Shown: positions 1-64,000 of the stretch, piece after piece
How the letters are laid out: the number at the start of each line of letters is the position of its first letter
Position numbering within the stretch: the stretch's first letter is position 1
NCBI RefSeq assembly: GCF_009848505.1
Contig: NZ_WWDL01000018.1
Coordinates: forward strand, 1-64,000
Direction: 5' to 3'
DNA: 64,000 bases
DNA from: Muricoccus harenae
GTDB taxonomy: Bacteria > Pseudomonadota > Alphaproteobacteria > Acetobacterales > Acetobacteraceae
Position numbers and translations under genes: made by a program
The notes under the pieces: model-generated
Seen by the model: the letters and a program-made list of their open reading frames with translations, nothing else
What the model was told of the DNA's origin: nothing
Database searches by the model: none

Positions 1-1
1 G

Positions 2-115
2 GAAAGCTACGACGACATCGTCGATGCATGCTGCCACGCCTGGTCCGCCCTGATGAGCACGCCAAAGCAGATCGCCTCTATCACGCGTCGCTCCTGGGCA
101 CAGGTCAAACTCTGA
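2..115 (+). mobile_element. IS630-type transposase, C-terminal end (partial at window edge)
   Basis: The first 37 codons of the frame beginning at base 2 end in TGA at 113-115. They read as the very C-terminus of an IS630/Tc1-mariner-type transposase: a run beginning ESYDDIVDACCHAW and ending ITRRSWAQVKL, typical of the end of this family. The catalytic DDE domain lies outside the window, so it cannot be told whether the element is intact. No convincing terminal inverted repeat was recognised in the 90 bases after the stop. This is the only mobile-element trace in the window. Confidence 0.72.
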
Positions 116-208
116 GGCGGTTGGTATGAGAACGTCCAAGCTGGCGCGTCCGCAGACCAGATCAGCGCCGAAAGGGCTTGTCAGGCAGTCCAGTCACAGA
201 CCCTAGGG

Positions 209-1324
209 GTGATGCACTTCCTGGAGACATATCTGGCGGCCGTCTTCTTCATCGAGTTGCCCTTCGGGCTGATCTCGCCGGGCTCGACGGTGCTGTTCTC
301 GGGCAAGCTCGCAATGGTGCTGCTCCTCTACATCAAGGAGGATGCGGAGGCGGTGCGGCAGCCGGTCTATGGGCTGTTGATCGGCAATTCGCTTATCGTG
401 GCGTTGTGCCTGCTGCTGCGCTTCCATGAGCCGGTGGCGCTGGGGACGGTGCGGCCAGACATCAACTTCGTCGACCAAATGGGCGTGCTGATGGTCTGGG
501 GCACGCTGCTGCTCTTCATCGACAGCATCATGCTGGTGCTTCTCTACGAGCGGCTGGGCGGGGTGTTCGGGCGGCACCGGACGTTGCGGATCCTGGCCTG
601 CACCGTGCTCGTGCTCAGCTTCGACCAACTGTCCTTCTTTGCGGTGCTGAAGCTGGTGACCGGGGTGCCGATGGCGGCGCTCTTCGGCGGCTGGGCGGCG
701 AAGATGGGCGCGGCGCTCCTCTACAGCGCCATGCTGGGGGCTTATCTCCGCTACTTCGAGGCGCGGGGCGGGGAGGGTAACCCGCGGCGGCTGGCGGATC
801 TCTTCGACCTGCTGACCTATCGCCGCCGGCATTACAACCTGCTGCGGGATGCGCGGCCGGACCCGTCCACGGGGGCCCTGGCGCCGCGCCACCTGCCGGC
901 GCTGGGGGAGGCGCGGTTCCGCCGCGCCCAGAGTTCCGGGCGGCCGCTTGGGGTGATGGTGGTGGAGGTGAAGGGCGCCCCGGAGGAGCCGGCGGTGGGG
1001 GCGGAGGCGCTGCGGCGGGCGGCAAAGGCGCTGGGGCGGTCTCTCCGCACTGATGACCTGGTGTTCCGCTATGGACCCTCGCGCTTCGTGCTGCTGCTGG
1101 AGGGAATACCGCCGGAGGCGCTCGCCCTGATGGCGGAGCGGCTGCCGCGGCTGGTGCCGGAGCTGATCGCGGCGTCGGGGCTTGGCCTCCACACCGGCGC
1201 GGCGACCGGGCCTGGGGGGATGCACGACTTCGCGACGCTGCTCCGTCGGGCGGAGGCGGGGCTGCGGAGCCGGGTGACCGAGGCCGGCGACGCCAATCCG
1301 GTGCCCGGCGCCAGGATTGCCTGA
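209..1324 (+). CDS. Membrane protein with VUT-like N-terminus and degenerate GGDEF domain
   Basis: 371 residues. Residues 1-180 hold about five hydrophobic segments; the stretch around SFDQLSFFAVLKLVTG (137-152) and the following GGWAAKMG resemble VUT/YhhQ-type membrane domains, a tentative match. Residues about 195-365 follow the diguanylate cyclase layout: a DPSTGALAPRHL entry motif (218-229) and a strand-turn-strand at 284-298. The active-site GGDEF is replaced by GPSRF (289-293), so cyclase activity is unlikely; a regulatory or c-di-GMP/GTP-sensing role is inferred. The start is GTG 209 directly followed by ATG 212; either may be used, since the AGGGG at 205-209 is too close to decide. 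It stands alone, downstream of the transposase tail. Confidence 0.8.
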   Translation: MMHFLETYLAAVFFIELPFGLISPGSTVLFSGKLAMVLLLYIKEDAEAVRQPVYGLLIGNSLIVALCLLLRFHEPVALGTVRPDINFVDQMGVLMVWGTLLLFIDSIMLVLLYERLGGVFGRHRTLRILACTVLVLSFDQLSFFAVLKLVTGVPMAALFGGWAAKMGAALLYSAMLGAYLRYFEARGGEGNPRRLADLFDLLTYRRRHYNLLRDARPDPSTGALAPRHLPALGEARFRRAQSSGRPLGVMVVEVKGAPEEPAVGAEALRRAAKALGRSLRTDDLVFRYGPSRFVLLLEGIPPEALALMAERLPRLVPELIAASGLGLHTGAATGPGGMHDFATLLRRAEAGLRSRVTEAGDANPVPGARIA

Positions 1325-1395
1325 GGGCCGATGCGGGCTTGGCGCAGCGAAGCGGCCTCTGCCGCGTTGTCCGGGTCTGATCGGGAGACGCACGC

Positions 1396-2436
1396 ATGTT
1401 CGACACGAAACGGCTGCTGGAAGGCTTCCTCGGAGGATCGAGGGGCGGACAGGGCGGTTGGACCGACTCGCGGCCGGGCGGGATCGGGAGCCTGGGCGGT
1501 GGAGGCGGCGGGTCGCTGCGCGATGTGCTGGGTGGGCTGCTAGGGGGCTCCGGCGGCGGGATCGGCAGCCTGGGCCGGGAAGACGGCCATCGGGGCGGTG
1601 GAATCGGCAGCCTGGGCGGAATGCTCGGTGGCGGAAGCTCACCCTTCGGCGGCGCGATCGGGACGGCGGCTGCAGGTGGGTTGCTGGGTTCGGTGCTCGG
1701 TGGACGGCGCCGCGGAGGTGGCGGCGGGCTTCTCCGGATGGGCGGGCTCGCGGTGCTCGGGACGCTGGCCTACCGGGCCTATCAGCAGTGGCAGCAGTCG
1801 CAGGGCCAGGGCCAAAGCCAGGGTCAGGCAGCGGGCCCGGGAGCCGGATCCGGCCCGATGCCCGGCCCGATGCCCGGCTCGATGCAGGGATCGCTGCCGG
1901 GGCAGGCACCCCCGCCGGCACAGGCCCCAGGGCCCTGGTCCGGCTCGGCCGCGGGCCAGGGAGCTCCAGCCGGTGGATCGGGCGGCGCGGCATCGGTTCC
2001 TCCCGAAGAGGAATTCGCCCGGGAAGATGTGCCGGCGGCGGATGGCCAGCCCTTCGGCCTCTCGCTGGTCAAGGCGATGATCTCGGCGGCCAAGGCAGAC
2101 GGGCATATGGACGAGGCCGAGCGTGGGCGCGTCTTCGATGAGGTGGAGCGGCTGGAGCTGGACGCGGAGGAGAAGGGCTTCGTCTTCCAGGCGCTGGACG
2201 CGCCGGCCGATCCTTCTGCGGTGGCCGCGATGGCGCGGACGGATGCGCAGAAGGCCGAGATCTACATGGTCTCTCGCCTGGTGGCGGAGCCGGATACGGC
2301 CTCTGAGCGGGCCTATCTGGACGCGCTGGCGCACCGGTTGGGGCTGGCGGCGGGGCTGCGGCAGTCGCTGGATGCGCAAGCCGTGGAGGCGAGCCGCATC
2401 GCGGCCTCCGACGCGTTGCCGGGGGGGGCGTCGTGA
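1396..2436 (+). CDS. DUF533 / TerB-like protein (YebE type)
   Basis: 346 residues in three parts: a short N-terminal MFDTKRLLEGFLG start typical of DUF533 proteins, a glycine-rich low-complexity region (about residues 14-105), a short hydrophobic GGLAVLGTLAYRAYQQW segment (about 113-130), then a Gln/Pro/Gly-rich linker. The C-terminal third (from about FGLSLVKAMISAAKADGHMD) is an alpha-helical TerB-like fold with acidic residues, as in the inner-membrane protein YebE. Function is not established for the family; membrane association and metal or stress sensing are inference. The gene lies 71 bases after the GGDEF-like gene on the same strand. Confidence 0.85.
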   Translation: MFDTKRLLEGFLGGSRGGQGGWTDSRPGGIGSLGGGGGGSLRDVLGGLLGGSGGGIGSLGREDGHRGGGIGSLGGMLGGGSSPFGGAIGTAAAGGLLGSVLGGRRRGGGGGLLRMGGLAVLGTLAYRAYQQWQQSQGQGQSQGQAAGPGAGSGPMPGPMPGSMQGSLPGQAPPPAQAPGPWSGSAAGQGAPAGGSGGAASVPPEEEFAREDVPAADGQPFGLSLVKAMISAAKADGHMDEAERGRVFDEVERLELDAEEKGFVFQALDAPADPSAVAAMARTDAQKAEIYMVSRLVAEPDTASERAYLDALAHRLGLAAGLRQSLDAQAVEASRIAASDALPGGAS

Positions 2437-2576
2437 GCGGGGTGGTGGCGGCGACGATCCTGCTGGGGGCGGCGCTTCTGGGCGCCGCTCTCCTGGGTGC
2501 CGCGGCAGGGAATGTCAGGCGGGCAGAAGCGCGCGTGCCTCGGCATCGCGCTCGCGGGGCCAGGCGTAGAAGTTGA
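2433..2576 (+). CDS. Possible small hydrophobic peptide (doubtful)
   Basis: A GTG overlapping the stop codon of the DUF533 gene (GTGA) opens a 47-codon frame. It starts with a very hydrophobic repeat, ILLGAALLGAALLGAAAG, and ends in an Arg-rich tail. The 3' part overlaps the end of the antiparallel FkbM methyltransferase gene. The start overlap and the membrane-like segment are the only evidence; the Arg-rich tail looks like an out-of-frame reading of the neighbour. Treat as unproven. Confidence 0.2.
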   Translation: MSGVVAATILLGAALLGAALLGAAAGNVRRAEARVPRHRARGARRRS

Positions 2577-3240
2577 AGACATAGGGATCCGACGCCCCGA
2601 AGACGGAGGGATCGGAGCTGGCACGCTGCATGGTCGGGCGGTGGAGCGCGGCCATGGGATGCCAGCGGCCGTCAAGGGCGAAGGCGGTTTCGTAGCCGAG
2701 CGCGTCCAGGAAGGCGGGGACGGCCCAGGTGCAGCCCTCTGCATGGCGTTCCTCGAGCTCGAGAGTGAGCATGGGGCGGCAGCGGGAGAGGGTGGCGCGG
2801 GCGCCGCGCAGGATGGCGTATTCGGCGCCCTCCGCATCGATCTTGATGGCGGTGCAATCCGCGAGGTCCAGGCTGTCCAGGGTGACGGCCAGGACGGTTT
2901 CGCGGCGGATGGCGACGCGGGCGGATTCATGGGCCGCGTAGCTCTTGGCGGTGCTGGCCCATTGCCATTGCGGATCGCCCTCGAGCAGCGGGATGGAGAG
3001 GGTGGCCTCGCCCGGCGCATCGGACAGGGCCTCGGGGCGGATGGTGATGTTCGCGTGGCCGGCGGCAGCGCGGAGAAGTGCGGAGCGGGCAGGGGCGAGG
3101 GGTTCGAAGGCGATCACCCGGGCGCCGGGAAGCCCGGCAAGAGGCAGGGCCAGCAAGCCTTCATGCGCGCCGATGTCGAGCAGGGTGCCGGGGCGGTGCA
3201 AGGCGGTGAGGAAGGTCAGCTCGTCCATTCGGGGTGTCAT
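2515..3240 (-). CDS. FkbM family SAM-dependent methyltransferase
   Basis: 241 residues from ATG 3240 (MTPRMDELTF). An open frame continues upstream to 3534, but that extension runs through the neighbouring secreted-protein gene and is Arg/Pro-rich, so it is not used. The SAM-binding motif I is LLDIGAHEG at residues 20-28, followed by VIAFEPL (post-I acidic residue). IKIDAEGAEYAIL further on is the hallmark of FkbM-type O-methyltransferases. The substrate is unknown; family members methylate polyketides, sugars or lipids, but no biosynthetic genes surround this one. It is transcribed convergently with the DUF533 gene. Confidence 0.82.
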   Translation of the reverse strand: MTPRMDELTFLTALHRPGTLLDIGAHEGLLALPLAGLPGARVIAFEPLAPARSALLRAAAGHANITIRPEALSDAPGEATLSIPLLEGDPQWQWASTAKSYAAHESARVAIRRETVLAVTLDSLDLADCTAIKIDAEGAEYAILRGARATLSRCRPMLTLELEERHAEGCTWAVPAFLDALGYETAFALDGRWHPMAALHRPTMQRASSDPSVFGASDPYVFNFYAWPRERDAEARALLPA

Positions 3241-3343
3241 CTCGCGGCGTCTCCGGCGTTCGGGCTGAAATCGCCGGGCGGGGCAGGGCGCAACCCGTTT
3301 TCCCGCAGGGCGTTCGACATCTACAACGACGAAGAGGTGCAAC

Positions 3344-3664
3344 ATGCGGGTTCTGGCCCTCGCCGCCGCCGCGTTCATGGTTTCGGCCATGCCTGCCATG
3401 GCCAGCACCGATGGCCAGGCTGGCGGCGTGATCGGCGAGATGAAGCCCGGCGAGCCGATGAGCCGCACCGGGCGCTCGCCTGGCCCGCCGCTGGATCGTG
3501 GCCCGGCGACCGCCGAGGCGGACCGCGCCTTCATGAGCGGCGGGATGGTGCTGGAGGGTGCGCCCGGCGCCCCGGCGCCGCCGCCGATGGCGGTTCCGGA
3601 ATCGGCCGAGCGCTCGGTCGAGCGGATGCGGCGCGGTATGGAGCCCGGCGAGGCGAAGCGCTGA
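3344..3664 (+). CDS. Small secreted protein of unknown function
   Basis: 106 residues with a clear Sec signal peptide (MRVLALAAAAFMVSAMPAMA, cleavage expected after MAMA around residue 20). The mature part is Gly/Pro/Met-rich and contains two related motifs, EMKPGEP and RRGMEPGEAK. No known domain was recognised. The gene is divergent from the methyltransferase and is followed by a strong intrinsic terminator, which supports its being an expressed unit. Periplasmic location is inferred. Confidence 0.7.
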   Translation: MRVLALAAAAFMVSAMPAMASTDGQAGGVIGEMKPGEPMSRTGRSPGPPLDRGPATAEADRAFMSGGMVLEGAPGAPAPPPMAVPESAERSVERMRRGMEPGEAKR

Positions 3665-3686
3665 GGCGGGCTTCCCTGGTGGATCG

Positions 3687-3721
3687 GGGCCGCGCTCCTT
3701 CGGAGGGCGCGGCCCTTTTTT
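3687..3721 (+). terminator. Rho-independent terminator
   Basis: GC-rich stem GGGCCGCGCTCC (3687-3698) pairs, with one bulge, with GGAGGGCGCGGCCC (3702-3715), followed by a run of six T (3716-3721). The T run is on the + strand, so it ends the transcript of the small secreted protein gene. It sits just before the convergent thiamine-phosphate synthase stop. Confidence 0.85.
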
Positions 3722-3724
3722 GTT

Positions 3725-4369
3725 TCAGCCTTCCGTTTCGTCCGGGCTTGCCGCGGCGATGGCGGCGTTCATGGCGCGCAGCCCGGCCTCCGGCCCTTCG
3801 GGATGGTTCCAGACCGCGCCGATGACGGCGAGGAAGTCGGCGCCCGCGCGGACGAGCGGGGCGCAGTTCTCCGCGGTGATGCCGCCGATGGCGACGCAGG
3901 GGATCTCGAAGATCGAGGACCACCATTCGAGGATCTCGAGATCCGGCTGGTGCTGCGTGTCCTTCGTGGTGGTGGGGAAGAAGGCGCCGAAGGCGACGTA
4001 GTCGGCGCCCAGCTCGCCGGCGCGCATCGCGAGGTGGCGGCTGTCATGGCAGGTGATGCCGAGGGTGGCGTCCTTCAGCAGCGCACGCGCCTTCTCGTGG
4101 TCGCCGTCCTCCTGGCCGAGATGGGCGCCGTCGCAGCCCGTCTGCACCGCCAACTCGGCATCATCGTTCAGCAGGAAGGCGACGTCACGCGACTGGGCGA
4201 CGGGGCGCAGCGTGTCGATGGCGCGGCGGATCTCGTCGCGCGGGGCGTCCTTCAGGCGGAGCTGGAGGCAGGCGACGTCGCCGGCATCGAGGGTGCGGGC
4301 AAGGGCATCGGGGAAGACGGCGAGGTCGATCCGCGGCGGGGTGATGAGATAGACACGGCAATCGGTCAT
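3725..4369 (-). CDS. thiE: Thiamine-phosphate synthase
   Basis: 214 residues from ATG 4369 ([12 protein letters not shown]). ThiE joins HMP-PP and thiazole phosphate to thiamine monophosphate in the cytoplasm. Visible TIM-barrel signatures, in order: LQLRLKDA (pyrophosphate/HMP site), [41 protein letters not shown] and CVAIGGIT. The ThiE triad of motifs QLRxK, ND and HLGQxD is intact, though the usual GxS is GITCHD. No thiC, thiG or TPP riboswitch is nearby, so it stands alone. Its start is only 14 bases from the divergent VOC gene. Confidence 0.88.
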
Positions 4370-4383
4370 GGAGGAGTGATCCG

Positions 4384-4785
4384 GTGAGCGGGACAAGCGC
4401 GGTGATACCCTGCCTTCGCTATCGCGACGCGGTGGCGGCCATGGCCTTCCTGCGGGAGGCGTTCGGCTTTGTCGAGCATGCAGCCTATCCGGGGGAGGGC
4501 GGGCGTATCGAGCATGCCGAGATGCGGTTCGGCAATGGGATGGTGACGCTCGGCTCCACGCGGGAGGACGGGCGGGGATGGCTGACTGTGGCCGAGGCGG
4601 GCGGCTTCACCCAGGCGAACTACGTGATCGTGGAGGATGTGGACGCGCATTGCGCGCGGGCACGGGCGGCGGGGGCCGCGATCATCCAGGAGCCGCGGGA
4701 TGAGGCGCATGGCGGTCGCGGCTATGCGGTGCGCGATCCGGAGGGGCACGTCTGGTACTTCGGGAGCTACCGGCCGAGCGAGTAG
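4384..4785 (+). CDS. VOC (glyoxalase/bleomycin-resistance) family protein
   Basis: 133 residues from GTG 4384, preceded by GGAGGAG at 4370-4376. It shows the paired beta-alpha-beta-beta-beta modules of the VOC superfamily: an N-terminal [21 protein letters not shown] and a C-terminal [15 protein letters not shown], where the family's metal-ligand Glu/His region normally lies. PhnB- or YdcJ-like members have unknown substrates, so no specific reaction is assigned. It is divergent from thiE. Confidence 0.82.
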
Positions 4786-4814
4786 AAGTCGGCGTTTAGA
4801 AAGCAGGCGAACAG

Positions 4815-4840
4815 AAAAGGGGCGGGCCATGGCCCGCCCC
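4815..4840 (-). terminator. Terminator of the aldolase gene
   Basis: A perfect 22-base palindrome at 4819-4840 (GGGGCGGGCC arm) is followed on the minus strand by TTTT (AAAA at 4815-4818). It lies 26 bases beyond the stop of the minus-strand aldolase and can also stop transcripts from the VOC gene, although there is no T run on that side. Confidence 0.78.
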
Positions 4841-4866
4841 CCGCTTCCTGGATCAGGTTTCCCGGA

Positions 4867-5805
4867 TCAGGCCGGGTTCTGCGCGTTCTCGGCCTTGTAG
4901 GTCTCGATGATGTCGGACAGCAGCTTCAGCGCGTCGGCCTTCGGACGCTGGAAGGTGTTGCGGCCGATGATCGAGCCGTTTCCGCCGCCGAGATGGATGC
5001 CCTTTGCCATGTCCATCATCGCCTCGTTCGTGCCGGCCTCGCCGCCGGAGAAGACGACGAGGCGGCGGCCGCCGAAGCAGGCCTGCACGACATGCTTGAT
5101 GCGGCCGGCCAGGGTGTTGATGTCGGGGACCGGGGCCTTCTCATAGGTCTTCTTCGCGGCATCAAGGAAGATCGCTTCGGTCGGCGGCTTCACCTTGATG
5201 ATGTGCGCGCCCATCAGCGCGGCCATGTGCGCGGCATAGGCACAGATGTCGAGCGCGGTCTCGCCGACCTTGTCGAGCATCGGGCCGCGCGGATAGGACC
5301 ACACCACCACGGCGAGGCCGGCGGCCTTGGCCTCCTCGGCCATCTCGCGCAGCTCCTCCATCATCTCGAACTGGTATTCGGAGCCCGGGTAGATGGTGAA
5401 GCCGATGGCGGAGCAGCCGAGGCGGAGCGCATCGGACACGGAGCCGGTCACGGCTTGGTCCTTGGTGGTGGACAGCGAGTTGGAGCTGTTCACCTTCAGG
5501 ATCGTCGGGATGGCGCCGGCAAAGGTAGAGGCGCCGGCCTCGATCATGCCCAGCGGGGCGGCATAGGCGTTGAGCCCGGCCTCGATCGCCAGCTCGAAGT
5601 GGTAGCGGGGATCATAGGCGGCGGGGTTCGGGGCGAAGGAGCGGGCGGGGCCGTGCTCGAAGCCCTGGTCGACCGGCAGGATGACCATGCGGCCGGTGCC
5701 GCCGAGCTTCCCCTGCATCAGCATGCGGGCGAGGTTGCCCTTGGTGCCGGGATTGTCGCTTTCGTACCAGGAGAGGATCTCCTTGACCTTCGGCGTCAGC
5801 TGCAT
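4867..5805 (-). CDS. fbaB: Class I fructose-bisphosphate aldolase (archaeal/DhnA type)
   Basis: 312 residues. It cleaves fructose 1,6-bisphosphate to DHAP and glyceraldehyde 3-phosphate (or runs in reverse) through a Schiff base. The DeoC/FbaB barrel is evident: VILPVDQGFEHG (41-52) near the N-terminus, GFTIYPGSEYQ (135-145), VVVWSYPRG (167-174), and HIIKVKPP (201-208) carrying the expected Schiff-base lysine (K204 or K206). GGGNGSIIGRNTFQRP near the C-terminus forms the phosphate site. The start ATG 5805 follows a GGGGG stretch. It is monocistronic with its own terminator. Confidence 0.9.
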   Translation of the reverse strand: MQLTPKVKEILSWYESDNPGTKGNLARMLMQGKLGGTGRMVILPVDQGFEHGPARSFAPNPAAYDPRYHFELAIEAGLNAYAAPLGMIEAGASTFAGAIPTILKVNSSNSLSTTKDQAVTGSVSDALRLGCSAIGFTIYPGSEYQFEMMEELREMAEEAKAAGLAVVVWSYPRGPMLDKVGETALDICAYAAHMAALMGAHIIKVKPPTEAIFLDAAKKTYEKAPVPDINTLAGRIKHVVQACFGGRRLVVFSGGEAGTNEAMMDMAKGIHLGGGNGSIIGRNTFQRPKADALKLLSDIIETYKAENAQNPA

Positions 5806-5886
5806 GGGCGAAATCCCCCTTCGTGGCGTGGAATGGTGGGCTGGAGTTAGCGGAGGGCGCTGATTCTGTCACGGGCGCCGACCTGC

Positions 5887-6402
5887 TCATTCAGCGCCGA
5901 TTCGGTGCGTGTTTGGTGCGGTCCGGCCGGTTTCGCCTGGCGTGGCGCCGGTGAGGTCCCGGGTGAGGTCCCGGGTGAGGTGGCGGGCGAGCATAGCGCG
6001 GCCGCCGGGCTTGCGGAGGTCCAGGCTGGTCAGGTCCAGCGCTTCGGGCGCGGCGGGCAGGAGCGTGGCGCCGACCTCTGCGGCCGCGGCGGCGACCTGG
6101 GCGAAGGAGGGATGGGCACCATCGAGCACCAGCAGGCGCCAGCCCTGGCGGAGGGCATCCAGCGCCAGACCGGGGGCGGTGCCGCAATCCAGCGCAGCAC
6201 GATGCGGGACGTCCGGATGGGCAGCGGCGGCGCGGGCGACCATGGCGGCGACGGTCGCGGCACCGGGCCAGGCGGCAGCGGCCGGGGCGGAGAGGAGGAG
6301 GACGCCCGCGGGACCGGCCAGGGAAAGGGCGGCGGTGGCCTCCGCCGCGGAGTGGAAGCGGATGGCGGGTGGGCTGTCGGGTGCGGCTGGGGCTCTGGTC
6401 AT
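5887..6402 (-). CDS. Hypothetical protein, Ala-rich, unknown function
   Basis: 171 residues from ATG 6402, strongly Ala-rich. The central part (about 60-135) alternates hydrophobic strands and helices (LDCGTAPGLALDAL, RLLVLDG) like a small Rossmann-type fold; I do not recognise the family. Near the C-terminus the peptide repeats RDLT, encoded by three 12-base tandem units at 5951-5986. It is separated by 81 bases from the aldolase start and divergent from the zapA group. High third-position GC supports it being coding. Confidence 0.6.
   Translation of the reverse strand: MTRAPAAPDSPPAIRFHSAAEATAALSLAGPAGVLLLSAPAAAAWPGAATVAAMVARAAAAHPDVPHRAALDCGTAPGLALDALRQGWRLLVLDGAHPSFAQVAAAAAEVGATLLPAAPEALDLTSLDLRKPGGRAMLARHLTRDLTRDLTGATPGETGRTAPNTHRIGAE
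5951..5986 (+). repeat. Three 12-bp tandem repeat units inside a gene
   Basis: GTGAGGTCCCGG occurs at 5951-5962 and 5963-5974, and a variant with two changes at 5975-5986. On the coding (minus) strand it gives the repeated tetrapeptide RDLT. Such in-frame minisatellites can vary in copy number without shifting the frame. Confidence 0.85.
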
Positions 6403-6526
6403 GGTTGACCCTCTTGCGGGCGGATGCCTAAAGCCCGCAGGCTTGAGGGCGACGATATCGCAGGAATGCGAGCGTTGAATGAGATTGCGCGCGCCGCGTC
6501 ATGCGGGCGCAGGGAATGGGGGCGGC

Positions 6527-6823
6527 ATGTCTTACAGCCTGGCAGAGGCGGCCGCACGGCTGGAAGCGGCGGTGGAGCGGCTGGCCGAGGCGGCGGGCCG
6601 TGTTTCCACGCGGCTGGCGGCTCCGCCCGCGGGGGTTCCGGCGGAGGAAGTGGCAGCACTTTCGGCGCGGCTGGAAGCAACCATCGCGCGGCTGCGCGCC
6701 GCGCTGCCCGAGGGGGGCGAGCTTGCCGAGGGCGAGCACGAGGGCGATCCCGAGGGAGACGAAGAGGAACTGCCGGATGAGGGCGAGGCGGGCAGTGGCT
6801 CGCGGCGCCCCGTGGAGGGCTGA
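6527..6823 (+). CDS. Small coiled-coil protein upstream of zapA (DUF4164-like)
   Basis: 98 residues from ATG 6527. Residues 1-65 form heptad-like helices (EAAARLEAAVERLAEAAGR and EVAALSARLEATIARLRAAL) expected to make a coiled coil; the tail is acidic (EGDEEELPDEGE). Alphaproteobacteria commonly carry a short coiled-coil protein of this kind just before zapA, and a role near the divisome is inferred only from that. Its stop is 3 bases from the TTG start of zapA, so the two are probably translated from one message. Confidence 0.75.
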   Translation: MSYSLAEAAARLEAAVERLAEAAGRVSTRLAAPPAGVPAEEVAALSARLEATIARLRAALPEGGELAEGEHEGDPEGDEEELPDEGEAGSGSRRPVEG

Positions 6824-6826
6824 GCA

Positions 6827-7156
6827 TTGGGACAGGTTACGGTTCGCATCGGCGGCTACAGCCATCCGGTATCCTGCGAGGATGGGCAGGAGGCGCATCT
6901 CATCGCTCTGGCGGGGGAGGTGGACCGGCGCGTTTCCTCTGTGAAGACCATGGGCGGGTCCTATGGGGAATCCCGGCTGCTGCTGCTGGCGGCGCTGCTG
7001 CTCGCGGATGAGGTGCATGACCTGAAGGTGGAGGTGGCCCAGGCGCGGGCCGGGATGCTGCCGGCGCTGCCGCCTGCCGATCCGAAGCTGGCCGAGCGGC
7101 TGGCGCGGGTGGCGGAGCGGATCGAGGGCATCGCTGCCGATCTCGGGAAATCCTGA
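6827..7156 (+). CDS. zapA: Cell division protein ZapA
   Basis: 109 residues from a TTG start at 6827, with GGAGGG at 6813-6818. ZapA bundles FtsZ protofilaments at midcell. The N-terminal beta-strand domain reads VTVRIGGYSHPVSCEDGQEA, followed by the long helix (VDRRVSSVKT... LLLLAALLLADEVHDLKVEV) that makes the antiparallel coiled-coil dimer. The neighbourhood (coiled-coil protein, 6S RNA, folate cyclo-ligase) is the conserved proteobacterial one. Confidence 0.9.
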   Translation: MGQVTVRIGGYSHPVSCEDGQEAHLIALAGEVDRRVSSVKTMGGSYGESRLLLLAALLLADEVHDLKVEVAQARAGMLPALPPADPKLAERLARVAERIEGIAADLGKS

Positions 7157-7175
7157 GCCCGGTGCGGTCCCGGGC

Positions 7176-7204
7176 TGGCGCCGGGGCGGCCTCGTCCCTA
7201 GATT
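7176..7204 (+). promoter_or_regulatory. Predicted promoter of the 6S RNA
   Basis: TGGCGC (7176-7181), a 17-base spacer and TAGATT (7199-7204) resemble a sigma-70-type promoter. The predicted start seven bases later falls at about 7211, exactly where the closing stem of the RNA begins. A similar arrangement with the same CCTAGATTG core precedes the gene at 39557, which supports it as a real -10 type in this genome. Confidence 0.5.
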
Positions 7205-7210
7205 GGGTGG

Positions 7211-7364
7211 GCGGGGCTGCCTTTCGCGCCAGGCAAATCATCCCCAGGGCCAATAAGCATCCTCCGGGAGCTGGCTCTGTCCGGACCCTGGTCCGGGTAA
7301 CTGGTGCCCACCTGCGCTAGCAGGCCTTGGGAGGACGAATCGCCAGCGGTCATGGCGGCTCCGC
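7211..7364 (+). ncRNA. ssrS: 6S RNA (candidate, RNA polymerase regulator)
   Basis: The interval between zapA and the folate cyclo-ligase is the conserved place for 6S RNA. The sequence folds accordingly: closing stem GCGGGGCTGCC (7211-7221) with GGCGGCTCCGC (7354-7364), 11 pairs including two G-U; an inner helix CCCCAGGG with CCTTGGG; an apical hairpin CCGGACC/GGTCCGG; and a short hairpin CCTGC-GCTA-GCAGG on the 3' side of the central bubble, as described for alphaproteobacterial 6S RNAs. The length, about 154 nt, fits. 6S RNA mimics an open promoter and traps the housekeeping holoenzyme in stationary phase. The ends are estimated from the fold; the 3' arm overlaps the start codon of the next gene. 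Confidence 0.72.
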
Positions 7365-7981
7365 ACTTACCCCCCTTTCCGGACGGGTCCCCAGCGGGGG
7401 ACGACGCCCGTCTTCGCGCGGCCAAGATCGTGGCGCGCGAAGAGGCGCAGGCGCGGCGTGCCTCGGCGCAGGCTGCGGGCACGGGCGTGGCGCTTTGCGC
7501 GCATGTGCTGCGCGATGCGCCGCCGCCGCCGGGCGCGGTGGTGGCCGGCTTCTGGCCCATGGGACATGAAATCGACGTGCGGCCGCTGATGCGGGCGCTG
7601 GAGGCGCGTGGGCATCAATTGTGCCTGCCGCGCACGCCCAAGCGTGGGCTGCCGCTGGATTTCCGCGCCTTCGCCTTCGGGAATGCCATGGCCAAGGGGC
7701 CTTTCGGCACGCTGCAGCCGCCGCCCGAGGCGCCACCCGTGGTGCCGGGCTGGGTGATCGTGCCGTTGCTGGCGTTCGATCGCGCGGGGCGCCGGCTGGG
7801 CTATGGCGGCGGATATTACGACCGGACGCTGGCGGCTCTGCCTGGCGTGCGGACGCTTGGCGTGGCCTTTGCCTGCCAGGAGATGGAGAAGGTGCCCGCC
7901 GGCCGCTTCGACGCGCCGCTGGATGCGGTGGCGACGGAGCAGGGCGTGGTGCGGTTCCGCGGGGAAGGTTTGAGCGGTTGA
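7352..7981 (+). CDS. 5-formyltetrahydrofolate cyclo-ligase
   Basis: 209 residues from ATG 7352 (MAAPHLPPFPDG). It converts 5-formyl-THF to 5,10-methenyl-THF using ATP. Seen: an N-terminal basic segment (AREEAQARRAS), VAGFWPMGHEIDVRPL, QLCLPRTP, and the signature VPLLAFDRAGRRLGYGGGYYDRTL carrying the phosphate/substrate loop. The start overlaps the closing stem of the 6S RNA, so the true start may be slightly downstream (for example GTG in AKIVAREE); E. coli also transcribes ssrS together with the homologous ygfA. Its stop TGA overlaps the next gene's TTG start. Confidence 0.88.
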   Translation: MAAPHLPPFPDGSPAGDDARLRAAKIVAREEAQARRASAQAAGTGVALCAHVLRDAPPPPGAVVAGFWPMGHEIDVRPLMRALEARGHQLCLPRTPKRGLPLDFRAFAFGNAMAKGPFGTLQPPPEAPPVVPGWVIVPLLAFDRAGRRLGYGGGYYDRTLAALPGVRTLGVAFACQEMEKVPAGRFDAPLDAVATEQGVVRFRGEGLSG

Positions 7982-8799
7982 GAATCCTGTTTCTGGGCGA
8001 TGTGGTCGGGCGCGCGGGGCGCGACGCGGTGACCTCGCTCCTGCCGAACCTGCGGGCGGAACTGTCCGCCGATCTGGTGGTGCTGAATGCGGAGAATGCC
8101 TCGCATGGCTTCGGTCTGGCGCCCGACATGGCGCGCGCCTTCCTCGAGGCCGGGGCGGATGTGCTGACGCTGGGCAACCATGCCTGGGACCGCAAGGAGA
8201 TCATCCCCTTCATCGAGGGCGAGCCGCGGCTGATCCGGCCGATGAACTACCCGCCCGGAACGCCTGGGCGCGGGGCGACGGTGGTGGAGGTGCGCGGCGG
8301 GCGCCGGGCACTGGTGATCCAGGTGATGGGGCGGCTGTTCATGGAGCCGCTGGACGATCCCTTCCGCGCCGCCCAGGGGGAGCTGGCGCGGCATACGATG
8401 GGCGCCAATGGCAGCGTGCAGGCCGTGGTGGTGGATATCCATGCCGAGGCGACAAGCGAGAAGCTGGGCTTCGCGCATTCCTTCGACGGTCGGGTGAGCC
8501 TGGTCGCGGGCACGCATACCCATGTGCCCACCGCCGATCACCAGGTGCTGGAGGGTGGCACCGGCTACATTACGGATGCCGGGATGTGCGGCGACTATGA
8601 CAGCGTGATCGGCATGCAGAAGGCCGGGGCCTCGATCCGCTTCTGGCGGAAGGTGCCGGCGGAGCGGCTGGCGCCGGCCGAGGGGGATGCGACGCTCTGC
8701 GGCGTGCTGGTGGAGACCGATGATGCGACCGGGCTGGCGCGGCGCATTGGCGCCCTGCGGGTCGGCGGGCGGCTTTCGCAGGTGATGCCGGAGTTCTGA
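7978..8799 (+). CDS. YmdB-type metallophosphoesterase (TIGR00282 family)
   Basis: 273 residues from TTG 7978, which overlaps the stop of the cyclo-ligase gene by four bases. MRILFLGDVVGRAGRD at the N-terminus holds the first metal-binding Asp; NAEN, LGNHAWDRKE and GTHTHVPTAD supply the remaining di-metal ligands of the family. The relatives (Bacillus YmdB, Deinococcus DR1281) hydrolyse 2',3'-cyclic nucleotides and affect RNA turnover. The cellular role here is not shown. Co-transcription with the folate gene follows the usual alphaproteobacterial order. Confidence 0.88.
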   Translation: MRILFLGDVVGRAGRDAVTSLLPNLRAELSADLVVLNAENASHGFGLAPDMARAFLEAGADVLTLGNHAWDRKEIIPFIEGEPRLIRPMNYPPGTPGRGATVVEVRGGRRALVIQVMGRLFMEPLDDPFRAAQGELARHTMGANGSVQAVVVDIHAEATSEKLGFAHSFDGRVSLVAGTHTHVPTADHQVLEGGTGYITDAGMCGDYDSVIGMQKAGASIRFWRKVPAERLAPAEGDATLCGVLVETDDATGLARRIGALRVGGRLSQVMPEF

Positions 8800-9130
8800 G
8801 CTAGGCGCTGGGCATTTGCGGGGGGGCGCCGAACGGCCCCTTTCCTGGCCGGGCTAAAGGGGCGCGGCGTTGCGCCGGCGGATCGGCGTTTCTGCCGATG
8901 CAACCGATCCCGGCTCCGGCCGCTATGGACCCGAACAGGTGCCTCCGCACGCCCGTATGGCGTGGCGAGGGGCCGTGCCGCGCCGGGAGGGCGGCCGATC
9001 GGCCATGGGCCGGACCCTTCCGGGTTGCCTCCCATGGTTTTCGCCTGTGCCCGGCCCGTCGGCCTGTCCGCGCGGCCAACCGATCCGCCGCGCGGCGGGC
9101 CAGAGAGCGAGCAGGGGAGTTTCCGAACGC
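8800..9130. other. Intergenic region, 331 bases, with one hairpin
   Basis: No credible gene is seen. Stem GCCCCTTT (8836-8843) pairs with AAAGGGGC (8856-8863) across a 12-base loop and may end the upstream operon, although no T run follows. The remainder is GC-rich. AGGGGAG about 12 bases before ATG 9131 is the ribosome-binding site of the channel gene. Confidence 0.6.
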
Positions 9131-11653
9131 ATGCAGGCATTCATCCGCGCCAGAGTCCTGTTCGAGCGGCCGCCGGGCCTTCGCGTCCGGCGTCCGGGTT
9201 CCTCCGCGGCGCGGGTGCGGGTGCTTGTGCTGGCCCTGGTCGCGCTGTTGCCGCTCGCGCTGGCTCCGGCGTGGTCGCAGGAGGCTGGGGCGGTGCGGCC
9301 GCTTGACCTTTCCCCGGAGCAGGCGCGGCAGGCGCTCGACATCCTCCAGGATGGGGCGCGGCGCCAGGAGGTGATCAACCTCCTGCGGGCCGTGGCCGGG
9401 GCGGCACCCTCTGCGGGCAATGCCGCCGCACCGGCCGCTCCCGTGGAGGCTCCTGTGACTGCTCCGGCGGCGGCACCGGCGGCCGCACCGGCACCCGAGA
9501 CGCCGGCCGATACGGTGACGCTCACCTCGGACAGTCTGCTGGCGGCTATCATTGCGGCCCTGTCGGGCTGGCTGTCTTCGCTGTCGGCGCATCTGGCGAC
9601 GGCGGGGGGCACGATCTCCAGCCTGCCGCTGGTGTGGAACTGGCTGGTGCGGACGGCGAGCAATCCCTTCGCGCAATCGGCTCTGCTGGACCTGGCCTGG
9701 CGGCTGGCGGTGGTGCTGGCCTGTGCCTGGGCCGCGCGCTGGCTGGTGGTGCGCGCCTTCCACCGGCCGATGCGCGCGGTGGAGCGCCATGCGGAGGCGA
9801 AGCTGGCCGAGCGGCGTGCGGAGCGGGCGACGGGCGGGACGACGGTGGCCGAGGCCATCGCTAGCCGGGCGGAGCTGCGACTGATCCAGCGCGCGCCCTG
9901 GGCGCTGCTGCGGCTGGTGCTGGAGCTGGTGCCGATCGCAGTCTTTGCCCTCGTGGGCAACCTGCTGCTGGCGACGCAGATCGGGCATGGCGCCGTCGTG
10001 TCGCTGATCATCCTGGCGGCGGTGAACGCCTTCGTCATCCAGCATTTGGTGATGGCGCTGGGGCGGGCGATCGTCTCCCCGGACTCGCGCGCGCTGCGGC
10101 TATTCCGGCTCTCCGATGAAAGCGCGGCCTATGCGGAGATCTGGCTCGGGCGGATTTCGGGCGTCCCGATCTATGGCATGGCGGTGCTGGAGATCGCGCG
10201 GATCCTGGGGCTGTATCCGGCGGCCTATGCCTCCGCGGCGAAGCTGGTCGTGCTGCTGAACCATGTGCTGCTGATCATCGTGGTGCTGCAGTGCCGCCGC
10301 AGCGTGGCGGCGATGATCGACCCGCCGGAGGGCGCGAGCGGTACGTTGGCGGTGGCGCGGCACTGGCTGGCGCGGGTGTGGCACATCGTGGCCATTGTCA
10401 TGCTCGTCGCGCTGTGGTTCGTCTGGGCGCTGCGGATCGAGAATGGCTACGGGCTGCTGCTGCGTTATGTGGGCGCGAGCATTGCGGTGCTGGTGGTCGC
10501 GCGGCTGGTTGCGGTGGCGCTGCTGCGGCTACTGGACCGGATGCTGAAGATCAGCGCCGAGAAGACGCAGCGGCTGCCATTCCTGGAGGGGCGGGCGAAC
10601 CGCTACGTGCCACTGCTGCGGCGGACAGTCACCGTGCTGGTCGGCACCGTCACGCTGCTTGCGCTGCTGGAGATCTGGGGGGGCGACGTGGCCGGCTCCT
10701 TCTATGAGGGCGGGCTTGGGCAGCGCCTGGCGAGCGCCGCGATCGTGCTGCTGGTGGCGGGCCTGCTCGCGGTGCTGATCTGGGAGGGCGTGAACAGCTG
10801 GATCGATCGCGAAATCGCCGGCATGTCGGCGCGCGGCGAATATGCGCGGGCGGCGCGGCTACGTACGCTGCTGCCGCTGATGCATTCGACGCTGCTGGTG
10901 GTGATCGTTCTGATCGTCGGCTTCACCGCGCTGTCGCAGCTGGGGGTGAACATCGCGCCGCTTCTGGCGGGGGCGGGGATCCTGGGCGTGGCCGTCGGCT
11001 TCGGCTCGCAGAAGCTGGTGCAGGACGTGATCACCGGCATCTTCCTGTTGCTGGAGAACACCATGCAGGTGGGGGATTGGGTGACGGTCTCCGGGTTGTC
11101 GGGATCGGTGGAGAATCTGTCGATCCGCACGATCCGGTTGCGCGCGGGCGATGGCTCGGTGCATGTCATCCCGTTCAGCTCGGTGACGACGGTAACGAAC
11201 ACGAACAAGGGTATCGGCAATGCGGCCGTTTCCGTGACGGTGAATTTCGCGGAGGATCCGGACCGGGTGGGGAGCGTGCTGAAGGAGATCGGTGCCGGGA
11301 TGCGCGAGGATCCCGCCTTCAAGGATCAGATCCTGGACGACTTCGCGCTCTGGGGCGTGGACAAGGTGGATGGCGCCACCTTCACCGTGCTGGGGCAAAT
11401 GCGCTGCAAGGACACCGGGCGCTGGGGCGTGCAGCGCGAGTTCAACCGGCGCATCAAGCAGCGCTTCGAGGAGTTGGGAATTGCCATCGCGCTGCCGGCG
11501 CAGGCGGTGGTGCTGTCACGCCCGGGGCGGGGCGGGGGCAAAGCCGGGCTTCGGGATGAGCCGCGGCGGGAGCTGGCGCACGAGCCGGCGGTGGCGGATG
11601 GTGGTGCCGACACGCGCTCGCCGCCACCCGCCGCGCTGGGAAATACGCAGTAG
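9131..11653 (+). CDS. Large MscS-family mechanosensitive ion channel
   Basis: 840 residues from ATG 9131; the frame is open further upstream but lacks coding character there. A signal peptide (VLVLALVALLPLALAPAWSQ) ends near residue 46, followed by an Ala/Pro-rich periplasmic region. Roughly eight to ten membrane segments follow (about residues 170-620). The pore helix and beta domain typical of MscS are plain: AGAGILGVAVGFGSQKLVQD, then NTMQVGDWVTVSGLSGSVE and TIRLRAGDGSVHVIPFSSV. Such extended MscS/MscK-like proteins release solutes on hypo-osmotic shock. It appears monocistronic. The highly charged C-terminal tail is not conserved in the family. Confidence 0.88.
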   Translation: MQAFIRARVLFERPPGLRVRRPGSSAARVRVLVLALVALLPLALAPAWSQEAGAVRPLDLSPEQARQALDILQDGARRQEVINLLRAVAGAAPSAGNAAAPAAPVEAPVTAPAAAPAAAPAPETPADTVTLTSDSLLAAIIAALSGWLSSLSAHLATAGGTISSLPLVWNWLVRTASNPFAQSALLDLAWRLAVVLACAWAARWLVVRAFHRPMRAVERHAEAKLAERRAERATGGTTVAEAIASRAELRLIQRAPWALLRLVLELVPIAVFALVGNLLLATQIGHGAVVSLIILAAVNAFVIQHLVMALGRAIVSPDSRALRLFRLSDESAAYAEIWLGRISGVPIYGMAVLEIARILGLYPAAYASAAKLVVLLNHVLLIIVVLQCRRSVAAMIDPPEGASGTLAVARHWLARVWHIVAIVMLVALWFVWALRIENGYGLLLRYVGASIAVLVVARLVAVALLRLLDRMLKISAEKTQRLPFLEGRANRYVPLLRRTVTVLVGTVTLLALLEIWGGDVAGSFYEGGLGQRLASAAIVLLVAGLLAVLIWEGVNSWIDREIAGMSARGEYARAARLRTLLPLMHSTLLVVIVLIVGFTALSQLGVNIAPLLAGAGILGVAVGFGSQKLVQDVITGIFLLLENTMQVGDWVTVSGLSGSVENLSIRTIRLRAGDGSVHVIPFSSVTTVTNTNKGIGNAAVSVTVNFAEDPDRVGSVLKEIGAGMREDPAFKDQILDDFALWGVDKVDGATFTVLGQMRCKDTGRWGVQREFNRRIKQRFEELGIAIALPAQAVVLSRPGRGGGKAGLRDEPRRELAHEPAVADGGADTRSPPPAALGNTQ

Positions 11654-11708
11654 GGCGGATAGCTGACGACCGCGACCGGTCGGGAGCGTGAAGCCGCTCC
11701 AGCCGCGA

Positions 11709-12269
11709 TCAGATGTGGATCAACTCCGGCGCGAAGAAGCCGAGGCCGGTGAGGGCAATGCCGAGCAGGCCAAGGGCGGCACCGCCCAGGGCCAGCAGCG
11801 GCACGCCGGTGACGATCGAGGCGGAGGCGACGACGATCGCCACCTGGAAGGCGGCGGAGCCGAATTCATGCATGTGGTAGGCGGCCATGGAGCGGTCGCG
11901 GATGCGCTCGGCGGCCTGCGCGCGGCTGGACAGCTCGCGGCGGCCCTCGCCGGTGGCGGGCTCGCTTTCCCAGCGCTGGATGGTGCCCTGCCAGTTCTCG
12001 ACCTGCCGTGCCACGGCGGCGCGGCGTGCTTCATCGGTGCTTTCGGGCTGGATTGCCGCGGCCTCGGCGGCGGTGCGCAGGGTGGTTTGGCGGATGCTGC
12101 GCGCCTGGAAGAAGGCCCAGAGGTTGGAGGCCTCCACGTTGCGCGAGAGCGCCTCCGTCTGGGCGCTCTTGGCGCCGGTTTCGGCGATGGCGAGGAGGAG
12201 GGCAAGCACCGCAATCAGAAGCGCGACGCGCTTGTTCCCGCCATGCTCGACATGTCCGTGACCGGCCAT
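11709..12269 (-). CDS. DUF4337 family membrane protein
   Basis: 186 residues from ATG 12269 (MAGHGHVEHGG). One N-terminal membrane helix (RVALLIAVLALLLAIAETGAK) is followed by a helical soluble region (NLWAFFQARSIRQTTLRTAAEAA), and two C-terminal membrane helices (FQVAIVVASASIVTG and LGLLGIALTGLGFF) end in a short periplasmic tail. This helix-coil-two helices layout with the NLWAFFQAR motif is that of DUF4337 proteins, of unknown function. Convergent with the MscS-type gene; the next gene upstream on this strand is the FAD monooxygenase, 65 bases away. Confidence 0.85.
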   Translation of the reverse strand: MAGHGHVEHGGNKRVALLIAVLALLLAIAETGAKSAQTEALSRNVEASNLWAFFQARSIRQTTLRTAAEAAAIQPESTDEARRAAVARQVENWQGTIQRWESEPATGEGRRELSSRAQAAERIRDRSMAAYHMHEFGSAAFQVAIVVASASIVTGVPLLALGGAALGLLGIALTGLGFFAPELIHI

Positions 12270-12334
12270 GGCCGCGATTCCCGAATTGTTGCGGCGCTGC
12301 AATGCCATCGCGCCGTGCCATTGGGAAGTGGGCC

Positions 12335-13420
12335 TCAGTCCCGGATTGGCGGGTAGTTCAGGCCCGCGATCTGCGCCTCGAAGCGGCGGACCAGGGCGGG
12401 GATATGGAAGGCGAGGCGCAGCAGCGTGCCGCGCAACGGGGCGAGCAAGCCGGGCGCCAGCATGGCGCGAGTGATGCGGTCCGTGTTGCGCAGGACGGTG
12501 TGTGCCACGGCCCTGCGCTCGGCGGCCCAGGCATCGACCACAGCCTCGCCGCCGGCAATGGCGCGGGCGAGGGACCAGGCGTCTTGGATGCCGATGTTCA
12601 TGCCCTGGCCGCCTGCCGGGGAGTGGATATGCGCGGCATCGCCGGCGAGCACCACGCGGCCGTGGCGCATCTTGGTGACCTGGCGCTGGCTGATGCTGAA
12701 GGCGCTCCACCAGGATGGGTCGTGCGGCTCGATGCCGGGGCGGCGGAACGGAGCCATGTCGCCCTCGGCAGGGGCAGGGCCGTCCTCGGACAGCGCGGTC
12801 ACCAGGCGCCAGGTGCCACCGGGCAGGCCGAAGCCAAGCAGGAGTGGGTAAGGAACGACATTGAGATAGCCTTCGGCCAGCCCGTCCACCTGCGCATCGG
12901 TCAGGATCAGGCGCGCGTCGTAGCGCTTGCCGGGGAAGGGATCGCCGAGGGCGTGGCGGACGGCGCTATGGGCACCGTCACAACCCGCGACCCAGTCGGT
13001 CTCGGCCAGTTCCTCCCTGCCATCGGCATGGCGGAGGACGGCACGACCGTCGCGCAGGGCCTCGAAAGCCACGCCGCGCTCGGGCGGGTCGCCGGCCGCT
13101 TCCAGGATCGCCTCGGTGCGGGCCTGCGGAAGGATGACCATGCTGGGGAAGCGGGGATGCGCGCCGGGGAAGGGCGCATGGACCGTGCGGGTGCCGAGAT
13201 GCAGGCAGGCGCCGCGCACCGGGATGGCCTCGGCGAGGATGGTGGAGGCCAGGCCGAGCCGGTCCAGCACCTCGAGCGTGCGGGCCTGGATGCCGAGGGC
13301 GCGGGACCAGGGCAGGCGCGATTCGGCGCGCTCGATCAGCCGATAAGGAATACCGCGGCGCTTCAGGGCGAGCGCCAGGACGAGTCCGGCGGGACCGGCG
13401 CCCACGATCAGGACGGACAT
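12335..13420 (-). CDS. FAD-dependent monooxygenase (PHBH/UbiH-like)
   Basis: 361 residues. The N-terminal dinucleotide motif is VLIVGAGPAGLVLALAL; the second FAD/NAD-linked motif is WVAGCDGAHSAVR (DG motif); and GDAAHIHSPAGGQGMNIGIQD is the GD motif binding the FAD ribityl chain. All three are intact, so it should be an active class A flavoprotein hydroxylase. The aromatic substrate cannot be read from sequence: no ring-cleavage genes are nearby. The C-terminus is shorter than in many phenol hydroxylases, with no thioredoxin-like domain. Confidence 0.87.
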   Translation of the reverse strand: MSVLIVGAGPAGLVLALALKRRGIPYRLIERAESRLPWSRALGIQARTLEVLDRLGLASTILAEAIPVRGACLHLGTRTVHAPFPGAHPRFPSMVILPQARTEAILEAAGDPPERGVAFEALRDGRAVLRHADGREELAETDWVAGCDGAHSAVRHALGDPFPGKRYDARLILTDAQVDGLAEGYLNVVPYPLLLGFGLPGGTWRLVTALSEDGPAPAEGDMAPFRRPGIEPHDPSWWSAFSISQRQVTKMRHGRVVLAGDAAHIHSPAGGQGMNIGIQDAWSLARAIAGGEAVVDAWAAERRAVAHTVLRNTDRITRAMLAPGLLAPLRGTLLRLAFHIPALVRRFEAQIAGLNYPPIRD

Positions 13421-13501
13421 CGGCTCTCCGCCATGGTTGGGGTGGGCAGGGTAGCGCGGGCCCGGGATTTGGGAAGGCAGCCGGCGGGAATGCCCTGGCC
13501 G

Positions 13502-14143
13502 TCAGCCGGGGAGATGCATGAAGTTCGCCGTGGCGCTGGCGCTGGCGCGGGCGAGGAGGGCGCGCATGGCGGGGTTCTCGTCGCCATGCTCGGCGGTGAG
13601 GGCCTCCATCGGGCAGAAATACTCATGGGCCTGCGGCATCTGGCTGCGGGCGAAGCCATCATACTGGCGGGACTTCAGACCGAAGAGCACGCGCATGTCT
13701 CGCACCGGCAGAACCAGCGGCTCCGTGGGTTCCCGGCGCAGCAGGCGGATGAGCTTCCAGCGGGGCGTGGGGTCCTCTGGTTGGCAGGGTGCAAGCAGCC
13801 AGGGCAGTGGGCAGACAGCCAGGAGCGAGGTGGTGGACGGGGCGAAGCGCGAGCGCTTGTCGAGAAGGTTCTGCAGGCTGGAGCAGGCCTCGATGCAGAG
13901 GATGTCCGCATAGGGGTCGGCCGGGTCCGGCGAGAAGTGGAGCCAGAGCCCCTCCGGCAGGGTGCGGAGCCGGTTGGTGCCGGGCAGCTTGAGGAAGGGG
14001 TGGTTCGCCGTCTGCAGATCGCCGGGGCGGGCACGGCGCCAGGTGCCGGGCTGCTTCGCGTTGACCGGAGCGCCGGGCGGGCGCTGCGGCCAATGCCTGA
14101 GGCGGCGGCGGACCTGTTCATCCATTGGGGGCGGCAGGGACAT
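13502..14143 (-). CDS. Hypothetical protein, unknown family
   Basis: 213 residues if started at ATG 14143 (MSLPPPMDEQVRRRLRHWP); ATG 14125 and a frame reaching GTG 14300-14302 are alternatives. I prefer 14143 because the sequence upstream is AT-rich and unlike coding sequence here. No recognised domain. Features: an Arg/Pro-rich N-terminus, a hydrophobic LLAVCPLPWLLAP stretch, and a conserved-looking C-terminal part (KSRQYDGFARSQMPQAHEYFCPMEAL). No signal peptide is evident for the preferred start. It lies between the FAD monooxygenase and gltA, on the same strand as both. Confidence 0.55.
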   Translation of the reverse strand: MSLPPPMDEQVRRRLRHWPQRPPGAPVNAKQPGTWRRARPGDLQTANHPFLKLPGTNRLRTLPEGLWLHFSPDPADPYADILCIEACSSLQNLLDKRSRFAPSTTSLLAVCPLPWLLAPCQPEDPTPRWKLIRLLRREPTEPLVLPVRDMRVLFGLKSRQYDGFARSQMPQAHEYFCPMEALTAEHGDENPAMRALLARASASATANFMHLPG

Positions 14144-14480
14144 GGGGCAGGAAGATTCAATGTTCACGGGTACAAGACCTTTGGTCTGCAACTCCATGTA
14201 GCAGAACCCATTCACCAGATCGTTATCAAGAAAACATTGCACAAACATGCGAATATTCCGCGGCGAAATCTTGTGCTTTCTTGGATTTCCGTCAGATGCC
14301 ACGCGCCGATGGCAATGAATATTTCTATGCGTTTTCTATTTACTCCATCATACTAGAAGATGTTCTTTGAGCGTGATGTGAATTCACGCGTGGGGTATGA
14401 AAAAGCCCGCCCCGGAGGGGCGGGCCTTGCCAGGCGCGGCTTGCGGGGCGGGCGGATCAGGCACCGCGCCCCATGCCGGT
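14144..14480. other. Intergenic region with an AT-rich stretch, 337 bases
   Basis: About 14155-14395 is strikingly AT-rich compared with its surroundings, with no gene I can support and no repeats. The right end (14400-14425) is the gltA terminator. It may hold the promoter of the unknown gene at 13502-14143, or be a remnant of inserted DNA. Confidence 0.6.
14400..14425 (-). terminator. Terminator of gltA
   Basis: GCCCGCCCC (14405-14413) pairs with GGGGCGGGC (14417-14425) across a three-base loop. On the minus strand a T run (AAAA at 14401-14404) follows, 55 bases past the gltA stop. Confidence 0.85.
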
Positions 14481-15785
14481 TCAGCGCTTCTCGACCGGCG
14501 TGTAGTCGCGGTTGGTCGCGCCGGTATAGACCTGACGCGGGCGGCCGATGCGCTGCGCAGGATCCTCGATCATCTCCTTCCACTGGCTGACCCAGCCGAC
14601 GGTGCGGGCGACCGCGAAGAGCACGGTGAACATGCTGGTCGGGATGCCCATCGCCTTCAGGATGATGCCCGAATAGAAGTCGACATTCGGGTAGAGCTTG
14701 CGGGAGACGAAATACTCGTCTTCCAGGGCGATCCGCTCCATCTCCATCGCCATGTCGAGCAACGGCTCGTCCTTGATGCCGAGCTCGGCGAGGACCTCGT
14801 GGCAGGTCTCCTTCATGATCTTCGCGCGCGGGTCGAAGTTCTTGTAGACCCGGTGGCCGAAGCCCATGAGCTTCACATGGGAGTTCTTGTCCTTCACCTT
14901 CTCGATGAAGGCGGGGATGTTCTCCGGGGAGCCGATCTCCTCCAGCATCTTCAGCACCGCCTCGTTGGCGCCGCCATGGGCGGGGCCCCAGAGCGCCGCG
15001 ATGCCGGCCGCGATGCAGGCATAGGGGTTGGCGCCGGTGGAGCCGGCGAGGCGCACGGTGGAGGTGGAGGCGTTCTGCTCGTGATCCGCATGCAGGACCA
15101 GGATGCGGTCCATCGCGCGGGCGAGAATCGGGTTGACCTTGTAGTCCTCCGCCGGGACGGCGTTCAGCATGTAGAGGAAGTTTTCCGCGTAGTTCAGGTC
15201 GTTGCGCGGATACACGAAGGGCTGGCCGACCGAGTACTTGTAGGCCATGGCCGCGATGGTCGGGACCTTGGCGATCAGGCGGAAGGCCGAGATCTCGCGC
15301 TGGCGCGGATCATTGATGTCGAGCGCGTCGTGGTAGAAGGCCGAGAGGGCGCCAACCACGCCGCAGAGGATCGCCATCGGGTGCGCGTCGCGGCGGAAGC
15401 CGTCGAAGAAGCGGCGGATCTGCTCATGCACCATGGTGTGCATGGTGACGTCTTGGGTGAACTGGGCGAGCTGCTTCTTGTTCGGCAGCTCCCCATTCAG
15501 CAGCAGGTAGGAGACCTCGGTGAAGTCGGAGTTCTCGGCGAGTTGCTCGATCGGGTAGCCGCGATAGAGCAGGATGCCCTGGTCGCCGTCGATATAGGTG
15601 ATCTTGCTCTCGCAGGCCGCGGTCATGCCGAAGCCCGGATCGAAGGTGAAGATGCCGAGATCGGCATAGAGCTTTCGGATGTCCGCCACCGCCGGTCCGA
15701 CGCTCGCCTGCACCAGCGGCGCGCTGCTCGAGCGGTTGGTGCCGTCGAGCGTGAGGGTGACAGAGCCCTTGGAGGCGTCGCTCAT
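14481..15785 (-). CDS. gltA: Citrate synthase
   Basis: 434 residues, usual length for the hexameric, NADH-regulated type II enzyme. It condenses acetyl-CoA and oxaloacetate at the entry of the TCA cycle. Catalytic histidine regions are evident: [23 protein letters not shown] and [15 protein letters not shown], with the Asp of the triad in the C-terminal helical region. The N-terminal beta domain (VTLTLDG) matches Gram-negative type II enzymes. The start ATG 15785 is preceded by GAGGATC. A 5' leader hairpin (GCCGGT/ACCGGC near 15800-15816) was noted. It is monocistronic with a clear terminator. Confidence 0.95.
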
Positions 15786-16008
15786 GCGTTGATCCTCGCA
15801 GCCGGTATGAGACCGGCCGTATTGGTGGACACATTATTCCGAAGGGGCGATGGGCGGTAGGCGGCACTCGGGTCGCACCCGCTTCCGTTCCCCGGGGAAT
15901 GGTGCGGCGCAAGATAGGCCAGACGGCGGGCTTGTCCATCCACATGGCCGGAGGGACGGCGCCGCGCCTGTCGCAGGATGCCCCGGAAGTGGATCCGGGG
16001 TGCGGATT

Positions 16009-16563
16009 TCAGCGCTCGCGCCAGGATTTCGGCGGGCGGGCACCGGCGGCCCAGAGGCCGAGGCCGGCGGAACGGGCCGCCTGCTCGAGCGGAGCGAAGG
16101 CGGAGTCCTCGCCCAGGGCCCAGCCGGCGGAGACGAGGGCGCCGTTCAGCTCCACCGCCCCGGCCTCGCAGCGGCCGAGGCCGCGGCCGAAGCGGTCGCG
16201 GCCCTGGACGCGGCATTGCACGGCGCGTCCGGCAACGATGCGCGAGAGCACCTCGGCCGAGCCGGCGCCGCAGTCGAACTCGCGCCCGGCCGGATCGCGG
16301 CAGGTCTCACCGCGGGCCGGGGCCTCAAGTCCGCGCAGGCGCACGATCCGGTCCGACAGGCGCAGCGTATCGCCATCCACCACCAGCACCTCGGCTGGGG
16401 TGGCGGCCCAGCCTTGTTCAAGCGGGGAATTGCCTAAGAGCTGGGTCGGGCCGCCGAGTCCGATCCATGTCGCGGCGCCGGCCGCCAAGCCGAGCAGCAG
16501 CAAGGGCCCGCGCCAGGCACGGGGGGAGGGGGCGGGACGAAAGATGCGGCGACGGGGAAGCAC
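16009..16563 (-). CDS. Thermonuclease (SNase-like) family protein
   Basis: 184 residues if begun at GTG 16563, which has CAGGG nine bases before it; the longer frame overlaps the upstream phosphatase gene and is rejected. A hydrophobic N-terminal segment (GPLLLLGLAAGAATWIGL) suggests membrane anchoring or export. The SNase core follows: VLVVDGDTLRLSDRIVRLRGLEAPARG with the calcium-site Asp, and CRVQGRDRFGRGLGRC with the catalytic Arg region. Two Cys pairs may form disulfides. Typical role: extracytoplasmic nuclease; the exact substrate is not known. Confidence 0.75.
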   Translation of the reverse strand: MLPRRRIFRPAPSPRAWRGPLLLLGLAAGAATWIGLGGPTQLLGNSPLEQGWAATPAEVLVVDGDTLRLSDRIVRLRGLEAPARGETCRDPAGREFDCGAGSAEVLSRIVAGRAVQCRVQGRDRFGRGLGRCEAGAVELNGALVSAGWALGEDSAFAPLEQAARSAGLGLWAAGARPPKSWRER

Positions 16564-16645
16564 TGCAACCCTGCGTAGCAAGCAGCGGCGCCCCCACACA
16601 AGCGGGGATGCGGCGCGGTTTTCCGGGAATTCTGCGGTGGGCGGA

Positions 16646-17188
16646 TCAGGCGGCCATTTCGGGCAGGTCGCCTGGCTGCAGGAACCGCAGAAGCTGTGCC
16701 TTGCCCACGCCCAGGGACGCCCAGGGACCTTCGAGGGCGAATTCGGCGAGGGACGCCGTGGGATAGGACTCGGCAAGGGCCTGAACCGATGAACGGGCCT
16801 CCACACCTGCGGGGCCGGCCTCCGGGCTGGCAAGGTTGAGGGCCAGGTCGTGCAAGCCCGGGTTGTGCGCGATCAACAGGACGCTCCGCACGTTGTCCGG
16901 CACCTCTCGCACCGCCTGTAGCAGGCGCTCCCAGGGGGCGAGGTAGAGGTCGTCCATCGGCTCGATGCGCGGCGGACCGTCCAGCGTGCCGAGTCCCTCC
17001 AGCGTCTGAAGTGTCCGGCGGGAGGAGGAGACGAGGACCAGCTCGGGGCGCATGCCCAGGCCGCGCATGGCGCTGGACATCGCGGCGGCAGCGCGGCGGC
17101 CGCGGGCGTTCAATGGACGGGCGTGGTCCGACAGGGCCGGGTCGTCCCAGGCAGATTTGGCATGACGCAGCAGCAGCAACTGTCGCAT
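16646..17188 (-). CDS. SixA-like phosphohistidine phosphatase family
   Basis: 180 residues from ATG 17188 (MRQLLLLRHAKSAW). Histidine phosphatase superfamily: the phospho-acceptor motif LLRHAKS at the N-terminus, LVSSSRRTLQT in the middle and VLLIAHNPG carrying the second catalytic His. SixA removes phosphate from histidine-containing phosphotransfer domains; whether this one does is inferred. It may be co-transcribed with the thermonuclease 82 bases downstream. Confidence 0.87.
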   Translation of the reverse strand: MRQLLLLRHAKSAWDDPALSDHARPLNARGRRAAAAMSSAMRGLGMRPELVLVSSSRRTLQTLEGLGTLDGPPRIEPMDDLYLAPWERLLQAVREVPDNVRSVLLIAHNPGLHDLALNLASPEAGPAGVEARSSVQALAESYPTASLAEFALEGPWASLGVGKAQLLRFLQPGDLPEMAA

Positions 17189-17264
17189 GGCGCGATCCTC
17201 GCACATCGGGCGCTAACTGTCGCGAGGGGGGGGCGTTTCCGCGTTCGGAAGATTCGGTGGCGGA

Positions 17265-17972
17265 TCAGCGGCGCGGCGGGGCGTTCATGATGCGGCTGGG
17301 CGGGGGTGCACCCGGCATGGGGACCGGAGAGGCGCCGGGGCTGCGGGTGAGAGGCGCGGCGGGCTGCTCCTCGCGTGCGGCCTGGCCGGGATAGACCGTG
17401 CCCTGGGTGACGCCAACGCTGACGCACTGAAAGGCGAGCTGCGCCGTACCGACCTGGATACCATACCAGGAGACGGCCGAGCGGGAGAGGGCCATGTCCC
17501 CGGCGGTGCGCAGGAACCACTGGTCGAAGCCAAGGGTGCGGCGGCTGCCGGAGACGGTGAGCATGTTCAGCTCGTGCTGGAGGCGGAAGGCATTCCCGAC
17601 GACCTCCCCGCGCACCGGCCCGGTGGCATCGGAGGCCTCGCCGACCCAGCTGCGGCCGGTGGGGTCGGCGGCGTCGCGGCGGAGGGTCCAGAAGCGACGT
17701 TCCTCGAAGCTGTCGCCGTAGCGGATATGCTCGTCGAAGGTGAGCTTCGTGCCATTCCAGGCGCCCAGGAGATGGGCGGTGAACCAAGTCTCGATCGCGC
17801 CGAGGCGGGTGGCGAAGACGCCGTGGCTGCGCAGCTTGCCGGCGAAGAACTCCTCCGGGTGGAAGGGCGGGCCCTTGCCCTCGAAGGTGTCCGGACTGGT
17901 GCCGCAGCCCGGAAGGGCGGTGGCGGCGGCGAGCGCGGGGAGGGCAAGGAGGAGAGAGCGTCGGCGCGTCAT
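17265..17972 (-). CDS. DUF3833 family lipoprotein
   Basis: 235 residues from ATG 17972. A twin-Arg-like start (MTRRRSLLLALPALAAATA) leads to a lipobox LPGC (Cys about 24), so outer-membrane lipoprotein is expected. The body matches DUF3833: FEGKGPPFHPEEFFAGKLRS, then AIETWFTAHLLGAWNGTKLTFDE and GSRRTLGFDQWFLR. The family resembles lipocalin-type beta barrels; function unknown, sometimes linked to envelope maintenance. A Pro-rich disordered C-terminus follows about residue 200. Confidence 0.82.
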   Translation of the reverse strand: MTRRRSLLLALPALAAATALPGCGTSPDTFEGKGPPFHPEEFFAGKLRSHGVFATRLGAIETWFTAHLLGAWNGTKLTFDEHIRYGDSFEERRFWTLRRDAADPTGRSWVGEASDATGPVRGEVVGNAFRLQHELNMLTVSGSRRTLGFDQWFLRTAGDMALSRSAVSWYGIQVGTAQLAFQCVSVGVTQGTVYPGQAAREEQPAAPLTRSPGASPVPMPGAPPPSRIMNAPPRR

Positions 17973-18437
17973 GTCGGGAGCGGACCATCTATCACGCTGT
18001 CCGGCTTGGCCAGGGTGCGGGGCGCGGCTGCGGCGAAATCCACGGTGTTGTGCCATTCACGCCGATGCTCGCGTGCTGGCGCCGGCGCCGGCGCCGGCGC
18101 CGGCGCAGGGACAGGAGACGGTGCTACCGCTGGGCGAAGGACGCGCGGCCTATCCGATGCCGGCGCGGCGTATCAGGGTGGACGGCGTGGCGGTCGGGGA
18201 GTGCGGCGGCGTGGCCTTCCGCGACGGAGGCGAGGCGCGCGTGACCGCCAGGGATGCAGTGACCGAGGTGGTGCTGGTGGAGATCGTAGTCCGGCCACCG
18301 GATGAGTGGGGCGACGCATCCCGCGTCGCCCCGCGCGTTATACCGGCTCCCTTCCATGCGGCCCTGCCGCGGCTGGAGCATCGGTCCATGCGAGGAGTCG
18401 GACGCGCGGCGGCATTCCAGCCGCGAGCCTGCGATTC
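17973..18437. other. Intergenic region, 465 bases, with hexamer repeat
   Basis: Divergent spacer between the lipoprotein and antiporter genes. It holds a GCCGGC hexamer tract (about 18078-18106) and a doubtful small frame reaching the antiporter start (listed separately). No clear promoter motif was recognised. Confidence 0.6.
18078..18106 (+). repeat. GCCGGC hexanucleotide tandem repeat
   Basis: About four and a half copies of the hexamer GCCGGC in a row. Read as protein it is an Ala-Pro repeat. Such tracts slip easily during replication. Confidence 0.85.
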
Positions 18438-18441
18438 GTGA
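18121..18441 (+). CDS. Possible small protein coupled to the antiporter (doubtful)
   Basis: 106 codons from GTG 18121, just after AGGAG at 18113-18117, ending in TGA that overlaps the antiporter's GTG start (GTGA). The first half (MPARRIRVDGVAVGECGG, VTARDAVTEVVLVEIVV) has third-position GC like real genes here and a plausible beta-strand pattern; the last third is less convincing. An alternative GTG lies further upstream through the Ala-Pro repeat. No family recognised. Could also be a decayed gene or chance. Confidence 0.28.
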   Translation: MLPLGEGRAAYPMPARRIRVDGVAVGECGGVAFRDGGEARVTARDAVTEVVLVEIVVRPPDEWGDASRVAPRVIPAPFHAALPRLEHRSMRGVGRAAAFQPRACDS

Positions 18442-19922
18442 GCACGCTGCAATTCGTGGCGCTGCTGCTGGCGTCGATCGGGCCCCTGCTGGCGCTGGCC
18501 GGGATGGTGCGGCTGCCGAACTCCCTGGTGCTGGTGGCCGTGGGGGCCGGCACGGCCTTCCTGCCGGGGCTGCCGGATGCGCCGGTGGATCCGCAGTTGC
18601 TGATCACCCTGTTCCTGCCGCCGGTCATCTTCGCGGCGTCGATCCGGGTTTCGGTGCATCTGTGGCGCTTCGCCCTGGGGCCAGGGGTGGCGATCGGCAT
18701 CGGGCTGACGGTGGTGACGATTCCGCTCATCGCCCTGGCCGCGCGTTGGCTGCTGCCGGGGCTTGGCTGGGCGCCGGCGCTGCTGCTGGGCATCGTGGGG
18801 GCGCTGTTCGACACGCGCATCTTCCATGAGGCCGAGGGCCGGCCGCAGGTGCCGCGAGCCATTGCAGATGCGCTGAAGGTGCGGGAGATGGTGGCGCGAA
18901 TCCTCGCGCTCGGCGTGCTGGGACTGCTGCTTCATGCGGTGGAGGAAGGCGCGCCGACTCCGCTCGGCGCGGCCGGGCGCTTCACCTGGGCGCTCCTGGC
19001 CGGGGCGGCGGCGGGATGGGCGCTCGGGCGGGGCTCGCTCTGGCTGCGCGGGCGCGTGGGGCCAGCGCCGGTCGAGATCGCCGTATCCATCGCGCTGCCC
19101 TTTCTTTGCGCGCTGGCCGCACAATGGCTGGGGCTTTCGCTTTCGGCCACGATCATCGCAGCGGCGCTCACCGTCTCATCCAGCGACGTGGATCGCGACA
19201 CGGGGGCGACCCGAACCTCCTCGGAAGCAAGGATTTCCGCGACGAGTTTTTGGGAAGAGGTGAGCCTGCTGCTTTCGGCAGTGCTGTTCGTGCTCGCCGG
19301 GCGGGCGCTGCCGCATACGCTGCAGGCGCTGGAATCCTGGCCGCTCTGGCGGACGGCGGGCACGGCGCTGGCGCTGGTGGTGCTGATCCTCGGGCTGCAA
19401 TTCGCCTTTTCCTACCTGGCCGCCTGTATGTCGGCGCCCGCGGAGGCGCTGCGTGACAAGGAGGGAGAGTCGGGGCGGGAGATCACGAGGCTGACCGCGG
19501 CGGCGGTGATGGCCTGGGCCTGCACGCCCTCGATCCTGGGGATCGTCATCGCACTTTCGGCGCCGCAGGAGATGGAGGATCGTGGGCTGACGCTGGTGGT
19601 GGCGGCCTTCCTGATCCTTGCCGCGGTGGTGGTGCAGGGGCTGACGCTGCGCAGCGCGGTGCAGGCGGCGTCGCTCGGCAACGAGGAGGAGGAGAAGCGG
19701 GAGCAGGAGCTTGCAGGCGAGGTGGCGTCGCAGGCGGCGGAGGGGCAGGAGGATGTGCAGGACGGGCATGACGCCGTGCGCCGTGCGCTGCTGCAACTGC
19801 GCGAGGAGAACCACATTGGCGACGAGATGCTGCAGAAGATGCTGCGCGAAACGGATCTGAGCGCGCGCGCCGCCGAGGGGCCGGCGGCGGCGTTGCCGGG
19901 GGCGGGGCCGCCTAATCCCTGA
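18438..19922 (+). CDS. CPA1-type cation:proton antiporter
   Basis: 494 residues from GTG 18438. About twelve membrane segments: LLASIGPLLALAGMV first, then a PPVIFAASIRVSVHLWR region typical of NhaP/NHE-like CPA1 proteins, and further helices to about residue 420. The helix-5/6 ND ion-site motif of canonical CPA1 is not clearly seen (ALFDTRIFHEAEG occupies the corresponding place), so ion selectivity is uncertain. A charged cytoplasmic tail (EEEEKREQELAGEV...) follows. It extrudes Na+ or K+ in exchange for protons by family knowledge. It is divergent from the DUF3833 gene. Confidence 0.82.
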   Translation: MSTLQFVALLLASIGPLLALAGMVRLPNSLVLVAVGAGTAFLPGLPDAPVDPQLLITLFLPPVIFAASIRVSVHLWRFALGPGVAIGIGLTVVTIPLIALAARWLLPGLGWAPALLLGIVGALFDTRIFHEAEGRPQVPRAIADALKVREMVARILALGVLGLLLHAVEEGAPTPLGAAGRFTWALLAGAAAGWALGRGSLWLRGRVGPAPVEIAVSIALPFLCALAAQWLGLSLSATIIAAALTVSSSDVDRDTGATRTSSEARISATSFWEEVSLLLSAVLFVLAGRALPHTLQALESWPLWRTAGTALALVVLILGLQFAFSYLAACMSAPAEALRDKEGESGREITRLTAAAVMAWACTPSILGIVIALSAPQEMEDRGLTLVVAAFLILAAVVVQGLTLRSAVQAASLGNEEEEKREQELAGEVASQAAEGQEDVQDGHDAVRRALLQLREENHIGDEMLQKMLRETDLSARAAEGPAAALPGAGPPNP

Positions 19923-20023
19923 CGGTATGGGGGCCGCCTTGGGACCTCGCTTACGACTGTCCCCAAAAACCGCCGCAATGTCCGGGGAGGCGAAGCCTCA
20001 CCCGGGCCGCGGGCGCGGCGCTA

Positions 20024-21463
20024 TCAGCCCGCCTTGTTGCGAATCGGCGGGGCCAGGACATCCGCCGGGATCGGGCATTCGTAAGGCTTCCCCGCACGGC
20101 GCTTCGCCAGCTCGGCCTTGGCGCGGGCGAGGAGTTCCGGGTCGCGGAAGCCATCGAGCGCCGTGGCGGCCATGACCTTGGCCGCCTGGACCATGCCCTT
20201 ATGGGCGTGGGGAGACTGGCCCTGGGCCACAGCCTGCCAGGTGTGGAAGGGGGTGCCGATGGCCCAGCAGGCGCCCCAGGCCTGGACCGTGGGGACGATC
20301 TGCGAGACGTCGCCGACATCGGTGGAGCCGGCCTGGGTTATGGGGTTGCCGTCGAAGGGCAGCACGTCCTCGTGCAGGGCGGCGTGCGCCATCTCGGGCG
20401 CGGCGCCGAAGGCCGCGACCTCCGAGGTGATGTCCTCCTCGCTCAGGGAGCGGCGGATCTCGGCGGCGAAGCGTTGGTCAGCCTCGTCATGCTCCGGGGC
20501 GCCGATGGACTGGAAGTTGCCGTGCAGGGCCATGTCGAGGGTCTGGTTCTGCAGGGTCTCTGAGCAGGCCTTGTCGATCTCGAAGGACCAGCTGGTGCCG
20601 GTCATGATGGCGGCGCCCTCGGCGCAGGCCTTCACGCGCTCAAACAAGGCGCGGGCCTCTGCGACCTTCGGAGCGCGGATGAGGTAGAGGACTTCGGCAT
20701 TCGCCTGGACCACGTTCGGCGAGACGCCGCCGGAATTGGTGATAGCGTAATGGACGCGGGCCTCCTGCGGCATGTGCTCGCGCAGGTAATTCACGCCGAC
20801 ATTCATCAGCTCCACGGCATCCAGCGCCGAGCGGCCGAGATGCGGCGAGCCGGCGGCATGGGCCGCCTTGCCCTTGAAGCGGAAATAGATCTGGTAATTC
20901 GCGAGGTTGCGGATGGCCATGACGCCGTTGAAGGCGCCGGGATGCCAGGTGATGGCGGCGTCCAGATCGTCGAAGGCGCCTTCGCGGGCCATGAAGGTCT
21001 TGCCTGAGCCACCTTCCTCGCCGGGGCAGCCATAGTAGCGGACGCGGCCCTTCATGCCGGCCCCACGCAGCGCGTCCCGCGCGGAGACCGCGGCGAGCAT
21101 GGCGCCGGCGCCTAGAAGGTTGTGCCCGCAGCCATGGCCGTTGCCGCCGGTTTCCACCGGGCGCTGCTCGGCGATGCCGGCCTGCTGAGAGAGGCCGGCC
21201 AGGGCGTCGAACTCGCCGAGGAAGCCGATCAGCGGACCGCCTTCGCCGGATTCCGCCAGGAAGGCGGTGGGGATGCCGGCGACATTGCGGGTGACTCGGA
21301 AGCCCTCGGCCTCCAGCTGGGCGATCTGCGCCTCGGCCGAGCGGTGCTCGGCGAAGCGCAGCTCGGGCATGGCCCAGATGCGGTCGGAAAGCTCGGTATA
21401 GGCGGGGGATTTCGCCTCGACCGTGTCGGAGAGGCGATCGAGCGCGATGGGGTCATTCTTCAT
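20024..21463 (-). CDS. M20 amidohydrolase, AbgB-like
   Basis: 479 residues from ATG 21463 (MKNDPIALDRL). Zinc-dependent amidohydrolase of the M20D/AbgB group. Metal-site signatures: NGHGCGHNLLG (His-x-Cys-x-His), the catalytic Glu in CPGEEGGSGK, and a conserved ITWHPG; the dimerisation lid domain lies between about 200 and 320. AbgB is a subunit of p-aminobenzoyl-glutamate hydrolase; the partner AbgA is not present here, so aminobenzoyl-glutamate or another N-acyl substrate remains open. The gene is downstream of the CurA-like gene by 30 bases, probably one transcript. Confidence 0.85.
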   Translation of the reverse strand: MKNDPIALDRLSDTVEAKSPAYTELSDRIWAMPELRFAEHRSAEAQIAQLEAEGFRVTRNVAGIPTAFLAESGEGGPLIGFLGEFDALAGLSQQAGIAEQRPVETGGNGHGCGHNLLGAGAMLAAVSARDALRGAGMKGRVRYYGCPGEEGGSGKTFMAREGAFDDLDAAITWHPGAFNGVMAIRNLANYQIYFRFKGKAAHAAGSPHLGRSALDAVELMNVGVNYLREHMPQEARVHYAITNSGGVSPNVVQANAEVLYLIRAPKVAEARALFERVKACAEGAAIMTGTSWSFEIDKACSETLQNQTLDMALHGNFQSIGAPEHDEADQRFAAEIRRSLSEEDITSEVAAFGAAPEMAHAALHEDVLPFDGNPITQAGSTDVGDVSQIVPTVQAWGACWAIGTPFHTWQAVAQGQSPHAHKGMVQAAKVMAATALDGFRDPELLARAKAELAKRRAGKPYECPIPADVLAPPIRNKAG

Positions 21464-21492
21464 GCGGGCGCTCTCTACTCCCCCCTTGTGTG

Positions 21493-22494
21493 TCAGGTCA
21501 CCTCGATGATGAGCTTGCCGAAGTTCTTTCCGGCGAGCAGGCCCATGAAGGCCTCGGGGGCATTCTCCAGGCCCTTTACGATGTCCTCGCGGTATTTCAG
21601 CCCGCCCTCCTTCAGCCAGGCGCCGCCGATGCGGCGCCATTCGGTGAAGGCGCGGGGATGGTCGCTGACGATGAAGCCGCGGAGGGAGAGGCGCTTGCGG
21701 TTGATCTGGCCGAGATTGGGGCCGGGGGCGGGCTCGCCATCCTGGTATTCGGCGATGGCGCCGCAGAAGGCGAGGCGGGCGAAGTCATTCATCAGCGGCC
21801 AGGCGGCCTTCTGCACGGCGCCGCCCACATTCTCGAAATAGCCGTCGATGCCGTTCGGGCAGGCGGCGGCGAGCTGGGCGGGCAAATCCGGGGCGCGGTG
21901 GTCGACGCAAGCGTCGAAGCCGAGCTCGCCGGTGACGAAGGCGCATTTCTCGGGGCCGCCGGCGATGCCGACCACCCGCGCACCCATGCGCTTCGCGATC
22001 TGGCCGGCAACGCCGCCGACGGCGCCGGAGGCGGCGGTGACGACATAGGTCTCACCGGGCCGGGGCGGGGACATCTCGGTGACACCGACCCAGGCGGTGG
22101 TGCCGGGCATGCCGAGCAGGCCGAGGGCGGTGGTGAGGGGGGCCTCGTCCGGGTTCAGCTTGCGCAAGCCGGCGGCGGGCATCGCGGAGAATCGCTGCCA
22201 GCCATAACCGCCCAGCACCCAATCGCCGGGCCGGAAGGTGCCGGTGGGATCCTCGGCGACCTGGGCGACAGTCTGGCCGACCATCACCGCGCCGATCTGG
22301 ACGGGGACCGCGTAGGAGGCGCGGTCGTTCATGCGGCCGCGCATATACGGGTCGAGGGAGAGGAAGCGGTTGCGGAGCAGGACCTCACCGGGGCGCGGGG
22401 TGGGGGGCGGGCCCTCCACCACATCGAAGTGTTCCGGTCCGACGCGGCCGGTGGGGCGGGCGCGGAGGAGGATCTGGAGGTTCGTCTCGGTCAT
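21493..22494 (-). CDS. curA: NADP-dependent oxidoreductase, CurA/leukotriene B4 reductase-like (MDR)
   Basis: 333 residues. A zinc-free medium-chain dehydrogenase. FLSLDPYMRGRM at the N-terminus is diagnostic of the CurA/prostaglandin reductase subgroup; VVTAASGAVGGVAGQIAK is the nucleotide-binding motif (AxxGxxG); and YFENVGG is the family signature. It likely reduces alpha,beta-unsaturated carbonyls with NADPH. It probably leads a two-gene transcript with the M20 hydrolase, and is divergent from mobB. The gene symbol is by family resemblance only. Confidence 0.85.
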   Translation of the reverse strand: MTETNLQILLRARPTGRVGPEHFDVVEGPPPTPRPGEVLLRNRFLSLDPYMRGRMNDRASYAVPVQIGAVMVGQTVAQVAEDPTGTFRPGDWVLGGYGWQRFSAMPAAGLRKLNPDEAPLTTALGLLGMPGTTAWVGVTEMSPPRPGETYVVTAASGAVGGVAGQIAKRMGARVVGIAGGPEKCAFVTGELGFDACVDHRAPDLPAQLAAACPNGIDGYFENVGGAVQKAAWPLMNDFARLAFCGAIAEYQDGEPAPGPNLGQINRKRLSLRGFIVSDHPRAFTEWRRIGGAWLKEGGLKYREDIVKGLENAPEAFMGLLAGKNFGKLIIEVT

Positions 22495-22703
22495 GCGGCG
22501 GGTTCCCTGCTGCCCCGCCAGTAGGTACGTCCCGCGCCGCCCGGAGCAAGCGTGGCAACGGGGCAGGATTTCAGCAGGCGCGTCCGGCGGGAGGTGCTGG
22601 GGCGGGGCCCGCGGCTGGCGCCCCGATGCTGGCGGGGTTACTGCGGGGGCATGGCGATGGGTGGATGCCGCGCCGCGCCGCCCTGCAAGGGAGAAGGCGC
22701 CGG

Positions 22704-23204
22704 ATGCGGGTGATCGGGCTGGCGGGCTGGAGCGGGGCGGGGAAGACGACGCTGCTTTCGGCGTTGATTCCCTGGCTGAAGGGGCGTGGGGTGTCGGTCT
22801 CCACGATCAAGCACGCGCATCATGCCTTCGATGTCGATAAGCCCGGGAAGGACAGCCACACGCACCGATTGGCGGGGGCCGGGCAGGTGCTGGTGTCCTC
22901 CTCCATGCGCTGGGCGCTGATGACGGAGCTGCGCGGGGCCCCGGAGCCGGGGCTGGCGGCGCTGATGGCGCATCTGGATCCGGTGGAGCTGGTGATCGTG
23001 GAGGGGTTCAAGCGGGATCCCCATCCGAAGATTGAGGTGCACCGGGTGGCGAATGGGAAGCCGTGGATGCATCCGGAAGATCCGGCGATCCGGGCGGTGG
23101 CCTCCGACGTGCCGCCGCCGGGTGGGTTGCCGCATGTGGCGCTGGACGACATTCCGGCGATCGGCGCGCTGGCGCTGGAGCATGCCGCATCATGGCCGGG
23201 CTGA
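22704..23204 (+). CDS. mobB: Molybdopterin-guanine dinucleotide biosynthesis protein MobB
   Basis: 166 residues from ATG 22704 (MRVIGLAGWSGAGKTT). The Walker A GWSGAGKTTL is at residues 8-17. TIKHAHHAFDVDKPGKDSHTHRLAGA and LVIVEGFKRDPHPKIEVHR are the MobB signatures. It binds GTP and stimulates the MobA guanylyltransferase step. Its 3' end overlaps moeA by 13 bases. Confidence 0.92.
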   Translation: MRVIGLAGWSGAGKTTLLSALIPWLKGRGVSVSTIKHAHHAFDVDKPGKDSHTHRLAGAGQVLVSSSMRWALMTELRGAPEPGLAALMAHLDPVELVIVEGFKRDPHPKIEVHRVANGKPWMHPEDPAIRAVASDVPPPGGLPHVALDDIPAIGALALEHAASWPG

Positions 23205-24439
23205 GCGGCGACTGCTTCGCGCATGGGGGCGACCTCCTTCCGGTGGAGGAGGCGGCGGCGCTGGTGGTGGCGCGGGTGACGCCGGTCGGCGGTGTGGAGC
23301 AGGTAGCGCTGCGGTCGGCGCGGGGGCGGGTGCTGGCCGCACCGCTGGTGGCCCAACGGGACCTGCCGCCGTTCCGGAACAGCGCGGTCGATGGTTATGC
23401 GCTGCGGCACGCGACGCTTTCGCCCGCGGGGGAGACGCGGCTGGCGCTTGCCGGGCGGGTGGCCGCCGGCGAGGCGGCGGGCGTTCTGCCGGCCGGCGCC
23501 GCGGTCCGGGTGCTGACGGGCGCGCCGGTGCCGGAGGGCGCCGATGCCATCGCCATGCAGGAGGATGTGCGGCTGGCGGATGGCGCCGTGCTGCTGCCGC
23601 CCGGCTTGGCGCGGGGGCTGGAGCGGGGCGCCAATATCCGCGAGGCCGGGGAGGATGTGGCGCGTGGCGAGGTGGCGCTTCCCGCCGGTCGGCGGCTGGA
23701 TGCGGCGGCGATCGGGCTGGCGGCGGCACTGGGCGCGGCCCGGCTCGGCGTGACGCGGCGGCCGGTGGTCGGGGTGTTCAGCACCGGGGATGAGCTGGTG
23801 GAGCCCGGAGGCGCGCTGGGCCCGGCGAGCCGGCATGACAGCAACCGGCACACGCTGCTGGCCCTGCTGGATGGACTGCCGGTCGAAGCGCGTGACCTGG
23901 GCATCCTGCCGGATCGGGCGGCGGCCACTGCTGATGCATTGCGTGTGGCGGCCGCGGCGCATGACCTGCTTCTGACCTCAGGTGGGGTGTCGGAGGGGGA
24001 GGAGGATCATGTGCGGGTCGCCATTGAGGCGCAGGGGCGGCTGCATTTCTGGAAGCTGGCGGTGAAGCCGGGCAAGCCGGCGGCGCTGGGGGTGATCGGC
24101 GGCGTGCCGGTGCTGGGGCTGCCGGGGAATCCGGTGGCGGCGGTGGTGGCCTTCCTGCATCTGGCGCGGCCCCTGGTGCTGCGCCTGGCCGGGTCGGCGG
24201 CGGAGGCCTTGCCGCGGTTCCCGGCCGTGTCCGGCTTCGCGCACCGGAAGCGCGCCGGGCGGCGGGAGTATCTGCGGGTTTCGCTGCGACGCGGGGTGGC
24301 GGAGCGCTATCCGCGCGATGGCTCGGGGCTGATTGGGTCGCTGGCGCGGACGGAGGCTTTCGTCGAACTGCCCGAGGAAGTGACCGCCGTCGCGCCCGGC
24401 GAGCCCGTGACCGTGATCCCTTACCTGGGCTTGTTCTGA
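23192..24439 (+). CDS. moeA: Molybdopterin molybdenumtransferase MoeA
   Basis: 415 residues from ATG 23192, inside the end of mobB. MoeA inserts molybdate into adenylylated molybdopterin. Seen: DLPPFRNSAVDGYALR (N-terminal DGYA motif), VLTGAPVPEGADAIAMQED, VGVFSTGDELVEPG, TSGGVSEGEEDHV and VLGLPGNPVA. Domain order (I-II-III-IV) is standard. Interesting: its last 19 bases overlap the end of the antiparallel mobA. Confidence 0.92.
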   Translation: MAGLSGDCFAHGGDLLPVEEAAALVVARVTPVGGVEQVALRSARGRVLAAPLVAQRDLPPFRNSAVDGYALRHATLSPAGETRLALAGRVAAGEAAGVLPAGAAVRVLTGAPVPEGADAIAMQEDVRLADGAVLLPPGLARGLERGANIREAGEDVARGEVALPAGRRLDAAAIGLAAALGAARLGVTRRPVVGVFSTGDELVEPGGALGPASRHDSNRHTLLALLDGLPVEARDLGILPDRAAATADALRVAAAAHDLLLTSGGVSEGEEDHVRVAIEAQGRLHFWKLAVKPGKPAALGVIGGVPVLGLPGNPVAAVVAFLHLARPLVLRLAGSAAEALPRFPAVSGFAHRKRAGRREYLRVSLRRGVAERYPRDGSGLIGSLARTEAFVELPEEVTAVAPGEPVTVIPYLGLF

Positions 24440-25026
24440 CCGGGGAGCGCGGCGCATTCCAGCGCCAGCAGATCCTCGGGCGTGTTGGCGTTGAGGAAGG
24501 GGTCGCCTTCCCATTCCACCACCCTGCACCCGTGCTTTGCGGCCCAGCGGCTGACCTTGCCTTCGCCCGCGAGGATGGCTGTGCGGAGGTCGTCGCGCAG
24601 GGCGGTGGACCAGAGGGCGATCGGCGGGTGGGTCCGGCCGCCCGAGGCGGCGCAGGCGATCGGCGCGGCAGCCGCCTGGAGTCGCGCGGCGAGATCCAGA
24701 GGGATCAGGGGTGTGTCGCCCGGGATGGTGAGGACTTGCGAAAGGCCGAGGCTGGCCGCGTGGTCCATGGCAGCGAGGATGCCGGCAAGGGGGCCGGGAT
24801 GGCCCGGGATGCTGTCGGGGACAACGGGAAGGCCGTAGGCGGCGAAGCGCGACGGGTCGCCATTGGCGTTCAGGGCGAGGGCGGAAACCTGGGGGGCGAG
24901 GCGTGCGAGGATATGCGCCAGCAGGGGGCGGCCGTGCAGCGGCAGGAGGGTTTTGTCGCCACCGCCCATGCGCCGTGCCAGGCCACCGGCCAGCACGGCG
25001 CCGAGGATGGGTTCAGGACCGTCCAC
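24421..25026 (-). CDS. mobA: Molybdenum cofactor guanylyltransferase MobA
   Basis: 201 residues from GTG 25026 (MDGPEPILGAVLAGG). MobA attaches GMP to molybdopterin for DMSO-reductase-type enzymes. N-terminal nucleotide-binding loop AVLAGGLARRMGGGDKTLL is complete; PLAGILAAMD and the Asp motif ILTIPGDTPLIP (metal-binding) follow; FLNANTPEDL marks the C-terminus. Its start overlaps the end of the membrane-protein gene by 14 bases, indicating coupled translation with gabT's operon, while its 3' end overlaps moeA antiparallel. Confidence 0.92.
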   Translation of the reverse strand: MDGPEPILGAVLAGGLARRMGGGDKTLLPLHGRPLLAHILARLAPQVSALALNANGDPSRFAAYGLPVVPDSIPGHPGPLAGILAAMDHAASLGLSQVLTIPGDTPLIPLDLAARLQAAAAPIACAASGGRTHPPIALWSTALRDDLRTAILAGEGKVSRWAAKHGCRVVEWEGDPFLNANTPEDLLALECAALPGQNKPR

Positions 25027-25411
25027 GCAGGGCAAGGGGGCGGAGCAGGAAGGCGGTGCCCCAGCCCCAGCCGGCGCCGATGAGTGGCAGCACCCAAGGC
25101 GGCGTCGCCCGCGGCAGGTGCTGCGGGACGATGTAGACGGCGACCAGCCCCATGACCGCGCCGGTGATGAGGTCCGGCGTGGGCAGGAGGCGCAGGGCGA
25201 GGGCGATGATGAAGCCGCCGGCAGCGCCCAGGATGCAGAACCAGGCGAGCCAGGGCAGGCCGTGCGGGCCGGTCGTCTGGATATAGGCGGCAAGCGGCAT
25301 CAGCTTGCCGATGTGGTGCAGCAGGAAGAGCGTGGAATCGCGGAAGACGATGACCGCGAGGGCGCCGCAGGGCACGCCGTAGAAGAGTGCCCTGCGGAAA
25401 TCCTCCTTCAT
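25013..25411 (-). CDS. Small membrane protein, unknown function
   Basis: 132 residues from ATG 25411, overlapping the gabT stop by four bases (TCAT). Three or four membrane segments: ALFYGVPCGALAVIVF, then LPWLAWFCILGAAGGFIIALAL and LITGAVMGLVAVYIV, then WVLPLIGAGWGWG. No family recognised. Translational coupling between gabT, this gene and mobA suggests one transcript, but no shared function is obvious. Confidence 0.7.
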   Translation of the reverse strand: MKEDFRRALFYGVPCGALAVIVFRDSTLFLLHHIGKLMPLAAYIQTTGPHGLPWLAWFCILGAAGGFIIALALRLLPTPDLITGAVMGLVAVYIVPQHLPRATPPWVLPLIGAGWGWGTAFLLRPLALRGRS

Positions 25412-26757
25412 GCCGAGGCGCGTTCCGCCGCGCATTCGCGCAGGGCTTCGGCCAGCATGTCCATGCCTTCATTGACCAGCTCGTGCGAGGTGGTCAGGGG
25501 GGCGAGGAAGCGGATGACGTTGCCGCGCACGCCGCAGGAGAGGAGCACGAGGCCCTTATCGGCCGCGCGCGCGACGAGGGCGCGGGTGAGGTCGGGGTCG
25601 GGCTTGTCGGCGTCGCCGCCGGAGACGAGCTCCATCGCCACCATGCCGCCGACCTGACGGATGTCGCCGATGATGCCGGTGAGGGAGTTGGTTGCCTGCA
25701 TCTCCTTGATGCGGCGGACCAGGAGATCCCCCAGCTCATTGGCGCGGGTGCAGAGATCCTCCTCCTCGATCACGTCGAGCACCGCATTTGCGGCGGCGCA
25801 GCCGAGCGGGGAGCCGCCATAGGTGCCGCCCAGGCCGCCCGGATGCGGGCTGTCCATGATGGAGGCGGTGCCGGAGACGGCGGAGAGGGGGAAGCCGCCG
25901 GCCAGCGACTTCGCCATGGTCACGAGGTCGGCCTTCACGCCGGTGTGCTCCATGGCGAACATCTTGCCGGTGCGGGCGAAGCCGGTCTGCACCTCGTCCG
26001 CGATCAGCAGGATGCCGTATTTGTCGGCGATGGCGCGCAGGCCCTGCATCAGCTCGGGCTGGGCCTGGTAGAAGCCGCCCTCGCCCTGCACGGGCTCGAT
26101 GATGAAGGCGGCGATCCGGTTCGGGTCGATGTCCGCCTTGAACAGCGTCTCGATGGCGTCGAGCGTCTGCGCGACTTCCTTGCCGTGATAGGCGATGGGG
26201 AAGGGCAGGTGGTAGATGTCGGCCGGCATCGGGCCGAAGCCGACCTTGTAGGGCACGACCTTGCCGGTCAGCGCCATGCCGAGCAGCGTGCGGCCGTGGA
26301 AGGCGCCGGAGAAGGCGATGACGCCCGGGCGGCCGGTATGGGCGCGGGCGATCTTCACCGCATTCTCCACCGCCTCGGCGCCGGTGGTCAGGAACACGGT
26401 CTTGGCCGGGCCGCGCACGGGCGCGATGGCGTTCAGCCGCTCGGCGAGGCGGACATAGCTCTCATAGGGCGTCACCTGGATGCAGGTGTGGGAGAAGTTC
26501 TCCAGCTGCGCCTGCACGGCGGCCTTCACCTTCGGGTGGAGGTGGCCGGTGTTCAGCACGGCGATGCCGCCCGCGAAGTCGATGTAGCGCTTGCCCTCGA
26601 CATCGATGATCTCCGAGCCCTCGGCCTTTGCGGCGAAGACGGGGAGGGAGGTGGCGAGGCCGCGCGGCACGGCGGCTTCCTTGCGCGCCTGCAGGTTGGC
26701 GTTGCGCGGGCCCTCCTCGAGGGGAGCCGTGGTTTCGCCGGTGATGGTGGTGCCCAT
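25408..26757 (-). CDS. gabT: 4-aminobutyrate aminotransferase
   Basis: 449 residues from ATG 26757 (MGTTITGETTAPL). PLP-dependent class III aminotransferase converting GABA and 2-oxoglutarate to succinic semialdehyde and glutamate. Signatures: FAGGIAVLNTGHLHPKV, TGAEAVENAVKIAR, IAFSGAFHGRT, IIEPVQGEGG, LIADEVQTGFARTG, and MAKSLAGGFPLSAV with the Schiff-base lysine. It is divergent from the ThDP enzyme-gabD pair, giving a complete GABA-shunt set. Confidence 0.9.
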   Translation of the reverse strand: MGTTITGETTAPLEEGPRNANLQARKEAAVPRGLATSLPVFAAKAEGSEIIDVEGKRYIDFAGGIAVLNTGHLHPKVKAAVQAQLENFSHTCIQVTPYESYVRLAERLNAIAPVRGPAKTVFLTTGAEAVENAVKIARAHTGRPGVIAFSGAFHGRTLLGMALTGKVVPYKVGFGPMPADIYHLPFPIAYHGKEVAQTLDAIETLFKADIDPNRIAAFIIEPVQGEGGFYQAQPELMQGLRAIADKYGILLIADEVQTGFARTGKMFAMEHTGVKADLVTMAKSLAGGFPLSAVSGTASIMDSPHPGGLGGTYGGSPLGCAAANAVLDVIEEEDLCTRANELGDLLVRRIKEMQATNSLTGIIGDIRQVGGMVAMELVSGGDADKPDPDLTRALVARAADKGLVLLSCGVRGNVIRFLAPLTTSHELVNEGMDMLAEALRECAAERASA

Positions 26758-27025
26758 GGATACAATGTCCCTGTACGCGCGAAGGCCGGAAGTTGCTCCG
26801 CGCCGCGTGCGGGGGCAAGGCTCAAACACACGGTCCGGTGATGGAATAGTGCGGAGGGCGCCTACGGGGCGGTTTGTCGTCTGGGTGAGGACAGATGCGG
26901 GCGCGCCGCGGGCCCGCAGGGGATATCACGGGACCGTGAGCGGCCGGTGCCGGCTGGGGTACCTTGCGGCGCCTGTCCAGGGCGCGCAACTTGCGCCCCC
27001 TTTACGAAACGGGAGTCGACAGTCC

Positions 27026-28567
27026 GTGAACGGTGCCCAAAGTCTTGTCCACACGCTGCTCAAATCGGGTGTGGACACCTGCTTCGCCAACCCGGGCACC
27101 AGCGAGATGCATTTCGTCGCGGCGCTGGACCAGATCCCCGGCATGCGCTGCGTGCTGGGGCTGCAGGAGAATGTCGTGACCGGCATGGCGGACGGGTATT
27201 TCCGCCTGGCCGGGAAGCCCGCCTGCACGCTGCTGCATTGCGGCCCGGGCCTCGCGAATGGCTTGGCCAACCTGCACAATGCGCGCCGGGCGCGCAGCGG
27301 GATCGTCAACATCGTCGGCGACCAGGCGACCTATCACCGACCCTTCGACGCGCCGCTGACGGCGGATACCGAGGGCTGGGCGCGGCCGGTTTCGGGCTGG
27401 GTGCGGACCAGCACGGCCTCGGCCGAGGTGGGAGCCGACGCGGCGGTGGCGGTGCAGGCGGCGCGCACGGCGCCTGGACAGGTCGCGACGCTGGTGCTGC
27501 CCTCCGACGCCTCCTGGGACGAGGGCGGGGTGGTGGCGGAGCCGCTGGCGGTGCCGGCGGCCCAGGCGGCGGACCCTTCCGTCATCCGCAACGCGGCGCG
27601 GGTGCTGCGCGAGAAGAAGAACGTGCTGATCCTGCTGGGCGGGATGGCGCTGCGCGAGAACGGGCAGGCGCTGGCCTGGCGGATTGCGCAGGCGACAGGC
27701 GCGAAGCTGCTGGCCGAGGGCTCCAATGCGCGCGTCTCGCGCGGGCGGGGGCGGCCTCAGCTGGAGCGCGTGCCCTATGTGGCGGATGTGGCGATCAAGG
27801 CCCTGGCGGAGTTCGAGCACATCATCCTGGTGAACGCGAAGGCGCCGGTCGGCTTCTTCGCCTATCCGGACAAGCCTTCGCGCCATTACTCGCCGGATGC
27901 GCAGGTGCATGTGCTGACGCGCTTCGAGCAGAACGCGGAAGCCGCGCTCGCGGCGCTGGCGGACGAGCTGGGCGCGCCGCAGGCGGCGATTCCCGATCCG
28001 GGCCCGCGGCCGCAACCGGGGCGTGGGGCGCCGACGCCGGAGGGGCTGGCGCTGACCGTCGCGGCGCTGATGCCGGAAAACGCGATCGTTTCCGACGAGA
28101 GCGTCTCCTTCGGCCGCGGCTTCTATCCGCTGACCCATACGGCGCCGGCCCATGACTGGCTGCAACTGACCGGCGGCGCGATCGGCGACGGCATGCCGGT
28201 GGCGACCGGTGCCGCGATCGGCGCGGGCGGGCAGCGGCGGGTGATCAGCCTGCAGGCGGATGGCTCGGCGATGTATTCCGTGCAGTCGCTCTGGACGCAG
28301 GCGCGCGAAAAGCTGCCGGTGACGACGATCATCCTGTCGAACCGCAAGTACCAGATCCTGATCGGCGAGTATGCCGGCGTGGGCGCCAATCCGGGGCCGA
28401 CGGCGATGAACATGCTCGACCTCGGCAATCCCGACCTCGACTGGGTGAAGATCGCGAACGGCATGGGCGTGGAGGCCGCGCAGGCGACCACCCTCGAGGC
28501 CTGCGGCGACTTGCTCTCCCAGAGCGTGAGCCGGAACGGCCCCTTCCTCATCGAACTCGTCATCTGA
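27026..28567 (+). CDS. ThDP-dependent enzyme (acetolactate synthase / benzoylformate decarboxylase-like)
   Basis: 513 residues from GTG 27026, preceded by GGGAG at 27011-27015. Three-domain ThDP fold: PYR domain with [13 protein letters not shown] and the conserved Glu in GLQENVVTG that activates ThDP; a central domain around [10 protein letters not shown]; and a PP domain with [13 protein letters not shown] and [14 protein letters not shown], then SN at the end of the metal-binding motif. It will usually be called acetolactate synthase large subunit, yet there is no small subunit, and it sits eight bases before gabD. A 2-oxo acid decarboxylase, perhaps on 2-oxoglutarate, is an alternative suggested by context. 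Confidence 0.8.
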
Positions 28568-28575
28568 CGGAGACC

Positions 28576-30021
28576 ATGACCATGGCCAGCTATCCTAAGG
28601 TGCAGCTGCACATTGACGGCGAGTGGCGCGATGCGCGCTCCGGCAAGGTGCTGGAGATCATCAACCCGGCGACGGAAGAGGCGATCGGCACCGTCGCCCA
28701 TGCCGAGAAGGTGGATCTCGACGAGGCGCTCGCCGCGACCGAGCGCGGCTTCGCGGTGTGGCGCAAGGTTTCGGTGTTCGAGCGCAGCAAGCTGATGCGC
28801 AAGGCCGCGGACCTGCTGCGCTCCCGCGCCGATTCCATCGCCGCGATGATGACGGCCGAACAGGGCAAGCCCCTCGTCGAGGCGAAGGGCGAGGTGCTGG
28901 CCGGCGCGGATGTGATCGACTGGTTCGCGGAGGAAGGGCGGCGCGCCTATGGCCGCGTGATCCCGGCGCGGGCCGAGGGGATCTATCAGCTGGTGGTGCG
29001 TGAGCCGGTGGGTCCGGTCGCGGCCTTCACGCCGTGGAACTTCCCGATCAATCAGGTGGTGCGGAAGCTTTCCGCGGCGCTGGCGACGGGCTGCTCGATC
29101 ATCGTGAAGGCGCCGGAGGAGACGCCTGCCTCGCCGGCCGAGCTGATCCGCTGCTTCGTGGATGCGGGCGTGCCGAAGGGCGTGATCGGGCTCGTCTATG
29201 GCGTGCCGTCGGAGATTTCCTCCTACCTCATCCCGCATCCGGTCATCCGTAAGATCACCTTCACGGGTTCCACCCCGGTCGGGAAGATGCTGGCGGCCAT
29301 GGCTGGGCAGCACATGAAGCGTGCGACGATGGAGCTGGGCGGCCATGCCCCGGCCATCGTGTTCGACGACGCCGACATCCAGAAGGCAGCGAAGACGCTG
29401 GCCGCTTCCAAATTCCGCAACGCCGGCCAGGTATGCGTTTCGCCGACTCGCTTCCTGGTGCAGGAGCGGAGCTTCGACGAGTTCCTCGAGACCTTCACCA
29501 ACGCGGCCAAGGCCATCAAGGTCGGTGCCGGGACGGAAGAGGGCGTGGCGATGGGGCCGCTGGCGAATGAGCGCCGCATCCCCTCCATCGAAGCGCTGGT
29601 GCAGGACGCGGTGGGCCGTGGCGCGAAGCTGCAGACGGGTGGCAAGCGAATCGGCAACAAGGGCTACTTCTACGAGCCGACGGTGATCTCCGACCTGCCG
29701 CGCGACTCCCGCGCGATGAACGAGGAGCCCTTCGGACCGCTGGCGCTGGTGAACCGCTTCTCCGACTTCGACGAGGTGGTGGCGGAATCCAACCGTCTCC
29801 CCTTCGGGCTGGCGGCCTATGCCTTCACCGGATCCGCGACGACGGCGCAGGCCATCGCGGCGAAGGTCGAGACGGGGATGATGACGATCAACCATCTTGG
29901 CCTGGCCCTGCCGGAAGTGCCCTTCGGCGGCGTGAAGGACAGCGGCTACGGCTCCGAGGGCGGGTCCGAGGCGATCGAGCCCTATCTGGTGACGAAGTTC
30001 GTCACGCAGGCGGGGCTGTAG
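28576..30021 (+). CDS. gabD: Succinate-semialdehyde dehydrogenase (NAD(P)+)
   Basis: 481 residues from ATG 28576 (ATG 28582 also possible). Aldehyde dehydrogenase oxidising succinic semialdehyde to succinate. Seen: [16 protein letters not shown] (nucleotide binding), [20 protein letters not shown] with the catalytic Glu, and GQVCVSPTR with the catalytic Cys; the C-terminus [14 protein letters not shown] is typical of the GabD subfamily. Directly downstream (eight bases) of the ThDP enzyme gene, so certainly co-transcribed. Confidence 0.9.
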
Positions 30022-30337
30022 GAAAGCCGGAGGCTCTGCCTCCGGATCTCCGCCGGGGTGGCAGCGGCCACCCCGGACCCGCGATGGCTTTCTGCGGGGA
30101 TGGTTTGATGCGCGGCACCGCGGGGCTGGTGCCTGAGGTCATGGACCTCAGGCGCGGCTTCCATCGGAGCATGGGGCTCGGGGCGCATGACTGCCGCCGG
30201 AAATACCTGCGGGCGCGAGCAAGCTTCGGGAGCATTTATCCCGGTTCGCCTGGAAGCTGACCTGTCTTCGGAGGCTGAACCTCCTGCCTGCACCGCCTCG
30301 GACATAGGGAGTAGGTCTGCTCCCATGCGGGGCAGTA
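30022..30337. other. Intergenic region, 316 bases, palindrome cluster
   Basis: No gene seen. The left half carries three strong hairpins (listed separately); the right half (30160-30337) has no structure I can name. Confidence 0.65.
30027..30153 (+). repeat. Cluster of three palindromic (REP-like) hairpins
   Basis: Hairpin 1: CCGGAGGC (30027-30034) with GCCTCCGG (30038-30045). Hairpin 2: CCGGGGTGGC (30053-30062) with GCCACCCCGG (30067-30076). Hairpin 3: GCCTGAGGTC (30131-30140) with GACCTCAGGC (30144-30153). All stems are perfect. Hairpins 1 and 2 together look like the REP-type intergenic palindromes spread through related genomes; the first may also terminate gabD, though no T run follows. 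Confidence 0.65.
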
Positions 30338-31102
30338 TTAGATCGGCCAGTCCAGCGGCGGGTCGTAGCGGACGGCGGTGAAGCACAACCCGTCGGGCGG
30401 GGCGGTCTGACCGGCGCGGGTGCGGTCGCGACCGTCGAGCACGGCGCGGGGCCAGGTGACCGGGCGCGCACCGCGGCCGACCTGGGCCAGGGTGCCGACC
30501 ATGTTTCGGACCTGGTGGTGCAGGAAGGAGCGGGCCTCCACCGTGACCACGATCTCGTCGCCATGGCGGGAGACGTCGAGGCGGTCCAGCGTGCGGAGGG
30601 CGTCCTTGGCTTGGCAGGCGGCGGCACGGAAGGCGGAGAAGTCGTGGTGGCCGAGCAGCATCTGCGCGGCTTCGTGCATGGCGCCGGCATCCAGTCGCTG
30701 CGGGACATGCCAGACGCGGCCGAGGTCCAGCCCCGGCCGAGCGCGGCGGTTGAGGATGCAGTAGCGATAGGCGCGGTGGACCGCCGAGAAGCGGGCGCTC
30801 CATTCCTCCGGGGGGCGGACGACGGAGAGCACCGCGACGGGATGGGGACGGGTGCGGGTGTTCAGCGCCTCGCGGATGCGCTCCACCGGAAGGTCGGCGG
30901 CGAGGTCCACCTGGGCGACCTGGCCTTCGGCATGGACGCCCGTGTCGGTGCGGCCGGCACCACCGATTACCGGCTCCACGCCGCCATTCAGCGGAGCGGC
31001 GGCTTCCTCCAGCACCTGCTGCACCGTGAGGCCGTCCTTCTGGCGCTGCCAGCCCAGGAAGGGCGTGCCGTCATATTCGATCAGCAGGGCGTAGCGGGGC
31101 AT
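30338..31102 (-). CDS. truA: tRNA pseudouridine synthase A
   Basis: 254 residues from ATG 31102 (MPRYALLIEYDGTPFLGWQRQ). Makes pseudouridine at positions 38-40 of tRNA anticodon arms. Key motif GGAGRTDTGVHAEGQ carries the catalytic Asp; RAYRYCILNR and FLHHQVRNMVGTL are family-conserved. It follows fmt with one base between them, in the def-fmt-truA order. Confidence 0.93.
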   Translation of the reverse strand: MPRYALLIEYDGTPFLGWQRQKDGLTVQQVLEEAAAPLNGGVEPVIGGAGRTDTGVHAEGQVAQVDLAADLPVERIREALNTRTRPHPVAVLSVVRPPEEWSARFSAVHRAYRYCILNRRARPGLDLGRVWHVPQRLDAGAMHEAAQMLLGHHDFSAFRAAACQAKDALRTLDRLDVSRHGDEIVVTVEARSFLHHQVRNMVGTLAQVGRGARPVTWPRAVLDGRDRTRAGQTAPPDGLCFTAVRYDPPLDWPI

Positions 31103-31103
31103 T

Positions 31104-32054
31104 TCAGCCGAGGATCGTGCCGGGAGCCACGCGGGTGCCGCGCAGGAAGGCGGCGCTGTCCATGGCGGCGCGGCCGGGCTTCTGGATACGGATGAGCTGG
31201 AGGGCGGTGCCCTCGCCGCAGGCAACCAGCAGGGTATCGTCCAGCACGGTGCCCGGGGGCGCCTGCCGGCCTGAGGCGGGTTCAGCGGAAAGCACGCGCA
31301 GGGGCTCGCCGTTCAGTGCGGTGAAGGCGCCGGGCCAGGGGGACATGGCGCGGATGCGGCGGTCCAGCGCCTCGGCTGGCTGGGTCCAGTCCAGCCGGCC
31401 ATCCTCCTTACCGAGCTTGGGGGCGTAGGTGGCGCCTTGCTCGGGCTGCGGGATGGCGGGGGGATCTTCCTCCAAGGCGCGCAGGATCAGGCGGGCGCCC
31501 ATGGCGGAGAGGCGGTCATGGACATCCGGCGTGGTGTCCCGGGGTTCGATGGGAGTGGCTTCGCGCAGGAGCATGGGGCCGGTGTCCAGGCCTTCGTCCA
31601 TCCGCATGATGGTGATGCCGGTCTCGGCGTCCCCGGCCAGGACGGCAGCGTGGATGGGGGCGGCGCCGCGCCAGCGGGGAAGGAGGCTGGCATGAATGTT
31701 CAGGCAGCCGCGGCGCGGGGCGTCCAGCATGGGCTTGGGCAGGATCAGGCCGTAGGCGACGACCACCGCGGCATCGAGGTCCAGGGCGGCGAAGGCCTCG
31801 TGCTCGGCGGTGTCGCGGCGGACCTTCGCGGGCGTGCGGACGGGCAGGCCGAGGTCGAGGGCGGCCTGGTGGACGGGGCAGGGGGTCTCGTGCTGGCCGC
31901 GCCCGGCGGGGCGGGGGGGCTGGGCATAGACGGCGGCGATCTCGTGGCCGGCGGCGTGCAGGGCGTGCAGGGCGGGGACGGAGAAGGCGGGGCTGCCCAT
32001 GAAGGCCAGGCGCAGGGGACGGGTGGTGCGCTCCTGCGCCGCGGCGGTGGTCAC
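31104..32054 (-). CDS. fmt: Methionyl-tRNA formyltransferase
   Basis: 316 residues. Formylates initiator Met-tRNA with 10-formyl-THF. N-terminal Rossmann domain [28 protein letters not shown] holds the catalytic His of the N-H-D triad; [10 protein letters not shown] carries the Asp. The C-terminal OB-like domain (about 205-310) binds the tRNA acceptor. Its start overlaps the end of def by four bases. Confidence 0.95.
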
Positions 32055-32587
32055 ATCGCCTCCCGCGACTTCAGCTTCTGCTCCTTCAGGAACCTCTTCA
32101 GCAGCATGTTGCGCTTCAGCGGGCTGATGCGGTCGGTGAACATCACGCCGTCCAGGTGGTCGATCTCGTGCTGGAGGCAGGTGGCGAGGAGGTCGTCGGC
32201 CTCCATCTCCCGGCGGGTGCCGTCCAACTCGCGCCAGCGGACCTTCACCCGGGCGGGGCGCTCGACATCGGCATATTGGCCGGGGATGGAGAGGCAGCCT
32301 TCTTCGCGGATCGCGCGCTCCTCGCTGGCGGCGACGATCTCGGGGTTCACCAGCACCATCGGGCTGGGGGGACTGCCCTCATGCTGGACGTCGAGGACGA
32401 TGAGGCGCAGGCCCTCGCCCACTTGGGGGGCGGCAAGGCCGATGCCCGGCGCCTTGTACATGGTGGCCAGCATGCGGGGCGCGAGCTCCCGCACGCGGTC
32501 CGCATCGCCTTCGGCCACCGGGCGCGCCTTGGCGCGCAGGATGGGGGCAGGGTGGAGCAGGACAGGGAGGAGGAGGATGTCGGTCAT
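32051..32587 (-). CDS. def: Peptide deformylase
   Basis: 178 residues from ATG 32587 ([13 protein letters not shown]). Removes the N-formyl group from nascent proteins. The three motifs are present: [11 protein letters not shown] (GxGxAAxQ), EEGCLSIPG (EGCLS with the metal Cys) and [11 protein letters not shown] (HExxH). First gene of the def-fmt-truA operon. The next gene upstream, hsp20, is divergent. Confidence 0.93.
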
Positions 32588-32701
32588 GGCTTGCTCCGCC
32601 CGCATGTAGGGCAGAAAGGTACGCGGCGGAATGCATGTCAGGGCTGCTCTGCCTGCCACTGTACCAAGCGGGTATGGCCGGGGAGCGCGGCCGGGGTGAT
32701 C

Positions 32702-32730
32702 TTGCAACAGAGGGCGGGATTACCGATATC
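32702..32730 (+). promoter_or_regulatory. Possible promoter of hsp20
   Basis: TTGCAA (32702-32707), a 17-base spacer and GATATC (32725-32730) look like a housekeeping promoter. The overlapping CTTGCA resembles a heat-shock sigma factor -35 but lacks a matching CCCCAT -10. Confidence 0.35.
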
Positions 32731-32761
32731 CTTTGCCGGGGCCGGTGCCTTGATGGGCCGG

Positions 32762-32788
32762 TCCTTCGTGGCCTCGCTTCCTCAAGGA
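32762..32788 (+). promoter_or_regulatory. Leader hairpin hiding the hsp20 Shine-Dalgarno
   Basis: TCCTT (32762-32766) is perfectly complementary to the Shine-Dalgarno AAGGA (32784-32788), which lies nine bases before ATG 32798. A second TCCTT occurs about 33 bases upstream of the first. This is the arrangement of small RNA thermometers before alphaproteobacterial hsp20 genes; it is a prediction from pairing only. Confidence 0.35.
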
Positions 32789-32797
32789 TGCCGCTTC

Positions 32798-33235
32798 ATG
32801 TCGCGTTCGCCGGTCTTCGGATCGCCGCTCTTCCTGGGCTTTGACCACCTCGAGCAGATGCTCGACCGGGTGCAGAAGTCTGCTGACGGCTATCCCCCCT
32901 ACAATATCGAGCAGACGGCGGCCGACAGGTTGCGGATCACCCTTGCCGTGGCGGGCTTTGCCATGGACGACCTGCAGATCACGCAGGAAGACAACCAGCT
33001 GGTGATCCGGGGCCGCCAGAGGGACGATTCCGAAGGACGCATCTTCCTGCATCGCGGCATTGCCGCGCGGCAGTTCCAGCGGGCCTTCGTGATCGCCGAA
33101 GGCATCGATATCGAGGGCGCCTGGCTCGACAACGGCCTGCTCCATGTGGAGCTGCGCCGTCCCCAGCCAGAGGTCCGCGTCCGGACCATCCAGATCAATG
33201 GCAAGACCCGCCCGATGGTGGACGGCGAGGCCTGA
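32798..33235 (+). CDS. Small heat shock protein Hsp20
   Basis: 145 residues from ATG 32798 (MSRSPVFGSPLFLGFDHLEQM). ATP-independent holdase. The start FDHLEQMLDRV and YPPYNIEQTAADRLRITLAVAGFAMDDLQI are typical of the IbpA/HspA group of alphaproteobacteria; the alpha-crystallin domain ends near LLHVELRRP, with the C-terminal IxI-like part RTIQINGK. It is followed 89 bases later by the DUF1150 gene, its usual partner. Confidence 0.9.
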   Translation: MSRSPVFGSPLFLGFDHLEQMLDRVQKSADGYPPYNIEQTAADRLRITLAVAGFAMDDLQITQEDNQLVIRGRQRDDSEGRIFLHRGIAARQFQRAFVIAEGIDIEGAWLDNGLLHVELRRPQPEVRVRTIQINGKTRPMVDGEA

Positions 33236-33324
33236 ACAATCCCCGCCCGTGATGCCCCGCCGAACCGGGGGGCCGAATGGGCGTTATTAGTCCGCAGGCC
33301 ATTCCGGCTGCGGGCGAGGAGAAG

Positions 33325-33549
33325 ATGATGAACCCGACCCCTGCCTTCACCCTCCGCAACCTGTCCGCCCTCGACTGGGCGCGATTTGGGGCGCAGGAGT
33401 TGGCCTATATCCGCCCGGTGACCGTGAACGGCGCTTCGGCGGTGGCGATCCATGCGGCGGATGGCACGCCGATCGGTGCGGCGCCGACCGAGGCGCTGGC
33501 GATTGCGGCCATCCTGCAACACGAAATGGCGCCCGTCCTCGTCCACTAA
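33325..33549 (+). CDS. DUF1150 family protein
   Basis: 74 residues from ATG 33325 or 33328, with AGGAG at 33317-33321. Small protein of unknown function conserved beside hsp20 in alphaproteobacteria. Recognised from LDWARFGAQELAYIRPV and the ending AIAAILQHEMAPVLVH. Likely co-expressed with hsp20; a chaperone-related role is an inference from that link. Confidence 0.82.
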   Translation: MMNPTPAFTLRNLSALDWARFGAQELAYIRPVTVNGASAVAIHAADGTPIGAAPTEALAIAAILQHEMAPVLVH

Positions 33550-33661
33550 GGCGAGGTCGAGCGCGAGCGGGGCACGCGAGGGCATCCTTCGCGCGGGCGC
33601 GCGGCTGAAGGCGACCGAGGGGAGGCGCCGCGCCTCCCCGCCGGTCCCTTGGTCCGGCGTG

Positions 33662-34279
33662 TCAGGCTGGGCGCGCCAAACCGTCCGGATGGGGGTCGAT
33701 CCAGCCCACATGGCCGTCGGTGCGGCGATAGACGACATTCAGGATTCCGGAGCCCCGGTTGCGGAACATCAGGACCGGCGCCTGGGATAAGTCGAGACGC
33801 ATCACCGCCTCGGGCACGGTGAGATGGCTGATTTCGGTCGGGGTTTCGGCAACGATCGCGCCATTGTGCTGGCCGTCAGCGACCTCGGTCGCGAACGCCG
33901 CGCCCTCCTCGGCCTCTTCTTCGTCCCGCAGCAGCACGTCGCGGGCCATTTCGGCGAGGGGATTGCGTTCCTCGGCCATGTTCCGCGCATGCTCGTTCAC
34001 GCGGCGCCGGTAGCGGCGCAGGCGCTTGCCGATATGGGCGGCGGCGTCGGCGAAGGCGCGGTGGGCGTCGATTCCCTCCCCCTCGGCCCGCATGCTGAGG
34101 CCGCGGCCAGCTCGGAGATTGATGTCGCAGGCGAAGAATGTGCGATCCCTTCGAAAGGTCACATGTGCATCCAGCGCATGGTCGAAGTATTTTCGCGCGA
34201 CTGCGGCCAGCCCATCCGTCACATGCGTTTTCAGTGCCTCCCCGGTCTCAACGCCCTTGCCGGCGACCGTGATGTGCAT
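33662..34279 (-). CDS. hpf: Ribosome hibernation promoting factor, long form
   Basis: 205 residues. N-terminal HPF/RaiA domain (MHITVAGKGVETGEALKTHV, RYRRRVNEHARN) binds the 30S decoding centre; after an acidic linker (about 115-140) the C-terminal domain (VMRLDLSQAPVLMFRN, RRTDGHVGWIDPHP) makes the dimer that pairs ribosomes into 100S particles. GAGGGAG gives a strong ribosome-binding site. It follows rpoN, a common arrangement, but no ptsN follows as in many relatives. Confidence 0.92.
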   Translation of the reverse strand: MHITVAGKGVETGEALKTHVTDGLAAVARKYFDHALDAHVTFRRDRTFFACDINLRAGRGLSMRAEGEGIDAHRAFADAAAHIGKRLRRYRRRVNEHARNMAEERNPLAEMARDVLLRDEEEAEEGAAFATEVADGQHNGAIVAETPTEISHLTVPEAVMRLDLSQAPVLMFRNRGSGILNVVYRRTDGHVGWIDPHPDGLARPA

Positions 34280-34351
34280 GGATAGGCTCCCTCTGATCTC
34301 ATTGTAACAAATGTGACCTGTGGGGCAGGCTTGGCGCTTTAAAGGGGCGTT

Positions 34352-35827
34352 TCAGAGAGCAGGCGCCAATTTCTCCCTCTTGCGCTGCACGGAAGAGGGG
34401 ATGCGCAGCGCGTCCCGGTACTTTGCGACGGTGCGCCGGGCGATATCCACGCCTTCGGCGCGAAGCCGTTCCACGATGGCGTCGTCCGACAGGACATCCG
34501 CCGGCGTTTCGGCATCCACCAAGTCGCGGATGCGGTGGCGGATGGCCTCGGCGCTGAAGCTTTCGCCACCGCGCGTGCCGGCGATGGCGGTGGTGAAGAA
34601 GTATTTCAGCTCCAGCGTGCCGCGCGGCGTCGCGATGTACTTGTTGGCAGTGACGCGGGAGACGGTGCTCTCGTGCATGCCCAGCTCATCCGCCACGTCG
34701 CGCAGGATCAGCGGGCGGAGGTGCCCGACGCCGTGCCGGAAGAAGGCCTCCTGCCGCCGCACGATCTCGGCGGCCACGCGCAGGATGGTGTTGGCGCGCT
34801 GTTCCAGGCTGCGGACCAGCCAATTGGCGGCCTGAAGCTTCTCGGCCAGGAAGGCGCGGTCCTCCTTGCTGCGGGCGCCGGTCTGGGCGGTGGCATGGAA
34901 GCCGCGGTTGACCAGGACGCGGGGCAGGGTCTCGGGGTTCAGCTCCAGCAGCCAGGTGCCGTCGGGCAGGCGGCGCATGAGCACATCCGGCACCACCAGC
35001 TGCGCGACCTCGCCCTCGGCGGAGGCGCCTGGCTTGGGGTTCAGGCGGCGGATCTCGGCCACCATGCCCGAGAGGTCCTCGGCATCCACGCCGCAGGCGT
35101 GGAGCAGGGCATGGGTGTCGCGGCGGGCGAGGAGCTCCAGATTGTCCAGCAGGGCCTGCATCGCGGGGTCCAGCCGGTTCAGCTCGGCGAGCTGCACGGC
35201 CAGGCATTCGCGCAGGTCGGCGCAGAAAAGGCCCGGCGGATCGAAGCGCTGCATGCGGGCGCGGATGGCGGAAACGGTTTCGGTTTCGCAGCCGAGCGCC
35301 TGGGCGATGGTGGCATCGGAAATGGGAAGCCGGCCGGCGGGGTCGAGCAGGGCGATCAGATGGCTCGCGATCAGCCGGTCGCGCGGGTGCCCGAAGGCGA
35401 GGCGGGCCTGCTCGGCCAGGAGTTCGCGCAGCGAGCGCGGGCGTTCGCCAGCGATCTCCTCCAGGCTGCGGCCCTCATCCTCCCAGGAATCGGCGCGGGC
35501 GCCGCGGGAGGAGGGGTAAAGGGCGTCGCCGCTTTCGTAGCTGGAGGACCAGTCGGCTTCGATAGGGCTGGCGGCGTCCTCGCCCATCAAGGGGGAGGAG
35601 GCGGCCTCGAAGGAGTCGCATTCCACCGCCACGGGGGCGGCGGGGGCGGTGCTCTCCTCGCGCTCCAGCATCGGGTTGCGCTCCAGCTCCTCCTCGACGA
35701 AGGCGGATACTTCGAGGTTGCTGGACTGGAGCAGCTTGATGGCTTGCCGCAGTTGCGGCGTCATCACCAGCTGCTGCGTCTGCCGGAAATCCAGCCTTGG
35801 GCCGAGCGAGACCATTTTAATGCGCAC
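34352..35827 (-). CDS. rpoN: RNA polymerase sigma-54 factor
   Basis: 491 residues from ATG 35827; MVSLGPRLDFRQTQ at 35815 is an alternative. Region I: LDFRQTQQLVMTPQLRQAIKLLQ, the Gln-rich activator-interaction helix. Region II is an acidic spacer (about 60-125). Region III: core-binding and DNA-binding helices, with the RpoN box ARRTVAKYRDALRIPSS near the end. It directs transcription from -24/-12 promoters with AAA+ activators. Downstream of lptB by 48 bases, upstream of hpf by 72. Confidence 0.94.
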   Translation of the reverse strand: MRIKMVSLGPRLDFRQTQQLVMTPQLRQAIKLLQSSNLEVSAFVEEELERNPMLEREESTAPAAPVAVECDSFEAASSPLMGEDAASPIEADWSSSYESGDALYPSSRGARADSWEDEGRSLEEIAGERPRSLRELLAEQARLAFGHPRDRLIASHLIALLDPAGRLPISDATIAQALGCETETVSAIRARMQRFDPPGLFCADLRECLAVQLAELNRLDPAMQALLDNLELLARRDTHALLHACGVDAEDLSGMVAEIRRLNPKPGASAEGEVAQLVVPDVLMRRLPDGTWLLELNPETLPRVLVNRGFHATAQTGARSKEDRAFLAEKLQAANWLVRSLEQRANTILRVAAEIVRRQEAFFRHGVGHLRPLILRDVADELGMHESTVSRVTANKYIATPRGTLELKYFFTTAIAGTRGGESFSAEAIRHRIRDLVDAETPADVLSDDAIVERLRAEGVDIARRTVAKYRDALRIPSSVQRKREKLAPAL

Positions 35828-35875
35828 GCGCCAGGTGCGGGCGCGGCCCTTCGTTCCTGAAAGGCCCGGTCCGGA

Positions 35876-36624
<749 letters not shown>

Positions 36625-36628
<4 letters not shown>

Positions 36629-37680
36629 CGTGCGCGTCCCTGGGCCGGGGCCGCGCTGTTGGCGCTGCCTTGCCCAGTGCTGCCCTGGTTGGAACGGTCC
36701 GAACCGGCCGGGGCGTTCTCCTGGCCGGAGTTGGGCAGGATGAGACCCTGCACGCGCTGTCCGGGGGCGGAGACGAGGCGGGAGATGCCGCTGCGGAGAT
36801 TCACGATGGCTTCCTGCCCCTGCAGCTGGTTCTGGCCCCGGGTAATGCGGACATTGCCCAGCACGCGGGCCATGCCGCTGACAGGGCTGTAGACGGCGCG
36901 GTCGCCACGCACGACCTCGGTCTCGGTGCGGATCTCGACATTGCCGAAGACCTCGACGCGGTCGAGCTTCGAGCCCTCGCCAGGCACGGGCTGGCGGCCG
37001 CCCCTGCCGGGTGCCGCGGCCGGTGCGGTGGGGGCGGTGCGGATAGCCGGACCAGCTGGCGTGGGGGGGCGGGCGGCAGCGGCCTGCACCGGGGGCGCGT
37101 TCTCCAGGAAATAGCCGACCAGCGTGTCGGCGCGGAGCTCCCGGTTCTCGCTGGTGGTCACATGCGCGGCGCCGCGCGCCACGGCCATGCGGCGCTGGGA
37201 CCAGTATTCCAGACTGTCGCGCGCCGTGATGACGTCGGTCGGGGTAGTGAGCTTCAGGTTGCCGCCGGTCAGGACCATGACGGCCTGATCCATGTCGTAG
37301 ACGGCCCGGTCGCCCTGCGCGCGGTCGGTCTGGGTGGCGATCCGGACATCGCCCTCGGCCTCAAGCCGCCAGATTTCGCCGCCGGACATGGGGCCGTTCT
37401 GGCCGGGCTGGGCGTCCGTGTTGCCCGCCGTCGCAGCCGCCTGGGCGCGGGGGCGGTAGCGGGCGATGAGGCGGGCGGCATCGATCGTCACGTTGTCGCG
37501 GACCGCGCGGGCATTGCCGCGCGCGACCACCACCTGCTCGTTCTGGCGCCATTCGATGCCGTCGGTGGCGGTTACCTCGACGGGCCCGCCGCCGGACATG
37601 TCGATCGGCTGCGCCCGGGCGGGGGTGCCGAGGGCGAGGGCCGCGAGGGCGAGGGCGCGAAGCAGCCGGGGCGGGGTCAC
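36625..37680 (-). CDS. lptA: LPS transport periplasmic protein LptA, enlarged
   Basis: 351 residues, well above the roughly 180-200 of E. coli LptA. Signal peptide (LLRALALAALALGTPARA, cleaved about residue 23). OstA-like beta-jellyroll strands appear twice: about residues 35-190 (VVARGNARAVRDNVTIDAARL, GDRAVYDMDQAVMVLTGG) and about 240-315 (DRVEVFGNVEIRTETEVVRGDRAVYSPVSGMA). Between them lies a Pro/Ala-rich linker (RPPTPAGPAIRTAPTAP, about 205-235) and a disordered tail. The periplasmic LPS bridge role is inferred from family and the lptC-lptA-lptB order. Confidence 0.9.
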
Positions 37681-38489
37681 TTGCCGCCCTCCAGCACCGC
37701 GCGGGCGCGGCCGGTGAAGACGACCACCGCACCGCGGTCCCGCAGCCGGAAGCCTTCCCCGGTGATGGTGCCGAAGGTGCCCTGGGCTGCGATGGGACGG
37801 TCGCCCTCCGCATTGCCGCCCTTCACGTCCACGCGTGCCTCCTGGGTCTCGATCAAGGTTCCGTCATCCTGCCAGATCGTCACGTCATCCTTGAGGTCGA
37901 GGATGTTGGCGTCGCGGTCGAAGCGGCCCTCGCGGCTTTCCACCAGAACCCAGCCGCCATTGTTCTGGGTCATGTCGCCGCGCGGCGCATCGAGGTCCAC
38001 GACATTGGTCTCGCCTTGTTGCGAGGCGATGAACGCCGTCACGTTGAAGGGGCGGCCCGTCTCGTCCACGCCCTGATAGCGAGGCTCCACCACGCGAATC
38101 GCCTCGGGCGTCACACGGCTGAGGCGGCGGAAGGAGAGGCGGGCGTTCTCGCCGGCCTGCTCGAATTCGGGCCAAAGCACGATGGTGGCGAGCAGCCCCA
38201 GCGCACCGAGAGGGAGCAGCACCTTCAGCAACTGCACCGCGACGCGGCGGCGGAGGATGGAGCCACGGGTGTAGTTGCGCCGGGCACGGGAGGGAACCGG
38301 GCGCTCGGCCCAATCCGTCACGACGCTGGTGGCGAGGTCCGGGGGTGCGCCGGGGGAGGCTTGCTGCACGGCGCCGCGGCCGCGACCCTCTGGGCCGCCG
38401 CTGGATGCGGCTTCGGCAGGCGATGGGGCTCGGGCGGTCACCCCCTTTGTATGGGGCCGGCCGACGAAGCGGTCAACGCAGTGCAGCAA
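37677..38489 (-). CDS. lptC: LPS export inner-membrane protein LptC
   Basis: 270 residues from ATG 38489, or 254 from GTG 38441 (VTARAPSPAEAAS). A long, disordered cytoplasmic N-terminus precedes one membrane helix (LLKVLLPLGALGLLATIVLWP, about 88-108), followed by the periplasmic OstA-like domain (FNVTAFIASQQGETN, LVESREGRFDRDANILDL). It hands LPS from LptBFG to LptA. Stop overlaps the lptA start (ATGA-type), so translation is likely coupled. Confidence 0.88.
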   Translation of the reverse strand: MLHCVDRFVGRPHTKGVTARAPSPAEAASSGGPEGRGRGAVQQASPGAPPDLATSVVTDWAERPVPSRARRNYTRGSILRRRVAVQLLKVLLPLGALGLLATIVLWPEFEQAGENARLSFRRLSRVTPEAIRVVEPRYQGVDETGRPFNVTAFIASQQGETNVVDLDAPRGDMTQNNGGWVLVESREGRFDRDANILDLKDDVTIWQDDGTLIETQEARVDVKGGNAEGDRPIAAQGTFGTITGEGFRLRDRGAVVVFTGRARAVLEGGK

Positions 38490-38529
38490 TGCTATCTATC
38501 AAGAATCGTGCCAGAAACCGGGGCGCTGG

Positions 38530-39180
38530 TCAGTGGGCGAAGACGTCCGGGTCCTCGTAGCCCAGCAGGTCCAGCGCGGCGCGGGTAGGGAGGAAGCGGA
38601 AGCACTCCTCGGCGAGGTCCAATCGGCCCTCGCGGCGCAGCAGGCCCTCAAGCCGTGCCCAGAGGGCGTGCAGGTGGAGGACGTCGGAGGCGGCATAGGC
38701 CAGCTGCTCGGGCGTCAGCTCCGGCGCGCCCCAGTCGCTGGTTTGCTGCTGCTTGGAAATCTCGACACCGAGCAGATCGCGGCAGAGGTCCTTCAATCCG
38801 TGGCGCTCCGTGAAGGTGCGGACGAGCTTGGCCGCGACCTTGGTGCAGCGGACCGGGGCGGCATCGATGCCGAGCTCACGGCGCAGAATGGCGAGGTCGA
38901 ACCGGGCGAAGTGGAACAGCTTCAGCGTGGCGGAGTCCGCCAGCAGCGCCTTGAGATTCGGACAGTCCACATGTCCGTTCACGCGCGGCGGACCGCCGAG
39001 ATGCGGGGGGCGGATCTGGACGCAATGCGCCGCGCCGTCGCCAGCCGAGAGCTGCACGAGGCAAAGGCGGTCCCGCTGCGGGTTCAGCCCCATCGTCTCG
39101 GTGTCGACGGCGATGACCGGACCGAGCGAGATTCCGGCCGGAAGGTCGTCCCGGTGGAGATGGATGGTGGCGCTGGGCAT
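38530..39180 (-). CDS. rnd: Ribonuclease D
   Basis: 216 residues from ATG 39180 (MPSATIHLHRDDLP). DEDDy exonuclease: VIAVDTETMGLNP (DxE), LKLFHFARFDLAIL (second Asp) and the C-terminal YAASDVLHLH (YxxxD). The protein lacks HRDC domains, matching the short form found just before lptC in alphaproteobacteria. Processes 3' ends of stable RNAs. Forms the head of the rnd-lptC-lptA-lptB-rpoN-hpf cluster. Confidence 0.9.
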   Translation of the reverse strand: MPSATIHLHRDDLPAGISLGPVIAVDTETMGLNPQRDRLCLVQLSAGDGAAHCVQIRPPHLGGPPRVNGHVDCPNLKALLADSATLKLFHFARFDLAILRRELGIDAAPVRCTKVAAKLVRTFTERHGLKDLCRDLLGVEISKQQQTSDWGAPELTPEQLAYAASDVLHLHALWARLEGLLRREGRLDLAEECFRFLPTRAALDLLGYEDPDVFAH

Positions 39181-39268
39181 GAAGACGGTGGTTCCCAATG
39201 GGGTGCTCCACCTTGTCAGGGCCCCCGTGGAAGTAGGGGGTTCAGAAGCCGGCCATCGGACCGGGTGA

Positions 39269-39355
39269 TGGTGCCCAGGAAAGGACTCGAACCTTCACAA
39301 CCTTGCGGTCACAGGTACCTGAAACCTGCGCGTCTACCAATTCCGCCACCTGGGC
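39269..39355 (-). tRNA. tRNA-Leu (anticodon CAG)
   Basis: On the minus strand, acceptor GCCCAGG (starting at 39355) pairs with CCTGGGC (ending at 39273), then A and an encoded CCA (39271-39269). The anticodon arm CAGGT/ACCTG encloses the loop TTCAGGT, anticodon CAG. A long variable arm and T-arm GGTTCGAGTCC are typical of class II tRNA-Leu. Length 87 with CCA. Confidence 0.96.
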
Positions 39356-39495
39356 AAGGGGGCCGGCCGCCTCCGTCTTCGTGGCGGCGTGGAGCGGGCT
39401 TCTATGGGGGGGCGGGGCAGCCGTCAAGGCGCCTTTCGGCAGAATTCGGCGGGTGGTGCGAAGGCGGGCCGACCACCGTCATTTGCGCCCGTCGT

Positions 39496-39523
39496 TTGCG
39501 CTGGGCGGGGCGGGGCCTAGATT
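39496..39523 (+). promoter_or_regulatory. Predicted promoter of the NDUFA9-like gene
   Basis: TTGCGC (39496-39501), a 16-base spacer and TAGATT (39518-39523), shared with the 6S RNA promoter core CCTAGATTG. It lies 33 bases before ATG 39557. Confidence 0.5.
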
Positions 39524-39556
39524 GCATGCGAGGCTTGAAAATCCGGGAGACAGGCG

Positions 39557-40501
39557 ATGGCGCGGCGTGTGGCGGTGGTGTTCGGCGGAACCGGGTTCAT
39601 CGGGCGCCATGTCGTGCAGCGCCTGGCCAAGCGCGACTTCGTGGTGCGCGTGGTGTCGCGCGGCACGGAATCGGCCCGGCTGCTGATGACCCAGGGGATG
39701 GTCGGGCAGATCGTGCCGCTCGGCGCCGGCAAGCTCGACGATGCCACCCTGGCCCGATCCGTGGAGGGGGCCGAGCTGGTGGTGAACCTGATCGGCATCC
39801 TGGCGGAGCGGCGCTCAGGGGATTTCGCGCGAATCCATGGTGAGCTTCCTGGGCGGATCGCGCGGGCCAGCGCAGCGGCCGGGGTGCGGCACCTGGTGCA
39901 TGTCTCGGCGCTCGGGGCGGGGGCTGGTTCCGAGAGCCTTTATGCGCGGAGCAAGGCGCAGGGGGAGGAGGCGGTGCGTGCAGCCTTTCCGGCGGCGACC
40001 ATCCTGCGCCCCTCCATCGTCTTCGGGCCGGAGGATTCCTTCTTCAACCGCTTCGCCGGCATGGCGCGTGTGTTGCCGGTGCTGCCGCTGGTGGGCGGCG
40101 GAACGCGGTTCCAGCCGGTCTATGTGGGTGATGTCGCCGATGCGGTGGTGGCGGTGCTGGACCGGCCGGAGGCGGCGGGACGGACCTATGAGCTGGCGGG
40201 GCCGCGGGCAGCCAGCTTCCGCTCTCTGATGGAATACATGCTGGAGGTGATCGGCCGCCGCCGGCGGATCTTGGAGCTTCCGGAGGGGCTGGCACGTTTC
40301 CAGGCTGGGCTGACCTCCTGGATGCCAAATCCCCCGCTGACGCGCGACCAGCTGATCCTGCTGAAGACCGACAATGTGCCGGCGGGGGATGCGCCGGGAC
40401 TGCGGGAGCTGGGAACAGAGCCGACGCCGATGGAGCTGGTGGTCCCGACCTATCTCTCCCGCTTCCGGGTCGGAGGGCGCCGGACAATGGCTGCGGCATG
40501 A
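39557..40501 (+). CDS. Complex I NDUFA9-like NAD(P)-binding protein
   Basis: 314 residues with GGGAGAC before ATG 39557. Atypical short-chain dehydrogenase: VAVVFGGTGFIGRHVVQRL is the nucleotide-binding motif; VSALGAGAGSESLYARSKAQGEE has the SxxK-like pattern instead of a strict YxxxK; RFQPVYVGDVADAVVAVL is strongly typical. Homologous to the mitochondrial complex I assembly factor/subunit NDUFA9. The Nuo cluster itself is not in this window, so the link to complex I is by homology only. Confidence 0.85.
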   Translation: MARRVAVVFGGTGFIGRHVVQRLAKRDFVVRVVSRGTESARLLMTQGMVGQIVPLGAGKLDDATLARSVEGAELVVNLIGILAERRSGDFARIHGELPGRIARASAAAGVRHLVHVSALGAGAGSESLYARSKAQGEEAVRAAFPAATILRPSIVFGPEDSFFNRFAGMARVLPVLPLVGGGTRFQPVYVGDVADAVVAVLDRPEAAGRTYELAGPRAASFRSLMEYMLEVIGRRRRILELPEGLARFQAGLTSWMPNPPLTRDQLILLKTDNVPAGDAPGLRELGTEPTPMELVVPTYLSRFRVGGRRTMAAA

Positions 40502-40702
40502 AAGGTCCGGAACGGCCACATGTTTTGGTGTTGATAGCGGATTGCAGGCAGAGTTTTCGGTCAGGGTTGGTTTTTACGGCAGCTATACTGACTTAATGGC
40601 CGTTTTGAACTCGCACGGGCTGGTCCGCTATGGCACAAGGCGCTCCCCGCCGGGTTTTGATGCCCTGCGGGACCGTTCCAGACTTGCAAGGACCGCCGCG
40701 CC

Positions 40703-42139
40703 ATGGCCGAGCGCATGCTGCAATTCGTCCGTCTTTCCCAGCAGACGCCGGAGAAGCGTGAGGCGACCATCCGTCGCGAGGATTTCGACGAGATCTACGC
40801 CCGCTTCGATCCGGCGCGTGCATCCGAGCAGGCTAGCCGCTGCAGCCAATGCGGCATTCCCTTCTGCTCCGTGCATTGCCCGTTGCAGCAGAACATCCCT
40901 GACTGGCTGAAGCTGACGGCCGAAGGGCGGCTGGAGGAGGCCTATGAGGTCAATTCCGCCACCAACACCTTCCCCGAGATCTGCGGCCGCGTCTGCCCGC
41001 AGGACCGGCTTTGCGAGGGCAACTGCGTCATCGAGAAGGGCTTCGAGGCCGTCACGATCGGCGCGGTGGAGCGCTATATCAACGACACCGCCTGGGATAA
41101 GGGCTGGGTGAAGCCGCCGAAGCCGCCGCGTGAGCTGGAGCATTCGGTGGGCATCATCGGCGCGGGCCCCGCGGGGCTGGCGGCGGCGGAGCGGCTGCGC
41201 AGCATCGGCTGGCAGGTGCATGTCTATGACCGCTACGACCGCGCCGGCGGGCTGATGATCTATGGCATCCCCAACTTCAAGCTGGAGAAGGATGTCATCA
41301 CGCGCCGCACCGCGCAGTTCGCGGAGGGCGGCATCCATTTCCACATGAACTGCGAGATCGGGCGCGACGTGACCGTCGCGGAGCTGCGCGAGAAGCATGA
41401 TGCGGTGCTGATCGCGACCGGCGTGTACAAGGCGCGCGATATCGAGGTACCGGGCTCGCATCTCGACGGTGTGGTTCCGGCGATGTCCTTCCTCACCGCC
41501 TCCAACCGCAAGGGGCTGGGCGACGCGGTGCCGGAGTTCGAGAGCGGGGCACTGAACGCGGCCGGAAAGCGCGTGGTGGTGATCGGAGGCGGCGACACGG
41601 CGATGGACTGCCTGCGCACCTCGATTCGCCAGGGCGCGGCCTCCGTCACCTGCCTCTATCGCCGCGACAAGGCGAACATGCCGGGCTCGATGCGCGAGGT
41701 TTCCAATGCGGAAGAGGAGGGCGTGCGCTTCGCCTGGCTTTCCGCACCGGAAGGCTTCGAGGGCGAGGGTTCCGTCACGGGCGTGCGCGTGACGAAGATG
41801 CATCTCGGCCTGCCGGATGCGACGGGGCGACAGCAGGTGGATCCGCTCCCGGGCAGCTCCTTCGTGGAGCCGGCGGATCTGGTGATCAAGGCGCTGGGCT
41901 TCGACCCCGAGGACCTGCCGACCATGTTCGGCGAGCCGGGGCTGAAGGTTTCCCGCTGGGGCACTCTGGGTGTGGACCGGCGCAGCATGATGACGAGCCT
42001 GCCGGGCGTCTTCGCCGCGGGCGACATCGTGCGCGGCGCCTCTCTGGTGGTGTGGGCGATCCGGGACGGGCGCGATGTCGCGGACCGCATCGCGGAATAT
42101 GTCCAGGCGCGGGATTCCGTGCCGCAGGCGGCTGAGTGA
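40703..42139 (+). CDS. gltD: Glutamate synthase small subunit
   Basis: 478 residues. The GltD beta subunit supplies electrons from NADPH through FAD. N-terminal Cys clusters CSQCGIPFCSVHCPLQ and CGRVCPQDRLCEGNC (about 45-115) bind two [4Fe-4S]; VGIIGAGPAGLAAAERL binds FAD; VVVIGGGDTAMDC binds NADPH; GVFAAGDIVRG near the C-terminus is also FAD-binding. A candidate -10 (TATACT 40584-40589) lies upstream. The stop overlaps a GTG at 42136, but the real gltB start is 42154. Confidence 0.94.
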   Translation: MAERMLQFVRLSQQTPEKREATIRREDFDEIYARFDPARASEQASRCSQCGIPFCSVHCPLQQNIPDWLKLTAEGRLEEAYEVNSATNTFPEICGRVCPQDRLCEGNCVIEKGFEAVTIGAVERYINDTAWDKGWVKPPKPPRELEHSVGIIGAGPAGLAAAERLRSIGWQVHVYDRYDRAGGLMIYGIPNFKLEKDVITRRTAQFAEGGIHFHMNCEIGRDVTVAELREKHDAVLIATGVYKARDIEVPGSHLDGVVPAMSFLTASNRKGLGDAVPEFESGALNAAGKRVVVIGGGDTAMDCLRTSIRQGAASVTCLYRRDKANMPGSMREVSNAEEEGVRFAWLSAPEGFEGEGSVTGVRVTKMHLGLPDATGRQQVDPLPGSSFVEPADLVIKALGFDPEDLPTMFGEPGLKVSRWGTLGVDRRSMMTSLPGVFAAGDIVRGASLVVWAIRDGRDVADRIAEYVQARDSVPQAAE

Positions 42140-42153
42140 GCGGAGGAAGCAGC

Positions 42154-46671
<4,518 letters not shown>

Positions 46672-46679
46672 GGCTTCCT

Positions 46680-46706
46680 GGCCGCCGCCCTGGTTACGCG
46701 GCGGCC
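46680..46706 (+). terminator. Hairpin at the gltB end, possible terminator
   Basis: GGCCGCCGC (46680-46688) pairs perfectly with GCGGCGGCC (46698-46706) just after the gltB stop. No T run follows. It overlaps the end of the convergent cyclase-like gene, so it may act on both transcripts. Confidence 0.45.
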
Positions 46707-47392
46707 GGATTGCCTCCGGGCTTGGCGGCATAGGTGAAGTTGCCGCTGCCGTCATAGGGCCAGTGCAGGACGTAGCGGCCGTAATAGGCCTGGCAGGCCG
46801 CCATGCCGTCGAGATAGGTGGCCTCACCTTCGCGGAAGGCGGCGAAGCGGGTTTCGGCTGTCACGCCGGGGTGCTTCTTGCCGATGGGCGGCGTGAAGTC
46901 GTCCTGCGCGCCGTGCTGCAGCTTGCTGCGCAGCACGGTGTTGAGCAGGCGCACGGCATCCCGCGCGGCCTTGCTCCAGGCGCCGCGTTCGGCGCCGGGG
47001 GTGAGGGCCGAGGCGAAGAGTTTTTCATAGCCGCCCGGGCCCTTCCGCCACAGGCTCATCAGGTCATAGTCGGAGACGAACATGCGGCCGGTCTCCGGAT
47101 GGACGCCGATGCCGCTTTCGCCGGACTTGACGGTGCGGCCGGCGCTGTCATGGCCATCGGCCCAGCGCTTGGGCGGCAATTCGCCCTGGAAGGCGACGGC
47201 GCCGCGCTTGGGGCAGCGCATCACCACTAGCAGCCCCTGCCTCCGGGTCACCAGACGGAAGGCTGCCACGTCCTCGGGAGCCAGGTCGCTCCGCTTGGCG
47301 AAGCGCAGGTCATCGTCGCCCACCCCGGCACGGCCGGCATCGCGCAACCTCGCGAAGACGGCGGCTTCGGCGATGGAGACTTTGAGGGTCAT
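46694..47392 (-). CDS. Edema-factor-like (class II) nucleotidyl cyclase candidate
   Basis: 232 residues with no signal peptide or membrane segment. Several short motifs match the catalytic core of edema factor, CyaA and ExoY: LLVVMRCPKR (R59, like the EF R329 region); RTVKSGESGIGVHP (K89, like the catalytic lysine of KSSDWGP); SDYDLMSLW (D108 and D110, the metal-binding DxD); and AVRLLNTVLRSKLQHGAQDDF (H160 and D164/D165, like HGTEQDN). The order of motifs agrees, but the roughly 108 residues between DxD and HG in CyaA shrink to about 50 here and no calmodulin- or actin-binding part remains. A compact cyclase (cAMP or another cyclic nucleotide) is inferred; activity is unproven and the match is by eye. 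Confidence 0.6.
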   Translation of the reverse strand: MTLKVSIAEAAVFARLRDAGRAGVGDDDLRFAKRSDLAPEDVAAFRLVTRRQGLLVVMRCPKRGAVAFQGELPPKRWADGHDSAGRTVKSGESGIGVHPETGRMFVSDYDLMSLWRKGPGGYEKLFASALTPGAERGAWSKAARDAVRLLNTVLRSKLQHGAQDDFTPPIGKKHPGVTAETRFAAFREGEATYLDGMAACQAYYGRYVLHWPYDGSGNFTYAAKPGGNPAAA

Positions 47393-47480
47393 GATCGTTT
47401 CTCCTTCAGACCATATTAGCCTTGCGCAATGCGGGCGCCAACGCTTGCGCGGGCCGACAGGGCTGGCATAAGCCGCCGCC

Positions 47481-48149
47481 GTGCGTATCCTCCATCACCT
47501 CCCGCTCTCCCCCGCCTGCCGAAAGGTGCGCCTGGCGCTTCATGAGAAGCGTATCCCCTTCGAGCTGCATGCGGAGCGGATCTGGGAGCGCCGGGAAGAG
47601 TTCCTGGCGATGAATCCCGCCTGCACCGTGCCGGTGCTGGAGGAGGAGAACGGGCTGGTCGTCGCGGACAGCTACGCGATCTGCGAGTATCTCGACGAGG
47701 CCTATCCCGATATGCCGCTGCTCGGCCGCACCCATGCGGAGCGGGCCGAGGTGCGGCGGCTGGTCGCCTGGTTCGATGACAAGTTCGAGCGCGAGGTGAC
47801 GCGCAACCTGTATTACGAGAAGCAGCTGAAGCGCGTTCTTGGCCGCGGCAACCCAGATGCGGGGGCACTGCGCGCCGGCTATGCCAATATCAAGCCGCAT
47901 CTGGAATATATCGGCTGGCTGGCCGAGACGCGGGCCTGGCTGGCGGGCGGGCAGATCTCGCTGGCCGACCTTGCCGCGGCGGCGCATCTCTCCTGCCTGG
48001 ATTATATCGGCGATGTCGATTGGTCGCTGAATGATGCGGTGAAGGACTGGTATGCGCGGGTGAAGTCGCGCCCGGCCTTTCGCTCGATTCTGGCGGACCG
48101 GGTCAGCGGGCAAACGCCGCCGGCACATTACGCCGACCTGGATTTTTAG
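47481..48149 (+). CDS. fzlA: FzlA, GST-fold FtsZ-binding division protein
   Basis: 222 residues from GTG 47481. It has a glutathione S-transferase fold (N-terminal thioredoxin-like part LPLSPACRKVRLALHEKRIPF, C-terminal helical part) and the FzlA-specific stretches YYEKQLKRVLGRGNPDAG, LAAAAHLSCLDYIGDVDW and VKSRPAFRSILADRVSG. In Caulobacter FzlA bends FtsZ filaments and is essential for constriction. Divergent from the cyclase candidate with 88 bases between the starts, so they might share control. Confidence 0.88.
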   Translation: MRILHHLPLSPACRKVRLALHEKRIPFELHAERIWERREEFLAMNPACTVPVLEEENGLVVADSYAICEYLDEAYPDMPLLGRTHAERAEVRRLVAWFDDKFEREVTRNLYYEKQLKRVLGRGNPDAGALRAGYANIKPHLEYIGWLAETRAWLAGGQISLADLAAAAHLSCLDYIGDVDWSLNDAVKDWYARVKSRPAFRSILADRVSGQTPPAHYADLDF

Positions 48150-48158
48150 GAGCGGGCT

Positions 48159-49007
48159 TCAGCGCCGCGCGGGGCCGGCTGCGTTCAAGGCCAGGTTCTG
48201 CTCGGCCAGGTCGGCGGCCGGGCTGTCGGGGCTGCTGGCGATTACGCTTTCCCAATCCGCGCGCGCCCCGGCCGCATCGCCTTGGAGCTGGCGGAGGATG
48301 CCGCGTTCCAGCAGCGCCTCAGGGCTGCCGGGCTCGATCCCAAGGGCGTGCTCGATGTCGCGCAGGGCTTCCTGCGGGCGTTCCAGATGGCGGAGGGCGG
48401 CGGCGCGGAAGACCCAGGCCTCGGCGCGCTGCGCGTCCTGGGCCAGCGCGAGGTCGGTGTCGGCCAGGGCATCGGCGAAGCGGCCGAGCATGCCGGCGGC
48501 GATGGCACGGTCCACCAGCAGCTCCGGGTCGTTCGGTGTCAGCGCCAAAGCGAGGGTGAAGGCGCCATGGGCGTTGATGGCCCGCCCCGCGACCATCCAG
48601 GCTTGGCCCGCTTGGCCGAAGACGGCGGCGCGGGCGCCGGGGCTGGCGGCGGCACGGGCGGCCAGGCTCTCCAGCCGCGAGGCGGCGCGTTCCGGCTCGC
48701 CCAGGGCCAGCAGCGCCAGGGCGGAGCAATGGCGGGCGCCGTCGCCGCCATCCCGCGCCTCCCAGGCCTCGGCATAGCTCAGCGCGCCCTGCGCGTCGTC
48801 GCGCAGCTTGCCGAGGCATTCCTCGTATTCGGGGCTGTCCGCCACGCGAGGGGGTTCGGGCGGAAGGGGGAGGACCTCCTCGGCCGCCTCGGGCACCGGG
48901 ATGGGGGCGGCGGTTTCGGGCTGCGTCCACCACCAGGCGCCGCCCAGCGTAATGGCCAGCACGACGACGATGACGCCGGGCAGGACTGTGCGGGGAGCGA
49001 TTCGCAT
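48159..49007 (-). CDS. TPR-repeat protein, membrane-anchored
   Basis: 282 residues from ATG 49007. A single N-terminal membrane helix (VLPGVIVVVLAITLGGAWWW) is followed by a Pro-rich linker and Cys-containing segment (YEECLGKLRDD), then about five TPR-like helix pairs (ALALTPNDPELLVDRAIAAGMLGRFADALADTDLAL, ALGIEPGSPEALLERGILRQLQGD). The TPR part likely faces the periplasm and mediates protein contacts. Partner unknown. Convergent with fzlA. Confidence 0.8.
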   Translation of the reverse strand: MRIAPRTVLPGVIVVVLAITLGGAWWWTQPETAAPIPVPEAAEEVLPLPPEPPRVADSPEYEECLGKLRDDAQGALSYAEAWEARDGGDGARHCSALALLALGEPERAASRLESLAARAAASPGARAAVFGQAGQAWMVAGRAINAHGAFTLALALTPNDPELLVDRAIAAGMLGRFADALADTDLALAQDAQRAEAWVFRAAALRHLERPQEALRDIEHALGIEPGSPEALLERGILRQLQGDAAGARADWESVIASSPDSPAADLAEQNLALNAAGPARR

Positions 49008-49053
49008 CGGAGGCAATCTAGCGACGCAAGGGCAGAGCCGCCATGGATGCGGG

Positions 49054-49902
49054 ATGGACCGGCATCTCCTCCTCATCGGGCTTGGCTTCAGCGGCGTCGC
49101 CATCGCGCGGGAGGCGCTGGCGCGGGGGTGGCGCGTTACGGCCACGGCGCGCGAACCGAGGCGGGTGGCGGCGCCCATGGGGGTGCGGGTGCTGCCTTTC
49201 GCGGAGGCAGGGCAGTCCGTGCGGGAGGCGACGCATCTTGTCGCCACGGCGCCGCCGGGCGAGGCGGGGGATCCGGTCTTCGCGGCGCATGGTGCGGCGC
49301 TGCGCGACGGAGCGCTGCGCTGGGCCGGCTATCTTTCGACGACCGGGGTTTACGGCGATCACGGCGGCGGCTGGGTGGATGAGGCGACGGAGCCGGCGCC
49401 GGCCCAGCCGCGCTCCATCCGGCGGAGGGCGGCGGAGCGGCAATGGGAGGAGCTGGCCGGCGGTGTTTCCGTGGACCTGTTCCGTTGCGCGGGGATCTAC
49501 GGACCAGGGCGCAGCGTGCTGGACGAGCTGCGGGCCGGGCGGGCGCGGCGGGTGATCCGGCCGGGGCATGTGTTCGGGCGGATCCATCGGGACGATATCG
49601 CCCGGGCCGTTCTGACAGCGGCTGAGGCGCCGGCATCGGGGGTGCGGGTGCTGCATCTGGCCGATGACGAGCCGGCGGAAAGCGCCGTGGTGACGGAAGG
49701 GGCGGCGCGGATGCTGGGGATGGAGCCGCCGCCCGCGATCCCCTTCGAGGAGGCGCGGGCGGGGATGTCCCCAATGGCGCTTTCCTTCTGGGCGGAGGAC
49801 CGGCGGATCGCCAATGCCCGGACCAAGGCCGCGCTTGGAATCGCCTGGCGCTATCCAAGCTGGCGCGACGGGCTGGCCGCAATCCTGGCGGAGGGCGGCT
49901 GA
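49054..49902 (+). CDS. SDR/epimerase-like NAD(P)-binding protein (YeeZ-like)
   Basis: 282 residues from ATG 49054 (MDRHLLLIGLGFSGVAIAREAL). The dinucleotide motif is GLGFSGVA rather than GxxGxxG; GYLSTTGVYGDHGGGWVDE with a TGVYG motif is that of the extended SDR 'YeeZ/Gra-orf7' group; the FRCAGIYGPGR stretch is typical. Substrate unknown. Divergent from the TPR gene, with 46 bases between the starts. Confidence 0.78.
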   Translation: MDRHLLLIGLGFSGVAIAREALARGWRVTATAREPRRVAAPMGVRVLPFAEAGQSVREATHLVATAPPGEAGDPVFAAHGAALRDGALRWAGYLSTTGVYGDHGGGWVDEATEPAPAQPRSIRRRAAERQWEELAGGVSVDLFRCAGIYGPGRSVLDELRAGRARRVIRPGHVFGRIHRDDIARAVLTAAEAPASGVRVLHLADDEPAESAVVTEGAARMLGMEPPPAIPFEEARAGMSPMALSFWAEDRRIANARTKAALGIAWRYPSWRDGLAAILAEGG

Positions 49903-49990
49903 GCCGCACTCACCCTGCCGCCCGGCCGGGCAGAAACCCCCGGTGCCGGGCCGGCGTTGGCCGTCCGCCTCTGTCAGGAAGAACCACGCC

Positions 49991-50887
49991 ATGCGCCTCG
50001 ACGGTCCGGAAAGCCAGAATGTCGAGGATCGCCGTGGCGGAGGTGGCTTCGGCGGTTTCGGTGGCGGCGGCCGGCGCGGCGGCGGGATCGCCGTAGGTGG
50101 GATAGGCGGGGTGGTGCTGCTGGTGGTGGCGCTGCTCTTCGGGGTCGATCCTTCGGTGCTGCTGGGCGGAGGCGAGATGGAGCCCCGGCCGGCGCCGCAG
50201 GAGCGGCGATTCGATCAGGGCCAAGGCCAGGCGCGGGCGCCGCAGCAGGCGGATCGCAGCGAGGATGCCGGGCGGCGCTTCATCGCACAGGTGCTGGGCG
50301 AGACGGAGCAGGTTTGGAACCAGCAGTTCCGCCAGCTGGGACGGCAGTATGAAGAACCGGTGCTGGTGCTGTTCTCAGGCGCCACGCAATCGGGCTGCGG
50401 CGCGGCCCAGGCGCAGACGGGGCCCTTCTACTGCCCGAACGACCAACGTGTTTACATCGACCTAGAATTCATGGCGCGGCTGCAGCAGCAGCTGGGGGCC
50501 ACGGGGGATTTCGCCGCGGCCTATATCGTCGCGCATGAGGTCGGGCATCACGTGCAGAACCTGCTTGGCGTGCTGCCGCGGGTGCAGCAACTACAGGCGC
50601 GGGCCTCGGCGGCGGAGCGCAACCAGTTGCAGGTGCGGGTGGAGTTGCAGGCGGATTGCCTGGCCGGGATGTGGGCGAACCAGGCGCAGCGGGCGCGGAA
50701 CATCCTGGAGCAGGGCGATATCGAGGAGGGGCTGAACGCCGCCGCCGCGGTGGGCGACGACCGGGTGACCGGCGGGCGCATTCGGCCAGAAAGCTTCACC
50801 CATGGCAGCGCGCAGCAGCGCACGCGCTGGTTCCGGCGCGGGCTGGAGAGCGGCGACATTCGCCAGTGCGACACTTTCGAGGGATAG
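49991..50887 (+). CDS. Neutral zinc metallopeptidase (YpfJ family)
   Basis: 298 residues from ATG 49991. Gly/Arg-rich N-terminus, then one membrane helix (GGVVLLVVALLFGVDPSVLL), a linker rich in Gln, and a large extracytoplasmic catalytic domain. AAYIVAHEVGHHVQNLLG carries the HExxH zinc motif; VELQADCLAGMWANQ provides the third ligand region. FYCPNDQRVYIDL and CGAAQAQTGPFYC contain conserved Cys likely to form a disulfide. The natural substrate is not known for this family. Confidence 0.87.
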   Translation: MRLDGPESQNVEDRRGGGGFGGFGGGGRRGGGIAVGGIGGVVLLVVALLFGVDPSVLLGGGEMEPRPAPQERRFDQGQGQARAPQQADRSEDAGRRFIAQVLGETEQVWNQQFRQLGRQYEEPVLVLFSGATQSGCGAAQAQTGPFYCPNDQRVYIDLEFMARLQQQLGATGDFAAAYIVAHEVGHHVQNLLGVLPRVQQLQARASAAERNQLQVRVELQADCLAGMWANQAQRARNILEQGDIEEGLNAAAAVGDDRVTGGRIRPESFTHGSAQQRTRWFRRGLESGDIRQCDTFEG

Positions 50888-50955
50888 CCTTGCTGAGTCA
50901 GGCATGGCCGAGCGGGGTCTGGTCAGGCGTCGGTTAGGCAGGGTCTACTGGCGGC

Positions 50956-52416
50956 ATGCCGAAGATCGCCGTCGCCCGTCTCTGGTTCGAGGGGAATTCC
51001 TTCACGCCCATCCCAACCGGGATGGATGCCTTCCTCTCCCGTGAGTGGATCGCGGGTGAGGAGGTTCTCGGTCGCTATGCCGGGACCGCCATGGAGATGG
51101 GGGCGGTCGCGTCCTTCCTGGCAAAGCATCCGGGCTGGTCCGCGACGGTGTTGCGCTGCGCGAGCGCCCAGCCCGGCGGGCCGATGACGGATGAGGTGTT
51201 CGAGGCCTGGATGGGGGAGGTGATGCCGGCGCTGCGGGCGGGCGGCTTCGACGGGGTGTATCTGTCGCTGCACGGGGCCTGCGTCACGGAATCCGATCCT
51301 GAGGCAGATTTGACCATCCTGCGGGCGGTGCGGTCAGCGGTGGGGCGGGACGTGCCGGTGACGGCCTCCTTCGATTTCCATGCGAACATGGCGGAGGAGG
51401 CGGCCACGCTGCTCGATGGCGCGAGCGCCTATCGCACCTATCCACATGTGGACATGGACGTGGCCGGAGCCCGGGCGCTGGACATGCTGGAGCGGCGGAT
51501 CGGCGGTGGTGCCGTGCTGCATGGGGCGGTGGCGAAGCGGCCCTTTGTCCTGCAGTCGCTGAACATGCGTTCGGCCGAGGGGCCGATGGCCGAGGTCTGG
51601 GCGCTGGCGGCGGAGCTGGAGGAAGGGGCGGTTTGCGAAGCCTTTCCCTTCGGCGGCTTCGCCTGGGGGGACAGCCCGCATGCAGGGCCCTCGGGCATGG
51701 CCTGGGCCTCGGATGCCGGGGCTGTGCGGGCTGCGGCGGAGCGGATCGCGGCGGCGATCGAGGCGCGGCGGGGGCGGTTCGCCGTTTTCTCGCCCTCGCC
51801 GGAGGAAGGCCTGGCGCTGGCCCTGAAAGGGCCGCCCGGCCTCGTGGCGCTGCTGGACCCGGCGGATAATCCGTTCTCCGGCGGGATCGCGGATACGCCC
51901 GGGCTGCTGCGGGTTCTTGTGCAGAACCCGCCGCCGGTGCCGACGGTGTTCGCCTTCCTGAACGATCCGGCGGCCGTGCAGGCCGCGGCTTCTGCCGGGG
52001 TGGGCGGGCGCCTCGAGCGGGCCCTGGCCGCGCAGGTGACGGAGGCCTTCGGTCCGCCGGTGCCCTTCTCGGGGGTGGTGGAGCGGCTGACGGATGGGCG
52101 CTTCGTGAATGAGGGGCCGATGGAGCGGGGGGCGCCGGTCGATCTCGGGCCGACGGCGGTGCTGCGGTCGGACGCGCTGCGGGTAATCGTGACGACGAAG
52201 AAGGAGGCGGCGGTGGATCCGGCCTTCTTCTCGCTGCATGGGATCGACTTGGGCGCCACGCGGCTGATGGCGAATAAGGGGAAAAACCATTTCCGCGCCG
52301 CCTTCGCCGAGCGGTGCTCGATGATCTTGGAATGCGACTGCCCCGGTCCCGCCTCACTGGACCTCGCCGCGCTTCCCTTCCGCCACGTCCCGAAGGCTTG
52401 GCTTCAGCCCGGCTGA
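50956..52416 (+). CDS. M81 family protein (MlrC-like)
   Basis: 486 residues. MlrC-type metallopeptidases belong to this family, named after microcystinase C; most members act on unknown substrates. Seen: ARLWFEGNSFTPIPTG near the N-terminus, SLHGACVTE, SFDFHANMAEEA (putative metal-binding DFH motif) and YRTYPHVDMDVAG, then the C-terminal half with GGIADTPGLLRVL. Its 3' neighbour is a Bug receptor transcribed towards it, an association frequently found in beta- and alphaproteobacteria. Confidence 0.83.
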   Translation: MPKIAVARLWFEGNSFTPIPTGMDAFLSREWIAGEEVLGRYAGTAMEMGAVASFLAKHPGWSATVLRCASAQPGGPMTDEVFEAWMGEVMPALRAGGFDGVYLSLHGACVTESDPEADLTILRAVRSAVGRDVPVTASFDFHANMAEEAATLLDGASAYRTYPHVDMDVAGARALDMLERRIGGGAVLHGAVAKRPFVLQSLNMRSAEGPMAEVWALAAELEEGAVCEAFPFGGFAWGDSPHAGPSGMAWASDAGAVRAAAERIAAAIEARRGRFAVFSPSPEEGLALALKGPPGLVALLDPADNPFSGGIADTPGLLRVLVQNPPPVPTVFAFLNDPAAVQAAASAGVGGRLERALAAQVTEAFGPPVPFSGVVERLTDGRFVNEGPMERGAPVDLGPTAVLRSDALRVIVTTKKEAAVDPAFFSLHGIDLGATRLMANKGKNHFRAAFAERCSMILECDCPGPASLDLAALPFRHVPKAWLQPG

Positions 52417-52433
52417 AGGGAGCGGCGGCGGAT

Positions 52434-53447
52434 TCAGTCCGCCCTTGCGCCCGTCTCGCGGATCAGCGCGCCCCAGCGCCGGCTTTCCTCCGCCTGGAAG
52501 TTGCCCAGCGCCTCGGGCGTGCCGGGCCGAACCTCGAAGCCCGCCGCGACGAGGCGGTCGCGCACCTCCGGCATGGCGAGGATGCGGACGACCTCCGTGT
52601 TGAGGCGGGCCACGGCGGGGCGGGGCGTGCCTGCCCGGGTGTAGAGGCCGGTCCAGATGGCACTATCGAGGCCCGGATAGCCGCCCTCGGCGGTGGTGGG
52701 GACCTCGGGCACCACGGACATGCGGGTGGGATTCATCACGGCGACGGCGGAGAGGGGACCGCCGCGGAGCTGGCCGAGGACATCGGCGACCGAGGGGAAC
52801 ATGAGCTGGATCAGCCCTGCCGTCAGGTCGTTCAGCGCCGGGCCCTGGCCACGATAGGGAACATGGGTGAGCGTCACGCCCGTGCTGCGGGCGAAGAGCG
52901 CGCCGGCCAGATGGGTGGGGGAGCCGCTGCCGGAGGAGCCGTAAGTGGCGGGCTGCGGCATGGCCTTCAGGGCGGCGACGAGGCCGGGCAGGCTGCGGTC
53001 CTGCAGCCAGGCGCCGGCAACCACCGCCTGCGGGTAGTAGGTGACCAGGGAGATGGGGGCGAGGTCCTTCTCCGGGTCATAGGCTAGGTTCGAATAGAGG
53101 AACTGGTTAGCCGACTGGGTTCCGGTCGTGGCCATGAAGAGGGTGTGGCCGTCGGGTGCGGAGCGGGCGACCTCGACCGCGCCGATGCTGCCGCCAGCGC
53201 CAGGGCGGTTCTCGATCACCACGGGCTGGCCGAGGGCGGGGGAGAGGTGTTGGGCGATCATCCGCGCCTGGACATCGGCGCTGCCGCCGGGCGGGAAGGG
53301 GACCACGATGCGGACCGGGCGGCTTGGGGCCCAGCCGGCTTCGCCGGCGCCGGGTCGGGTGCTCGGCTGGGCACGGGCAAGGCGCGGAAAGCCGAGGGAC
53401 ACCAGGGCGCCGCCGAGGAGGAGGCTGCGTCGGATGGAGGCGGTCAT
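52434..53447 (-). CDS. Bug/TctC-family solute-binding receptor 1
   Basis: 337 residues. Periplasmic receptor of the tripartite tricarboxylate transporter type. Signal peptide (MTASIRRSLLLGGALVSLG...) with a twin-Arg-like start; mature part opens with RPVRIVVPFPPGGSADVQAR, the characteristic Bug start, then VVIENRPGAGGSIGAVEVA and LTHVPYRGQGPALNDLTAG. Ligand unknown, usually a carboxylate. Its start overlaps the stop of the alpha/beta hydrolase, so both lie in one transcript. Confidence 0.88.
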   Translation of the reverse strand: MTASIRRSLLLGGALVSLGFPRLARAQPSTRPGAGEAGWAPSRPVRIVVPFPPGGSADVQARMIAQHLSPALGQPVVIENRPGAGGSIGAVEVARSAPDGHTLFMATTGTQSANQFLYSNLAYDPEKDLAPISLVTYYPQAVVAGAWLQDRSLPGLVAALKAMPQPATYGSSGSGSPTHLAGALFARSTGVTLTHVPYRGQGPALNDLTAGLIQLMFPSVADVLGQLRGGPLSAVAVMNPTRMSVVPEVPTTAEGGYPGLDSAIWTGLYTRAGTPRPAVARLNTEVVRILAMPEVRDRLVAAGFEVRPGTPEALGNFQAEESRRWGALIRETGARAD

Positions 53448-54241
53448 GCGCGGCTGACCTCGCGGAAGAAGGGGAGGGCGATCTCGTCGAAGAGGGCCGG
53501 TTCGGTGCGGGAGAAGGCGTGGCCGCCGCGCGGCGGGTAGATGGCCGTCGCGCCAGGAATCAGCTGGGCCATTTCCTCGGAGAAGTAGCGGGGGGTGAGG
53601 ATGTCGTCCTCCGTGCAGAGGATGCGGACGGGGATGTCCAGGCGGCCGTATTCGGCACGGCGGTCGAAGGCGAGGATGGCGTCGAGCCGGCTGCCCTGCA
53701 CCGCGGCGCTGCCGAGCGAGGCGGCGGCCGCTGCCTCCTCCGCGGCAATGCGGGCGTCGTTCGCGTTGATCCAGTAGGGCGGGTAGAGCAGCAGGGTGGT
53801 GTAGCGCGCATAGGCGTCCATCCCCACGCGCTCCATGAGCATGCGACGCAGGCCGAGCACGCGGTGGCGATAGGCGTCGCCGCAGGTGGTGCTGGCATAA
53901 ATCATCAGCGAGGCGATGCGGGAGGGGTGGTCCAGTGCGGTGGCCGTGCCGATGGCGCCGCCCGTGGAGTGCCCGAGTAGATGCACACGGTCGAGGCCGG
54001 CGGCATCGAGGATTGCGACCAGGTCTGCCGACATCTGTTCGACGGAGGCGACCGGCACGCGGGAGGATTGGCCGGTGCCGCGCTGGTCAAAGATGAGGGT
54101 GGTAAATTCCTGCGCGTAGCGCGCGACCTGCGGCGCCCACCAGCTGCTCGTGCCGCCGAGGCCGGAGGCGAGCACGAGTGGCGGGCCAGAGCCGTGAACT
54201 TCGTAGTAGAGGTCGCATTCGTCACGATGGGCGAAGGGCAT
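53444..54241 (-). CDS. Alpha/beta hydrolase
   Basis: 265 residues from ATG 54241 (MPFAHRDECDLYYEVHG). Canonical fold: LVLASGLGGTSSWW oxyanion region, LIFDQRGTGQSSR, the nucleophile elbow LLGHSTGGAIG (Ser), a late Asp in ILCTEDDILTP and the catalytic His in GGHAFSRTEP. Comparable to carboxymuconolactone or 3-oxoadipate enol-lactone hydrolases; exact substrate unknown. First gene of a two-gene unit with Bug receptor 1. Confidence 0.85.
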   Translation of the reverse strand: MPFAHRDECDLYYEVHGSGPPLVLASGLGGTSSWWAPQVARYAQEFTTLIFDQRGTGQSSRVPVASVEQMSADLVAILDAAGLDRVHLLGHSTGGAIGTATALDHPSRIASLMIYASTTCGDAYRHRVLGLRRMLMERVGMDAYARYTTLLLYPPYWINANDARIAAEEAAAAASLGSAAVQGSRLDAILAFDRRAEYGRLDIPVRILCTEDDILTPRYFSEEMAQLIPGATAIYPPRGGHAFSRTEPALFDEIALPFFREVSRA

Positions 54242-54640
54242 GTAGGGCCTGGTGGCTTGTTCGGACCGCGGAGTTTGCAGGAAGCGGGCCAAGTTTCGAG
54301 GTGGATTCGGAAATGGGCGACAAGAGCCGGGTCAGCCAACGCGAAAGTGCTGGAGGGGCACTCGCCGAAAGGGTGTAAATGCCCGAATTCCGCCACGATT
54401 AACGCATCATTTCGAAACCGAAATTCTGTCGTTCACAGCTGCGTGGCTTTACGAGAGTTCAGTCGGCAGGCACCGTATCCGACGCTCGGGGTAGTCGACG
54501 CTCACGGGAGGAAGAATGTAATCTCCGGATCAGTGTCAACGCTGACGGAATTCCGCTGCACCTTCTCCGTGCTCCTATGCACAGGGAATGCGTCGCTGAG
54601 GTCCCGTCCCCATTGCAGGCTTGAGGAACGCAGCAGACTG
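54242..54640. other. Intergenic region, 399 bases
   Basis: Less GC-rich than its surroundings (notably about 54370-54560). It contains GGAGGAAGAATGTAA, a start directly followed by a stop, and an imperfect repeat around GTGTCAACGCTGAC. No gene can be supported; it may hold promoters for the flanking divergent genes. Confidence 0.55.
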
Positions 54641-54856
54641 ATGTCGGAAACCGTAAAGAATGCCGTGACGCCAGAAGCCGTTGCCTTCAGGCTCATGGAG
54701 AAGATCATGACGGCTGAGCGAAAGAGCTTCCTTCCCAGCCCGACCGAGTCCGGTGCGACGACGATCACGCGCGACGAAGTGCTGGATCTCTACGCGCTCT
54801 GCATCGACGCGGTCAGCGGCAACCGCCACAACAGGTTGCACAACCGGCTGACCTGA
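54641..54856 (+). CDS. Small protein A of a tandem paralogous pair
   Basis: 71 residues from ATG 54641. Sequence features: AVAFRLMEKIMTAERKSFLP, then VLDLYALCIDAVSGNRHN. It aligns with the next gene at T-E-VA--L--KIM-AERK and R-E-L-L-A-CI-AV-G. No known family. Cytoplasmic (no signal or membrane helix), mostly helical. AGGAA lies about 13 bases before the start. Located between an AT-richer spacer and protein B. Confidence 0.55.
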   Translation: MSETVKNAVTPEAVAFRLMEKIMTAERKSFLPSPTESGATTITRDEVLDLYALCIDAVSGNRHNRLHNRLT

Positions 54857-54912
54857 CGCCGCCGGCTGGTCCGGGCGGCGTCCATTCAAGGCTCATGAAA
54901 GGGGACGACAGC

Positions 54913-55197
54913 ATGGCAGGCCGCATCCGTTATCCCGAAACGCGCGAAGAAGTCGCCTTGAAGCTGCTGGCGAAGATCATGATGGCTGAGCGAAAGCCGG
55001 TGATCTTCGGTGCCGCAGTAGGCGCGAAGGGTAAATACCGGGAGGAGACGCTCGAGCTCCTCGCGCGCTGCATCGCCGCCGTGGATGGCCGGCATGGGAA
55101 GGATGCCCCAGCGGCCGCCCTTCCCGCCGAGGGCGTGTCAGAAGGAAGTCAGGATGTGGTCGGCACACCCGTCCTGGTGAATGGCGAACCCGCCTAG
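54913..55197 (+). CDS. Small protein B of a tandem paralogous pair
   Basis: 94 residues from ATG 54913, which has AAGGGGA at 54897-54904; ATG 54895 is less likely. EVALKLLAKIMMAERKPVIF and ELLARCIAAVDGRHGKD align with protein A; a Pro/Ala-rich tail follows. Function unknown. Its stop codon overlaps the phaZ stop on the opposite strand (CTAG), so the transcripts converge with no spacer. Confidence 0.6.
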   Translation: MAGRIRYPETREEVALKLLAKIMMAERKPVIFGAAVGAKGKYREETLELLARCIAAVDGRHGKDAPAAALPAEGVSEGSQDVVGTPVLVNGEPA

Positions 55198-56423
55198 CTG
55201 TTCGCCTCAATCATCGCGCGAACTTTCGGATAGACCTCGCTGGCCCAGCGGCGGCCGCTGAAGACGCCGTAATGGCCGACGCCCGTCTGCAGATGGTGGT
55301 GGCGGTTGGCAAGCGGGATGTTGGGGCAGAGGTCCAGCGCCGCCATGGTCTGGCCGATGGCGCAGATATCGTCGCGCTCACCCTCCACCGTGAGAAGGGC
55401 GGTGCGGCGAATGGCCTCGGGGCGGACGCGGCGGCCGCGGTGCATGAGCTGGCCGCGCGGGAGGTCGTGCTCCTGGAAGATCCGTTGCACGGTTTCGAGG
55501 TAGTAGGCGGCAGGCAGGTCCATCACCGCGAAATACTCATCGTAGAAGCGGCGGTGGGCCTCGGCACTCTCGAAGTCCCCGGCGACGATGTTGTCGTATT
55601 GGGTCCGGTGCGCCTTCAGGTGGCGGCCGATGTTCATCGACATGAAGGCCTGGAGCTGGATGGCGCCGGGATAGACGCGGCGGCCGGCGCCGGCATAGCG
55701 GGCTGGCACTGTGCCGATGAGGTTCCGCTCGAACCACTCGATCGGCTTCGACTGCGCGAGGTCATTCACCGTGGTCGGGCTGATCCGCGTGTCGATCGGG
55801 CCCGCCATCAGGGTCATGCTGGCGGGTGTGGCCCGGTTGCGGTCCTCGGCCATCACTGCCACCGCGGCGAGGGTTGCGGGCGCGGGCTGGCAGACGGCGA
55901 GCACATGGCTGCCGGGGCCCATCACCTCAAGGAAGCGGATGATGTGGTCGGTGAAATCGTCGAAGGCGAATTCACCGGCAGAGAGCGGGACGTCCCGGGC
56001 GTTGATCCAGTCGGTGATATAGACGTCGTGGTCGGGCAGCAGCACCTCCACCGTGCCTCGGAGCAGGGTGGAGAAATGGCCGGACATGGGGGCCACCACC
56101 AGCACGCGGGGCTGCTGGACCGGCGTGTCCTTCGCGAAGCGGAGCAGGGTGGCGAAGGGGGTTTCGTCGACCACCTCCTCCGTCACCTCGACATCGTGGT
56201 TGCCGACGCGGGTGGTGGTGAAGCCGTAATTCGGACGGGCATGGGTGGTCCTGGCGCGGGCAATCAGCTCGAAGGCGGCACTCGCGCGGCGAATATAGGG
56301 GGCGGCCAGCGGCATGGCAGCCGTCACCGACTCCCATTGGCGCAGGATGCGGCCCGCGCTCTCAGCGAAGGCTCGCATCGGGAACTGCAAGTCCTGCTGC
56401 GTCTGCCAGAGGCTATAGATCAT
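55194..56423 (-). CDS. phaZ: Intracellular polyhydroxybutyrate depolymerase
   Basis: 409 residues from ATG 56423 (MIYSLWQTQQDL), which matches known PhaZ starts; the frame opens further upstream without support. It degrades stored PHB granules. The Ralstonia PhaZ1-type catalytic Cys is in HVLAVCQPAPATL; TDWINARDVPLS, TVNDLAQSKPIEWFERN and GVGHYGVFSGRRW (catalytic His region) are conserved. An upstream palindrome TGTGATCACA (56483-56492) may be a regulatory site. No phaC or phaP is in the window. Confidence 0.9.
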   Translation of the reverse strand: MIYSLWQTQQDLQFPMRAFAESAGRILRQWESVTAAMPLAAPYIRRASAAFELIARARTTHARPNYGFTTTRVGNHDVEVTEEVVDETPFATLLRFAKDTPVQQPRVLVVAPMSGHFSTLLRGTVEVLLPDHDVYITDWINARDVPLSAGEFAFDDFTDHIIRFLEVMGPGSHVLAVCQPAPATLAAVAVMAEDRNRATPASMTLMAGPIDTRISPTTVNDLAQSKPIEWFERNLIGTVPARYAGAGRRVYPGAIQLQAFMSMNIGRHLKAHRTQYDNIVAGDFESAEAHRRFYDEYFAVMDLPAAYYLETVQRIFQEHDLPRGQLMHRGRRVRPEAIRRTALLTVEGERDDICAIGQTMAALDLCPNIPLANRHHHLQTGVGHYGVFSGRRWASEVYPKVRAMIEANS

Positions 56424-56775
56424 GCGGTTTGTGGCAGTCGGTTCAGCAGCATGGAACTTGAACGGCCCGGGCCGGGCAGGGTTGTGATCACAGTGTCGCA
56501 TGGTGGTTAATCCGGCCTGCTTGGTCAACGGTCCCTCATCCCGACCGGCGCCGCGTGGGTAGCAGGGCAGGGGTGCAAGGGCCGGGTTGCACGGCGGATG
56601 GCCCGAGGGCAGCTTCGGGGCTGGCGCGCGGCTGCGGGCGGCGCCAAGTTGGGGCGTATCAGGGCATGGAACATGCTTCGCTCTGCGCCAAGGCTGGCCG
56701 GGGACAGGGCGCCCCGGGGCGCCGGCTGGTTCAGGGAAGGACCCGGCGAACGGGGCCCAAGGGGACAGGAACGCA
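56424..56775. other. Intergenic region, 352 bases, with palindromes upstream of phaZ
   Basis: CGGCCCGGGCCG (about 56464-56475) and TGTGATCACA (56483-56492) are perfect palindromes 40-70 bases upstream of the phaZ start. Nothing else was recognised; the frames across the region look like noise. Confidence 0.6.
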
Positions 56776-57441
56776 ATGGATCAGGCCCGCCTCCTCATCA
56801 GCAGCCGCAACTACTCCTCCTGGTCGCTCAGGGGCTTCCTGCTCGCGCGGCTGGCCGGCCTGGATTTCCGGGTGGAGGTCGTGAACCTCCAGGACGAGGC
56901 CGCGCGGGCGGAGCTCCTGATGCAGGCCTCATCGATCCGCATCCCCTGCCTCATCCATGGCGAGTTGCGGGTTTGGGACACCATGGCCATTGCGGAATAC
57001 CTGGCGGAGATCCGGCCGGCGGCGGGGCTCTATCCCGGGGATCCGACCGCGCGCGCCCGCTGCCGCTCAATCGCGGGGGAGATGCATTCCGGGTTCCACG
57101 CCTTGCGGGCCTCGCTGCCGATGAACCTGCGGGCGCACCGGCCGGGCTTCCGCATCTGGTCCGGACCGCAAGCGGATATCGAGCGCATCCTGCAGATCTG
57201 GCGGGACTGCCTCGGCACATGGAAGGGGCCCTGGCTGTTCGGGGAGCGGCCCTGCATGGCGGATGCGATGTATGCGCCGGTGGTGACGCGCTTTCTTACC
57301 TATGATGTGAAGCTGGATGGCGCCTGCGCGGCCTATGCCCAGACGATCATGGAATGGGCACCCATGGCGGAATGGATCGCGGCGGCCCAGGAGGAGCCCG
57401 AGCCGCCGATCCATGAGCTGGAGGTGGAGGCGGAGTTCTAG
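56776..57441 (+). CDS. Glutathione S-transferase family protein
   Basis: 221 residues from ATG 56776, with AGGAA at 56767-56771. Soluble GST-fold protein: ISSRNYSSWSLRGFLLARLAGLDF contains the Ser-rich glutathione-contact region, SIRIPCLIHGELRVWDTMAI has the cis-Pro loop and the SNAIL-like step (here WDTMAI), and the C-terminal helical domain continues to the end. Conjugation partner unknown. It lies between the divergent phaZ and a Bug receptor gene. Confidence 0.85.
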   Translation: MDQARLLISSRNYSSWSLRGFLLARLAGLDFRVEVVNLQDEAARAELLMQASSIRIPCLIHGELRVWDTMAIAEYLAEIRPAAGLYPGDPTARARCRSIAGEMHSGFHALRASLPMNLRAHRPGFRIWSGPQADIERILQIWRDCLGTWKGPWLFGERPCMADAMYAPVVTRFLTYDVKLDGACAAYAQTIMEWAPMAEWIAAAQEEPEPPIHELEVEAEF

Positions 57442-57459
57442 GCGTCGCCTCCGCCAGCG

Positions 57460-58443
57460 TCAGTCGAGCTTGGCGCCGGCAGCCTTAACCACATCGCGCC
57501 ACTTGTCGTTCTCGGCGGTGATGTAGCGGTCGAACTCGGCCGGGCCGAGGGGCTTCGGGCTGCTGCCGATCTCGCGCAGCCGTTCCGCAATGGCGGGCTC
57601 GGCGACGATGCCGGTCACGGTCTGGGCGAGCTTGTCGATGATCGGGCGCGGCACCTTGGCGGGGGCCTGGAAACCGAACCATGCCACGGCCTCGAAGTCC
57701 GGAATGCCGGACTCCTTTACCGTGGGGATATCGCGCAGGTTGAACCAGCGGTTCGCGGAGGTGACGGCAAGGCAGCGCATGCGGCCCGCCTCAATATGCG
57801 GCAGGTAGCCAGGGAGGTTGTCGATCGCGACCTCCACCCGGCCCGCGAGGACGTCCGGGATGATCTGAGAGGTGCCGCGATAGGGCACATGGGTGAGGTT
57901 CACGCCGGCCTTGGTCTTCAGGTACTCGCCGCAGAGATGACCGGAGGTACCGTTGCCCGGGGTGCCGTAGTTCAGCTGGCCGGGCTTGCCCTTGGCCGCC
58001 GCCAGCACGTCCTGCAGGGTCTTGAAGGGGGAGTTGGCGGGAACGACGATGCCGTTCGCCACCTCGTTGATCAGCGCGATGCTGGTCAGGTCCTTCATGG
58101 GGTCATAAGGCAGGCGCGTGTAGAGAAACTGGTTGATGCTGGCCGTGCCGATCGTGCAGGTGAGCAGGGTGTACCCGTCGGGATCAGCCTTCGCGACCAT
58201 GTCCGCGCCAAGATTGCCGCCGGCGCCGGGGCGGTTGTCGATCACCACCGGCTGGCCGAGCAGGACATTCATCCGCTCCGCCACCACACGCGCCGTCAGG
58301 TCCGTTGCGCCGCCCGCCGGGAAGGGGACGACCATGCGGATTGAGCGGCTGGGATAGGCCGGCTGTGCCCGCAGCGTCGCCGGCGCGGCGAGTGCGGGCA
58401 CCGCCAGCAGCGTGCTGCGGCGGGTGATGTTACCAAACGTCAT
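57460..58443 (-). CDS. Bug/TctC-family solute-binding receptor 2
   Basis: 327 residues. Signal peptide with a twin-Arg-like ITRRSTLLAVPALAAPATLRA; mature start YPSRSIRMVVPFPAGGATDLTARVV, VVIDNRPGAGGNLGADMVAKA, LTHVPYRGTSQIIPDVLAGRV, and AVAWFGFQAPAKVPRPIIDKL. Periplasmic carboxylate receptor by family. Five bases separate it from receptor 3, so they are co-transcribed, yet no TctA/TctB permease is in the window. Confidence 0.88.
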   Translation of the reverse strand: MTFGNITRRSTLLAVPALAAPATLRAQPAYPSRSIRMVVPFPAGGATDLTARVVAERMNVLLGQPVVIDNRPGAGGNLGADMVAKADPDGYTLLTCTIGTASINQFLYTRLPYDPMKDLTSIALINEVANGIVVPANSPFKTLQDVLAAAKGKPGQLNYGTPGNGTSGHLCGEYLKTKAGVNLTHVPYRGTSQIIPDVLAGRVEVAIDNLPGYLPHIEAGRMRCLAVTSANRWFNLRDIPTVKESGIPDFEAVAWFGFQAPAKVPRPIIDKLAQTVTGIVAEPAIAERLREIGSSPKPLGPAEFDRYITAENDKWRDVVKAAGAKLD

Positions 58444-58448
58444 TCAGA

Positions 58449-59453
58449 CTACTCCACTGTTGCGCCGGACTTCCGGACCACATCGCCCCACTTGCGGGTT
58501 TCGGCCCGCACAAAGGCAGTGAAGGTGTCAGGCGTGGTACCGCCATCCGGGGTCAGGCCAGGCATCATCCCGCCCAAGTCCGCAAATCGGGCTTTGGTTG
58601 CGGGTTCCTTAACGACCGCGTCGATCTCGGCGCCGAGGCGCTCGATGATCGCGCGGGGGGTACGGGCGGGGGCCTGGACGCCGAACCAAGCGGTGGCCTC
58701 CACGCCCGGTAGCCCGGCCTCTGCGGTGGTCGGGCAGTCCGGCAGGGCGGGGGTGCGCTCCTTGGTGGTGACGGCGAGGGGGCGCAAGCGGCCATCCCGG
58801 AGATGGCCGATGACGGATGGCAGGTTGTCCACGGCCACCTCGACGCGCCCGGCCATCACCTCGGCCAACATCGGGCCGGCGCCACGGAAGGGAACATGCG
58901 TCATGTTGATGCCCGCTTCCATCTTCAGCAACTCACCGGTGACATGGAGGGAGGTGCCGGCGCCCGAGGAGCCGATGTTGAGTTTGTTCGGGTTGGCCTT
59001 CGCATAGGCCACCAGCTCCTGCAACGTGCGAACGGGCAGCGAATTCGTGACGAAGATGACGTTGGGCACGCGGATGACCAGCCCGACCTCGGCGAGGTCC
59101 TCCGGCTTATAAGGCATGCGGTCGCCGTAAAGGGTGTAGTTGATGGCCCCGCTCGATATGGTCTGCATCAGGAAGGTGTAACCGTCGGGCTCCGCCTTCG
59201 AGACATAATCGGAGCCGACATTGCCGCCGGCGCCGGCTCGGTTCTCAACGGTGAAGGGCTGGCCGAGACGGGCCTGCAGGCGCTCGCACAGGATGCGGGC
59301 TACGACATCCGTCGTGCCGGCCGGCGTGAAGGGGACGACGACGCGGACGGGGCGGGCAGGCCATGAGCCCTGGGCACGGGCAGTGCTGGAAAGGGCCGTG
59401 GAGAGGGTGGCGGCGAAGGGCACGGCGAGGGCCGTGCGGCGCGACAGGGTCAT
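58449..59453 (-). CDS. Bug/TctC-family solute-binding receptor 3
   Basis: 334 residues from ATG 59453; GGAGG lies just before the earlier ATG 59459, which leaves better spacing for 59453. Twin-Arg-like SRRTALAVPF, mature start RPVRVVVPFTPAGTTDVVARIL, then TVENRAGAGGNVGSDYV and MTHVPFRGAGPMLAEVMAGRV. Related to receptor 2 (about 40-50% by eye, not computed), so probably an old duplication. Ligand unknown. Confidence 0.88.
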   Translation of the reverse strand: MTLSRRTALAVPFAATLSTALSSTARAQGSWPARPVRVVVPFTPAGTTDVVARILCERLQARLGQPFTVENRAGAGGNVGSDYVSKAEPDGYTFLMQTISSGAINYTLYGDRMPYKPEDLAEVGLVIRVPNVIFVTNSLPVRTLQELVAYAKANPNKLNIGSSGAGTSLHVTGELLKMEAGINMTHVPFRGAGPMLAEVMAGRVEVAVDNLPSVIGHLRDGRLRPLAVTTKERTPALPDCPTTAEAGLPGVEATAWFGVQAPARTPRAIIERLGAEIDAVVKEPATKARFADLGGMMPGLTPDGGTTPDTFTAFVRAETRKWGDVVRKSGATVE

Positions 59454-59719
59454 GGACATCCTCCGTTGTCTCCGCGGCGGGGTCTTTTGCCCTGTGTGAG
59501 GAATCGCGGAGCGATCAGACTTCCTGCCGCAGCGTCGCGCCGCTTGCAAGGGGCGCGCATCGGCGCTCCATCCCCTGCCGTCACCTCTGGCGCGCCGCAT
59601 CGGATGCCGTGCATCCTCGCCTGCATCCCGCCCCGGGCTGAGGCGTTGCGGGTGGAGCCGGGCCGCGGGCTCCGGAATACGGGCCGGTTTGGTTGTGGCT
59701 GGTGAGGATCGGGATCAGC

Positions 59720-61504
59720 ATGGGCTTTCTCCAAACCTACGCCCGCGTGCTGGGGCTTCTTGCCCCGGACAAGTGGGTGGCGATCGGTTTGGCTCTCGCC
59801 TCGCTCGCGGTGGCAGGGCTGCAATTCCTGGAGCCGGTGCTGTTTGGACGGGTGGTGGACGTGCTCTCGGGGGCGGACCGGCTCCCGGAGGACGAGGTGT
59901 GGCGCCAGGCCGTGTCGCTGCTCGTGGTCTGGGGCGCCGTCGGGCTCACGGGGATCGCGGCGAATGTGGCGGTCAGTCTGTTGTCAGACCGCATGGCGCA
60001 CCGGAACCGGCTGGCGGTGATGCACCGTTACTTCCAGCATGTGCTGGCCATGCCGCTCTCCTTCCATGGCGACACGCAGTCCGGCCGGCTGATGAAGATC
60101 ATGCTGGTGGGAACGGACCACCTGTTCGGGATATGGCTGTCCTTCTTCCGCGAGCACCTCACCACCTTCATCACCATGCTGGTGCTGCTGCCGCTGACCT
60201 TCCTGATGAACTGGCGACTGGCCATCGTGCTGCTGGTCCTCGTGGTCGTGTTCTGCGCGGTGGCCGCCTTCGTGGTCAGCCGCACGCAGGAGGCGCAGGA
60301 GACCGTGGAGGGGCTGCAGACGCAGCTCGCGGGCAATGCGCAGGACGCGCTGTCCAATGTCGTGGTGGTGCAGTCCTTCACCCGCATGGCGGCCGAGGCG
60401 AAGCTGTTCGGCGACATCATGCGGCAGGTGCTGGACCACCAGTTCCCGGTGCTGAACTGGTGGGCGGTGGTGTCCGTCCTGACGCGCTCGGCCAGCACCA
60501 TCAGCGTCATCACCATCTTTATCCTGGGCACCTGGCTGCACATGAGAGGCCAGGCATCCGTCGGCGAGATTGTGTCCTTCATGGGCTTCGCCACCATGCT
60601 GATCGGGCGGCTGGAAGGAGCGGTGGGCTTCGTCTCGCGGCTGCTGATGCAGGTGCCCGGGCTGCGGGAGGTATTCTCCGTGCTGGATGCGCGCAGCTCG
60701 GTGCCGGATCGCCTGGACGCCATCGACTTGCCACGGGTGCAGGGGGCGGTGGCCTTCGACAAGGTCGCCTTCGGCTATCCGGGCGGCGGGCTGATCCTGA
60801 ACGACGTGAGCTTCGAGGCGGCGCCCGGGAAGACCGTGGCGCTGGTTGGCCAAACCGGCGCGGGCAAGTCCACCGCCATGTCGCTGCTCCAGCGTCTGTG
60901 GGATCCGGTGAGCGGGCGCATCACGATCGACGGGCACAACCTGCGCGACATCAAGCTCGAGAGCCTTCGGCGCAATGTCGGCGTGGTGTTCCAGGACGCC
61001 ATGCTGTTCAACCGCACCATCCGCGAGAACCTACTGATCGGGCGGCCCGACGCCACCCAGGATCAGATCGAGCATGCCTGCCGCATGGCGGAGGCGCATG
61101 ACTTCATCACCCGCCAGCCCCAGGGCTACGACACCATGGTGGGGGAGCGGGGCACCACCCTCTCGGGTGGGCAGAAGCAGCGGCTGTCCATCGCGCGGGC
61201 GCTGTTGAAGGACCCGCCGATCCTGATCCTGGACGAGGCGACCAGCGCGCTGGACGCGGCGACCGAGGCGCGGGTGCAGAAGGCTCTGAAGGCACTGATG
61301 GCCGGGCGGACCACCTTCATCATCGCGCACCGGCTTTCGACGATCCGGGATGCCGACGAGATCCTGGTCTTCGAGCAGGGGCGGATCGTGGAACGCGGCA
61401 GCTTCGAGGAGCTGGTGGCGCTGGGCGGCCGTTTCGCGGAACTGGTGCGGACCCAGCTTTCCGGCGCGGAGGCGAAGCAGGCCGCCGCCGCCGAGGCAGC
61501 CTGA
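59720..61504 (+). CDS. NdvA-like ABC exporter (glucan type), half-transporter
   Basis: 594 residues from ATG 59720; the GTG/ATG upstream is possible. Six membrane helices (about 15-310) fused to an ATPase: Walker A GQTGAGKSTAM, Q-loop VFQDAMLFNRTIRENLL, signature LSGGQKQRLSIARAL, Walker B ILILDEATSALD, H-loop IIAHRLST. The pattern LAHGR/MAHRNRL, EPVLFGRVVD and WWAVVSVLTRSASTISV closely resembles rhizobial NdvA/ChvA, which exports cyclic beta-1,2-glucan. No NdvB synthase is nearby, so the actual substrate is open. Confidence 0.85.
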   Translation: MGFLQTYARVLGLLAPDKWVAIGLALASLAVAGLQFLEPVLFGRVVDVLSGADRLPEDEVWRQAVSLLVVWGAVGLTGIAANVAVSLLSDRMAHRNRLAVMHRYFQHVLAMPLSFHGDTQSGRLMKIMLVGTDHLFGIWLSFFREHLTTFITMLVLLPLTFLMNWRLAIVLLVLVVVFCAVAAFVVSRTQEAQETVEGLQTQLAGNAQDALSNVVVVQSFTRMAAEAKLFGDIMRQVLDHQFPVLNWWAVVSVLTRSASTISVITIFILGTWLHMRGQASVGEIVSFMGFATMLIGRLEGAVGFVSRLLMQVPGLREVFSVLDARSSVPDRLDAIDLPRVQGAVAFDKVAFGYPGGGLILNDVSFEAAPGKTVALVGQTGAGKSTAMSLLQRLWDPVSGRITIDGHNLRDIKLESLRRNVGVVFQDAMLFNRTIRENLLIGRPDATQDQIEHACRMAEAHDFITRQPQGYDTMVGERGTTLSGGQKQRLSIARALLKDPPILILDEATSALDAATEARVQKALKALMAGRTTFIIAHRLSTIRDADEILVFEQGRIVERGSFEELVALGGRFAELVRTQLSGAEAKQAAAAEAA

Positions 61505-61580
61505 GGCGCCCCCCCGGCCGCCTCTGGCCGCCACCGGCCCTGCCTTCCGCCTCACCGGATGTTCCCGTGGGAGGCGTGTG

Positions 61581-61604
61581 CCCTGGCTTCCGTTCAAGCC
61601 AGGG
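61581..61604 (+). terminator. Hairpin after the ABC exporter
   Basis: CCCTGGCTT (61581-61589) pairs perfectly with AAGCCAGGG (61596-61604) over a six-base loop, 76 bases past the exporter stop. No T run follows, so termination is likely Rho-aided or the hairpin is a stability element. Confidence 0.45.
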
Positions 61605-61683
61605 TGAGCGTGGCGCTTTCCGCTTGTGAGTGACCCCGGCGCGGCTGCCAGATTATCGAAATGACAGGCCGGTGGAGGGCGTC

Positions 61684-62115
61684 ATGACGATTTCGACCAT
61701 CCTGCGGGGGAAGGGATCCGCCGTGGTGAGCGTGGCGCCGGAGTTGGCGCTGGTAGAGGTGGCGCGCACCCTGGTCCGCCACCGCGTCGGCGCCGTGCTG
61801 GTGCGGAGTGGAGAGGGGCCGATCCTCGGCATCCTGTCCGAGCGGGACGTCGTGCGGGCACTGGCGGAGGATGAGGGCTCGGTGGACGGGCTGGTAGCCT
61901 CGGACGTGATGACGCGTGTGCTCCACACCGTCACCCTCGATACGCCGATCACCCGGGCGCTGGAGATGATGACCGACCGGCGGGTGCGGCATCTGCCGGT
62001 GCTGGAGGGCGAGACGCTGCGCGGAATCGTCTCGATCGGCGACCTGGTGAAGGCGCGGATCGACGAGGCGGTGGGCGAGGCGGCGGCGCTGCGGGACTAC
62101 GTGGTGGCCAGCTAG
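61684..62115 (+). CDS. CBS-domain pair protein
   Basis: 143 residues from ATG 61684, after GGAGGG at about 61672. Two CBS motifs in tandem: PELALVEVARTLVRHRVGAVLVRS with GILSERDVVRAL, then DTPITRALEMMTDRRVRHLPVLEG with GIVSIGDLVKARID. Such stand-alone pairs bind adenine nucleotides and report energy state. The partner is unknown. Confidence 0.88.
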   Translation: MTISTILRGKGSAVVSVAPELALVEVARTLVRHRVGAVLVRSGEGPILGILSERDVVRALAEDEGSVDGLVASDVMTRVLHTVTLDTPITRALEMMTDRRVRHLPVLEGETLRGIVSIGDLVKARIDEAVGEAAALRDYVVAS

Positions 62116-62254
62116 GCCGCTCGGCGGCAAGGGATCGGCGACCCCGGCTAGGCGGCGGGCGCTTCCGCGCGGGCGGGGGCTGGCCGGGCGGCGTCCATGA
62201 TGGCAGAGGCACAGGCGATGCCGCTCCGCCGGCAGCGACAGACGCGAGTCCGCC

Positions 62255-63133
62255 ATGCCCGAAATATCCAAGCCCAGGCCCGAGCACGTCCTGACCCTGT
62301 CCTGCCCGAACCGCCCGGGTATCGTGGCCGCGGTGGCCACCTGCATCTTCGAGCATGGCGGCAATATCCGCGAGGCGCAGCAATATGACGACGTGGAGAG
62401 CCACCGCTTCTTCGCGCGCATCACGCTGGACCATCCGGAGGACCGGCTGGACGTAGCCGCCCTGCGCGCCGGGCTGGAGGCGGTGGGCGAGCGCTTCTCG
62501 ATGCAGTGGGCCCTGCGGGACCGAGCCGAGAAGCGGAAGGTCATCGTTCTCGTCTCGAAGTTCGACCACTGCCTGGCCGATATCCTCTACCGCTGGCGCC
62601 TGGGGGAGCTGCCGATGGAGCTGACCGGCATCATCTCGAACCATCCGCTCGAGACCTACCAGCACCTGGATTTCACCGGCGTGCCCTTCCACTATCTGCC
62701 GGTGACGAAGCAGACCAAGCTGGAGCAGGAGGCGGAAGTCTGGCGCGTGATCCGCGAGACGGGGGCGGAACTGGTGGTCCTCGCCCGCTACATGCAGGTG
62801 CTTTCGGATGGGCTTGCGGCGAAGCTGGCGGGGCGCTGCATCAATATCCACCACTCCTTCCTGCCGGGCTTCAAGGGCGCGAAGCCCTATCATCAGGCGC
62901 ATGCGCGCGGGGTGAAGCTGATCGGAGCCACCGCCCATTTCGTAACCGCTGACTTGGATGAGGGGCCGATCATTGAGCAGGACGTGGAACGCATCAGCCA
63001 TAACGACACGCCAGACGATCTGGTCCGCCAGGGGCGGGACATCGAACGGCGGGTGCTCTCCCGCGCGTTGCTCTGGCAGTTGGAGGACCGGGTGCTGCTG
63101 AACGGGTTCCGGACGGTGGTGTTCCGGGACTGA
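62255..63133 (+). CDS. purU: Formyltetrahydrofolate deformylase
   Basis: 292 residues. Releases formate and THF from 10-formyl-THF, balancing one-carbon pools. N-terminal ACT domain ([24 protein letters not shown]), then a formyltransferase-like domain: [17 protein letters not shown], and the active-site triad region [20 protein letters not shown] (His) with [10 protein letters not shown] (Asp). About 62150-62254 holds no gene. Works together with the folate cyclo-ligase at 7.4 kb. Confidence 0.93.
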
Positions 63134-63157
63134 GCGGCGCCCGCGGGCGTTCCGCCT

Positions 63158-63715
63158 TCAGCCGCGCCCGCTGCTGAAGGCTACGAAGTCCTCAAGGAAG
63201 GCGCGGAGCTGCGCCTGGACCTTGGGGTCGGTCAGGACGCCTTCCGGATCGAAGGCACTGCCGGCGCGGGAGACCATGAGGTGGCCGCCGAACCAGGAGG
63301 CGGTGCCGAGGGTGCGGAGCACGGGCAGCCAGGCATGCTGGGCGAGGATGGTGCCGAAGCCGCCGGGCGAGGCCCCGATCACCGCCACCGGCTTGCCCCC
63401 GAAGACCCGGGGGATGTCGGCCCCCGGGCGGCTCAGCCAGTCGATGGCGTTCTTGAACACGCCGGGCATGGCGTTGTTGTACTCGGGGGTGACGAGGAGC
63501 AGGCCCTGGGAGCCGGCGATCACCTCCTTCAGGACGGTGACGGCGGCAGGGATGCCCTCCGCGGCCTCCAGGTCGCCGTCATAGAGGGGGATGCCATGGA
63601 GGGTGTGGACCTCCAGCGTCGATCCCTCCGGCATCATTCCTGCGGCAGCGCGGAGCAGGGCGGTGTTGAGGGACGCGCGGCGCAGGCTTCCGGAGAGGCC
63701 GATCAGTCTCGTCAT
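63158..63715 (-). CDS. NAD(P)H-dependent FMN reductase
   Basis: 185 residues from ATG 63715 (MTRLIGLSGSLRRASLN). Flavodoxin-like fold: GLSGSLRRASLNTALL binds the FMN phosphate; LLLVTPEYNNAMPGVFKNAIDWLSR is the ChrR/YieF-like signature; FGGKPVAVIGASPGGFGT continues the FMN site. Class includes chromate, quinone and azo reductases, so the physiological electron acceptor is unknown. Convergent with purU. Confidence 0.88.
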   Translation of the reverse strand: MTRLIGLSGSLRRASLNTALLRAAAGMMPEGSTLEVHTLHGIPLYDGDLEAAEGIPAAVTVLKEVIAGSQGLLLVTPEYNNAMPGVFKNAIDWLSRPGADIPRVFGGKPVAVIGASPGGFGTILAQHAWLPVLRTLGTASWFGGHLMVSRAGSAFDPEGVLTDPKVQAQLRAFLEDFVAFSSGRG

Positions 63716-63937
63716 GCAGCATGCTCCACCGGGGTGGGCGAGTTTAGGCGCGTGGGTGAGGGCCGGCACAAGGCTTTCGGACCTAGGCTTCGGTACGGAT
63801 TATGGGATCCGAGGAGCGTGGGAGGCTGCCCCGACCAGCCCGCGCTTGACCTTGGCCAGGGCGGGTGCCATCGCTCCCGGCCCTTCGCGACACATCGCGA
63901 AGCCCCGAAAACCCCTGCGAAAGGCCCATGCGCCCCC

Positions 63938-64000
63938 ATGCCCGCGATCACGCTGCCCGACGGTTCCGTTCGATCCTTCGACGGTCCTGTGACTGGCACG
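63938..64000 (+). CDS. thrS: Threonyl-tRNA synthetase, N-terminal fragment (cut by window end)
   Basis: The first 21 codons from ATG 63938 read MPAITLPDGSVRSFDGPVTG and continue beyond the window. This is the start of the TGS domain of ThrRS (ITLPDGSVRSFDGPVTG is strongly typical). The next base to the window end keeps the frame. The 222 bases before it hold no other gene; an upstream ATG at 63928 is out of that pattern. Confidence 0.75.
   Translation, partial: MPAITLPDGSVRSFDGPVTGT

What the first reader, a model, noticed from the sequence alone, without database searches (positions are those of the whole stretch)
46694..47392. A compact, toxin-free edema-factor-like nucleotidyl cyclase beside fzlA
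Residues matching the catalytic core of the anthrax edema factor / CyaA / ExoY family occur in the right order: R59 (VVMRCPKR), K89 (RTVKSGESG), D108 and D110 (SDYDLMSLW), H160 and D164 (LQHGAQDDF). The protein has only 232 residues, no signal peptide, no secretion neighbour, and roughly 50 instead of 108 residues between DxD and HG. That would mean a household cyclic-nucleotide enzyme, or a polymerase-like relative, in a non-pathogen, controlled next to a division gene. The match is by eye, so it may be a distant fold relative without activity.
Basis: partly seen in the sequence, partly recalled or inferred. Interest (0 to 1): 0.7.

Follow-up and report, generated by a model that had tools for sequence, protein, structure and literature searches.

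The report
Stripped-down cousin of bacterial cyclase toxins
A small protein of Belnapia-like bacteria appears to share the catalytic core of the anthrax, whooping-cough and Pseudomonas cyclase toxins but lacks their lid domain, so this enzyme type may also exist as an ordinary bacterial enzyme; its activity is untested.

The parts
46694..47392 (-). CDS of the LID-less class II cyclase-like protein, 232 aa, stop included
   Evidence: 30 distinct homologs; dN/dS 0.11-0.38 in 15 pairwise comparisons of 6 copies; fold match
47216..47218 (-). R59 codon; candidate for the phosphate-binding arginine (EF R329 / ExoY R64)
   Evidence: 30 of 30; 16 residues before K75 against 17 in the toxins; the EF alignment starts 27 = 297, so 59 = 329 if ungapped; ExoY and CyaA rows are two residues off
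47168..47170 (-). K75 codon; candidate for the main catalytic lysine (EF K346 / ExoY K81)
   Evidence: 30 of 30; spacing
47126..47128 (-). K89 codon; candidate for the second lysine (EF K353 / ExoY K88)
   Evidence: 29 of 30; 7 residues after the first lysine in 16 of 30 members, 14 in the window protein
47063..47071 (-). D108-Y109-D110, candidate metal-binding DxD (EF D491/D493)
   Evidence: all three residues 30 of 30
46898..46915 (-). H160-G161-x-Q163-D164-D165, candidate switch-B motif (EF H577 / ExoY H291)
   Evidence: H160, G161, D164, D165 30 of 30; Q163 26 of 30; the asparagine expected six residues after the histidine is F 16, W 12, Y 1, L 1
47481..48149 (+). fzlA, divergent neighbour (88 bp between the two start codons)
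   Evidence: NCBIfam NF050814; spacing
42136..46671 (+). gltB, glutamate synthase large subunit, convergent neighbour
   Evidence: Pfam domains

Best explanation
The protein is a compact intracellular enzyme built on the CA catalytic core of class II nucleotidyl cyclases (EF, CyaA, ExoY). The CB/LID subdomain is cut to a short loop and switch A is probably shortened. Shown: sequence conservation, spacing and similarity of predicted fold. Inferred: D108 and D110 with H160 hold Mg2+, and R59, K75 and K89 hold the triphosphate of an NTP, whose 3'-OH attacks the alpha phosphate to give a 3',5'-cyclic nucleotide and pyrophosphate. Also inferred: without lid and full cofactor switches, it works in the bacterial cytosol without a eukaryotic activator and feeds the cell's own cNMP-binding proteins. 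The substrate base is unknown.
Against: No PF03497 match for the window protein, 14 members, 10 members or the own genome (HMMER's filters drop most weak matches). The switch-B asparagine, whose mutation costs EF at least two orders of magnitude, is absent in 30 of 30. LID residues that close the toxin site are missing. Foldseek gives no E<=0.001; its first row is a proteasome chain in one search and LINE-1 ORF1p in the other, and cyclase rows have probability 0.51 at most among the rows shown. Model confidence is modest (pLDDT 64.7 and 67.4), low in the active-site loops; both models rest on the same seven sequences. Nothing in the loci points to cNMP signalling.
Confidence: 0.5

Rival explanations
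1. Same fold and ancestry, different chemistry: a Mg-NTP enzyme that transfers a nucleotidyl or phosphoryl group, or hydrolyses NTP, rather than cyclising it.
For: LID and switch-B asparagine missing in all 30 members while D164 and D165 are invariant; metal and phosphate residues kept.
Against: The R, both K, DxD and H positions are kept with near-toxin order and motif-I spacing; no second, substrate-binding domain was found in the members scanned.
Confidence: 0.28
2. A delivered effector or interbacterial toxin whose secretion route is not visible.
For: A review says class II includes only secreted enzymes (PMC9223806, passages); the distribution is sporadic; locus L056 has a HlyD-family gene next to the homolog.
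Against: No hydrophobic N-terminal signal is seen by eye. Of 19 neighbour proteins scanned with Pfam, 17 matched, to metabolic, regulatory, peptidase, transport or other enzyme families and none to a named toxin or immunity family; other neighbours were judged by eye only. The gltB-fzlA position is shared by three or more genera, down to 43% protein identity. No PADLOC match in 8 of 8 members.
Confidence: 0.1
3. No relation to the cyclases: motif resemblance by chance, and a fold match produced by low-confidence models.
Against: One fold family fills both lists and stands well above the other rows; the spaced motif is absent from 237 background ORFs and 5000 shuffles; the signature residues are the invariant ones.
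Confidence: 0.1

Closest known systems
Class II nucleotidyl cyclases (edema factor, CyaA, ExoY; Pfam PF03497)
   Same: Predicted CA-type fold; R, two lysines, DxD and histidine in the same order with near-identical motif-I spacing.
   Different: No profile match; second Lys to DxD 17-37 residues instead of 124-138 (the LID); DxD to His 46-55 instead of 77-86; no switch-B asparagine; no sign of secretion seen.
Unannotated Anthrax_toxA-like structural cluster of algae (PMC10584675, passages read)
   Same: Another unannotated cluster with partial structural match to the edema-factor domain.
   Different: Eukaryotic; not compared here, and its lid status is unknown to me.
Class III adenylyl/guanylyl cyclases (PF00211)
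   Same: Possibly the same reaction; one copy in this genome.
   Different: Unrelated fold according to the review PMC9223806 (passages).

Membership tests
Class II nucleotidyl cyclase (PF03497) | Match to the family profile | tested here: not met
   no PF03497 match at E<=10 for the window protein, 14 members and 10 members, nor for PF03497 in the own genome
Class II nucleotidyl cyclase (PF03497) | Fold of the catalytic domain | tested here: met
   18 of 19 and 17 of 19 listed entries; moderate-confidence models, CA part only; Foldseek alone not significant
Class II nucleotidyl cyclase (PF03497) | Two invariant metal-binding aspartates (DxD) | tested here: met
   D108 and D110 30 of 30; role inferred
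Class II nucleotidyl cyclase (PF03497) | Invariant switch-B histidine | tested here: met
   H160 30 of 30; role inferred
Class II nucleotidyl cyclase (PF03497) | Arginine and two motif-I lysines | tested here: met
   R59 and K75 30 of 30, K89 29 of 30; spacing; role inferred
Class II nucleotidyl cyclase (PF03497) | Switch-B asparagine six residues after the histidine | tested here: not met
   F, W, Y or L in 30 of 30
Class II nucleotidyl cyclase (PF03497) | CB/LID subdomain between motif I and DxD | tested here: not met
   second Lys to DxD 17-37 residues against 124-138
Class II nucleotidyl cyclase (PF03497) | Cofactor-binding switches A and C | tested here: inconclusive
   DxD to His shortened to 46-55; no residue-level structural alignment available
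Class II nucleotidyl cyclase (PF03497) | Secreted or injected | tested here: inconclusive
   no named toxin or immunity family among 19 neighbour proteins scanned; a HlyD-family gene beside L056; no signal-peptide or secretion-signal program available
Class II nucleotidyl cyclase (PF03497) | NTP cyclase activity, activated by a eukaryotic cofactor | not testable with these tools
   needs purified protein

The most novel reading that the evidence does not exclude
A non-toxin, LID-less branch of class II nucleotidyl cyclases working inside free-living bacteria without a eukaryotic activator, as a cyclic-nucleotide enzyme of the cell's own, and representing either the minimal core from which the toxins grew or a domesticated reduction of them.
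Probability: 0.35. Interest if true: 0.85.

Novelty: new variant of a known kind. Interest (0 to 1): 0.62.

Why it matters
A 2022 review states that class II includes only cyclases secreted by bacteria (PMC9223806, passages). An intracellular branch with the main catalytic residues but neither LID nor switch-B asparagine would help to tell which parts of the toxins are catalysis and which are toxin-specific control, and would bear on where these toxins came from. It would also add a candidate signalling enzyme of unknown substrate to the Belnapia-like bacteria.

Tried and rejected
Division link through fzlA: rejected as general. Of 30 distinct proteins, 9 lie between gltB and fzlA (window; Belnapia/Craurococcus; the genus of G028, G115 and G907), 12 at the lpd-lipA-ratA locus, 2 between a FAD-linked oxidase and a beta-lactamase-like gene, 7 at other places. 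From ORF clustering I first took the G028 genus to lack fzlA; tblastn showed it there.

Phage or plasmid origin: no match in plasmids, phages and viral contigs (the viral-contig scans depend on short peptide patterns). A phage hit at E=7 and PHROG hits at E 0.007-0.54 for 2 of 8 members were taken as chance. Viral-structure search: none at E<=0.001. Weak Pfam hits (DUF6489 E 5e-4, below cut-off, 2 of 14 members; the rest E>=0.02) and one NCBIfam hit (E 0.17, 1 of 8) were taken as chance; DUF6489 stays unexplained.

Wider distribution: class sample 2 of 385 genomes matched, the window's own and one (L019) with three stops inside, within a gene that reads as a pseudouridine synthase; phylum sample 2 of 398, the window's own and L020, within a gene that reads as an asparaginase (names by eye). 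Alsobacter's family: 1 of 199, itself. Order sample: 28 of 395, all 28 in the window's family (how many other families the sample held is not shown). G102's hit (E 5e-4, two stops) was not found by the profile. PDB sequence searches: one antibody at E 0.039, then none.

Rows dropped before the 30-protein count: L016 and L047 (partial or split frames), L018 (duplicate of the window), L019 and L020 (chance); L017 (G102) gave no profile hit; identical proteins merged; not included because no aligned locus was at hand or they came later: G913, G861, G1355, G1416. Of the 33 genomes, G035, G861 and G1027 hold only partial or split copies as matched.

Literature for novelty: (lists capped at 10-25 rows). 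No paper on a non-secreted or LID-less bacterial class II cyclase was noticed in the rows listed. Preprint servers and most subscription journals are not held.

Full report
What is there. The finding's coordinates hold a minus-strand ORF of 232 codons with ATG at 47392 and stop at 46694. It is convergent with gltB (42136-46671; Pfam) and divergent from a gene at 47481 whose protein matches the NCBIfam FzlA model above cut-off, with 88 bp between the two start codons. GC content equals the window's (0.695), and dN/dS among six copies is 0.11-0.38 in 15 comparisons, so it is a gene under purifying selection. No sigma-70-type promoter or terminator pattern was found in 46500-47700.

Is the by-eye match more than chance? 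Taken alone, hardly: a loose version of the pattern occurs in 28 of 237 background ORFs and 504 of 5000 shuffles. I therefore collected relatives. The profile search matched 33 of 397 genomes sampled in the same family, and a genome-contig scan gave five Belnapia/Craurococcus loci and one Alsobacter MAG (Hyphomicrobiales). From these, 30 distinct, complete-looking proteins were aligned (dropped rows are listed under Tried and rejected). D41, R59, P61, G70, K75, D108, Y109, D110, M112, N151, H160, G161, D164, D165, G189, Y204 and Y213 are invariant; K89 is kept in 29; K62 only in 21.

Profile test. PF03497 does not match the window protein, any of 14 members, any of 10 members (partly the same), or the own genome. 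HMMER's filters drop most matches above about E 0.1, so a very weak similarity could be missed.

Spacing. Positions read in two papers (PMC9223806, passages; PMC10553838, passages and section 12) give R-17-K-7-K for ExoY and EF, then 124-138 residues to DxD and 77-86 to the histidine for Pa-ExoY, EF and Vn-ExoY. In this family: R-K 16 (range 16-19), K-K 7 in 16 of 30 (range 7-15; window 14), K-DxD 17-37 (median 18; window 19), DxD-H 46-55 (median 50; window 50). ExoYs carry a further lysine five residues after the first (K86); 8 of the 16 members with the 7-residue gap have a lysine there, L006 and L011 among them; the window protein does not. In ExoY the segment between motif I and DxD is the LID (K86-M209), so what is missing here is the LID. 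Switch A lies between DxD and the histidine, so it is probably shortened. The switch-B asparagine (H+6) is F, W, Y or L in 30 of 30; in EF its mutation costs at least two orders of magnitude.

Distribution and loci. In the window's genus, 2 of 15 genomes carry a family member: the window, and G1050, which has a diverged protein at another locus. At the window's site, all 14 other genomes have gltB and fzlA separated by 143-189 bp as measured between aligned ends, with no copy of the gene. The gltB-gene-fzlA order is shared by the window, Belnapia/Craurococcus and a further genus whose protein is only 43% identical, so this position is probably old and the gene often lost; transfer between genera at the same site is not excluded. 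In 12 of 30 the gene lies at the lpd-lipA-ratA locus, in L063 and L064 between lpd and lipA on the same strand. Outside the family only the Alsobacter MAG was found. The genome has one class III cyclase and four cNMP-binding domains, so a cNMP product could be read, but no link was seen.

How it most likely works. Shown: similarity of predicted fold, invariant residues, absence of a LID-sized segment, and ordinary metabolic genes around many of the loci. Inferred: metal binding by D108/D110/H160, triphosphate binding by R59/K75/K89, cyclisation of an NTP, no need for a eukaryotic cofactor. The main doubt is the chemistry: with lid and asparagine gone, the core might do another NTP reaction. 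I put the fold relation at about 0.85 and cyclase activity at about 0.5.

Membership. The family fails three tested features of class II cyclases (profile, LID, switch-B asparagine) and meets four (fold, DxD, histidine, motif I). I do not file it as a PF03497 member; it looks like a sister family sharing the CA core. A 2023 structural clustering paper reports another unannotated cluster, with algal proteins, that partly matches this domain (PMC10584675, passages), so structural relatives outside the toxins are not unheard of. The review that restricts class II to secreted enzymes is PMC9223806 (passages). PMC5150216 was seen in passages; all other papers only in search listings.

Noticed in passing
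window 46671-47480; L070-L083: 14 of 14 other genomes of the genus have gltB and fzlA separated by 143-189 bp without the gene; several of these gaps hold, by eye, a GC-rich palindrome that could be a terminator.
   Followed up: partly
L063:1290-4496, L064:5732-8915: The homolog sits between lpd and lipA on the same strand, 3 bp before lipA in the ORF calls, suggesting co-transcription with pyruvate-dehydrogenase/lipoate genes.
   Followed up: partly
L051:6736-7425, L063:5987-6649, window 47481-48149: At both main locus types a glutathione-transferase-like gene lies near the family member (FzlA at one; at the other a protein with only below-cut-off matches to NCBIfam GST models); possibly coincidence.
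   Followed up: no
L065:7395-8096 (G1050): A same-genus genome has a diverged copy at an unrelated locus near a LysE-type and an AraC-type gene.
   Followed up: no
L011:1453-2097: Residues 62-130 match DUF6489 at E 5e-4, under its cut-off, across the K..DYD region; not explained.
   Followed up: no
G000 contig C13 2445-2696 and 7184-7684: A cNMP-binding domain and the genome's only PF00211 match lie about 4.5 kb apart.
   Followed up: no
L045, L046, L048: These members have 15-19 more residues than the median between the second lysine and DYD, where the toxins have the LID.
   Followed up: no
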